Source: Nitrospira sp. (GTDB lineage: Bacteria > Nitrospirota > Nitrospiria > Nitrospirales > Nitrospiraceae). Taken from it: a stretch of 34,980 bases of DNA. The notes beneath the pieces are model-generated. The model worked only from the letters and a program-made list of their open reading frames with translations. It searched no databases and was not told the origin of the DNA. Of the stretch, positions 1 through 34,980 are shown piece after piece. The DNA lies in the NCBI GenBank assembly GCA_005116885.1, contig SWDP01000036.1, positions 1 to 34,980 of the forward strand. The letters run 5' to 3'. Both the position numbers and the translations under genes were made by a program. The stretch's first letter is position 1; the number at the start of each line of letters is the position of its first letter.

Positions 1-253
1 CACGAATAAATTCGGTCTGCGAGTTGAGGTCGTTGGCGTTTGAAAAAGACATGGTCTCAATCAACTGTTGGGCCACAGTGTTCGTTCGGTCGAACTTCAC
101 CCGCGCAGACGCTTCATACAGCGGACTCGGCTTGAATATTTCTGAAAACAGGAACGTGAACAACAGGACGAGCCCTGTCGCGAGCAAAATAAGATACTTC
201 CGTTTTTTAACGATCAACCAATAGTCGATAACGTTGAGTTCGTATTGGGCCAT
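1..253 (-). CDS. Polysaccharide co-polymerase / chain-length determinant (Wzz-like), N-terminal part only
   Basis: The gene starts at ATG 253 and runs off the left edge of the window, leaving 84 codons. The visible part has a short cytoplasmic N-terminus containing DYWLIVKKRKY, then a hydrophobic membrane segment (about residues 20-36, LILLATGLVLLFTFLF). A periplasmic start follows, with YEASARVKFDR and later a run of polar residues. This is the N-terminal layout of Wzz/PCP proteins, which sit in the inner membrane and set polysaccharide chain length together with an outer-membrane export protein. The next gene upstream in the same direction encodes such an export protein, 41 bp away, which supports the call. 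Whether a C-terminal tyrosine-kinase domain is present cannot be seen. Confidence 0.72.
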   Translation of the reverse strand, partial: MAQYELNVIDYWLIVKKRKYLILLATGLVLLFTFLFSEIFKPSPLYEASARVKFDRTNTVAQQLIETMSFSNANDLNSQTEFIR

Positions 254-294
254 ATAGTGTCAGCGTCCTTCTCTCGTTTCGATTCCGACGAGCA

Positions 295-1080
295 TTACTT
301 CAGCAATGCGGGAAGAATAAACGCCGGGTAGAGCGGTACGATCGCAGTCGAAATAATCGGCATAATTTTCTTGGAAGCTTCGGCGGCATCGCCCAAATGT
401 TCGCGCGGCACAAAGACGATGTCGTTTTCCTCCAACGATATGTTCCTGCTTAAATCGCCATAGGTAAATGCGCGTGCGAGATCGGCCATCAATATATGCG
501 GTTTTGCGAGGTCGCCTCCTCGAATCACCCGAACTTCCTCTATCAATGCTGTTTCCTGATACATATCGGCTGCGGTTAGCGCTTGCAGCACGGTCATATG
601 CCTCGGCATGGGCACCATCCCCGGCTTCTTCACATCCCCGAATACAAAGACTCGTTTGACCTTCAAGACTTTTTTCTTCAGCAGGACCTGCACACGCGGT
701 TTGCGCATATACGGTATGGCCGCTTCCTCAACACGGGATTCTGCTACCGCGGCGGTGACACCACCGACATCCACCTCCATAAATCCGATAGATACCCTTC
801 CATTCTCCCGAACGACACTGGAAAACTTCTCATCGCCTGCACCGCGGCGAATCACCACCTCGAGTGTGTCCCCCGATTCGATAGGCGTTTCCGCAGTCGG
901 AACGGTTTCATCGGCATAGACGTCGCCCTTCAGCAAAGGTGGGACCACTGTTCCAGAGTGACTGATGGCGGATGGCGGCAAAGATGAGTTGGCCGGATTG
1001 TGGCATCCCACAAACGGTCCGCAAAGAACCACACCCGCACCCAGAAGACCGATGAAAAGTCGTGGTATTCGCTGTCGCAC
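295..1080 (-). CDS. Polysaccharide biosynthesis/export lipoprotein (Wza-like, Poly_export + SLBB)
   Basis: A 261-residue protein. The N-terminus is a hydrophobic signal followed by FVGC with Cys26, a probable lipoprotein cleavage site, although Phe at -3 is not the preferred residue. About residues 65-134 (IESGDTLEVVI onward) fit the Poly_export domain, and FVFGDVKKPGMV near residue 145 starts an SLBB-type domain. Proteins of this family form the outer-membrane channel for exopolysaccharide or capsule. The start is GTG 1080, preceded by AGGAG at good spacing. The C-terminal 30 residues are hydrophobic, as in Wza where a helix crosses the outer membrane. It lies between the HD-GYP gene and the co-polymerase gene on the same strand and is probably cotranscribed with both. 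Confidence 0.85.
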   Translation of the reverse strand: MRQRIPRLFIGLLGAGVVLCGPFVGCHNPANSSLPPSAISHSGTVVPPLLKGDVYADETVPTAETPIESGDTLEVVIRRGAGDEKFSSVVRENGRVSIGFMEVDVGGVTAAVAESRVEEAAIPYMRKPRVQVLLKKKVLKVKRVFVFGDVKKPGMVPMPRHMTVLQALTAADMYQETALIEEVRVIRGGDLAKPHILMADLARAFTYGDLSRNISLEENDIVFVPREHLGDAAEASKKIMPIISTAIVPLYPAFILPALLK

Positions 1081-1119
1081 AGCCTCATCTCCTAAAGTTT
1101 TACTGCGCTCAACCGATAG

Positions 1120-2112
1120 TCAACCGATGGGCACCACTTCTACAATGTGTAGGGAGGTCTCAGCCCGCAAATCCACCGTCTTCGACACCGGTGCATGACC
1201 CGATTGCAAGAGTCGCAAGATCGGACGCAGCGGGTACTGCCGATTCAACTGAGACACGACTCCGGTTTCACCGGTGTTCAGACGAACTGTCGTGCCTAAC
1301 GGATAGATCGAGAGTTGTTCGACCAATGCTTTTAGAAGATGATGCGGAAACACCGGCTTGCCGCTTACAAGCAATGTGCGAATCGCCTGATGGGGTGACC
1401 TGCCACGTCGATAGGGCCGTGAATTCATCAGGGCATCAAACACATCGGCCAGTCCGATGATAAGAGCCATCTCATCGATATGATCCCCAGTTAACCTTCC
1501 AGGATACCCGCTCCCATCCATTCGTTCATGTTCTTGGAGAATCACCCTCCCCACCCATGAATAGGATGCTCCAACTTCCTCGACCAGGCGGGATCCATGC
1601 TGTGGATGCTCCCGCATAATCCGAACTTCCTCTTCCGTTAACGCGGACGCCTTGTACAGCAGAGAGTCCGGCAGGACAAACATGCCGAGATCGTGCAGCA
1701 ATCCCGCTAACGCAATTTGTTCAAGCTTTTCAGGCTCATATCTGAGCGCCTCCCCAATCTTCACACTCACGATCGCAACATTCACGGCATTGGTGACAAG
1801 AAAGTCTCCCACATCGCGCTGGAGAACCCTCTCAAGCAGTTGGTCATTGGTTCGAAGAGACGTGACAATACCGGCTGCAAGGCTTACTACGTCATCGATC
1901 ACCCACGGCTGCCTGGTCTGAACCACTTGCTTGATTCCTTGAATGACATGGCCTGCACGTTGATACCAATCATTCTCAGTGACAGACTGTGAACGTGTGG
2001 GAGTTGGATGGGAAAGCCCTGCCGGCCTCATGGAGAGAGCATGGTTTTTCGCATCAGGATTAGCGGATTCGTGGCTCGACTGTCCTTGAATAAGATCGGT
2101 TAACCGTGTCAC
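1120..2112 (-). CDS. HD-GYP domain protein, putative c-di-GMP phosphodiesterase with altered ligand residues
   Basis: A 330-residue protein with a start at GTG 2112 directly behind a GAGGAG ribosome site. The HD-GYP domain spans roughly residues 105-260: LLHDLG with His140-Asp141, EHPQHG with His169, then EHERMDGSGYP (194-204) and ADVFDAL (222-228). HD-GYP proteins hydrolyse cyclic di-GMP at a two- or three-metal centre. Two positions depart from the usual pattern: Glu194 replaces the first His of the HHExxDGxGYP motif, and the usual His-Ser before the NVA motif is Asn-Ala here. No receiver or membrane domain is visible; the first 50 residues are polar and low in predicted order. Its position upstream of export genes suggests control of polysaccharide secretion, which is inference. 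Confidence 0.85.
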   Translation of the reverse strand: MTRLTDLIQGQSSHESANPDAKNHALSMRPAGLSHPTPTRSQSVTENDWYQRAGHVIQGIKQVVQTRQPWVIDDVVSLAAGIVTSLRTNDQLLERVLQRDVGDFLVTNAVNVAIVSVKIGEALRYEPEKLEQIALAGLLHDLGMFVLPDSLLYKASALTEEEVRIMREHPQHGSRLVEEVGASYSWVGRVILQEHERMDGSGYPGRLTGDHIDEMALIIGLADVFDALMNSRPYRRGRSPHQAIRTLLVSGKPVFPHHLLKALVEQLSIYPLGTTVRLNTGETGVVSQLNRQYPLRPILRLLQSGHAPVSKTVDLRAETSLHIVEVVPIG

Positions 2113-2156
2113 AGCTCCTCAAGCCTTTCTGTACATGATCGGGCTCTTACAACCTG

Positions 2157-2342
2157 CTACCGACTACTGACACGCTTCGCGCTTGGAACAGAGGGCGCAG
2201 GGTTCTCCTCCATTTTGGCAAACTCCCGTTCCAACATAGCCCTGATGAAACCGCTAGTTGTGTATCCTTGCTGTTTCAGATTATCGAGTTGGGTTTTAAG
2301 GTTCACCGGTAACTGAATCACGATCCGTACGAGATGTGGCAT
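2157..2342 (-). CDS. Small ribbon-helix-helix DNA-binding protein
   Basis: A 61-residue protein. Residues 5-14 (VRIVIQLPVN) form the beta-strand of a ribbon-helix-helix fold. LKTQLDNLKQQGYTTSGFIR gives the first helix, the turn, and the start of the second helix, which ends in RAMLEREFAKME. Members of the CopG/Arc/MetJ fold bind palindromic operators as dimers. A palindrome lies about 48 bp upstream of its start, over a -10-like hexamer, so autoregulation is plausible. It precedes the HD-GYP gene by 44 bp. No toxin gene lies next to it, so a general regulator is more likely than an antitoxin. Confidence 0.75.
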   Translation of the reverse strand: MPHLVRIVIQLPVNLKTQLDNLKQQGYTTSGFIRAMLEREFAKMEENPAPSVPSAKRVSSR

Positions 2343-2384
2343 ATCATGTGTTTCCTAGGAATTTGTCTGGTTTATGCTAAGGCC

Positions 2385-2412
2385 AGTATAGGCATATGCA
2401 CATGCTATGCCT
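2385..2412 (-). promoter_or_regulatory. Probable promoter -10 and operator palindrome of the ribbon-helix-helix gene
   Basis: On the minus strand TATACT (2390-2385) is a good -10 hexamer 42 bp before the ATG at 2342. Immediately upstream is an inverted repeat with arms AGGCATA (2390-2396) and TATGCCT (2406-2412) around a 9-base centre. I see no good -35 hexamer, so the promoter may be weak or depend on a bound protein. The palindrome overlaps the expected RNA polymerase contact region, the usual place for an autorepressor site. Confidence 0.5.
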
Positions 2413-2605
2413 TGATGTCAGATGATGAAAACTGAGTAAACTTGGAGACTTATGCTATCGGGGCTTCACTACTTGGGAGGTAGATTGACGAATTTCGCCT
2501 TGCAGACACTTGAAATGTGCACTCGCTCATGCTCTTGTATTCTGCACCTAAGTAACAGCGGTAGCAGGTAAACACGTTGGCCTGCATGATCAAGCGAAAC
2601 AGCAA

Positions 2606-5155
2606 TTAATGGCCGTCACGCCACTGTTGCCATATCCGGATCCAGTTTGCCTTCTCACAAGGCAACAGGCACGAGACACTGTTGGTTGGCTGAAGCACCA
2701 AGTCACTCGCTCGATGCACGTGAAGTGTGTCACCGGATGCGCTTCCGGTAAACCAGACCCCTCCGTCTTGATCGGTCCGTAACACCATACTGCCCTCCGA
2801 CTTATATGCATCCAGAACAGCATCGGCGGGGTGCCTGTAGGAATTATGGCGCCCTGCCGAAAATACGGCATACTGAGGATGTAGTGATGCCACCCAGGTA
2901 TAATTCAACGAACTCACAGCCCCATGGTGCGGAACCTTGAGAACATCGACCGGACTGTGAAACGGTGAGCGTGACATCCGCGACAAACCAGTGTGTTCGA
3001 CATCCGCAGCGAAGAGCATCGTATGATTACCACACGTCAGACGCGTGACCACAGAACGATTGTTCAACGCCTGCCCCCCCGCATGACTTTCGTGAGACGG
3101 CATTGTAAGGTCCCCATCAATCTTTGGATTGAGGACCACCAACCGACAGGGACCGGATGATACGATCTCCTGCCCTTCACTGACAACCCCTTCTTGGAGT
3201 CCTTGACTCGCTAATGCTTGTTGTAGCTGTCGATAAAACAATTCCTCACGAGTCTCTCCAGATCCCCAATACTGTTTCACAACAAAATGTCGGACCACCC
3301 AGGCAAGACCTCCGACATGATCAAGTTGAGGATGTGTGCCGATCACCTGGTCAATAGTCCGAATGCCTCGATTCCAAAGAAATGGAGCCACCACCGCGCG
3401 ACCCATGTCGAATCGTTCATACGTCGCTCCCCCGTCGATCAATACCACCTGTCCATCAGGCAGCTCGATCACCGCGCTATCGCCTTGCCCGACGTCGAGA
3501 AACGTGACGCGAAAGTGATCTCCATCAAGAAACATCCGTGGAGACCATGCCCACCACAACAATAGCAATAGGACACCAACACTCACTGTCCACCGGAATG
3601 CCGTACCACCCACTCGCTGCCAGAGCAGAGTGAGGCAGCCATAAAATAGGACCATGGTGAACACTGAAGGGGCCGCAACATGCCATTCCCCTCCAGAGAG
3701 CATCGATATCAAGCGGATTACCATCACGAAGTAGTCAAGCATCCACTGATTCAATGCCGCTAGAGGCAATATGGCTCCCCCTATCACAATCTCCCACACT
3801 GCAGACACCAGGCCAATCGGAACGAGCAAAATTCCCATCACAGGAACGGCCACTACATTGGTGAAAAGACCGAGCCACGGCAGTTGATAGAAATAGTATG
3901 CAACAAGAGGAAGGGTCATCAAGGTCACGACGCCGCTCATGACAATCGAGTCTCTCCCCCACCGGATGCAAGTTCTCACATACGATGGTTTAAATAATTC
4001 GTTCAGCAATTCTTCCTGGTCCACCACCGTCTGACGAGAGAGCCATCCAGCCATTGCGATGACGGACAAAAAGGAGAGCTGAAAGGAGATATCAAATAGC
4101 GCCTGAGGATCATGCAGCAATATCACCACTGCTGCGGCAGAGAGGGCATGAAAGAGCCGGCGCTCCTGACCAAGCCAAATCGCACTCAGCCCAACAGTTA
4201 CCATCAACAACGATCGAATCGTTGCAAGTTCAGCTCCGGCCAGGCAGGCGTAGCCAGCGACCGGAAGAAGCGTACAGAGAGCAGCGATGCGAGTCGGTGT
4301 TATTTTCCGAGACACTGCAAGAAGCCAATCGGAAGGCAACAAAATCGTTGCCCATCTGACAAGCGAGAAAATGAGCAGCGCGACGAGACCCAAGTGGCTC
4401 CCTGAAATAGACAGGAGATGGACTGTCCCGGTCGTCATAAACTGATCACGAAGCTCCGGGTCCAAATACCCTCGATCACCGATGATGATACCCGTATACA
4501 ATCCTAGTGCGGGCTGTGAAAGAGTCTGCACCGCAGCGAAACGAATATTGCCTCTCCACTGATCGAATAGAGTCCAAATCGCCCACCAGGCATGCGCATA
4601 CCCCGACTCAAGAAACTGCACCGCATTCGGTCCGGTCACTGTAGCGATCGCATCAATCCCTTGGCGCTCAAGATACGCCCCATAACTAAATCCACCAGGG
4701 TTCAGTGACCCGCTCGGACGTCGCACGATCGCACGAAAGCCAACCCGATCACCTTGGAAGAATACTCGTTCAGGTGTACGCCATGTCAGCCGTACATGCC
4801 TAGATGGTGCCGATGCGACTGGGTTATCCGACCTGATGATCATGACCAGGCGATCAGGCGCTTGTTGCACAGGCGCCACAATACGGCCAGTGACTTCGAT
4901 CGTTGCATCGGAAGGATCCTCGGCTATTGGAGCATGGGCAGTCAGATTGACGACCACCAACCAATAGAGCACTCCAACTAAGAGTATTCCGTAATGCCAC
5001 GTAACCTTTGGAACGGATACGCGATTGAATTGTTCCAGGGCAACCGCACCTAACCCAATAAGGAGAAGTAGAAAGGAGGTGACGAGGGGAAAGTGGGGGA
5101 TCTGTGATCCGACCAAGAGCCCGGTAATGAAGGCGACGGTGAGGGACGGCAGCAT
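2606..5155 (-). CDS. comEC: DNA internalization-related competence protein ComEC/Rec2
   Basis: At 849 residues this is a full-length ComEC. The N-terminal 70 residues hold several membrane helices and are followed by an OB-like soluble segment (about 80-180). The Competence domain begins near residue 220 and contains HLLSISGSHLG (246-256), the family signature. After more membrane helices up to about 540 comes a metallo-beta-lactamase domain: DVGQGDS (554-560), LIDGG (572-576), THPQLDHVGG (607-616), AADVEH and VPHHG. ComEC forms the inner-membrane channel for single-stranded DNA in transformation, and the MBL domain is proposed to degrade the non-transported strand. All key MBL ligands are present. 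The start ATG 5155 follows GGGAGG. It is last in the long minus-strand gene run, 27 bp behind glmM. Confidence 0.93.
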   Translation of the reverse strand: MLPSLTVAFITGLLVGSQIPHFPLVTSFLLLLIGLGAVALEQFNRVSVPKVTWHYGILLVGVLYWLVVVNLTAHAPIAEDPSDATIEVTGRIVAPVQQAPDRLVMIIRSDNPVASAPSRHVRLTWRTPERVFFQGDRVGFRAIVRRPSGSLNPGGFSYGAYLERQGIDAIATVTGPNAVQFLESGYAHAWWAIWTLFDQWRGNIRFAAVQTLSQPALGLYTGIIIGDRGYLDPELRDQFMTTGTVHLLSISGSHLGLVALLIFSLVRWATILLPSDWLLAVSRKITPTRIAALCTLLPVAGYACLAGAELATIRSLLMVTVGLSAIWLGQERRLFHALSAAAVVILLHDPQALFDISFQLSFLSVIAMAGWLSRQTVVDQEELLNELFKPSYVRTCIRWGRDSIVMSGVVTLMTLPLVAYYFYQLPWLGLFTNVVAVPVMGILLVPIGLVSAVWEIVIGGAILPLAALNQWMLDYFVMVIRLISMLSGGEWHVAAPSVFTMVLFYGCLTLLWQRVGGTAFRWTVSVGVLLLLLWWAWSPRMFLDGDHFRVTFLDVGQGDSAVIELPDGQVVLIDGGATYERFDMGRAVVAPFLWNRGIRTIDQVIGTHPQLDHVGGLAWVVRHFVVKQYWGSGETREELFYRQLQQALASQGLQEGVVSEGQEIVSSGPCRLVVLNPKIDGDLTMPSHESHAGGQALNNRSVVTRLTCGNHTMLFAADVEHTGLSRMSRSPFHSPVDVLKVPHHGAVSSLNYTWVASLHPQYAVFSAGRHNSYRHPADAVLDAYKSEGSMVLRTDQDGGVWFTGSASGDTLHVHRASDLVLQPTNSVSCLLPCEKANWIRIWQQWRDGH

Positions 5156-5182
5156 AAGCCTCCCTCAATGGAGGGTGACACC

Positions 5183-6532
5183 TTAACCCAAATGAACCTT
5201 AATCACGTCTACAAGATGATTGGCTACCTCACGAATCTGATCATCACGCTCACCCTCGACCATCACTCGTAAGAGCGGTTCCGTTCCGGAATATCGCACC
5301 AACACACGCCCACTGCCGTTCAGACGCTGTTCACTTTCATGGATCGCACGTTGGAGTTCTGGAACCGTGTCGAGAATCGGTTTCTGGGCGACCTTCACAT
5401 TGAGTAATACTTGTGGCACCGCCGTCATGGATTTGGCCAGCTCAGACATAGGCTGTCCTGTGCGTTTCATGAGGGACAAGACTTGCAACGCCGAAATCAA
5501 CCCGTCACCGGTCGTATTATGGTCCAGGAAAATGAAATGTCCTGACTGTTCTCCCCCGAAGCTATAGCCATCGGCTGACATCCGTTCAAGTACATACCTA
5601 TCACCGACGGCAGTCCGCACGAGGGCGATACCCGCTTTCGTCATGGCCAACTCCAATCCAAAGTTGCTCATGACAGTCCCCACGATCGTCTGCTTTGTGA
5701 GCTTCCCTTGGCGATGAAGATCGAGCGCCAACATCGCCATAATATGATCGCCGTCCACGATGCGGCCCTGTTCGCAGACGAAGATGGCGCGATCAGCATC
5801 CCCGTCCAGCGCTACCCCGAGTTGTGCTCCCTGCTCGAGAACTGCCTTCTGCAGCAATTGGGGATGGACCGCGCCACAGCCGGCATTGATATTCATCCCG
5901 TCCGGTTTATTGGCGATCACTTCGACTTTTGCCCCAAGTTCACGCAACACCGTCGGCGCAACCTTGTAGGCTGCGCCATTTGCGCAATCGACCACCACTT
6001 TGATCCCCTGGAAGTCCAACTCTCTCGGAAGAGACCGTTTGACAAACTCGATGTACCGCCCCTCGGCATCGTCGATACGATAGGCTTTCCCAATGGCATC
6101 TGCGGTCGGCCTTAGATGAGCGATCTCATTTGAAACGATGAGGCCTTCGATGCGAAGCTCCAATTCATCAGGTAATTTAAACCCATCGTTGGAAAAAAAC
6201 TTGATGCCGTTATCCTGGTAGGGATTGTGCGAGGCTGAGATCATGACCCCCGCATCGGCACGAAGGCTCCTTGTCAAGAATGCAATGGCAGGCGTCGGCA
6301 TAGGACCGACCAGCAACACATCAACACCCATCGAGCAAATCCCGGAGGTCAATGCTGATTCCAACATATAGCCGGAGATGCGGGTGTCCTTGCCGATGAC
6401 AATTTGATGGCGCCCGGATCGACGCATAAACAAATGTGCTGCGGCTCGGCCCAGCTGCATCGCCATTTCACTGGTCATTGGATCAAGGTTCGCAACCCCT
6501 CTGACCCCATCGGTACCGAACAGTTTACGCAT
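5183..6532 (-). CDS. glmM: Phosphoglucosamine mutase
   Basis: A 449-residue protein of the usual GlmM length, converting glucosamine-6-phosphate to glucosamine-1-phosphate for UDP-GlcNAc, peptidoglycan and LPS synthesis. FGTDGVRG opens the protein. The phosphoserine loop ISASHNP places the catalytic Ser at 101, [11 protein letters not shown] is the metal-binding loop, GEQSGH is the sugar-binding loop, and [12 protein letters not shown] is the C-terminal phosphate-binding loop. The ATG at 6532 overlaps the end of folP by 8 bp. The folP-glmM order is widespread in bacteria, which supports both calls. Confidence 0.96.
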
Positions 6533-7394
6533 GTTGTGCTTTCATGGAAATGGTCGGCTGCCGACTAATCGCCGCGGCAACCTCCACCACATCTTTCATG
6601 GCTTTCACGTCGTGCACGCGAAGGATTCCAGCTCCTCGATCTACCGAAATTGCGACTGCGGCCGCCGTGGCCCATTGGCGTTCCTGAACCTGACGGCCTA
6701 CGAGCTGACCAAGAAACGCCTTCCGTGAGACGCCAACCATCACGGGACATTGAAACTGCTCGAAGCAGCATAGTTGGGCTAACAGCGTAAGATTATGTTC
6801 CAGTAGCTTACCAAATCCGATACCTGGATCAAGAATGATTTGTCTTCGTACAATGCCATGTGCCATCGCAAAACGGATTCGTTCCTCAAAAAACTCTGAG
6901 ACCTCGGCAGACACATTGTCGTAACATGGAGCCAGCTGCATGGTACGCGGGGTACCATGCATATGCATCAAGACGATTCCAGCCCCCGTTCCGGCGATCA
7001 CATCTACCATGGCAGGATCACCGCGCAACGCGGTGACGTCGTTCACAAGAACCGCCCCAGAATCAAGCGCTGCACGCGCGACCGCGGCCTTTGAGGTATC
7101 GATTGAAATGGGAACAGACACAGCCTTTGCCACCGCGGTCACGACAGGAATCGCACGACGACACTCTTCTACCTCGGTTACAACCTCGGCGCCAGGGCGT
7201 GTCGATTCTGCCCCGATATCCAACAGGTCGGCCCCTTCTTCTACTAATTGAATGGCATGCGCAACAGCAGCAGCTGTATCCAAAAAACGGCCACCATCGA
7301 AGAATGAATCAGGCGTCACATTTACTACGCCCATAATCAATGGTCTACCAGTAAATTCAATCAGCCGATCCTTTGCCTGTCGTGTCACTATCAT
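6525..7394 (-). CDS. folP: Dihydropteroate synthase
   Basis: A 289-residue protein that condenses 6-hydroxymethyl-7,8-dihydropterin diphosphate with p-aminobenzoate in folate synthesis. Visible motifs are [15 protein letters not shown] (about 21-35), the first pterin/phosphate-binding loop; [33 protein letters not shown]; and VGVSRK, all in the expected TIM-barrel order. The stop codon overlaps the glmM start, so the two are translationally coupled. The 185-bp gap to ftsH upstream holds three hairpins. Confidence 0.95.
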
Positions 7395-7431
7395 AGATTC
7401 TCACATCGCACAGCATGTTAAGAGACCGTCG

Positions 7432-7472
7432 TGTGTGCTATACCTCTGCCTAGCATGGAGGTATAGCACACA
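7432..7472. repeat. Perfect 15-bp inverted repeat in the ftsH-folP gap (hairpin 1)
   Basis: Arms TGTGTGCTATACCTC (7432-7446) and GAGGTATAGCACACA (7458-7472) are perfectly complementary around an 11-base loop. No T-run follows on either strand, so it is not a typical intrinsic terminator. It lies 38-78 bp upstream of the folP start and would form a strong hairpin in the folP leader. Confidence 0.8.
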
Positions 7473-7479
7473 ACGAATC

Positions 7480-7509
7480 ACGTGCGAGAAATACTCCCTT
7501 CTCGCACGT
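7480..7509. repeat. Perfect 11-bp inverted repeat in the ftsH-folP gap (hairpin 2)
   Basis: Arms ACGTGCGAGAA (7480-7490) and TTCTCGCACGT (7499-7509) surround an 8-base loop, starting 8 bp from hairpin 1. No strong T-run follows on the minus strand. Confidence 0.78.
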
Positions 7510-7528
7510 CGTCTTTTAGATATACTGC

Positions 7529-7563
7529 CCCGTGATACCAATGCCCTGAAATGGCATCACGGG
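7529..7563. repeat. Imperfect inverted repeat next to the ftsH stop (hairpin 3)
   Basis: CCCGTG (7529-7534) pairs with CACGGG (7558-7563). After a 6-base bulge, ATGCC pairs with GGCAT inside. It lies 17 bp past the ftsH stop on the minus strand. It may protect the ftsH mRNA 3' end or mark a processing site; no T-run makes it a canonical terminator. Confidence 0.55.
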
Positions 7564-7579
7564 AGCAGCGATACGAAAG

Positions 7580-9391
7580 TTAGGCAGGAACAGGCTGAGA
7601 TGGGGACTGCATCAGAATCTGATCGATATCGGACCCGTCGAGTACTTCTTTCTCTAAGAGTGCTTCTGCCAAACGCTTCAAACTGGCCATGTTGTCCGTG
7701 AGCAACCGCTTCGCCCGCTCATAGTTTTCCGTCACAAGACGCCTGACTTCCTGATCGATCTCCATGGCGATTTGATCGCTGAAGTCGCGCGAACTCCCCA
7801 TCTCTCGCCCAAGAAAAACCTGTTCGTTTTGCTTGCCAAACGTCAGAGGACCCATCTTTTCGCTCATGCCCCATTCACAAACCATCTTTCGCGCAAGATC
7901 GGTCGCACGCTCTATGTCGTTTCCCGCCCCCGTCGTCATCTCATTCAAGACCAACTCTTCCGCCACACGGCCTCCCATAAGGATGGCAAGCTGGTTCAGC
8001 AAGTAGCCCTTCGAGTAACCGTGCCGGTCATCGGTAGGGAGTTGCATCGTGACACCCAATGCGCGGCCTCTAGGAATAATGGTTACCTTGTGTACGGGAT
8101 CCGTTCCGGGAAGCAGCTTGGCGATCAGCGTATGCCCGGCTTCATGATAAGCCGTCGTCTTTTTCTCCTCGTCGCTCAAGAACATACTCTTTCGCTCAGC
8201 CCCCATCAGCACCTTATCTTTAGCCATCTCAAAGTCGATGACTTCTACTTCTTTTTTGTTGAGTCTCGCAGCCCAGAGTGCCGCTTCATTGACCAGGTTT
8301 TCAAGATCGGCACCTGAAAATCCCGGAGTGCCGCGCGCGATTTTTTCCAACTCGACATTCGCTGCAATCGGAACTTTCTTTGTATGCACCTGGAGAACCT
8401 CAATACGACCCCGCATGTCCGGTCGATTCACCACGACTTGCCGATCAAACCGCCCCGGTCTGAGCAAGGCAGGGTCGAGGACATCCGGCCGGTTCGTCGC
8501 AGCAACCAAGATCACACCTTCTGTCGTATCAAACCCATCCATCTCGACGAGCAATTGATTGAGCGTCTGTTCACGCTCATCATGACCTCCACCCAACCCT
8601 GCTCCACGAAGTCGGCCAACGGCATCGATTTCGTCGATAAAAATAATGCAGGGTGCATGTTTCTTCCCCTGCTCGAAAAGGTCACGAACACGCGACGCGC
8701 CGACGCCCACAAACATTTCAACGAAGTCCGATCCACTAATACTGAAAAACGGCACATTGGCTTCGCCGGCAATGGCCTTGGCCAATAGCGTTTTCCCTGT
8801 GCCTGGAGGGCCAACGATCAACACGCCTTTGGGAATACGTCCGCCGAGCTTTTGGAACTTGCGAGGATCTTTAAGAAACTCGATGATCTCAAGCACTTCA
8901 TTCTTGGCTTCTTCAACACCAGCCACGTCGGCGAACAGTACCTTTTTACGCTCCTCCGTCAGCAAACGAGCTTTGCTCTTGCCGAACGACATGGCCTTGT
9001 TGCCACCCATCTGCATTTGCCGCATCAGGAAGAACCACAACCCCAGGAACAGGACAAACGGCCCCCAGGTCACAAGGAACGTAATGTACCAAGGACTTTC
9101 GTCTGGCGGTTTCGCCTCGATCTGCACACCCTTGTCCCGTAAAACCTGCACTAATTCAGGATATTCCACCGAATAGGTCCGAATACGAGTTTTATCTTTC
9201 AGGATGGCGCTGATGTGACTGGACTTGATGATGACACGCTCAACATCGCCCTTATCGAGTTTCGTCATGAACTCGCTAAAAATCACATCTTCTTCCGGCT
9301 CGTGGTGCGGCACGCTAAATAGGTTGAACAGCAAAATCATGAAGAGGCCGACGACGACCCAGAAAAGTATATTTTTTGTCCTGGAATTCAT
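7580..9391 (-). CDS. ftsH: ATP-dependent zinc metalloprotease FtsH
   Basis: A 603-residue inner-membrane AAA+ protease that degrades misassembled membrane proteins and selected soluble regulators. Two membrane helices (about 8-25 and 103-123) flank a small periplasmic domain. Walker A GPPGTGKT is at 194-201, the pore-loop motif [13 protein letters not shown] near 227, Walker B FIDEID at 251-256, and the second region of homology at [18 protein letters not shown]. The zinc site HEAGH is at 416-420, with a distal acidic ligand in the ATDLARKMV region. All catalytic parts are present. The start ATG 9391 follows AAGGAG. A promoter-like sequence lies 56-85 bp upstream, so it may be transcribed separately from hpt. 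Confidence 0.97.
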
Positions 9392-9446
9392 CCAGATCTC
9401 CTTGTGGATGGCACGCGTATGGTCAGAACAACCATCAACGTAATTG

Positions 9447-9476
9447 ATGTTACCACAGGTGCCTTCATACTGACAA
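9447..9476 (-). promoter_or_regulatory. Probable sigma-70 type promoter of ftsH
   Basis: On the minus strand TTGTCA (9476-9471), an 18-bp spacer and TAACAT (9452-9447) form a plausible promoter in the only sizeable gap between hpt and ftsH. A 6-bp inverted repeat, CATCAA/TTGATG (9433-9449), overlaps the -10 and the expected start point and could be an operator or leader hairpin. Confidence 0.5.
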
Positions 9477-9492
9477 CCGTGAGATCGAAGTC

Positions 9493-10041
9493 TTACTCGT
9501 GATCTCCCTCCATATCCAGGACAGCCAGATACGGAAGGTTCCGGTACTTCTGCTGATAATCGAGTCCGTACCCCACGACATATTTATCGGGAATCTTGAA
9601 CCCTACATAATCAATGGTGACATTGATCACTCGCCGGTCTGGCTTACTCAATAAGGTACAGACTTTAATCGACCGAGGTTTTTTTTTCGCCAACGTCTTG
9701 ACCAAGTATTGAGCCGTAAGCCCGGAATCGACGATGTCCTCCACCAGCAACACATCTTTCCCTGTAATGTCCTCGGTCAACTCAGTCACCATTCTAACCG
9801 TTTTCACCTTGTTTGATGATTTTGTCTGAGATCCTTCACTCGTCACCATCAGAAAATCCACTCGTATGGGAATTCTAATTGCGCGAGCCAAATCGGCATA
9901 GAACGCATAGGCTCCCTTCAATACTCCCACCAAAACACAATCCATTCCAGTATAATCTGTTGTGATCTGCTTGCCCAACTCACGGATCCGAGCACGCATT
10001 TCTTCTTGTGTCACGATCGGTCGACCGAAGATCCGTTCCAT
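9493..10041 (-). CDS. hpt: Hypoxanthine phosphoribosyltransferase
   Basis: A 182-residue purine-salvage enzyme that transfers phosphoribose from PRPP to hypoxanthine or guanine. The PRPP motif [17 protein letters not shown] lies at about 94-110, and [16 protein letters not shown] near the N-terminus carries the diphosphate-binding loop. [20 protein letters not shown] is nearly reproduced near residue 160 (here beginning [12 protein letters not shown]), the purine-binding segment. The stop-to-start gap to tilS is 6 bp. The tilS-hpt-ftsH order is widely conserved in bacteria. Confidence 0.94.
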
Positions 10042-10047
10042 AACTCC

Positions 10048-11532
10048 CTACTCCCTCTCTCCCACCCGATTGTACACCGAGACAACCAAACACCGTGTCG
10101 TCCCGCGACGAACGGCAAAACGCTCGTCCTGCCGCATCCCCACCACCCAGAGGATCCCCTCTGGCGCTACTAATAGCGGAACCTTCGCCCGTCCAGGACG
10201 AGCCACTTTCTGATCAGTAAAGAAGTCTTGCACCTTCTTGCTCTTCCCCTTCATCCCGTAAGGAACAAATCGGTCGCCAGCCTGCCATGCGCGAACGATC
10301 AAGGGCTCAGAAAACAGATCGGCATCGAACAGTGCCACACCGTGAGAAGAAATCTTCCCTAGCTCATCGGCAGCGCCACGAGTCATACGTTGTACATGAA
10401 TTTCCTGATTCGTTCCAGCCCATGAGACCATTGAAGGAACCGAAACCATATGTACCGCGCTCTTATTTTGGTCGACATCCATCGGATGGCTGCAATCTCT
10501 CCCTGCACCTGGGCTAAATCGCACTACCCCCTGATCCAGTGTCACGAGGACCTGCTTCAATCGCAGCCGAGCCCCGCTCTTCTCCTTGAGAAAGACGCGC
10601 CGAACTGATTCCACGACCGAAAAACTGCTCGCGCGCCCCTCTTCGTCGTAGGTCCGTAAGATGGATCGAATCAGACGCCGCTGAAGTGCAACCGGCAACT
10701 CGACGAAGGCTCGATGATCAACTCGTTGCACACCATGCGACTCACGGTTGACAAGTGCCTTCACAAGGGTACCTGTGACATCTTCCAAGAAATGTTCGTC
10801 TTCTCGTAGCAAATCCGCTTGCCGCTGCAGCACACGGACGGCAGTTGGCGCCAGCTGTGTGAGAACAGGGAACAGTTCCTTCCTGATTCGATTGCGATGA
10901 TAGACTGATTTTTCATTGCTCGAATCACGCCGATAGGTCAGCTCTTCATGATCCAAATACGCGAGCACTTCTTTACGGGAGGCTGCGAGAAGAGGTCGAA
11001 TAATCCCGTCTTTACGAGCGTACGACATTCCTGCTAACCCGGTCATGCCGGCCCCTCTCAATAACCACATGAGCACCGTTTCAGCCTGGTCATTGGCAGT
11101 ATGACCCACCGCAATGCGGTCGGCCCCTAGTTCGTGAGCCATGTGTTTCATGAAGTCATATCGCGCGTCACGTGCTGCAGCTTGAAGCGACAATCCCTGC
11201 CTCCGCTTGGCCAACGAGGGGCGATGGATGACAAGATTCAACTGTCGTTCATGGCAAAAGGTGTTCACAAATGATTCATCGCCGTCGGACTCCGCTCCGC
11301 GCAGCCCGAAGTTACAATGGATGACCGTCAACGTGAGGCGCCAGGAAGGGAGCAGGCGATGGAGAAGCGACAACAACGCAATCGAGTCTGGCCCGCCTGA
11401 CACTGCTACCAATAGGTGATGACCGGGAACGAACAGCTGATGCTGTCGCACGGTTCGAACAAATTGAGCCAACAACGTCGGCCGTGTGGTGGGTCTAGAT
11501 TGCGACCTCATGATTGTCGCTTCGGCGGCCAA
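10048..11532 (-). CDS. tilS: tRNA(Ile)-lysidine synthetase
   Basis: A 494-residue N-type ATP pyrophosphatase that converts C34 of tRNA-Ile2 to lysidine. The P-loop VAVSGGPDS is at 43-50, and HCNFGLRGAESDGDE and GHTANDQAETVLMWLLRGAGMTGLAGM follow as expected, with a C-terminal TilS domain near GDRFVPYGMKGKSKKVQDFF. The TTG at 11532 lies 2 bp after the ribF stop and has GGGAG about 9 bases upstream. An ATG at 11511 is an alternative start with no clear ribosome site. Either start leaves all motifs intact. Confidence 0.93.
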   Translation of the reverse strand: MAAEATIMRSQSRPTTRPTLLAQFVRTVRQHQLFVPGHHLLVAVSGGPDSIALLSLLHRLLPSWRLTLTVIHCNFGLRGAESDGDESFVNTFCHERQLNLVIHRPSLAKRRQGLSLQAAARDARYDFMKHMAHELGADRIAVGHTANDQAETVLMWLLRGAGMTGLAGMSYARKDGIIRPLLAASRKEVLAYLDHEELTYRRDSSNEKSVYHRNRIRKELFPVLTQLAPTAVRVLQRQADLLREDEHFLEDVTGTLVKALVNRESHGVQRVDHRAFVELPVALQRRLIRSILRTYDEEGRASSFSVVESVRRVFLKEKSGARLRLKQVLVTLDQGVVRFSPGAGRDCSHPMDVDQNKSAVHMVSVPSMVSWAGTNQEIHVQRMTRGAADELGKISSHGVALFDADLFSEPLIVRAWQAGDRFVPYGMKGKSKKVQDFFTDQKVARPGRAKVPLLVAPEGILWVVGMRQDERFAVRRGTTRCLVVSVYNRVGERE

Positions 11533-11534
11533 GA

Positions 11535-12479
11535 TTACCGCACTCCCTGCGAAAACCGCCGCAAGCTGCTGCGTGCCTGCTCCACATCACAAGCAATTTG
11601 TTGTGAGAGCTCATCCACAGAGGCAAAGATCTGATCGCCGCGTAACCGCACCACAAATTGCACGGTGATCTGTTGGCCATAGAGATCGCAGGTTTGATCC
11701 AATAGATTGACTTCGATCAGCCGTTCGCCTGCGCCAAAGGTCGGCCTCGTCCCGATGTACGCGATCGCATCATAGATTTGAGGCCCAAAGACCGTCCGCG
11801 CCGCATAGACGCCATCAGGCGGGACAACACGGTCGTCGGGGATGCGCACATTGGCCGTGGGCCAGCCCATTGCCTGTCCCTGTTGCGTCCCCCGCACCAC
11901 CATGCCGCGAATTCCATAGGTGCGCCCAAGCAATGCGGTAGCCCGCTCCATTTCTCCCACTTGAATAAGTTGGCGAATCCTGCTTGAACTCACCACGTCA
12001 CCGTCACACATTATCGGGGGCATGGGATGAACTCGGAATCCATGCTGCTCGCCAAGATGCACGAGGTCATCAATACGACCTTTCCGGCCCTTCCCAAACG
12101 CAAAGTGATTCCCCACAAATAGTTCAGACAAGGCAAGAGATCGATGCAGGATGTCTGCCGCAAATTGACCGGGACTCATCGCTGCAAAAGTGGGAGTAAA
12201 CTCCAAGAAGACCACTTCGTCTATCCCTGAGTCTTCGAAGAGCGCCAGTTTTTCTTCTAGGGTGGTGAGAAAGCGAAGATCGACATGCGGTGCGAGGATT
12301 TTGACCGGATGCGGCTCGAAGGTCAGCACGAGTGCTGTACCCTGTACCTTCCGCGCGGTCTCGACCACCGTCTGCAGTAGCGCGCGATGACCCAGGTGGT
12401 GGCCATCGAAATTACCGATCGTGGCGACTGGATAGGGACGTGGAGACTCCCCATGCAGCCCACGCGTCACTTTCAACAT
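11535..12479 (-). CDS. ribF: Bifunctional riboflavin kinase / FAD synthetase
   Basis: A 314-residue two-domain enzyme making FMN and then FAD from riboflavin. The N-terminal adenylyltransferase domain shows IGNFDGHHLGHRALL (about 21-35), FEPHPVKIL and SSSRIR. The C-terminal flavokinase domain shows GQAMGWPTANVRIPDDRVVPPDGVYA, the site of magnesium and ATP binding, and YIGTRPTFG. It starts 5 bp after the hemB stop and ends 2 bp before the tilS start, so the three genes are almost certainly cotranscribed. Confidence 0.95.
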   Translation of the reverse strand: MLKVTRGLHGESPRPYPVATIGNFDGHHLGHRALLQTVVETARKVQGTALVLTFEPHPVKILAPHVDLRFLTTLEEKLALFEDSGIDEVVFLEFTPTFAAMSPGQFAADILHRSLALSELFVGNHFAFGKGRKGRIDDLVHLGEQHGFRVHPMPPIMCDGDVVSSSRIRQLIQVGEMERATALLGRTYGIRGMVVRGTQQGQAMGWPTANVRIPDDRVVPPDGVYAARTVFGPQIYDAIAYIGTRPTFGAGERLIEVNLLDQTCDLYGQQITVQFVVRLRGDQIFASVDELSQQIACDVEQARSSLRRFSQGVR

Positions 12480-12484
12480 CGTCG

Positions 12485-13456
12485 TCAGCGGAGGAGACGC
12501 GCAGCGTCTTTGGCAAAATAGGTCAGAATAAGATCTGCGCCGGCCCGCTTAATCGAGAGCAACGATTCCATCATCGCGCGCGATTCATCGAGCCAGCCTG
12601 CGTTGGCGGCCGCTTTGATCATGCTGTATTCTCCACTCACTTGATAGGCTGCCACCGGCAATAACATCTGCGTTCTGGCAGCGGCAATGATATCGAGATA
12701 TGGCAACGCCGGTTTCACCATAATGATGTCCGCCCCTTCTTCAACATCGAGCGCGATTTCCCGAAGTGCTTCACGGCGATTGGCAGGATCCATCTGGTAG
12801 GATTGCCGATCGCCGAATTGAGGACTTGAAAACGCCGCGTCCCGAAATGGTGCATAAAAGCAGGATGCAAACTTTGCAGCATAGGCCATAATCGGCAATT
12901 CTGGAAAACCCGCCTGATCCAGATCCGCCCGGATCGCCCCCACCCGCCCGTCCATCATATCGGACGGAGCCACCATGTCGGCGCCGGCTTGCGCGTGGGT
13001 CCTCGCCATGGCACACAGACACTCCAGCGTTTCGTCGTTGAGAATGCGTCCATCTTTGACGATACCGCAATGGCCATGATCGGTATATTCATCGATGCAG
13101 ACATCGGTCACAACCAATAGCTCCGGCACCTGGTTCTTGACCGCTTTGACGGCCCGCTGCACGATGCCGTTCGGATCAAACCCCGAACTCCCTCGATCAT
13201 CTTTCCGGTCGGGAACCCCAAAGAGGATGATGCCAGGAATCCCCAAAGCCGCAATCTCACCAGCCTCTTTCACCAACAGATCGACTGAAAGACGGAACTG
13301 CCCCGGCATCGACGCAATCTCCTCCCGCCGGTCTCGCCCTTCGACAACGAACAACGGATAGATCAAGTCGGACGGAGCCAGGTGCGTCTCCCGCACCATA
13401 CGACGAAAGGTCTCATGCTGCCGCAGCCTCCGTAGGCGCTGTATTGGGAAAGCCAT
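12485..13456 (-). CDS. hemB: Delta-aminolevulinic acid dehydratase (porphobilinogen synthase)
   Basis: A 323-residue enzyme joining two 5-aminolevulinate molecules into porphobilinogen. The allosteric and metal segment includes [15 protein letters not shown], a version in which only part of the Cys-rich zinc motif remains. [34 protein letters not shown] (first Schiff-base Lys) and [11 protein letters not shown] (second Lys) are all present, as is YQVSGEYSM. The Asp-rich rather than Cys-rich metal loop suggests a magnesium-dependent form (inference). The gene sits 4 bp after a CBS-domain gene in the heme operon. Confidence 0.96.
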
Positions 13457-13460
13457 CGGA

Positions 13461-13853
13461 TCACTTCCTCGGGAGATTCGTCAAGAACAACACGAGATCG
13501 CGCACGGAAATCAGACCGACTAATTTGCCATCCTGCGTCACGCCAAGATGGCGGATATGCGTTTTGGCCATCAGATCGTTGGCATCTAAGAGCGTCTTAT
13601 TCTCCTCGATCGTCATGATAGGGGCCGACATCACTTGCTCAACCGTCGTCTTGTGGATATCAGCTCCTGTCGCGACCACACGCCGGACCATATCGGTATC
13701 CGTGAGGATACCGATGATCTCCTTTCCATTTGTCACGAACAGGCTACCGATGCCACGATCGCGCATGATCCGTGCTGCAGTCTGCGCATCCATATCCCGC
13801 TCTACTGTCACAAACTTCTCTCTTGGAACCATGAACGACTTGACTGCGACCAT
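13461..13853 (-). CDS. Two-CBS-domain protein
   Basis: A 130-residue protein consisting of a CBS pair and nothing else. The first CBS repeat covers about 10-65 ([33 protein letters not shown]), the second about 72-128 ([32 protein letters not shown]). Such modules bind adenosyl ligands and usually regulate a partner. The ribosome site GGGAGGG precedes ATG 13853. It lies between cobA-hemD and hemB with a 4-bp gap to hemB, so it might sense nucleotide state for tetrapyrrole synthesis. That role is inference; no target is shown by the sequence. Confidence 0.88.
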
Positions 13854-13906
13854 AACAAGACCCTCCCTTCGCTAAAGCATCCCATTGCCCTGCCGTCTAC
13901 ATCGAA

Positions 13907-15472
13907 CTAACTGCGCGTGGAAACAGTAACGCGTGCCCCTTTCTGAAAATACTTCACAATCATGTCTGCCAGTGCCGGCACCGTATTCTCAGCCGGCATG
14001 ACCGTGACCGTTAATCCATACTCTTCTGCCGTGCGTGCCGTAATGGGCCCGATACACGCCACCACCACCTCTTCAAGCAGAGATTTCACCGCGTGTCGTC
14101 CTCCAAAGACTTCCACGAAATTTCGGACGGTGGCGGAACTCGTGAATGTCACCACCGCCACCCGCCCATCGTGAAACTGTTGCGTCAATGAGGCAACATC
14201 CACCGCCGGGGAGATCGTGCGATAGACGGGAATCACATCGACAGTTGCCCCTAATTCACGCAACTGTTCCGGCAAGATTTCGCGCGCAACTTCGGCACGT
14301 GGGATCAAGACACGGCTCCCACGAATCCCTAGATCAGCCAATGCGGCGATAATTCCCTCCGCCTGAAATTCGGTTGGAATGATATCCGGTGTCAGCCCAT
14401 ACGTTTCCAGTTCCTGCGCTGTTCTCGGTCCAATGGCGCACAGTCGAAGATTCGCCAACGCACGCGCATCCTTCCCCGCAGCACGAAGCCGATCCATGAA
14501 GGGCCTTACCCCATTCACGCTGGTAAAAATGAGCCACTGATAGGTATTGAGACGAGTCACCGCGCCATCAATCGCCTGCCAACTGGCTGGAGGCACGATT
14601 TGAATCGTCGGAACTTCAATCGGCTCTGCACCATAGGCAGCCAGTAATTGGGAAAATTCTCTCGCTTGCTCCCGTGCGCGAGTCAGCACGATCCGTTTCC
14701 CAAAGAGCGGCTTCGTTTCAAACCAATTGAGCTGTTCTCGCAACCGCACGACTTCACCCACGACGATGACGGTAGGCGGTTCAAGATGGGCCGCTTCTGC
14801 TTTTGCGACAATATCGCCCAATGTCCCCACAATTGTTTCTTGATCGGCTTTGGTCCCCCACCGAATCGCGGCGACCGGCTGGTTCGGCGGCCGTCCTTCT
14901 GACAGGAGCCGTGTGACGATCGCGGGAAGATTCTTCATGCCCATCATGAAGACAAGGGTCCCAGATGTGCTGGCCAACTTCGGCCATTCCAACTGAGTTT
15001 CCGGCTTAGTAGGATCTTCATGGCCGGTGACAAACGTCACCGTGGATGCCAATGTACGATGGGTCACCGGAATGCCTGCATAGGCAGGAACCGCGACTGC
15101 GGCCGTCACACCAGGCACAATCTCAAACTCGATCCCTGCGGCCGCGACGGCTTCTGCCTCTTCTCCACCGCGGCCGAAGACAAACGGGTCGCCCCCTTTG
15201 AGTCGAACGACCACATGTCCCTCTTTCGCACGTTCAATAAGCAATCGATTGATATCGGTCTGGTCTTGATACTGTCCGCGTCCCCGTCGACCCACATAAA
15301 TACGTTGTGCCGACGGTGGAGCATACTGTAATAGGGCCGGATTGGCGAGAAAATCGTACAGGACGACATCTGCCGTTTCAAGGCATTCCTTCCCTTTCAG
15401 TGTCAACAGTCCGGGATCGCCTGGTCCTGCTCCGACCAAGTAGACCTTCCCTGTTCTATTCACTGTGGTCAT
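13907..15472 (-). CDS. cobA-hemD: Fused uroporphyrinogen-III C-methyltransferase / uroporphyrinogen-III synthase
   Basis: A 521-residue fusion. Residues about 8-245 are an S-adenosylmethionine uroporphyrinogen methyltransferase: VYLVGAGPGDPGLLTLKG, RLKGGDPFVFGRGGEE and VPGVTAAVAVPAYAGIPVTHR. Residues about 258-510 are HemD, with VLTRAREQAREFSQLL, FTSVNGVRPFMDRL and VVTFTSSATVRNF. HemD cyclises hydroxymethylbilane; the methyltransferase takes the product to precorrin-2 for siroheme, cobalamin or heme d1. The start ATG overlaps the hemC stop as ATGA. The same fusion occurs in several phyla, including Gram-positives. The two activities at the heme/siroheme branch are therefore made in a fixed ratio. 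Confidence 0.94.
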   Translation of the reverse strand: MTTVNRTGKVYLVGAGPGDPGLLTLKGKECLETADVVLYDFLANPALLQYAPPSAQRIYVGRRGRGQYQDQTDINRLLIERAKEGHVVVRLKGGDPFVFGRGGEEAEAVAAAGIEFEIVPGVTAAVAVPAYAGIPVTHRTLASTVTFVTGHEDPTKPETQLEWPKLASTSGTLVFMMGMKNLPAIVTRLLSEGRPPNQPVAAIRWGTKADQETIVGTLGDIVAKAEAAHLEPPTVIVVGEVVRLREQLNWFETKPLFGKRIVLTRAREQAREFSQLLAAYGAEPIEVPTIQIVPPASWQAIDGAVTRLNTYQWLIFTSVNGVRPFMDRLRAAGKDARALANLRLCAIGPRTAQELETYGLTPDIIPTEFQAEGIIAALADLGIRGSRVLIPRAEVAREILPEQLRELGATVDVIPVYRTISPAVDVASLTQQFHDGRVAVVTFTSSATVRNFVEVFGGRHAVKSLLEEVVVACIGPITARTAEEYGLTVTVMPAENTVPALADMIVKYFQKGARVTVSTRS

Positions 15473-16431
15473 GTCGCCCCATAGATCGCTTGGAGTATTC
15501 TATCCCCACCGCGTGAGAGCAGGCGTTCCGCGAGTTGGGTGCCGATCGACTCCGGATCCTCAATGGTGCCTTCAGCCGCATCACGAAGAAGCTCTTTCCC
15601 GTCCACGCTGGAGACCAATCCTTCCAGTCTTACTCCTGCCCCCGCTACAGTTGCATGTGCCGCGATCGGCACCTGGCAGCCTCCTTGGAGCCGATGGAGC
15701 AACGCGCGTTCGGCAAGCACGGCCGTCTTGCTCGGCGCATGGTTCAAGCCACTCAACAGAGCACGAATGAAGACATCCTCTTGCCGGCCCTCGATTCCCA
15801 GCGCCCCCTGACCTATGGCAGGCAAACAAATCTGCGGCGAAAGATATTCTGTAATCTCATGTGCCCAGGCCAATCGTCGAAGCCCCGCTGCAGCCAGTAC
15901 GATCGCGTCGAATTGTCCTTCACGTAATTTCTTCAGGCGGGTATCCAGATTCCCGCGCAACATGGCGATTGCAAGGTCTGGTCTCGCATACAAAAACTGC
16001 GATTGGCGGCGCAGACTACTGGTGCCGATCCGAGCGCCACGAGGAAGATCCTTGAACGACCACCCGTCACGACTGATCAACGCATCCCGTGGATCCTCGC
16101 GAGGCGGCACACAGAGAATCTCCAATCCCTCGGGCAATTCTGTGGGCACATCTTTCATACTATGCACGGCCAGATCAATCTCACCGCTCAAGAGCGCTTC
16201 CTCAATCTCCTTCACGAACAGTCCCTTCCCGCCAATTTGGGCTAGCGGGACATCCAAAATCTTATCTCCCGAAGTTTGTATCCTCCGCAGGGTGACCGAC
16301 ACATGCGGGGCCAGTGCGTGCAATTGCGCCTGCACCCACTCGCTCTGTTGCACCGCGAGCTTGCTCCCGCGCGTTCCCAACACGACGGTGGATCGTTCCT
16401 CACCGACTTGTGACATCGCTCCCTTCACCAA
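15469..16431 (-). CDS. hemC: Porphobilinogen deaminase (hydroxymethylbilane synthase)
   Basis: A 320-residue enzyme polymerising four porphobilinogens. GTRGSKLAVQQSEWV is at the N-terminus, DLAVHSMKDVP (86-96) holds the catalytic Asp, and RRQSQFLYARPDL holds cofactor-contacting Arg residues. LQGGCQVPIAAHA places the dipyrromethane-bearing Cys at 252. The start is uncertain: TTG 16431 and GTG 16428 both follow GGAGG, with GTG at the better spacing; ATG 16416 is further in with a crowded site. The gene is 27 bp behind hemA and overlaps cobA-hemD by 4 bp. Confidence 0.95.
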   Translation of the reverse strand: MVKGAMSQVGEERSTVVLGTRGSKLAVQQSEWVQAQLHALAPHVSVTLRRIQTSGDKILDVPLAQIGGKGLFVKEIEEALLSGEIDLAVHSMKDVPTELPEGLEILCVPPREDPRDALISRDGWSFKDLPRGARIGTSSLRRQSQFLYARPDLAIAMLRGNLDTRLKKLREGQFDAIVLAAAGLRRLAWAHEITEYLSPQICLPAIGQGALGIEGRQEDVFIRALLSGLNHAPSKTAVLAERALLHRLQGGCQVPIAAHATVAGAGVRLEGLVSSVDGKELLRDAAEGTIEDPESIGTQLAERLLSRGGDRILQAIYGAT

Positions 16432-16458
16432 CTCACCTCCCGATCACAAACAGTATGC

Positions 16459-17850
16459 TCAATGACGTGGTATCTCCGAGCCAGTCCTTGGAGTCACCTC
16501 TTCAGCATCCTGGATACCGTCATGTGACGGATGACAGGTCTCCGACTCAGATGAAGGGCTCCCGTTGACGTTGGGACCGGAAGAATCTCCGAGGCCGAAG
16601 AATCGCCTGGCGGCTTCGACAAAGGCGGCTCCCTCCGAGGAATTCACCTCAGCCTTCAGCGTCACCATCGTATTGTGAATAAGCTTATTGACAATGGACG
16701 ACGCCATCGCCTCGACCAATTCACGTTCCGTCGAGGACAAATGTGCCAATCTCCCCAAAGTCTTGTCGATCTCAGATCTTTTAATCTCATCGATCCGAGC
16801 GCGGAGCGCCACAATGGTGGGAGTCACTTCAAGCGATTGAAGCCATTGCCGCACGACCCCAACTTCATCCATCACCATCCGCTCGGCTTTCTCGGCCTCA
16901 TTGAGGCGCTCCCCGCGATTCCGTTCAACCCGCGTCTTTAAATCATCGATGTCGAACAGGAAGGCGTTATCCACATGCCGCACCGCCGGATCAATATTAC
17001 GCGGGACCGAAATGTCGATTAGAAACATCGGACGGTTCATCCGTTGCTTCACCGAATGCTGCACATCGTCCTCGCTCACAAGATAATGCGCGGCACCGGT
17101 CGACACTAATACAATATCGGCAGAGGCCATATCCTCCCGAAATTCCTCAAAAGGGACCGCGGTACCACCAAACCGATTGGCCAATTCCACTGCATGTTGA
17201 GGACTTCTGGTCGTCACCCGCACATGCCGAACACCGCTGGCAATGAAATGTCGTGCGGCTAACTTAGCCATTTCCCCTGCTCCCACCAACAGCACGGTCT
17301 TCTCAGTTAAGTCTGAAAAAATCTTCTTGGCCAATTCAACTGCCGCGTAACTCACCGACACCGCCATTTCGGAAATTTTCGTTTCCGTCCGCACACGTTT
17401 GGCGACGGAAATCGCTTTCTTCATCACTTTGTTCAGAATGATGCCGGTGGACTTGTTCGTCAGCGCAACCTCGAAGGCCTCTTTGATCTGGCCCAGAATC
17501 TGCGATTCACCGATGATCATAGAGTCGAGACTGGAGGCGACCCGAAACAAATGGCCAAGTGCCCGATCCCCCTCATGCCAGTACAGATGAGGAGTCAGTT
17601 GCTCTGAGGAGAGCGAGAGGTGGGCATCCGCCAGGAAATCCTGAATTCGTCCATACCCTGACTCGATCTCATCAACCACGGCATAGACCTCAACCCTGTT
17701 GCACGTCGACAGCAACACCCCTTCTCGCACTCCTTGATACGAACACAGGCGACCTAATGCTTCACCCATCCGGCTTTCGGGAATCGCCAGCTTCTCGCGG
17801 ATTTCGACTGGGGCGGTCTTATGGCTCAAACCGACGACGACTATATGCAT
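16459..17850 (-). CDS. hemA: Glutamyl-tRNA reductase
   Basis: Taking ATG 17850, the protein has 463 residues and starts MHIVVVGLSHKTAPVEIRE, exactly where the family starts. A longer reading to 17913 would run into the upstream gene and adds no homologous residues. LLSTCNRVEVYAV places the catalytic Cys at 50, IIGESQILGQIKEAF follows, and VLLVGAGEMAKLAARHF is the NADPH fold. A C-terminal dimerisation helix region follows. It reduces glutamyl-tRNA to glutamate-1-semialdehyde, the committed step of the C5 pathway. The partner gene hemL is not in the window. Its ATG is 1 bp beyond the stop of the hemX-like gene. Confidence 0.96.
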   Translation of the reverse strand: MHIVVVGLSHKTAPVEIREKLAIPESRMGEALGRLCSYQGVREGVLLSTCNRVEVYAVVDEIESGYGRIQDFLADAHLSLSSEQLTPHLYWHEGDRALGHLFRVASSLDSMIIGESQILGQIKEAFEVALTNKSTGIILNKVMKKAISVAKRVRTETKISEMAVSVSYAAVELAKKIFSDLTEKTVLLVGAGEMAKLAARHFIASGVRHVRVTTRSPQHAVELANRFGGTAVPFEEFREDMASADIVLVSTGAAHYLVSEDDVQHSVKQRMNRPMFLIDISVPRNIDPAVRHVDNAFLFDIDDLKTRVERNRGERLNEAEKAERMVMDEVGVVRQWLQSLEVTPTIVALRARIDEIKRSEIDKTLGRLAHLSSTERELVEAMASSIVNKLIHNTMVTLKAEVNSSEGAAFVEAARRFFGLGDSSGPNVNGSPSSESETCHPSHDGIQDAEEVTPRTGSEIPRH

Positions 17851-17851
17851 A

Positions 17852-18655
17852 TCACGACACCGGTCCGTGACTCTTGAGGACCACACCGATGAGAGTGAGA
17901 ATAACACCGGCAAACCCGATAATCGTCAAATATGCCGCCCGTTTGGCTCTCCAGCCCACGGTCAAGCGTCCGGTCAATACGACAAAATAGAACACCCATG
18001 TCGCAAGCGCCCAGACTTGCTCGGGGTTCCAGTTCACATACGAACCCCGAGAAAACTCAGCGGAGAGCGCACCGGTAATGATGCCGAGCGTGAGGAGGGG
18101 AAAACCCGTCACAATCGACCGTTGATTCAGATTGTCGAGAAAATCCAGGGCCGGTAACTTAGAGTAGAGGACATTGAACCGTTTAGACTTGAGAAGTCCG
18201 TCTTGAATCAGATACATGACACCAGCAACGAACGCGACGGCAAATCCCACGGTACCAAGCATGCTCAGCGTGACATGGACCCACAGCGTTCCAAACACCG
18301 GAGTCAGCGTCGGAACTGCCTCCGGTAACGCGGCAGCAGAGACAAGCGACAGTAAGGCCAGCGGAACGATAAACGAGCCAAGCACATGCAGATGATGACG
18401 AAACTCCACGGCAAGGAATACCAGGATCAGCATCCAGGAGAAAAACGACAGGGCTTCATGGAATCCAGGCGACGAGATGTCTGTCACCCCGACCATCCCT
18501 GCACCCAACGCAATGGTATGTGCGGCAAACCCGGTCGCGGTCATACCCAGCGAGATATTTGCCAGGACTTCAGACGGCCAGAGCAGATAGATCAGAAAGG
18601 AAACGGTGGCCGCAAAATACAGGGCCATCGTCACCACGAAGAACATGGCGGCCAT
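17852..18655 (-). CDS. HemX/CcsA-like cytochrome c assembly family membrane protein
   Basis: A 267-residue integral membrane protein with about eight hydrophobic segments. LWVHVTLSMLG (about 125-135) and GSYVNWNPEQVWAL (about 205-218) align with the CcsA/CcmC region that in true heme handlers carries the tryptophan-rich motif. Here only the NW and VW positions remain, as in HemX proteins. HemX genes commonly sit next to hemA (as in Bacillus hemAXCDBL), where they affect glutamyl-tRNA reductase level. It could instead be a c-type cytochrome maturation subunit. The stop is 1 bp from the hemA start, and the promoter at 18,708-18,737 makes it the first gene of the operon. Confidence 0.82.
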   Translation of the reverse strand: MAAMFFVVTMALYFAATVSFLIYLLWPSEVLANISLGMTATGFAAHTIALGAGMVGVTDISSPGFHEALSFFSWMLILVFLAVEFRHHLHVLGSFIVPLALLSLVSAAALPEAVPTLTPVFGTLWVHVTLSMLGTVGFAVAFVAGVMYLIQDGLLKSKRFNVLYSKLPALDFLDNLNQRSIVTGFPLLTLGIITGALSAEFSRGSYVNWNPEQVWALATWVFYFVVLTGRLTVGWRAKRAAYLTIIGFAGVILTLIGVVLKSHGPVS

Positions 18656-18707
18656 AGAGGGCTATCCTCTCAACTTTTCAGGACAAACAGACGACATTAA
18701 GCTGTGG

Positions 18708-18737
18708 ATTATATCGATGGCGCGAGAGGGGAGTCAA
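18708..18737 (-). promoter_or_regulatory. Strong sigma-70 type promoter of the heme operon
   Basis: On the minus strand TTGACT (18737-18732), an 18-bp spacer and a perfect TATAAT (18713-18708) lie 53 bp upstream of the hemX-like start. Transcription would begin near 18,701. The promoter lies across the beginning of the divergent rsmI-like gene. Confidence 0.75.
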
Positions 18738-19532
18738 CCAAACGATCGTGAAATGAGAGGCCGAACAATCATCACTCGTTCCATCGGTACCCTCTATGTC
18801 GTCAGTACACCGATCGGCCACCCAGACGACATCACCCTTCGAGCCCTTGCTACATTGCGCCGTGTTACAATTGTTGCATCAGAAAGCCCTCGCGTGACCC
18901 AGGCGCTCTTGGCGCATCATAAGATTGCAGCGACCGTCACCAGCTACGGCCCGATCAATCTTCATGAGAAAATACCGCTCCTTCTCCATCGGTTGATGCA
19001 GGGACAGGATGTCGCCCTGGTCTCAGATAATGGCACTCCAGTCATCTATGATCCAGGCAGCCTACTTGTGGCTGCTGCCCATCAAGCAGGAATCCCGGTC
19101 AAGGTCATCCCAGGTCCTTCTACCCTCACGGCCGCGACGGCGATCTCTGGGTTTTCCGGCGATGCCATTATCTTCGAGGGACGCCTCCCCAGAACCGTCC
19201 GTGCACTCACGCAACATCTGTCCCAACTCCAACATGAACGCAGCACCCTCGTCTTCTATGTGGAACCAAGAACCCTTGCCAGACTCCTGAACGTTCTGGC
19301 ACAGGTACTCCCCGCCAGACAGGTCACCATCGCAATAGATCTCACAACGTCTAAAGAAACCGTGTTGCGAGGGGTGCCGAGTGCGCTGCGTGATCAGATC
19401 GGACTTGTGGCAAAGGATTCTGCGGTGACAGTCGTTATCGAAGGAAGGAGGATGGGATCGCGCGCACACAAGGATACGCAGAAGGATCCTCTGCGCTACT
19501 CATCTTCGCGGCGTCGAATACGCACTCGATAG
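18717..19532 (+). CDS. RsmI-like S-adenosylmethionine methyltransferase (tetrapyrrole methylase fold), divergent
   Basis: A 271-residue protein if started at ATG 18717; ATG 18753 (259 residues) is equally possible, and neither has a clear ribosome site. The fold signature is GTLYVVSTPIGHPDDITLRA, then LVSDNGTPVIYDPG and VIPGPSTLTAATAISGFSG, in the order and spacing of RsmI, the 16S rRNA C1402 2'-O-methyltransferase. Two usual RsmI motifs are changed: the AEDTR-like segment reads ASESPRVT, and the YESPHR-like segment reads YVEPRTL. It could be a diverged RsmI or a family member with another substrate. It stands back to back with the heme operon, and its 3' end overlaps the convergent tusA-like gene by 37 bp. 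Confidence 0.75.
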   Translation: MAREGSQPNDREMRGRTIITRSIGTLYVVSTPIGHPDDITLRALATLRRVTIVASESPRVTQALLAHHKIAATVTSYGPINLHEKIPLLLHRLMQGQDVALVSDNGTPVIYDPGSLLVAAAHQAGIPVKVIPGPSTLTAATAISGFSGDAIIFEGRLPRTVRALTQHLSQLQHERSTLVFYVEPRTLARLLNVLAQVLPARQVTIAIDLTTSKETVLRGVPSALRDQIGLVAKDSAVTVVIEGRRMGSRAHKDTQKDPLRYSSSRRRIRTR

Positions 19533-19783
19533 AATTCTTGAAGCCGATCTTGTGAAAGGACCGTGTGCCCCTCATTGCTGACGCTCAGGGGGACATTTCG
19601 AATGGGGTCACCATCGTCCAAGAGCACTGAAAGAATCTGCCCTTGCTCCATCGCTTCGAGCTTCAACTTGGTTTTGACAAAGTTATAGGGGCAAATCACT
19701 CCCCGTAAATCCAACTCGGTATCTGGCTCGCGAGTCACTGTTGTAGGGTCCTCTCCACTCACGTTTTTCTCCTTCTCGTTCAT
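19496..19783 (-). CDS. TusA-like sulfurtransferase family protein
   Basis: A 95-residue protein. LDLRGVICPYNFVKTKLKLEAM (split here as LDLRGVICPYN and FVKTKLKLEAM) is the TusA/SirA signature with the persulfide Cys at 31. The usual CPxP motif reads CPYN, as in the branch of the family that carries CPxN. LSVLLDDGDPIRNVPLSV gives the following strand-helix part. These proteins relay sulfur for tRNA thiolation, molybdenum cofactor or dissimilatory sulfur metabolism. The N-terminal 20 residues are polar and variable. It is single on the minus strand, and its 3' end is inside the rsmI-like gene. Confidence 0.85.
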   Translation of the reverse strand: MNEKEKNVSGEDPTTVTREPDTELDLRGVICPYNFVKTKLKLEAMEQGQILSVLLDDGDPIRNVPLSVSNEGHTVLSQDRLQEFYRVRIRRREDE

Positions 19784-19876
19784 CTTGGCAATTCACCGCA
19801 CGAGTCCGCTGCCAGTCCCAGCAAGGAGTCGGCATCCCCGAAACCACGGTACCGGATATCACCACACAGTGAGCAC

Positions 19877-19907
19877 AAAAAAAGGGGCAGCGTCTTGCTG
19901 CCCCTTT
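19877..19907 (-). terminator. Intrinsic terminator of the secreted-protein gene
   Basis: An 11-bp perfect stem, AAAGGGGCAGC (19881-19891) with GCTGCCCCTTT (19897-19907), and a 5-base loop. Read on the minus strand the stem is followed by a run of seven T, and it begins 33 bp after the stop of the gene at 19,940. A weaker T3 on the plus side gives little termination in the other direction. Confidence 0.9.
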
Positions 19908-19939
19908 ATTCTGCTAGACGCTTGCGAATGTGTCTCGAA

Positions 19940-20683
19940 CTAGTTCAGGCCCTTGACCAAGTTTGGCTTGGTGTAGTCCGTTCCGTAGTCTGACTTCGTT
20001 CCGGTTGCGGCATTGCCCCATCCTGGCTGAGGCTCGCACTGCCAGCAAGGAGCGGAACCCGTAAATTCACCAATCGAGCTGGTGATACCAGAATCGATCT
20101 TGCCCGGAAGCACAGAGCCACCAATGCCACCGGTGGTAGAACCACTGTTCGTTTCGATCCCACGCTCGCTCCTAGGGTCCGGGTGTTGTCCAAGTCCGCC
20201 GAAACCAGCAAGCTTCTCATTGCCACGAATGACGATAACCTCACGGACAATTTTACGACCTGTGCCGAATGGCTGGCTCGCACTTGTTTCCTCAATTGCC
20301 TGAATAGCCACGTCGTCACCAGACATTAAAACACGAAGCTGATCGTAATTAGTCTTGTCATCAAAATATACCGTATGGTAGTTCATTGCGCCACCACCTG
20401 CACGTCCCTCATCGTGAGAGCTTCCACCCATCTCAAGCCACATTTTTTTGGCCGTCAGATCGAATCCAATCACACGACCAAACATGCTTTCGTTCTGCGA
20501 CAACCGGTCGAGAAACTGGGTTCGATCGTAGGTGTTCACGCGAGGACTCGTCCCGGACACATCGCCAACCCCTTCGCCCACACCCATGCCGGATTGGTTA
20601 GATTGCAATCGTTCTTGAGCGATTGCCATACTTGCGGCGCCGACAAAAATAATTGCCGCCCCCAGTGCCAACACGTTACGCAT
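19940..20683 (-). CDS. Secreted protein of unknown function
   Basis: I do not recognise a family. Starting at ATG 20683, which follows GAGGAGG by 6 bases, the product has 247 residues. It opens with a clear signal peptide: Met-Arg, then LALGAAIIFVGAASMAIA and a likely cut at AQ. A longer reading to 20,740 lacks this site and spoils the signal. The mature part is Gly/Ser rich with a central segment (about 70-140) of alternating hydrophobic residues that looks beta-rich. Near the C-terminus APCWQCEPQPGW has a CxxC pair, suggesting a disulfide or metal site. It is monocistronic, with a strong promoter and a terminator, so it is probably well expressed. Confidence 0.8.
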   Translation of the reverse strand: MRNVLALGAAIIFVGAASMAIAQERLQSNQSGMGVGEGVGDVSGTSPRVNTYDRTQFLDRLSQNESMFGRVIGFDLTAKKMWLEMGGSSHDEGRAGGGAMNYHTVYFDDKTNYDQLRVLMSGDDVAIQAIEETSASQPFGTGRKIVREVIVIRGNEKLAGFGGLGQHPDPRSERGIETNSGSTTGGIGGSVLPGKIDSGITSSIGEFTGSAPCWQCEPQPGWGNAATGTKSDYGTDYTKPNLVKGLN

Positions 20684-20794
20684 GTGCTGCCTCCTCGGTA
20701 AGATTGAGAGAATGAAAGAATGTAGTGCCGTGGCCGACACGAAGATGAGACGATCTATATCTATGAGATTTTTTCATCACCCTGATGCCCGCGA

Positions 20795-20823
20795 ACTATA
20801 GGCTACCCATTTTCACAAGTCAA
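20795..20823 (-). promoter_or_regulatory. Strong sigma-70 type promoter of the secreted-protein gene
   Basis: On the minus strand TTGACT (20823-20818), a 17-bp spacer and TATAGT (20800-20795). Transcription from about 20,788 gives a leader of some 105 bases before ATG 20683. Confidence 0.75.
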
Positions 20824-20927
20824 CTGATCTTCTACAGAATCTGATGTCATTCCGCGCTCTGCATCATCCGATTATCGTCCAACTCCGATACACATTCCTA
20901 CCATACCAACCACACACTGCGAACCGA

Positions 20928-21014
20928 TGGTGCCCAGAGGGAGGGTCGAACTCCCACTCTCTTGCGAGAACCGGATTTTGAGTCCGGCGCGTCTGCCAGT
21001 TCCGCCATCCGGGC
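20928..21014 (-). tRNA. tRNA-Leu (anticodon CAA)
   Basis: Read on the minus strand the gene begins GCCCGGA, which pairs with TCTGGGC at the 3' end, followed by the discriminator A and an encoded CCA (20928-20930). The anticodon stem CCGGA/TCCGG closes the loop CTCAAAA, so the anticodon is CAA, reading UUG. A long variable arm and the GTTCGACCC T-arm fit a class II leucine tRNA. Confidence 0.96.
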
Positions 21015-21034
21015 ATACACGTTACAGTCGAATC

Positions 21035-21063
21035 TTCTTAGCACGAAGCCATAGGCGGGTCAA
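21035..21063 (-). promoter_or_regulatory. Probable promoter of tRNA-Leu
   Basis: On the minus strand TTGACC (21063-21058), a 17-bp spacer and TAAGAA (21040-21035) lie 21 bp upstream of the mature tRNA 5' end. Confidence 0.6.
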
Positions 21064-21156
21064 TCTGCGCCCTCTTTATATTCGCACGACAGCAGTGTTA
21101 CAATTCTTCTCCAATACTACTCATCTCATAACTGCACTCGGAAGGAATCTCAAATT

Positions 21157-21435
21157 ATGGCAGACGTTCAATGCGTCACGTGTGGGCAAGTAGGAGAAAC
21201 GATCACCGACCCTCTTTTCATGGGAAAGCTTGAATCCGAGATCAAATCCAAAGTCTGCAAGCCCTGCTGGAAGAAATGGGAAGGCATGCGGGTGATGGTC
21301 ATCAACGAGTATCAGGTCAATCTGGGGGAAGAAAGTGGCAGAGACCTCGTGAAGAAGCAGATGAAGGCCTTTCTCAAACTTGGAGAGCAAACGGATACCG
21401 GGAAACTCGATCAGAACTATCGCCCGCCCGCCTAA
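21157..21435 (+). CDS. YggX-like Fe(II)-trafficking family protein with added zinc-ribbon-type cysteines
   Basis: A 92-residue protein. The C-terminal two thirds resemble YggX: a Trp-containing helix CWKKWEGMRVMVINEY, then VNLGEESGRDLVKKQMKAFL, matching the YggX pattern of a WxxW-like helix, MLINE and a final EQEMVNFL-like helix. YggX proteins protect iron-sulfur clusters and influence labile iron. Unlike the single-Cys YggX of Gammaproteobacteria, this one has Cys6-x2-Cys9 and Cys34-x2-Cys37, four ligands suited to zinc or iron. GGAAGGA precedes the ATG. It lies alone between the tRNA and the DUF151 pair. The family assignment rests on motif similarity only. Confidence 0.62.
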   Translation: MADVQCVTCGQVGETITDPLFMGKLESEIKSKVCKPCWKKWEGMRVMVINEYQVNLGEESGRDLVKKQMKAFLKLGEQTDTGKLDQNYRPPA

Positions 21436-21527
21436 GCCCGAACGGTTTTGCGTGGGCAAGAGAACTTCCGACTAGGCTTGTATTGGCGAGTCGTCTCTGA
21501 ATTTCTCCTGCGATCTCGCAGGCTTCG

Positions 21528-21561
21528 TTGACAGGCCGACTTATGAAATGCTAGATTTCAT
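21528..21561 (+). promoter_or_regulatory. Probable promoter with overlapping inverted repeat upstream of the DUF151 pair
   Basis: TTGACA (21528-21533), an 18-bp spacer and TAGATT (21552-21557). An inverted repeat ATGAAAT (21543-21549) / ATTTCAT (21555-21561) overlaps the -10 and could bind a regulator. The leader to ATG 21637 is about 73 bases. Confidence 0.6.
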
Positions 21562-21636
21562 CGGTTTCGATCCATCCATGATAATCGACATCTCCTCACA
21601 ACTCGTTACGGAGAGAGACGGGGTAAGGGCTGGTTC

Positions 21637-22092
21637 ATGATTACACAGATGCATGTTAAAGGGTTGATGTTCGACCCCTATAATAACGCCTACATCGTGG
21701 TGCTACGTGACGAAGAGCAGTCCGACATGCTCCCCATTTGGGTCGGTAAGTCAGAGGCCGGTGCAATCAGCATGTCGCTGGAAAATGTGACACCTCCCCG
21801 ACCGATGACACACGACTTCATGAAGTCATTCCTTGATGCCTTCAATGCAAAAGTCATCAGCGTGGTCATTACAGACCTGTCAGAGCATACCTATTTTTCG
21901 AAAATCCACCTGATGTATGAAGACTCAGAATACACGGTCGACGCCAGGCCTAGCGATGCGATTGCACTAGCACTCCGGAGCAATGCGCCGGTGTTTGCGA
22001 ATAATTCCGTCATCACCAAACAGAGTTCCGAAGAGCTTGAACAGTGGCTGGAAAATCTCAAACCGGAAGATTTTGGAAAACTAGACTCCTGA
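21637..22092 (+). CDS. Bifunctional nuclease (DUF151) family protein, copy 1
   Basis: A 151-residue protein. The BFN/DUF151 domain fills residues 1-140: VVLRDEEQSDMLPIWVGKSEAGAI, then RPMTHDFMKSFLDAF, VVITDL and [13 protein letters not shown], the most conserved family motif. The plant and Mycobacterium members have been reported to have RNase and DNase activity; the physiological role in bacteria is poorly known. The C-terminus ends in the acidic LENLKPEDFGKLD. A second paralogue follows after 17 bp, with rplM-rpsI behind it, so the four genes may form one transcript. Confidence 0.88.
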   Translation: MITQMHVKGLMFDPYNNAYIVVLRDEEQSDMLPIWVGKSEAGAISMSLENVTPPRPMTHDFMKSFLDAFNAKVISVVITDLSEHTYFSKIHLMYEDSEYTVDARPSDAIALALRSNAPVFANNSVITKQSSEELEQWLENLKPEDFGKLDS

Positions 22093-22109
22093 GTCCGCAC
22101 GACAGAATT

Positions 22110-22607
22110 ATGAATACCGTCGATCAACCCAACGAACAAAGCTTAGTAGAATACCGGGTGGATCGTATCCTGGAAGAGGCCAACACCGATACGAGGATTG
22201 TCGTCTTAGCACGTCAGGACGGCGTCCTTGACACATTTCCTATTTGGGTCGGAGCGGCAGAAGGTAATGCCATTAAATTAGCGCTCGATACCATGATCAC
22301 ACCACGGCCCATGAGCCATGATTTGATCAAGAGTTTTGCTGAACACTTGAATATCACGATCCAACGTGTCGTCATTACGGACGTCAAGAGCAGTACGTAC
22401 TATGCGACAGTGCATGTCGCGAACAAAGGCCTGGAGCGGACCATCGATTCCAGACCCAGCGATGCGATTGCATTGGCTCTTCGGGCGCCTTGCCCGATTT
22501 ACATTACCCAAGACGTGTTGAAGCGGAGGAGTACGACGAATCTCGACGCCTGGCTGGCAAAGCTGGAGTCGAAAGATATCGGCGCGCCGGAAGTGCAAGA
22601 AACCTAA
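22110..22607 (+). CDS. Bifunctional nuclease (DUF151) family protein, copy 2
   Basis: Starting at ATG 22110 the protein has 165 residues. A longer frame reaching back to 22,044 lies inside copy 1 and is not needed. It repeats the family motifs: [49 protein letters not shown] and [19 protein letters not shown]. It shares the same fold and motif order as copy 1 but clearly differs in sequence, so the duplication is old and both are probably functional. It ends 31 bp before rplM, which has its own strong ribosome site. Confidence 0.87.
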
Positions 22608-22638
22608 GTCACTCGATCGTGAAAGAACGGAGAGAATA

Positions 22639-23067
22639 ATGTTGAGCTACATGCAAAAACCGTTAGACGTGCAGGAAAAGTGGTACCTCGTGGATGCGGA
22701 GGGAAAAACGCTGGGCCGATTAGCAGCCCGCGTCGCCGGAATGTTGCGCGGTAAACACCGGCCGACTTTTACTCCCCATGTGGACATGGGTGACCATATC
22801 GTCATCGTGAATGCGGAGAAGATTCATCTGACCGGCAACAAAATGGTCGCGAAACTCTATCGCCGCCATAGCGGCTTTCCTGGTGGACTTAAAACTGCCA
22901 CCGCGCAGCACGTCTTCCGGAAGGATCCGACAGAACTCTTGACTAAAGCGATCGAAGGGATGCTTCCCAAAAACCCGCTGGGGAATCATATGGCGAAGAA
23001 GCTCCGCGTCTACGTCGGTCCCACTCATCCGCATCAGGCGCAACAGCCGGAACCCATTACCCTGTAG
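22639..23067 (+). CDS. rplM: 50S ribosomal protein L13
   Basis: A 142-residue full-length L13. [48 protein letters not shown] and [18 protein letters not shown] are the family landmarks in order. ATG 22639 follows GGAGAG at 6 bases. It is an early-assembly protein of the large subunit and is paired with rpsI, as in nearly all bacteria. Confidence 0.98.
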
Positions 23068-23100
23068 ACACCACACAGACGAAGAAGGAGATATCTAAGC

Positions 23101-23493
23101 ATGGCAGTAGCAACTCAATATGCAACCGGACGACGAAAGTGCGCCATTGCGAGAGCCTGGGTCACGGGGAGGGCGGGCGATATCACGATCAATGAACAAC
23201 CGATCGAGAAGGCATTCCCGAGGCTGACCCTGCGGCAGATTATTCAGTTCCCGCTCGAAATTGGCGGTGTCATGGGGCAGTACTCGATCAAGGCCACGGT
23301 GCAAGGCGGCGGGCAGGTCGGCCAAGCCGGCGCCCTGCGTCATGCCATTGCCCGCGCGTTGGTGGAGCTCAACCAACCCCTGCGTACACCCCTCAAGAAG
23401 GAAGGCTTGCTGACCCGTGACTCGCGTGTCAAAGAGCGGAAAAAGTACGGACAGAAGGGTGCGAGAAAGCGGTTCCAGTACTCAAAACGATAA
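23101..23493 (+). CDS. rpsI: 30S ribosomal protein S9
   Basis: A 130-residue full-length S9. ATGRRKCAIARAWV at the N-terminus, GGGQVGQAGALRHAIARALV in the middle and the C-terminal RKKYGQKGARKRFQYSKR tail, whose last basic residues reach the P-site tRNA. AAGGAG precedes the ATG. A strong terminator 20 bp beyond the stop closes the unit. Confidence 0.98.
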   Translation: MAVATQYATGRRKCAIARAWVTGRAGDITINEQPIEKAFPRLTLRQIIQFPLEIGGVMGQYSIKATVQGGGQVGQAGALRHAIARALVELNQPLRTPLKKEGLLTRDSRVKERKKYGQKGARKRFQYSKR

Positions 23494-23512
23494 ACATCGG
23501 AGCCACAGTCAG

Positions 23513-23545
23513 AAAAAGGGAAGGCTCCACGCCTTCCCTTTTTTT
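23513..23545 (+). terminator. Intrinsic terminator of rplM-rpsI
   Basis: A 13-bp perfect stem, AAAAAGGGAAGGC (23513-23525) with GCCTTCCCTTTTT (23531-23543), a 5-base loop, and seven T in a row at the 3' end. Confidence 0.95.
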
Positions 23546-23576
23546 GTGCCCGTGGCACACATGACAGGTGATACAG

Positions 23577-24650
23577 ATGAAAAAGGTACGCGTCACAATC
23601 GCAGGGGCCAGTGGATATGCCGGAGCAGAACTCGTTCGCCTGGCAGCCCTCCACCCGCACTTCGATCTCCACGCTGTCACATCAGAGAAATCCGCCGGGG
23701 TTCCCGTGGCAACGGTCTTCCCGAGTCTGGCCGGCCTCGTCTCTCTCTCTTTTCAAGCGCTCTCACCCGAAGCCTTGGCAGAACAGGCAGATGCGGTCTT
23801 CTTAGCCCTTCCCCATACTAAATCGTTAGAGCCGGTTTCCGCCTGTCTCAAAACCGGCAAACTGGTGGTGGACCTCAGCGCCGATTACCGGCTCAAGGAT
23901 ACTGCTGTTTATGAACAATGGTATAAAACACCGCATGCCTACCCGGACTTGCTGAAGGATGCCGTCTACGGACTTCCGGAATTACATCGTGCTGCCATTG
24001 CCAAGGCGAGACTCGTCGCGTCACCCGGCTGTTACCCAACGGCAGCGGTTCTACAATTGGCGCCATTGTTCGCCAGGAATCTTGTACAACCGCACACCGT
24101 CGTCATCGATGCGAAGTCCGGCGTGTCTGGAGCTGGGCGAAGCCCAGCGCTCCCCTACCATTTCCCTGAAGCCCATGAATCCTTAGAGCCCTACAAAATC
24201 GGAGGGCACCGCCACATTCCTGAAATTGAACAAGAACTCGGGGGGTTGCTTCAACGAGCCTCTCACCCATCGGACACAGTGGCCGCACAGCCGATCGTGA
24301 CATTCACCCCGCACCTCGTCCCGATGAACCGTGGCATCTTGAGCACCGCCTACTGCAAACTGAAGAGTCCAATGTCCCTGCCGGACCTGCGCGCGTTGTA
24401 TCGAGACTTTTACAAAGGTGAGCGGTTCGTCAGGGTCCAGGAAGAGACCGTTCCGAATCCGCGCTACATCAAGGGCTCTAACTATTGCGACATCGGCGTC
24501 TACCTCGATTCCCGCTCAGGATCGGTCATTACGGTGGCGGCGCTGGATAATTTAGTGAAGGGCGCGGCAGGCCAAGCGATTCAAGCGATGAACCTCATGC
24601 TGGGATTTCCTGAGGAGACGGGTTTAACGGCTCCCGCCGCCTACCCTTAA
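23577..24650 (+). CDS. argC: N-acetyl-gamma-glutamyl-phosphate reductase
   Basis: A 357-residue enzyme for the third step of arginine synthesis. The NADP-binding VTIAGASGYAGAELVRL opens the protein, LALPHTKSLE and LSADYRL follow, and VASPGCYPTAAVLQL holds the catalytic Cys. KSGVSGAGRSP and the His-rich GGHRHIPEIEQEL complete the pattern. ATG 23577 is chosen over GTG 23568 because AGGTGA lies 5 bases before it. The stop codon directly abuts repeat element A. argJ follows after 153 bp. Confidence 0.96.
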   Translation: MKKVRVTIAGASGYAGAELVRLAALHPHFDLHAVTSEKSAGVPVATVFPSLAGLVSLSFQALSPEALAEQADAVFLALPHTKSLEPVSACLKTGKLVVDLSADYRLKDTAVYEQWYKTPHAYPDLLKDAVYGLPELHRAAIAKARLVASPGCYPTAAVLQLAPLFARNLVQPHTVVIDAKSGVSGAGRSPALPYHFPEAHESLEPYKIGGHRHIPEIEQELGGLLQRASHPSDTVAAQPIVTFTPHLVPMNRGILSTAYCKLKSPMSLPDLRALYRDFYKGERFVRVQEETVPNPRYIKGSNYCDIGVYLDSRSGSVITVAALDNLVKGAAGQAIQAMNLMLGFPEETGLTAPAAYP

Positions 24651-24777
24651 GCAGGATGCTGAAAATGTCCGCCAGCGGCGTTCTCGGCTCGTCGAAATCC
24701 TCAACGTACCCCAGAGGGTACGCTTCCGGTTTCGATTTGCTTGCGGCTTTGCTGGACAACCTTTTTGAGCATCCTGC
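24651..24777. repeat. Family-1 palindromic repeat, copy A (MITE-like)
   Basis: A 127-bp unit bounded by GCAGGATGCTGAAAA and its near-complement ending TTTTGAGCATCCTGC. Inside, GTCCGCCAGC faces GCTGGAC, and GTACCC/GGGTAC makes a central hairpin, so the whole unit can fold on itself. It starts at the base after the argC stop. It aligns along its length with the unit at 30,199-30,320. I see no clear target duplication here. Confidence 0.82.
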
Positions 24778-24803
24778 ATAGATCAATATATATTATCTCG
24801 ATC

Positions 24804-26027
24804 ATGGGCAAAAAAATAACAACTGCATCTCCGCGTCGTGGAGTCACCGCACCGCAAGGGTTCCGCGCAGCCGGCATCCATTGCGGCATCAAGAAGCCAG
24901 GCTTGCTCGACCTCGCGCTCGTCGTCTCAGAGCAGAGCGGTCCCATCGCCGGCGTCTTCACGAACAATCAGGTGGTCGCCGCGCCGGTCATCGTCGATCG
25001 CTTGCACTTACGCCAGGGAATCGGACGGGCTATTCTCGTCAACAGCGGTAATGCCAACGCCTGTACCGGCGCCAAAGGGTTAGCCGCCGCAAAGAAGACT
25101 GCCACCGTGCTTGCACGCCACATGGGAGTCCCCTCGCAACATGTGTTCATCGGGTCCACCGGCGTGATCGGTCGTGCATTACCGGTCGATCGAATCATCA
25201 AAGGCATCCCGAAGCTGGTTACTCAGCTCACCGACCGTGGAGGCCCGGATGCAGCTAGGGCCATCATGACGACCGACCTGCGCCCGAAGTCCATTGCCCT
25301 TCAGGACACCATCGGTGGTCGGTTGATTACCATCGGCGGAATGGCCAAAGGCTCTGGGATGATTCATCCCAACATGGCCACGATGCTGGCCTATTTCACC
25401 ACGGACGCATCAATCACGAAGAGCGCCCTCCAACGGGCTCTCAGCCTCGCGACCAATGAGTCATTCAACTGCATCTCAGTCGATGGAGACACAAGTACCA
25501 ACGATACTGTCCTGTGCTTGGCGAACGGTATGGCAGAGAACCGAATCATCAAAGAAGGCACGCCCGCCTTTCAGCGGTTCCTCACACTTCTGACAGAAGC
25601 CTGCCAGGCCCTCGCGCTGGCCATTTGTCGCGACGGGGAAGGTGTCACCAAGGTGGTGAACATCGAAGTGACTGGCGCAGCCACCGTGGCGCAGGCACGG
25701 CGGGTCGCCCACACCATTGCCACCTCGAACTTGGTCAAAACCGCCCTCTTCGGTGAGGATGCCAATTGGGGTCGTGTGATGGCGGCGATCGGACGAGCCG
25801 GGGTTCCGATTACTCCCTCAAAGCTAAGCCTGTCGTTCGGCGGGGTTCCGATGGTAGGAAAAGGAATGGGTCTCGGACTCGCTGCTGAAGCCCGCATCGC
25901 AAAGGTCTTTCGTCAGAAAGAATTTACGATCGCCGTGGGGTTGGGACAAGGCCGTCACAAAGCCCACATCTGGACGACGGATCTGTCGTTCGATTATGTG
26001 CGAATCAACGCCAGCTACCGATCTTAA
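24804..26027 (+). CDS. argJ: Glutamate N-acetyltransferase / amino-acid acetyltransferase
   Basis: Using ATG 24804 the protein has 407 residues and starts MGKKITTASPRRGVTAPQGF. The longer frame back to 24,741 would begin inside repeat A. VFTNNQVVAAPV and LVNSGNANACTG are N-terminal hallmarks. GMIHPNMATMLAYFTTDA holds the Thr at which the precursor self-cleaves into alpha and beta chains. SVDGDTSTNDT and DANWGRVMAAIGRAG follow. It makes N-acetylglutamate from glutamate by recycling the acetyl group from N-acetylornithine, and possibly from acetyl-CoA. Repeat copy B follows directly after the stop. Confidence 0.96.
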   Translation: MGKKITTASPRRGVTAPQGFRAAGIHCGIKKPGLLDLALVVSEQSGPIAGVFTNNQVVAAPVIVDRLHLRQGIGRAILVNSGNANACTGAKGLAAAKKTATVLARHMGVPSQHVFIGSTGVIGRALPVDRIIKGIPKLVTQLTDRGGPDAARAIMTTDLRPKSIALQDTIGGRLITIGGMAKGSGMIHPNMATMLAYFTTDASITKSALQRALSLATNESFNCISVDGDTSTNDTVLCLANGMAENRIIKEGTPAFQRFLTLLTEACQALALAICRDGEGVTKVVNIEVTGAATVAQARRVAHTIATSNLVKTALFGEDANWGRVMAAIGRAGVPITPSKLSLSFGGVPMVGKGMGLGLAAEARIAKVFRQKEFTIAVGLGQGRHKAHIWTTDLSFDYVRINASYRS

Positions 26028-26028
26028 T

Positions 26029-26194
26029 CGGATGCTGAAAAGGAGGTGGGGTAACTGGGACGATCCCCGTGCTCGCGCAACGCGCGGCTTGAGAAAGCCC
26101 TCGTTGGACGCGCGCAGTTGGGATCATCCCAGCCACCCCATAATAAAATGGATAGTCCGCTGCAGCCTTGCTGGACAGCCTTTTTGAGCATACT
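26029..26194. repeat. Family-1 repeat, copy B, carrying a nested family-2 element
   Basis: The left end CGGATGCTGAAAA and the right part TGCTGGACAGCCTTTTTGAG match the ends of family-1 copies A and C, but the middle is unrelated. The middle (26048-26139) is a family-2 structured element, so this looks like a family-1 unit whose centre was replaced or invaded. It begins 2 bp after the argJ stop. Confidence 0.7.
26048..26139. repeat. Family-2 structured repeat, copy 1
   Basis: Outer arms 26048-26067 and 26120-26139 pair at 17 of 20 positions. Between them lies a 52-base centre containing the 47-base conserved core 26070-26116, from TGCTCGCGCAACGCGCGG to GACGCGCGCA. Inner pairs GGCTT/AAGCC close a small loop. 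Two further copies with unrelated arms are at 27,345 and 27,467. Confidence 0.78.
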
Positions 26195-26208
26195 TCCAGG
26201 AAAGCGCC

Positions 26209-26481
26209 ATGATTAAGAAAACCCGACAGTCGGCGATAGCTGAGAAAGATTCGTTCCTGGCGCCGTCGAGTTCTTTGCTGGATAATCACTTCGATGAAAT
26301 TCTGGAGACGACCGAGGAGATTGCAGGGCTTGTGGCAATCTTGAAAACCCTCTCACCCACGGATGCCAAGCGAGACGAGTACGAAGGGCGGCTCTATGTG
26401 GCCCTCACACACCTGGACCACCACGTAAAGCCTGCCATCAAGGAATGGGATCGAGTTGTGGATCGGATGCCGGAAGATTGA
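26209..26481 (+). CDS. Small hypothetical protein, helical
   Basis: I do not recognise this 90-residue protein. After about 20 polar residues it is mostly helical by composition: SLLDNHFDEILETTEEIAGL, then LKTLSPTDAKRDEYEGRLYV, and LTHLDHHVKPAIKEWDRVVD. His-His-containing LDHHVKP is notable, but a metal site is only a guess. There is no signal peptide or membrane segment. ATG 26209 follows AGGAAAG. It stands between repeat B and a toxin-antitoxin pair, with no operon partner. Confidence 0.65.
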   Translation: MIKKTRQSAIAEKDSFLAPSSSLLDNHFDEILETTEEIAGLVAILKTLSPTDAKRDEYEGRLYVALTHLDHHVKPAIKEWDRVVDRMPED

Positions 26482-26608
26482 ATTGTTGCAGCCTGGCCAG
26501 TGCGCAAATATCACTCCTCTTGTCGGTATCCTGCACCACTCATTCAAATCTCTCCATCCCACGGCCCGCATTATTCACCTTCCCGCTTGCTCTGATACTG
26601 ATCCTGCC

Positions 26609-26637
26609 TTCCATTTCTGCCTGAGACACGATACAGT
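26609..26637 (+). promoter_or_regulatory. Possible promoter of the ParD/ParE-type pair, giving a leaderless mRNA
   Basis: TTCCAT (26609-26614), a 17-bp spacer and TACAGT (26632-26637). The antitoxin ATG is only 6 bases past the -10, so transcription would start at or next to the A of the start codon. No ribosome site is visible. The -35 is a poor match. Confidence 0.4.
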
Positions 26638-26643
26638 AGGCCT

Positions 26644-26883
26644 ATGGCTCCATCCACACAGCAACTACTCAAAGATGCGCTGCAGCTACCGGATCAACAA
26701 CGTGCGGAATTAGTCGTTGAGTTACTCGATAGTCTGCCATCAGCGGAACCGGGTCAAGAACGCAGTGATGCCCAATGGCTCACGGAAATTGAGCGCCGGG
26801 CACGAGCAGCACAGGCCGGATCAGCAAGCGTATCGTGGGAAGAGGCTCGCAAGCAGGTGCTCGATCGCCTGCCCAAGCGGTGA
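26644..26883 (+). CDS. Antitoxin of a ParD/CHP02574-type addiction module
   Basis: A 79-residue protein. LLKDALQLPDQQRAELVVEL, with LDSLP following, is the common pattern of the addiction-module component family TIGR02574. The C-terminal half SVSWEEARKQVLDRL is the segment thought to wrap the toxin. It lacks a recognisable N-terminal DNA-binding fold beyond the helix pair. The toxin start GTG overlaps its stop by 4 bp (GTGA), which fits coupled translation of a type II pair. Confidence 0.83.
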   Translation: MAPSTQQLLKDALQLPDQQRAELVVELLDSLPSAEPGQERSDAQWLTEIERRARAAQAGSASVSWEEARKQVLDRLPKR

Positions 26884-27197
26884 AACCAGTCGGCCTCTCA
26901 CCTGAGGCTGTTCTGGAGTTGATTGAAGCCGCCGCCTGGTACGAAACCCGCCAACCTGGGCTGGCAATCAGATTCCTTCAAGAAATTGATCAAGCACAAC
27001 AGGCGATACAATCCCGTCCCAAGTCATTTCTCCAACTGGCGAATATGGCCATTGATCTAGAGGTTCGACGGGCCCTACTCCCCCGATTCCCCTACGCACT
27101 CGTGTTTCTTGAACTCCAGACAGAAATTCGAGTGCTCGCGGTCGCCCATGCCAAACGCCACCCGGACTATTGGCTGAACCGCCTGCAAGCCACCTGA
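26880..27197 (+). CDS. RelE/ParE-superfamily toxin
   Basis: A 105-residue protein started at GTG 26880, overlapping the antitoxin stop; a longer frame to 26,835 lies wholly in the antitoxin. LSPEAVLELIEAAAWYE gives the first helices, FLQEIDQAQQAIQSRP the hairpin helix, and RRALLPRFPYALVF and IRVLAVAHAKRHPDYW the C-terminal sheet. This is the ParE/RelE fold; the AHAKRHPDYW ending is typical of ParE-like toxins. It may poison gyrase or cleave mRNA; the sequence does not decide. The gene is intact. Confidence 0.87.
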   Translation: MKPVGLSPEAVLELIEAAAWYETRQPGLAIRFLQEIDQAQQAIQSRPKSFLQLANMAIDLEVRRALLPRFPYALVFLELQTEIRVLAVAHAKRHPDYWLNRLQAT

Positions 27198-27204
27198 GAC
27201 TCAC

Positions 27205-27327
27205 GAGCAATTTCTGGCCAACAAGAAGAGATATCCTGCAGATTTTCCAGTTCAGCTTTGACCTGAAGAGGTCGGACATTTGAGGTCACAATTTGTGACC
27301 TTGAAAACTGGGCCAGGAGGAAAGCGC
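27205..27327 (+). pseudogene. Remnant of an ORF6N-domain (KilA-type) DNA-binding protein
   Basis: One frame, interrupted by TGA at 27259-27261, reads KKRYPADFPVQL, stop, PEEVGHLRSQFVTLKTG. This matches the ORF6N pattern of RFPxDFxFQLTxEExxxLRSQFVT. The match ends at about 27,327, just before structured repeat copy 2, and the expected AFTEQGVAML continuation is absent. It is a short decayed fragment with no start codon of its own. The assignment is from memory of the family pattern. Confidence 0.5.
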
Positions 27328-27344
27328 TATCGCATCTTTTCTAA

Positions 27345-27426
27345 GGCCAGGTGCCCTCCTTGCTCGCAGAACGCGCGGCCTAGGAAGGCCCTCGTTCGAT
27401 GCGCGCAGTCGAGGGCAACCTTGGCC
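27345..27426. repeat. Family-2 structured repeat, copy 2
   Basis: Arms GGCCAGGTGCCCTC (27345-27358) and GAGGGCAACCTTGGCC (27411-27426) pair with two single-base bulges. The enclosed centre is again exactly 52 bases, with the 47-base core at 27361-27407. The inner stem here is GGCCT/AGGCC instead of GGCTT/AAGCC in copy 1, a change on both sides that keeps pairing. Confidence 0.8.
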
Positions 27427-27466
27427 ACTCCCCTCCAAATACAATGGGATGGGAAAGAAAAAGAGC

Positions 27467-27550
27467 GGCCTGGCGATTCCCTGTGCTCGCGCAACGCGCG
27501 GTCGAAGACTCCCCTCGTTGAACGCGCGCACGCAGGAAAACCGCCAGGCC
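27467..27550. repeat. Family-2 structured repeat, copy 3
   Basis: Arms starting GGCCTGGCG (27467-27475) and ending CGCCAGGCC (27542-27550) pair, with a weaker inner continuation to CTG/CAG. The core 27484-27530 is 47 bases, as in the other two copies. It lies 40 bp past copy 2 and about 94 bp from the end of the LAGLIDADG gene. Confidence 0.8.
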
Positions 27551-27643
27551 GGCCCTGAAAAGCAGAATGTCCCCATTTTATTGCCCCGTCAATCGCTGTC
27601 TTTCGGATGAATACCATGAGTACAACGTAACTCGTGTCATGGC

Positions 27644-28783
27644 TCAGTCCTCCTCTTTGCTCACGACCTCCCGCGGAGACTTGTTATGCGTATAATTTTT
27701 TAGCTCATTTAACAGTGCGGCATCGGCCTCTCGAACTTTCTGCGTGGTTTTGCTATCGAAGCAATCGGCAATTGCCTTAAAGCGGTCGTGTTTCCGCGTA
27801 AGATAAATGCTCGCTTCAACTCCGTCATAGAGCAAATGATAAAGTTTGACACAGGGTAGCCCAGTATAGCGAAAGTAATACGAAGGGTTCTTGCTGCGCG
27901 TTGATTTATGGATGGTCCTTCCAGGTAATCCAAGATCCACTAAATGGCGCATGAGGTGTTCAATGAAATCCCTGGAGCCACTCACAAAACTCGCGCAAGG
28001 CTTGCGCGTGTTGTTGCCCTCCCAATAAACCGAGCCATCCCCGTCCCAGCAGCCTCGAATGAAATGTCTCAAAAACTCCGGCGGAATTTCAGGAAACTGT
28101 AGCGTGATACTTTTGCTTGGCGTGAGTCCCAATCGTAGGAGGTCGGCGTATATCTCCGCGTTGTCAATGCGGAAGTGATACAGCGCACCCGCTATTCCTC
28201 TTTTTGCTGAGAACCCTAACCTCGCATTGCTATTTAGGAGGGCTATGACCTTCTCTAGAAGTTCAGGTTCCTTCTGACCTACAGTGACACGAAACTTGAT
28301 GGGGCCAATCGGTTTAACGAGACATCCATCCGTATAGATGACACCAAGCACATAGGCCATCGCAAACGTCCACGACTTGAAAAACGACTCATTGACATGC
28401 CGTCTCTCGTGACTGATTGCTTTGCCAGGGGAATAAACGTTGGAACTGTACGAAATCTTACCCTGCTCCAGGGCAAGATTCCTCGCTTCGGTCAGCGTCC
28501 TGCGCACAATCTTATGTTGCACCAGGAGTTTGTGGATGTATTGACGAGTGCAGTTGAATTGACGTGCTATGTCGTTGAGTGATAGGCCGGATTTGTACTT
28601 CTGCTCTAAATCTTCTTTAGTAATAGAAATTGAGAGATGGCGTCCTACTCTCCGCGTGACGTGCGACTTGTGCCGCTTCTCCGCAGCAGCATCGTAACAG
28701 GATGCGCAGAGTCCTCTGGCTTTGTGATTATGTTCCTGGGTACCACAGGACTTACATCTATTGTGGCCTTTTGCCCAGCTCAT
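27644..28783 (-). CDS. Free-standing LAGLIDADG-type homing endonuclease-like protein with zinc finger and HTH
   Basis: A 379-residue protein (ATG 28783; a GTG 3 bp upstream is possible). Residues about 10-29 hold two CxxC pairs (CKSC and CASC), a treble-clef-type zinc finger. SLNDIARQFNCTRQYIHKLL (about 68-87) is a helix-turn-helix. Two LAGLIDADG-like helices follow, AYVLGVIYTDG (about 143-153) and HFIRGCWDGDG (about 240-250), each ending in the acidic residue that binds the metal. Both acidic positions are kept, so it may be active. No intron or intein surrounds it. It could be a homing endonuclease that moves itself, or a host-adopted regulator of the WhiA kind. It sits among repeats. Confidence 0.83.
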   Translation of the reverse strand: MSWAKGHNRCKSCGTQEHNHKARGLCASCYDAAAEKRHKSHVTRRVGRHLSISITKEDLEQKYKSGLSLNDIARQFNCTRQYIHKLLVQHKIVRRTLTEARNLALEQGKISYSSNVYSPGKAISHERRHVNESFFKSWTFAMAYVLGVIYTDGCLVKPIGPIKFRVTVGQKEPELLEKVIALLNSNARLGFSAKRGIAGALYHFRIDNAEIYADLLRLGLTPSKSITLQFPEIPPEFLRHFIRGCWDGDGSVYWEGNNTRKPCASFVSGSRDFIEHLMRHLVDLGLPGRTIHKSTRSKNPSYYFRYTGLPCVKLYHLLYDGVEASIYLTRKHDRFKAIADCFDSKTTQKVREADAALLNELKNYTHNKSPREVVSKEED

Positions 28784-28879
28784 CACTGCCTAAGTTCAGT
28801 GGTACGTGGCAACACAATGCATAGGGAAGCAACAGAATGGACGAATCGAGAAGGGCATGGGAGTCTCGCAACGAGGCCG

Positions 28880-28909
28880 ATTGTAGGCTGCGCGGCGATG
28901 GATTCGCAA
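28880..28909 (-). promoter_or_regulatory. Possible promoter of the LAGLIDADG gene
   Basis: On the minus strand TTGCGA (28909-28904), an 18-bp spacer and TACAAT (28885-28880), giving a leader of about 90 bases to ATG 28783. Nothing else is recognised in the gap 28,784-29,008 apart from a short CAGCCCT/AGGGCTG inverted repeat. Confidence 0.45.
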
Positions 28910-29008
28910 CAGTGAGGCGGAGTAGGCTACCAGTCAAGACAGCCCTTGACCGTGAAGGGAGGGCTGAATTCTCTGACGAAGCCGTGCGGTCGATAGAAGG
29001 GAAGAGTG

Positions 29009-29815
29009 ATGACTGAACCAGCGATGCCTACATTCGACGAAAACGGATTTCTTTCCGGTCGAATTGACTCCTGGATTGACTCACATCGGGCAGCACATAA
29101 AGATATTATTGATCGTGCTCAGGAACTTAATCGAGACTGTCACAGCTTTCTTGATGGTCGTGCCGTCGATTTAGGAAACGGAAAGCAGATAGCAACCTCC
29201 CTCTTGTTCGCCAGATCCCTTGAACTGTATCAGTCCATCATTGTGGTATCTGAGCGTGGCATGGCAGCGGCAACACGAATTCTGCTTAGAGCGTTCATCG
29301 AAGCAAATTTCCATTTCTTTGCCCTTCAGAGAGATCCAACATACTTAGAAGACTATTTAGATCAATTTCTTATTCAGAAGCGGAAGCTACTTCAGCGGAT
29401 TCGCCTATCGAAGTCTTCTCCGATGGAGAGCTTGCGGCAGGCTGCCACCGATCAATTGTTTCAGGAAACCGAGAAGGCCATCACAAACGCAAAAGCACGG
29501 ACCATTTCAACAGAGGAGGTGGCAAAACGTGCTCAGATGCACGATACCTACCTCACTGCTTATGCAGTTCTTAGTCATGCTGTGCATACTGGTGTTTCAG
29601 ACATCGATCACTATATTCGTATCAACCATGCCACCAATGAAACCGAGGGATTCAAATACGGGCCATCAGAAGTAGAGTCCGTTCGAGCGATTTGCCTCAG
29701 CGGCATGACGTTGGCAGAAGCTCTAGAAATAGTCTCTCGGGATTGTGGCGAGAATCGCGCGGCGTTGTGTGCGGCACATAAGGAAGCATTTCAATCCTTC
29801 TTAGAAAAGGCATGA
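29009..29815 (+). CDS. DUF5677-like protein of unknown function
   Basis: A 268-residue soluble, largely helical protein. SLLFARSLELYQSIIVVSERG and MAAATRILLRAFIEANFHFF (about 67-106) resemble the conserved helices of the DUF5677 family, whose members often occur near mobile or defence genes; no function is established. AYAVLSHAVHTGVSDI near 190 has a His pair in a helix, also typical of the family. ATG 29009 is preceded by GGGAAGAG; GTG 29006 is possible. It has no visible promoter of high quality and no cotranscribed partner. No truncation is apparent. Confidence 0.65.
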   Translation: MTEPAMPTFDENGFLSGRIDSWIDSHRAAHKDIIDRAQELNRDCHSFLDGRAVDLGNGKQIATSLLFARSLELYQSIIVVSERGMAAATRILLRAFIEANFHFFALQRDPTYLEDYLDQFLIQKRKLLQRIRLSKSSPMESLRQAATDQLFQETEKAITNAKARTISTEEVAKRAQMHDTYLTAYAVLSHAVHTGVSDIDHYIRINHATNETEGFKYGPSEVESVRAICLSGMTLAEALEIVSRDCGENRAALCAAHKEAFQSFLEKA

Positions 29816-29854
29816 GGGACAAACAAAATGGTCGGGAATCTTTCCAATCGCTCT

Positions 29855-29919
29855 ATTTGAAGACTTCTCCGACAACCCTCCTTTGCGCGACGGGACTGAA
29901 CTGCTCATACCATCCACAC
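29855..29919. repeat. Direct repeat, left copy, flanking the second toxin-antitoxin pair
   Basis: 65 bp matching 30,858-30,922 at 54 of 65 positions by my count, in the same orientation. It is followed by a C-rich stretch of short degenerate units such as CGCCTTACCCCTCA (29,926-29,980), and a similar stretch follows the right copy. Confidence 0.72.
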
Positions 29920-30002
29920 CCCTTACGCCTTACCCCTCAGGCATCTCGCGCCTCACCACTTACCCTTTACCCCTCACTACTTGCAGCGCACAGCAATCCT
30001 GG

Positions 30003-30480
30003 CTATCGATACACTTCGTCGTGGCTTCCGATATCGAACGGGACAATTTCCTTCTTGGTGACACGAAATGTCAGGGTGAGGCCGTAGGCATGGGTGACAC
30101 TCACGGCATGAAGCCCTTCTAGCAGGCTGCGGAAAAACTCAGTTTCTGCTCAAACTTCGCTGTGACCTTGCGAGTAATGATGTTGCAAGAACGGATTCCA
30201 GGATGCTCAAAATGGCCGTCCAGCGCGGCCGAAGCGAGCGAAGAGGCGAGGCCTACGCTTCGGTACATTGAGCTTCTGAGCGATGCGAGAACAAAGCTGG
30301 CGGACTTTTTCAGCATCCTGCTAGTTCTCCGTTGAGCGAATGCAATCGAAGGGACGAGAGAAAGGGGTTGGCTTCGAGATGTCTCAGCGCCTTGGCGAGG
30401 GGCTTTTTGAGTTCCGGGTGGGCTCGCGTAACCTTGACGACGCGCCGATCAAAATGGCCGGTCGTCAGCAGCACATACAT
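30003..30480 (-). pseudogene. RelE-type toxin gene split by a 198-bp insertion
   Basis: The 5' part (30480-30321) begins MYVLLTTGHFDRRVVKVTR, with HPELKKPLAKALRHLEANP after it, and the 3' part (30118-30003) encodes LHAVSVTHAYGLTLTFRV and ends IGSHDEVYR. These are the two halves of a RelE/YafQ-like mRNA interferase. Between them is a 198-bp element flanked by CTAG on both sides. Removing the element and one CTAG joins the halves in frame into 91 codons plus stop (160 + 116 bases). As it stands the frame stops within the element after ELAGC. The ATG overlaps the antitoxin stop as TGATG. The toxin is therefore probably inactive. Confidence 0.85.
30123..30320. mobile_element. MITE-like non-autonomous element with CTAG target duplication (family-1, copy C)
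   Basis: The 198-bp element is bounded by CAGGCTGCGGAAAAACTC and, read inward from the other side, CAGGATGCTGAAAAAGTC, which match at 15 of 18 positions as terminal inverted repeats. CTAG is present at 30119-30122 and 30321-30324. It has no coding capacity. The part 30199-30320 is the family-1 unit also seen at 24,651-24,777. A CTAG duplication fits the YTAR target known for the IS5 group, but the source transposase is not in the window. Confidence 0.82.
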
Positions 30481-30767
30481 CAGGCATCGAGACCCAGTTC
30501 GCCGATCAACGTCTGCGCCGTCACACGGCGCACTCGCCCTGCTTTCACATCTTTCAACGACCGGCGAATTCGTGAGATATACGACCGGCGATAGCGATCA
30601 GATAACTCGCGGAACTGATCTTCAGCCATGATCACATAGACCGGTTCGTTGTCCTTGAGGACATGCACTGGCCCACGTTTCAGGGCCTTGTCCACCGCTG
30701 AAAACCCGCGACGTCTGATCTCAGTGGCCGGTATGGTTCTTCGTGCTGCTGCGCTCGTGGTTCGCAT
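30480..30767 (-). CDS. Antitoxin of the disrupted toxin-antitoxin pair (Phd/YefM-like)
   Basis: A 95-residue protein. TIPATEIRRRGFSAVDKAL near the N-terminus and PVHVLKDNEPVYVIMAEDQF (about 33-52) show the strand-loop pattern of Phd/YefM-type antitoxins. The C-terminal KAGRVRRVTAQTLIGELG would bind the toxin. Its stop overlaps the toxin start by one base. The gene is intact although the toxin is not, so it may survive as an orphan regulator or as an anti-addiction factor against related toxins. Confidence 0.78.
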   Translation of the reverse strand: MRTTSAAARRTIPATEIRRRGFSAVDKALKRGPVHVLKDNEPVYVIMAEDQFRELSDRYRRSYISRIRRSLKDVKAGRVRRVTAQTLIGELGLDA

Positions 30768-30773
30768 GGACTT

Positions 30774-30802
30774 ACTCTATCCCAAGCCGTCCATCACAGC
30801 AA
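30774..30802 (-). promoter_or_regulatory. Probable promoter of the second antitoxin, leaderless arrangement
   Basis: On the minus strand TTGCTG (30802-30797), a 17-bp spacer and TAGAGT (30779-30774). The ATG at 30767 is 6 bases past the -10, the same geometry as at the other toxin-antitoxin pair. Confidence 0.5.
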
Positions 30803-30857
30803 GTCTCAAGACCAGAATGGGACAAACCAACGGGGTCGGGAGTCAGTTCAATTGCAC

Positions 30858-30922
30858 TATGTGAAGACTCGCCTGACAACCCTCCTTCGCGCAACGGGAC
30901 TAAACGGCTCAATCCATCCACA
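30858..30922. repeat. Direct repeat, right copy, flanking the second toxin-antitoxin pair
   Basis: Matches 29,855-29,919 in the same orientation, offset 1,003 bp. It shares GACAACCCTCCTT and ACGGGACT blocks and the CCATCCACA end. C-rich short units (about 30,946-30,968) follow here too. Confidence 0.72.
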
Positions 30923-31210
30923 GCACTAACCCGTCACACATCTCACGCCTTACCCCTAACGCCTCACTTTCACTGACATCAGTTTGACTTCTGACTATGA
31001 GAAGGCGCACGATGGCGTCCATTATTCATAAAATACAGAGGTGTATGGTGCCATTTTGCTAGTCTCGCCCAATCCAGCTATACAGAATCGTTCAAGAATC
31101 GAATCGCGCCCTCTCGGCAGACTTCGCCATGAGGACGTTATTGTTTGTGCAACAGTACCGACCATTGGGATGACGCCCAGTGTTTTAACCTCATCGAAAT
31201 GGAGATTGTG
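30923..31210. other. Intergenic stretch with no recognised gene
   Basis: Apart from the C-rich degenerate units near its left end I see no gene, RNA or repeat here. GC content is lower than in the neighbouring genes. It must hold the promoter of the small membrane protein gene, but no convincing hexamer pair stands out. Confidence 0.5.
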
Positions 31211-31435
31211 ATGAAACGATTAGCAGCCCTTTCCGCAGGACTGATCCTCGGATCGCCTACCCTCGCATTGGCAGCAGAACATAGTGCGGGATATCGGGGT
31301 GTCGGGCAACTCTACTTCTTCTTCATTGGCGCAATCTTGATCTATGGCGTCTATGATAGCTTCGGCAAGAAAGCAATGTATGTCATGGCGCCGATCATTA
31401 CGATCGGGCTCTATCTGATGTTGCCCCCGGAGTAG
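31211..31435 (+). CDS. Small membrane protein of unknown function
   Basis: Started at ATG 31211, which has GGAG 6 bases upstream, the product has 74 residues. MKRLAALSAGLILGSPTLALA is split here as MKRLAALSAGLILGS and PTLALAA, a signal peptide or first helix ending near AEHSAG. Two further hydrophobic helices follow: GQLYFFFIGAILIYGVYDSF and YVMAPIITIGLYLMLP. A longer frame to 31,145 adds only polar residues without homology to a signal. I do not recognise the family. It is monocistronic and ends 23 bp before a bidirectional terminator shared with top6A. Confidence 0.7.
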   Translation: MKRLAALSAGLILGSPTLALAAEHSAGYRGVGQLYFFFIGAILIYGVYDSFGKKAMYVMAPIITIGLYLMLPPE

Positions 31436-31458
31436 ATACCGAGATCAGGGTACGATGC

Positions 31459-31494
31459 AAAAGACTGGCTCGGCTTAGTCGAGCCAGTCTTTTT
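31459..31494. terminator. Bidirectional intrinsic terminator between the membrane protein gene and top6A
   Basis: A 14-bp perfect stem, AAAAGACTGGCTCG (31459-31472) with CGAGCCAGTCTTTT (31480-31493), and a 7-base loop. T-runs are present on both exits (five T on plus, four on minus). The right arm encodes the last residues of Top6A, and its stop codon sits in the loop. Confidence 0.88.
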
Positions 31495-32581
31495 CTTTGA
31501 GTTTCCGTGGAAGATATTTTTTGGTGAGGTACTGGAAGTCTTTGTTGGCAAGGGCGTCTAGTTCGTACTTGAGTCCGCTCGCGAGCATCCGCTTGATTTC
31601 AACCTGCCACGCCGGTTTCTGGAACCACTGATAGTTGAGGAGTTCCTTTGCGCGGGCGATGTCCTTCTCGTTCAATTTGATCCCGACGTTACGAGGAAGT
31701 TCGTATCGTTCAGGGTCGGCGCTGGACAGGCCGATGAACTTGGCTTTGGGAATCGCCATCCGCTGGCTCTCAAAGGCCAGATTAATTGAGCCTTGCTTCA
31801 CAACAGAATAGATATAGTACCCCCAGGGATCGTTATCGACCAGGACATAGACTGGAAGTGTATATTCCTCGTGTAGTCGCCTGGCCAAACGGCGCACCCC
31901 ACGAGGCGGTTGCCCATTGCCCGTCAAGAGTACACAGTTATATCGGCGCCAGAATTTATCTTCCGAGAGGCGATTCCACTGTGTACCTTTCTCGACCAAT
32001 AACACGAAGTCAGCCGTACAGCGGCGGATCTCCACATACTCCGGCTCGACAATCGACGGAACCGAGTACCCGCCTTTTCCCAGCTTGGCGCAATCCACAC
32101 GATCCCCGTCGTCACCGAGCACCAGCGGACCGACGACACTTCCTCCATTTTCTGCGCGTACATGCAACTCTTCACGCAGTGCCGTGAGCGACACTTCCAG
32201 ATCTTCGATAATCGGGTCCGATTCGTCCTGGGTGTCGAAGGTATTCTCGTGCGAGTCCTGAATGGTGTGTTTCGTCCGGTAATAAATCTCTCTGAGCGAC
32301 GTCGTCAACTCTGCACGCTGCAATTCGGAGAGGGCATCCGCGACCAACATCGTCTGCATGAACTTCTTGGCCATGCCGACATTGAAAAATGAACGGGCCT
32401 GTTTCTTCCCCCCCATTTCGAGCAAACCCTTGCGCGCATTAAAGGTCACGTTCGAGAGCGCGCGAATCGGGATGGCCATCGTCGGATCTTTTAAACGCTG
32501 CGCGGACGCGATCACCATATCGGCCAGCCCGACTAATTTTTTCTCAACAACCCCGTTCTTTGTGATTTTTGTTTTTGCCAT
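31475..32581 (-). CDS. top6A: DNA topoisomerase VI subunit A (Spo11-like)
   Basis: A 368-residue protein of the usual Top6A length. SLREIYYRTKH (95-105) is the winged-helix catalytic motif, with Tyr101 the likely nucleophile that forms the 5'-phosphotyrosyl link. The Toprim domain shows LLVEKGTQWNRL with Glu197 and VLVDNDPWGYYIY with Asp249 and Asp251, the metal-binding residues. Top6A works as an A2B2 tetramer with subunit B to relax supercoils and separate linked duplexes by double-strand passage. The gene starts 8 bp after the top6B stop. All catalytic residues are kept, so an active enzyme is expected. Confidence 0.94.
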   Translation of the reverse strand: MAKTKITKNGVVEKKLVGLADMVIASAQRLKDPTMAIPIRALSNVTFNARKGLLEMGGKKQARSFFNVGMAKKFMQTMLVADALSELQRAELTTSLREIYYRTKHTIQDSHENTFDTQDESDPIIEDLEVSLTALREELHVRAENGGSVVGPLVLGDDGDRVDCAKLGKGGYSVPSIVEPEYVEIRRCTADFVLLVEKGTQWNRLSEDKFWRRYNCVLLTGNGQPPRGVRRLARRLHEEYTLPVYVLVDNDPWGYYIYSVVKQGSINLAFESQRMAIPKAKFIGLSSADPERYELPRNVGIKLNEKDIARAKELLNYQWFQKPAWQVEIKRMLASGLKYELDALANKDFQYLTKKYLPRKLKEKDWLD

Positions 32582-32589
32582 GCGTCGTC

Positions 32590-34599
32590 CTACTTTTTCT
32601 TCCTTGCCTGGGGGACCTTGCGACCGGTACGAACTGCGCCTGTCTGTTGCTGTGCCAGCGCACCTTTTTTACGAGTCGATCGGACGGTTGCGACCATGCG
32701 TGGCCTTTTCTTCTCAGACGGTGTCTTTGCAGTGTGTCGTGGTTCAGGTGTAGGGGAAGCCGGCTGCTCCTCGATTGCTATGTCATCGGAAACAGGAGCC
32801 GCCAATGGAGCCTCTCCTTCGATACCTTCCGCTGTGACAATAATGGAATGCGGCAGGCCCTCAGGCCCGGCGCCGGTCTTGCCGAGTGTTTCATCGGTCT
32901 TCATGCCGCCGGTCCGTGACGATGCAATCTTCTGCAACTGCGCTTTCAATTTTTCGACGGACAGCTTCCCACCCTTTAACCTGTTACAGGCTTCGGCGAC
33001 TTCTTCGATATAAAGTTCGAAAATATTGCGCCGTCGGAATTCGCTCGCTGCTCGCTCGCGACGTCGCAGGAAGAGCCCAAGCCGACGCCCGCACTCGCGA
33101 AGCGCGAGGGTAATCTCTTTATGGATCTCGTCGTACTCCGCGATCGCCTCTTTCGATTCGCTCGTAAAGGGCACCCAGACGGAAGCAATGTGCACGAAGA
33201 TAGCCATCGGACCTGCGGGAAGAGCCCCGCGTGATTGGCTCATTCCATAATTGCGCCAGGTTGTCGCCAGCACCGCCTTGAAAATAGCGCAAGCAGACTG
33301 CTGGTAGAGCAGCGGCACCCGGTTGGCATAGCGAATCACGCGCGCGAGTTCTGAATCTCCTTCTTCCTGCTCCCCTTCTGCCAATGGCATCGTCGGCTTC
33401 TCAGGTTTGGTCTCGCTATCCGGGGATTTTCCAAAAGCCAGTCCTGCTTCAATAATGAAGGGGTTGCCGCGATAGACGGAGGGAGGCCTGCTCACCGCCG
33501 TATAGAATTCTCCTTTGATCTGTTTATAGAGACCTGAGAGGATGGCCTTTTCGCCGATCGGGGAGAGGCAATTGGTCGGCGGCGCCATGATCTTTGTCGC
33601 TTGAATCGTGCGATAGAGCGTTTCGGCTGTCGCACCGCGAATGTCGCGAGGCTTCGCGCTGGGCGAAACCTTCGCCATCTTACACATCTCATCCGCAAGC
33701 GGAGGCGTCACCCGGCAGAAATCGCTCGACAGAAATCCCGAAAGGGTCTGGCTCTTGGCCTCATGGAGCATCTTGAGGAACATCCCGAATTCGATGCCGT
33801 AGGGATGAGGTTTGATTTCCTTCGGCGATGGCGGCAATTCATGATAGGCGCGAGGATATTCCTTCGTCTCCCCATCCGGCGATCGATAGATGAGCCTCAC
33901 ATGCGCGTTGGCAATTGACGTCTGCTCGAGATACTCATCCACCGACGCGCGACCCTTCTGGTAACGGCCTTCGACTTCAATCGCCACCTGTGTGCCACGC
34001 GGCTGGTCCCATTCGATCTGTTTGTTCTCATGGACCAGGGGTTCGTTCTTCTTGGTATCGATCTGCACCTCGAAATAATGGGCCGACGCCTTGGGGCCGA
34101 TACGCGTAATAATCTTCACCGGTTTGCCGGTCGTCAGTTGGCCATACATCCCTGCCGCCGAAATGCCGATCCCCTGCTGACCGCGACTCATGCGCAAGCG
34201 ATGGAACTTGGAGCCGTATAACAGTTTTGCAAAGATTTTCGGAATCTGCTGGCGGACGATCCCGGGGCCATTATCTGTGACCGTCACTCGGAAGCGCGTG
34301 GCCTGACTTGCAGAGAGCTTTGCTGCCGATCCAATAGCCACAACTTCCAGCTGAACCGTCACCTCAGGAAGAATCCCAGCCTCCTCGCAGGCATCCAGGG
34401 CGTTATCGACCGCTTCTTTGACGCAAGTCAGCAACGCTTTGCGTGGGTTGTCAAAACCGAGTAGATGCCGATTCTTGGTGAAGAATTCGGAGACGGAAAT
34501 CTCGCGCTGCCGCGCGCCCATTTCTACCGCCGTCACTGCCGAAGCTGCACGGGGGGTTGTATTCTTGGACGTGGATGCAAGTGACTTGTGCGTGCTCAT
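32590..34599 (-). CDS. top6B: DNA topoisomerase VI subunit B
   Basis: A 669-residue ATPase subunit. The GHKL fold shows EAVDNALDA (62-70, with Glu62 and Asn66), VTDNGPGI (107-114) and SRGQQGIGISAAGMYGQL (138-155), in Top6B order. Residues about 230-310 are the helix-two-turns-helix domain and about 310-530 the transducer. The last 130 residues are a low-complexity tail rich in Lys, Arg, Pro and Ala (TPSEKKRPR, ARKKK), longer than in archaeal enzymes of about 530 residues and probably a DNA-binding tail. The start ATG 34599 follows GGAGAAG. It is cotranscribed with top6A, and a probable 6S RNA gene lies upstream. Confidence 0.94.
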   Translation of the reverse strand: MSTHKSLASTSKNTTPRAASAVTAVEMGARQREISVSEFFTKNRHLLGFDNPRKALLTCVKEAVDNALDACEEAGILPEVTVQLEVVAIGSAAKLSASQATRFRVTVTDNGPGIVRQQIPKIFAKLLYGSKFHRLRMSRGQQGIGISAAGMYGQLTTGKPVKIITRIGPKASAHYFEVQIDTKKNEPLVHENKQIEWDQPRGTQVAIEVEGRYQKGRASVDEYLEQTSIANAHVRLIYRSPDGETKEYPRAYHELPPSPKEIKPHPYGIEFGMFLKMLHEAKSQTLSGFLSSDFCRVTPPLADEMCKMAKVSPSAKPRDIRGATAETLYRTIQATKIMAPPTNCLSPIGEKAILSGLYKQIKGEFYTAVSRPPSVYRGNPFIIEAGLAFGKSPDSETKPEKPTMPLAEGEQEEGDSELARVIRYANRVPLLYQQSACAIFKAVLATTWRNYGMSQSRGALPAGPMAIFVHIASVWVPFTSESKEAIAEYDEIHKEITLALRECGRRLGLFLRRRERAASEFRRRNIFELYIEEVAEACNRLKGGKLSVEKLKAQLQKIASSRTGGMKTDETLGKTGAGPEGLPHSIIVTAEGIEGEAPLAAPVSDDIAIEEQPASPTPEPRHTAKTPSEKKRPRMVATVRSTRKKGALAQQQTGAVRTGRKVPQARKKK

Positions 34600-34772
34600 T
34601 CATCTTCTCCAGTCAGGTGACCACACCGGACAGCTTCAGCACATCATCATTGCCATCTCGAACGATGGAGATGACACAGCGAACCTCTTCACGGTTGTGA
34701 GAGGAGCGGAACGGCACATGGCGGGGTGGTGAAACGGGGAAAACCGCCAACCGGAATGAGCGGGCAATTAGG

Positions 34773-34924
34773 GTGGGAGGAGCGCGCACCTACCGAGGAC
34801 AGCATAGGTACGACGGAGATCTTGGCAGGACTTTAGGCTTCCCGGTCAAGCCGGGCTTGCACACCATCCCGACGCTCGATCCCCTTATGAACCATATTCC
34901 CTCGGGGCGTTAAGCTCCCCCCAC
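34773..34924 (-). ncRNA. ssrS: Probable 6S RNA
   Basis: Read on the minus strand from 34924, an 11-bp closing stem GTGGGGGGAGC (34924-34914) pairs with GCTCCTCCCAC (34783-34773) with one G-U. CCGAGG pairs with CCTCGG further in. A large central open region follows, and a small apical hairpin CCCGG-CTTGA-CCGGG (34855-34841) is followed by GAAGCCTAAA. The apical part GGTGTGCAAGC, hairpin, GAAGCCTAAA resembles the Escherichia coli 6S RNA block GGTGAGCATGC, hairpin, GAAGCCTTAAA. About 152 nt, within the bacterial range. 6S RNA mimics an open promoter and holds the sigma-70 holoenzyme in stationary phase. A good promoter lies directly upstream. There is no open frame of note inside. Confidence 0.8.
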
Positions 34925-34930
34925 AGAGAT

Positions 34931-34959
34931 ACGATATTCTTCCGATGCGAGCGAGTCAA
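34931..34959 (-). promoter_or_regulatory. Sigma-70 type promoter of the 6S RNA gene
   Basis: On the minus strand TTGACT (34959-34954), a 17-bp spacer and TATCGT (34936-34931), placing the start at about 34,924, the first base of the closing stem. Transcripts that read through would continue into top6B-top6A; between 34,600 and 34,772 I see neither a clear terminator nor another convincing promoter. Confidence 0.68.
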
Positions 34960-34980
34960 GGATTGACTCACTATGCATGG

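What the first reader, a model, noticed from the sequence alone, without database searches (positions are those of the whole stretch)
30003..30480. A 198-bp MITE-like element has cleanly split a toxin gene, leaving an orphan antitoxin
The element at 30123-30320 has 18-bp terminal inverted repeats (15 of 18 matching) and is flanked by CTAG at both ends. Deleting it and one CTAG joins two RelE-like halves into a 91-codon frame with no other defect, so the insertion looks recent. The antitoxin, promoter and overlapping TGATG junction are intact. This gives the exact element ends and target duplication of a repeat family that elsewhere in the window has blurred edges. The YTAR-type target hints at an IS5-group transposase acting in trans.
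Basis: partly seen in the sequence, partly recalled or inferred. Interest (0 to 1): 0.75.

Follow-up and report, generated by a model that had tools for sequence, protein, structure and literature searches.

The report
Nitrospira mini-transposon breaks a toxin gene
A 198-base non-coding jumping element, moved by a relative's IS5-type transposase, has landed inside the toxin gene of a toxin-antitoxin pair in a Nitrospira bacterium, and the same element family is scattered through every genome of the genus examined; this is a well-documented case of a familiar process rather than a new one.

Summary
30123-30320 is a full-length MITE: 18-bp ends (15/18 matching), CTAG on both sides, inside a 91-codon RelE/YafQ-like toxin gene next to an intact antitoxin. 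Five same-genus (Nitrospira) genomes carry this locus with no insert at the site; four of them have an intact 91-residue toxin. The point left open by the palindromic CTAG is settled by the family: of 80 full-length copies, 41 have identical flanking 4-mers, 18 of these non-palindromic (shuffled mean 3.6), none reverse-complementary. So it is a true 4-bp YTAR duplication. The predicted partner exists: a 1314-1319-bp IS5-family element with the same 18-bp ends and YTAR duplications, in Nitrospira and other genera of the family, though not in this 84%-complete assembly. Only the ends are shared. New here: the element is asymmetric (18-bp end, drifting 58-nt spacer, conserved 122-nt hairpin core with compensatory changes); many copies sit exactly at gene stop codons; and the toxin at this locus seems to have been lost three ways in seven genomes (MITE, frameshift, deletion) while the antitoxin stays conserved. 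Ordinary mechanism, new family member, moderate interest.

The parts
30123..30320 (+). full-length MITE (198 bp)
   Evidence: same length class as the family (57 of 80 full-length copies are 197-199 bp); non-coding
30119..30122 (.). target-site duplication, left copy (CTAG)
   Evidence: sequence; 4-bp YTAR duplication shown on the family
30321..30324 (.). target-site duplication, right copy (CTAG)
   Evidence: sequence
30123..30140 (+). left terminal inverted repeat CAGGCTGCGGAAAAACTC, identical to an end of the IS in L180
30303..30320 (-). right terminal inverted repeat CAGGATGCTGAAAAAGTC
   Evidence: 15/18 match to the left end
30141..30198 (.). spacer, poorly conserved between copies (about 50-57% per 10-nt block for most of its length)
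30199..30320 (.). 122-nt core, quasi-palindromic hairpin, conserved (84-100% per 10-nt block) with compensatory changes
30322..30480 (-). 5' part of the toxin gene (53 codons; frame runs into the element and stops after residue 56, stop at 30310-30312)
30006..30122 (-). 3' part of the toxin gene (39 codons, stop at 30003-30005)
30480..30767 (-). intact antitoxin gene, Phd/YefM-like (weak: Pfam E 5.8e-6, below cut-off)
   Evidence: dN/dS about 0.1 against relatives
24652..24776 (-). second copy of the core in the window, with a decayed left end
30825..30967 (+). direct repeat bracketing the toxin-antitoxin operon (other copy 29821-29963)
   Evidence: only two copies in the genome

Best explanation
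A non-autonomous IS5-type MITE inserted into a CTAG site about 58% of the way through a YafQ/RelE-like toxin gene of a Nitrospira, by transposition catalysed in trans by an IS5-family transposase, duplicating the 4-bp YTAR target. Shown: the element, its ends, the uninterrupted sites in relatives, the YTAR duplication across the family, and an IS with identical 18-bp ends and the same duplication in related genomes. Inferred: that this transposase (or a close relative, now lost or in the unassembled 16%) did the job, and that the toxin is dead while the antitoxin is still made. The split toxin would give a 56-residue product lacking the C-terminal part, and its message would also carry the strong hairpin of the element's core.
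For: Site without insert in G003, G013, G024, G025 and G027, with an intact 91-aa toxin in the last four; the two halves align to adjoining parts of the intact homologues, sharing one column at the CTAG. Family: 32/32 genus genomes have the end motif, 24/32 have full-length copies. 80 non-redundant full-length copies: 41 identical flanking 4-mers (shuffled mean 15.0), 18 identical non-palindromic ones (CTAA, TTAG, GTAG and others; shuffled mean 3.6, 0 of 20,000 shuffles reach it), 0 reverse-complementary. Parent IS: L180/L200 in G021, 1319 bp, CTAG on both sides, ends CAGGCTGCGGAAAAACCA/CAGGCTGCGGAAAAACTC, intact 362-aa transposase over the NCBIfam IS5 cut-off (280.6 vs 140 bits) with DUF772 and DDE_Tnp_1. 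Relatives in 31 of 236 genomes of the order; 20 of 30 loci examined show paired ends, and most of these a matching 4-bp duplication.
Against: No copy of this transposase in the window's own assembly (assembly 83.9% complete). No two genomes of the same species were available, so presence or absence of the insert within a population is untested. Relatives have CTTG or TTGG where this genome has CTAG, so the exact pre-insertion sequence is inferred. Toxin family assignment rests on sub-cut-off profile matches.
Confidence: 0.93

Rival explanations
1. An IS630/Tc1-type MITE with a 2-bp TA duplication and a 200-bp element (G...C ends), which the palindromic CTAG at this locus cannot exclude.
For: In the own-genome sample the inner base at each end looked more fixed than the outer one; IS630-family elements occur in the genus.
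Against: Non-palindromic 4-mers match as direct repeats in 18 of 80 copies, including CTAA/CTAA, which breaks the fixed G. None of the 30 IS630 (PF13358) loci has these ends as a pair around the transposase. The IS that does have them is IS5-family with YTAR duplications.
Confidence: 0.02
2. A REP/RAYT-type palindromic repeat (HUH transposase, no target duplication) rather than a MITE.
For: Very many palindromic core copies (about 220 first-look candidates), often without a recognisable left end.
Against: Target duplication and terminal inverted repeats shared with a DDE-type IS. Copies without a left end show no duplication at the inner core edge (0 of 46), so they look like eroded full-length elements rather than a separate mobile unit. 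A Y1 transposase (PF01797) search was not run.
Confidence: 0.04
3. The insertion is neutral debris: the toxin was already inactive, and the MITE simply landed in a dying gene. This is compatible with the best explanation and concerns its consequence only.
For: At the same locus G003 has a frameshifted toxin and G031 lacks it; the C-terminal part here has changes at conserved positions.
Against: dN/dS between the halves here and relatives is still low (0.04-0.23) and the frame is otherwise intact.
Confidence: 0.35

Closest known systems
MITEAba12 / ISAba12 of Acinetobacter (PMC6382973)
   Same: short non-coding element whose ends, and only its ends, match an IS; many copies, about 40% with intact duplications; disrupts a gene
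   Different: 113 bp with 9-bp duplications; here 198 bp with 4-bp YTAR duplications and a conserved asymmetric hairpin core
Chunjie MITE of Geobacter uraniireducens (as described in the review PMC10969869; original paper not held)
   Same: similar size (178-235 bp), tens of intact copies plus many partial ones, conserved ends and duplications
   Different: the sequence of its ends could not be compared here, so kinship is untested
ISAzs10 (IS5 family, Azospirillum), nearest named relative found of the parent IS
   Same: transposase 63% identical; ends CAGGCCGCGGAAAAAGGG and TTAG/TTAG duplication
   Different: different phylum and diverged ends; the Nitrospira element is probably an unnamed IS (only plasmid records were searched for named relatives)
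YafQ / RelE-family type II toxin with Phd/YefM-like antitoxin
   Same: intact relatives match YafQ_toxin (PF15738, E 1.8e-6 to 3.5e-5) and RelE_StbE; antitoxin upstream with overlapping TGATG
   Different: all profile scores lie below the curated cut-offs

Membership tests
MITE (non-autonomous DDE transposon) | short, no transposase gene | tested here: met
   198 bp; longest frame in it is a 65-aa ORF with no known relative sought, no room for a transposase
MITE (non-autonomous DDE transposon) | terminal inverted repeats | tested here: met
   15/18; end motif and two-ended pattern far above control
MITE (non-autonomous DDE transposon) | target-site duplication | tested here: met
   4-bp, 41/80 identical, 18 non-palindromic
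MITE (non-autonomous DDE transposon) | ends shared with an autonomous IS | tested here: met
   L180, L177 and family-wide loci
MITE (non-autonomous DDE transposon) | mobilised by that transposase | not testable with these tools
   needs a transposition assay
IS5 family (parent element) | DDE transposase of the family | tested here: met
   NCBIfam transpos_IS5_4 280.6 bits against cut-off 140; Pfam DUF772 and DDE_Tnp_1 over cut-off
IS5 family (parent element) | YTAR 4-bp duplication (IS5 itself) | tested here: met
   CTAG, TTAG and CTAA pairs around the IS; YTAR for IS5 in PMC10359306
YafQ/RelE-type toxin | profile score over curated cut-off | tested here: not met
   best 28.6 bits vs 30 (Pfam), 32.6 vs 87.25 and 25 vs 27.9 (NCBIfam) for intact relatives
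YafQ/RelE-type toxin | operon with upstream antitoxin and mRNA cleavage | tested here: inconclusive
   operon arrangement met; activity not testable

The most novel reading that the evidence does not exclude
The 122-nt core is not just transposon filler but a host-retained nucleic-acid hairpin. The element lands on YTAR, which contains a stop codon (TAG or TAA), so it duplicates the stop and leaves the gene intact while placing an A5 - GC stem - T5 hairpin just after it. Copies then lose their left end and spacer while the hairpin is kept by compensatory change, as a mobile two-way transcription terminator or mRNA 3'-end element spread over many Nitrospira genes.
Probability: 0.25. Interest if true: 0.6.

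Novelty: new member of a known kind. Interest (0 to 1): 0.38.

Why it matters
It gives exact ends, target and a parent IS for a repeat family present in every Nitrospira genome examined; Nitrospira are key nitrifiers, and the paper search found no MITE description for them. It supplies uninterrupted-site evidence for one insertion. It also offers a natural series in which the toxin of one operon has apparently been lost repeatedly while the antitoxin persists, which makes orphan-antitoxin function testable. If the hairpin core proves to act at gene ends, it would be a case of a transposon spreading 3'-end signals.

Tried and rejected
PF01609 transposases in the own genome: IS5-type elements there also end at CTAG but have other ends. 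IS630 (PF13358) loci genus-wide: no paired ends. Long end-to-end intervals in the own genome: no transposase recognised by eye in the translated frames, no profile search run on them. Core as an independent mobile unit: no duplication at its inner edge. Rfam: no match. Orientation bias at stop codons: an apparent right-end bias in all copies was largely an artefact of unrecognised left ends; in full-length copies it is 22 left to 28 right. The remaining excess among eroded copies (19/32 vs 39/105, Fisher p 0.04) is weak.

Full report
Observation. The window is part of contig 23 of a 3.19-Mb, 49-contig, 83.9%-complete assembly. The genus can be named Nitrospira because element copies found in its unnamed same-genus genomes recur at the same positions in titled Nitrospira records. 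The halves were not joined; they were aligned separately to intact relatives, where they meet at the CTAG, sharing one column.

Sites without the insert. Homologous antitoxins were found in six other genomes of the genus. G013, G024, G025 and G027 have a 91-residue toxin with no insert. G003 has no insert either, but its toxin is frameshifted around codon 37. In G031, the closest (antitoxin 94% identical), the antitoxin runs directly into a repeat of the kind that brackets the operon here and the toxin is missing there; the contig ends 95 nt further on. So three of seven loci have lost the toxin, apparently in three ways, while antitoxin dN/dS is about 0.1. Draft-assembly error cannot be excluded for G003 and G031. 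dN/dS of the two toxin parts against relatives is still low, so the insertion is young relative to species divergence (inference), but it cannot be dated more closely.

The family. The end motif has 135 matches in this genome (control 1) and occurs in all 32 genomes of the genus (controls 0); full-length copies occur in 24. A scan of species-representative genomes gave 72 stretches, nearly all Nitrospirota, with a few in Methylomirabilota, a deltaproteobacterial MAG, an unassigned MAG and Rhodoblastus. Eighty distinct full-length copies give the target rule: 41 identical flanking 4-mers, mainly YTAR, 18 of them non-palindromic, none reverse-complementary. This excludes the reading, open at this locus alone, that only TA is duplicated. 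A few of the 80 copies may be orthologous insertions and so not independent.

The parent. Among DUF772 transposases of the genus, G021 and G020 hold a 1318-1319-bp IS with exactly these ends. Its transposase is IS5 family. Relatives occur in 31 of 236 genomes of the order; 20 of 30 examined loci show paired ends, most with a matching 4-bp duplication. The nearest named IS found, among plasmid records only, is ISAzs10 at 63%. MITE and IS share only about 18-23 nt at the ends, as in MITEAba12/ISAba12. The own assembly has no such transposase.

Anatomy. The consensus of 57 copies shows a fixed 18-nt left end, a spacer of about 58 nt conserved at only about 50-57% for most of its length, and a 122-nt core 84-100% conserved. 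The core folds as a long hairpin in both strands. On 62 copies from this genome, 13 of 27 pairs show changes on both sides: 27 such cells against 3.6 in shuffles, and with the partner slid by 1-3 columns only 32-48% of cells pair against 97.7%. This could be selection on a hairpin, or template-switch correction between the arms of a quasi-palindrome; the data do not separate them.

Gene ends. In full-length copies a stop codon closing a frame of at least 60 codons abuts the left end in 22 and the right end in 28 of 80, against under 1 per offset in controls. YTAR contains TAG or TAA, so insertion there duplicates the stop and spares the gene. In the window 10 of 154 YTAR sites are gene stops, 26 are intergenic and 118 coding, so the excess can be explained by purging of coding insertions plus a roughly two-fold enrichment. 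The insertion inside the toxin is thus the atypical, gene-breaking kind.

Verdict. What remains open is whether the conserved hairpin has a host role.

Noticed in passing
29821-29963 and 30825-30967: A direct repeat (71-75% identical, only two copies in the genome) brackets the toxin-antitoxin operon; in G031 the antitoxin runs straight into such a repeat and the toxin is missing.
   Followed up: partly
L064 (G003): The toxin homologue is frameshifted at about codon 37 while the antitoxin is intact, a second kind of toxin loss at this locus.
   Followed up: partly
L182, L184, L192 (G005, G015): A sister IS5-type group with ends CAGGCTGTTGACAAAC and CTAG at its ends; a core copy with CAGGCTGTT ends (L079) hints that MITE subfamilies track different IS ends.
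   Followed up: no
L001-L060 (own genome): More than half of the eroded core copies (19 of 32) have a gene stop codon immediately next to their right end.
   Followed up: partly
L068, L070, L072: Three other IS5-type elements of this genome also have CTAG at their ends but with unrelated inverted repeats.
   Followed up: no
L231, L249, L269, L222, L278: Full-length elements with the same ends in a deltaproteobacterial MAG, Rhodoblastus acidophilus and Methylomirabilota, suggesting transfer across phyla or shared parent ISs (or MAG contamination).
   Followed up: no

Follow-up and report, generated by a model that had tools for sequence, protein, structure and literature searches.

The window, i.e., the whole stretch of 34980 nt of Nitrospira sp. 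DNA that was analysed, carries near its right end a predicted 6S RNA gene, followed on the same strand by the genes of both subunits of DNA topoisomerase VI (Table 1). The gene top6B is the first one downstream of 6S, with a gap of about 171 nt, and its closest named relatives were found in Nitrospira genomes. Topoisomerase VI occurs sporadically in bacteria and is known in N. moscoviensis (PMC11302465). A preliminary description had placed a 6S RNA gene at 34773–34959 without giving its strand; these limits, set by the -35 element on one side and the far end of the closing stem on the other, proved accurate, and the gene lies on the minus strand. Note that a run of about 98 N begins just past the window end at 34980 (L001, from 1667), representing an assembly gap or a masked stretch, and because of it the sequence ahead of the 6S promoter is not fully readable. 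Elsewhere in the window, a 380-aa frame (27644–28786, minus strand) reads by eye like a homing endonuclease, and two short neighbouring frames (30310–30767, minus strand) read, also by eye, like a Phd/YefM antitoxin and a RelE-type partner.

Table 1. Features of the 6S RNA locus and of the adjacent topoisomerase VI genes, with the basis of each assignment.
Feature	Position	Strand	Basis
-35 element TTGACT of the 6S promoter	34954-34959	minus	consensus scan, conservation in relatives
-10 element TATCGT of the 6S promoter	34931-34936	minus	consensus scan, conservation in relatives
Predicted 6S RNA (type A), ~152 nt	34773-34924	minus	RF00013, full-length R1 match, structure support
Closing stem, 5' arm GUGGGGGGAGC	34914-34924	minus	fold, comparative helix 1
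Helix P2, 5' strand; predicted product-RNA template	34899-34909	minus	helices 2 and 3
Central bubble, 5' side AAUAUGGUUCAUAA	34885-34898	minus	fold, comparison with E. coli ssrS
Apical arm with conserved GGUGUGCAAGCCCGGCUUG...GGGAAGCCUAAA block	34815-34884	minus	RF00013, helices 4-6
Alternative hairpin CGUACCUA/UAGGUGCG, would form when product RNA occupies the 5' strand	34785-34812	minus	constrained folds
Helix P2, 3' strand	34787-34799	minus	constrained folds, comparative structure
Closing stem, 3' arm GCUCCUCCCAC	34773-34783	minus	fold, comparative structure
top6B, DNA topoisomerase VI subunit B	32590-34599	minus	NCBIfam NF003218 (661 bits), TIGR01052 (510 bits)
top6A, topoisomerase VI subunit A	31475-32581	minus	NCBIfam NF003333 (574 bits)

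The default Rfam scan of the window returned tRNA only, and a permissive threshold was used beyond it. The RF00013 match anticipated in the preliminary description was found at 34815–34884 (40.3 bits, E-value 6.4e-7); it covers only the apical arm, where a block like that of E. coli 6S had been pointed out, lies under the curated gathering score of 46.4 and is the only one in the genome. At an E-value of 0.001 or better, 145 of the 175 Nitrospiraceae genomes match this family but only 7 of the 175 pass the cut-off, so the low score is a property of the lineage and not of this copy. The copy in the complete genome of Nitrospira moscoviensis is likewise under the cut-off (40.4 bits). The gathering score is a curation threshold and not a biological feature, and the 6S gene was missed by default annotation because its score falls just below it. 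Among the other families listed for the order, none gave an RF00013 match.

A covariance model (R1) was built from an alignment of 49 distinct relatives (A2). It took the place of a search with a strict regular expression of the apical motif, which reached near relatives only. R1 covers the window copy end to end (34770–34926, 166.5 bits) and has matches in 150/175 Nitrospiraceae genomes, although its scores on relatives are high partly by construction, since the model was built from them. Independent tests of the 6S identity are RF00013, loci outside the alignment and the match to E. coli ssrS, which was recovered end to end by R1 (37.5 bits, E-value 1.2e-8) and also by the model R2 (43.0 bits, E-value 5.7e-10). 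R2 gave weaker candidates elsewhere in the phylum. R1 and R2 are only roughly calibrated, and the family counts depend on incomplete assemblies. By following weak second matches, a second, divergent 6S (type B) was found in relatives, in addition to the type represented in the window (type A). The alignment A2 holds two type B sequences, L013 and L027, so R1 and the covariation counts given below derive from 47 sequences of type A and two of type B.

Folding of the window sequence alone gave a z-score of only -1.5, with 16 of 200 shuffles folding at least as well, and single-sequence folding was dropped as a proof of 6S identity. The structure itself is a rod with a closing stem, a large central bubble and an apical arm. 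In the 49 distinct relatives, 95.8% of cells form standard pairs under this structure vs. 42–58% in controls with partners slid by 1–3 columns, two-sided compensatory changes occur in 12 pairs vs. 4–6, and the covariation is 0.179 vs. 0.035–0.080. The clearest compensatory case is an apical-stem pair that is A-U in 31 sequences and G-C in the other 18, and helices 2 and 3 (P2) are paired in 98.5–98.8% of cells. Compensatory changes back the closing stem, the central bubble and the apical arm, and this comparative evidence strongly supports the fold.

The promoter, which had been called good in that description, consists of TTGACT-N17-TATCGT, with the 17-nt spacer lying between 34954 and 34936, and the predicted start of the 6S RNA is at about 34924. 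It is the sole sigma-70-like site found by consensus scan in 34500–34980, where 0.2 are expected by shuffling. The best site in each of 68 distinct upstream regions combines, with few exceptions, TTGACT and either TATCGT or a hexamer close to it, and the spacer is 17 nt in 47 and 18 nt in 20 of them. The distance from the promoter to the closing stem is 6–8 nt in relatives, and the remaining upstream sequence varies freely. With a promoter of its own, the element appears to be an independent small RNA gene. No T-run follows the 3' arm of the closing stem, and no intrinsic terminator was found downstream of the window's 6S. At least five T within 8 bases after the end were found in only 5/70 type A tails vs. 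27/31 for type B.

In other bacteria, 6S RNA is a small RNA that turns RNA polymerase down in hard times. The Nitrospira RNA would be transcribed from its own sigma-70-type promoter and would fold into a long hairpin, the central bubble of which would mimic an open promoter. We infer that the RNA binds the holoenzyme of RNA polymerase with the housekeeping sigma factor and keeps it inactive under nutrient depletion. Once conditions improve, the 5' strand of the bubble would be transcribed by the polymerase, probably from U34896. This putative counterpart of E. coli U44 was assigned because the bubble matches that of E. coli around U44, the strand GAGGGAAUAUGGUUCAUAAG resembling E. coli GAGCCGAUAUUUCAUACC. 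The predicted type A product RNA (AUUCCCUCGGGGCG...) would begin with AUUCCCUCGG. Its synthesis would open P2, and the P2 3' strand and the 3' side of the bubble would then form a hairpin leading to release of the RNA, as in E. coli. Constrained folding is consistent with this step: with the P2 5' strand held unpaired, every type A sequence tried forms this hairpin, and its 8 core pairs are paired in 97.4% of cells. The hairpin shows little covariation; the 3' strand of the hairpin is at the same time a pairing partner in P2, and this would constrain its variation. A 9-bp hairpin of this kind is described as a major part of release for 6S RNA of E. coli and other gamma-proteobacteria (PMC8876501). 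In these models, the capacity to refold on uptake of the 5' strand is conserved and E. coli-like.

According to the family counts among the 175 Nitrospiraceae genomes, 138 contain type A, about 98 contain type B and 87 contain both; in the assembly of the window (3.19 Mb, 84% complete), no type B was seen. The type B sequences (L147, L150, L151, L155–L161, L162–L192) have the closing stem GAGCGGAGG/CCUCCGCUC, usually followed by the T-run mentioned above, they mostly carry an intrinsic terminator of their own, and their product RNA is predicted to begin with GUUCCUCUC. The predicted start base is U in type A (A2) and C in type B (A7). A script called C in 30 of 31 type B rows, and the one uncalled row reads C by eye (GGTACA). 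In A2, T was called in 44/49 rows, another three were left uncalled but show T on visual inspection (GGAATG), and the remaining two, L013 and L027, have C. The U/C split invites a test, since the product RNA of Bacillus subtilis 6S-1 starts at C40 with GTP (PMC8876501), but this is speculation.

In L169, L171 and apparently L182, type B stands upstream of a frame on the same strand, which in L169 and L171 resembles, by its translation, a small heat-shock protein of the Hsp20 kind. Elsewhere, the neighbours of type B include proteins that look CBS-domain-like or universal-stress-like. One contig (G136:C27) carries two type A copies, at 365–521 and 51431–51587 (151.8 and 169 bits), and the second is near Pal-like and lipoprotein-like genes, not top6B. 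No 6S match was found in the smallest well-assembled Nitrospiraceae genomes (G082, G161, G173 and G133; 1.7–2.0 Mb), of which G082 and G173 kept top6B; loss of 6S with genome reduction is possible.

The position directly upstream of top6BA, noted in the preliminary description, is real and widespread. Comparison of the R1 and Top6B positions revealed 6S on the same contig for 120 of the 147 Top6B rows in the family, and in 120/120 of these cases 6S lies upstream of top6B on the same strand, although the 120 cases are not independent events because the genomes are related. The gap is below 700 nt in 77 cases, 763 nt in one, 1.5–8 kb in 41 and 13 kb in one. In most of the nitrite-oxidising relatives in the Nitrospira group, 6S shortly precedes the genes of topoisomerase VI. 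Almost all gaps above 1.5 kb (41/42) belong to genus g16, with many near 3.15 kb; the genes within them are on the same strand in two sampled examples, and a third also has an opposite-strand gene. In L142 and L143, the gap of about 3.15 kb holds a same-strand frame of about 765–800 aa that reads like a WD40-type protein, and in L142 and L144 a short proline-rich protein precedes this WD40-like frame. Type A is kept in G135, G147, G148, G151 and G008, where no Top6B match was found, and top6B was found without a same-contig 6S in g2, g3, g9, g10, g13, g18 and g21. The 6S-top6B interval itself, unlike the promoter, is not conserved among relatives, and no conserved top6B promoter was found in it (promoter-like sites in 6/43 intervals, 2.7 expected).

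That the likeness to 6S is accidental, or that the element is a repeat or an attenuation hairpin with no relation to 6S, might be suspected from the GC-rich sequence, the modest single-sequence z-score and the Rfam score under the cut-off. This reading is contradicted by the comparative data, namely the family-wide conservation, the covariation and the reciprocal E. coli match, together with the uniqueness of the RF00013 match in the genome, and it is hardly credible. Another conceivable reading is that the hairpin acts chiefly as an attenuator or 5' leader for top6BA, in which case the long transcript would be the functional unit and the structure would control topoisomerase VI expression. 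The invariable order and strand in the same-contig cases, the lack of a terminator after the element and the lack of a conserved second promoter in the interval would agree with a leader. However, the element resembles 6S down to fine details, and the interval is not conserved. Some genomes without a top6B match retain type A, and 6S and top6B are 1.5–8 kb apart in 41 cases, with an opposite-strand gene between them in one sampled; a leader is very unlikely.

A different question is whether 6S and top6BA form one operon of the ssrS/ygfA kind, with read-through past a Rho-type stop and topoisomerase VI tracking 6S transcription, which would add to the 6S identity and not replace it. The parallel with ssrS and ygfA drawn in the preliminary description is a fair one, as fau (ygfA) is downstream of ssrS in E. 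coli, and the layout here likewise shows the same strand, close spacing and no intrinsic terminator between the genes. Rho-dependent termination at E. coli ssrS is reported by Chae et al. (2011; cited in PMC10670590). Strand and order are conserved over seven genera, T-rich ends are rare in type A compared with type B, and promoter-like sites in the intervals are few; since no intrinsic terminator follows 6S, some transcripts may run on into top6BA. Nevertheless, a top6B promoter may have escaped the consensus scans, the order of the genes may merely have been inherited, and there are insertions and separations in g16 as well as groups with top6B but no same-contig 6S. Genes inserted between the two, and genomes that have retained 6S but not top6B, argue against an obligate connection. 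An operon is possible but rather doubtful.

Taken with the Rfam match, the conserved full-length structure, the conserved promoter and the mutual recognition with E. coli ssrS, the 6S identity given in the preliminary description is upheld: the stretch is supported, by comparative sequence analysis, as a real, unannotated 6S RNA gene of about 150 nt and a new member of a known family. Very probably it encodes the housekeeping 6S RNA of its host, a member of the Nitrospira group, for which the mechanism of polymerase holding and release described above is proposed. Since Nitrospira live by oxidising nitrite, grow slowly and probably face starvation often, an RNA that holds the polymerase could be important for their survival and restart. 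The two-type 6S complement and the steady topoisomerase VI neighbourhood pose concrete, testable questions. It might be imagined that Nitrospira couples the polymerase brake to DNA topology, read-through from 6S making topoisomerase VI, and that the second 6S of the relatives, with a product RNA started with GTP and not ATP, senses a different nucleotide on leaving starvation; we regard this combined scheme as improbable. A literature search found no paper on 6S RNA in Nitrospira; a broad 2014 survey of 6S RNA lay outside this search, and an earlier prediction is possible.

Among known systems, the RF00013 family differs from the window copy in that the match is limited to the apical arm and is under the cut-off. 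The 6S and 6S2 RNAs of Legionella (PMC3048289) are likewise a case of a second, divergent 6S copy in a Gram-negative bacterium, but the Rfam model LPR10 overlaps the window element only weakly (29.8 bits vs. a cut-off of 69). This overlap arises from the same apical block, and membership in LPR10 was rejected. The Ms1 RNA of actinobacteria also has a 6S-like fold, but its binding partner is core polymerase and not the holoenzyme with sigma (PMC9130861). Bacillus subtilis, with 6S-1 and 6S-2, has two 6S paralogues per genome, as do the 87/175 genomes with types A and B. At the place matching C40 of 6S-1, type B has C and type A has U. The product RNA of B. subtilis 6S-2 starts with ATP. In contrast to B. 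subtilis, the assembly of the window shows type A only, and type A refolds in the E. coli manner. The E. coli 6S RNA (SsrS) is longer (183 nt vs. about 152 nt) and is followed by fau/ygfA instead of top6B. Both RNAs have a closing stem, a central bubble and an apical arm with the GUGxGCAxGC...GGGAAGCCU block, and they share a sigma-70-type promoter, a 3' hairpin on refolding and a protein gene downstream on the same strand.
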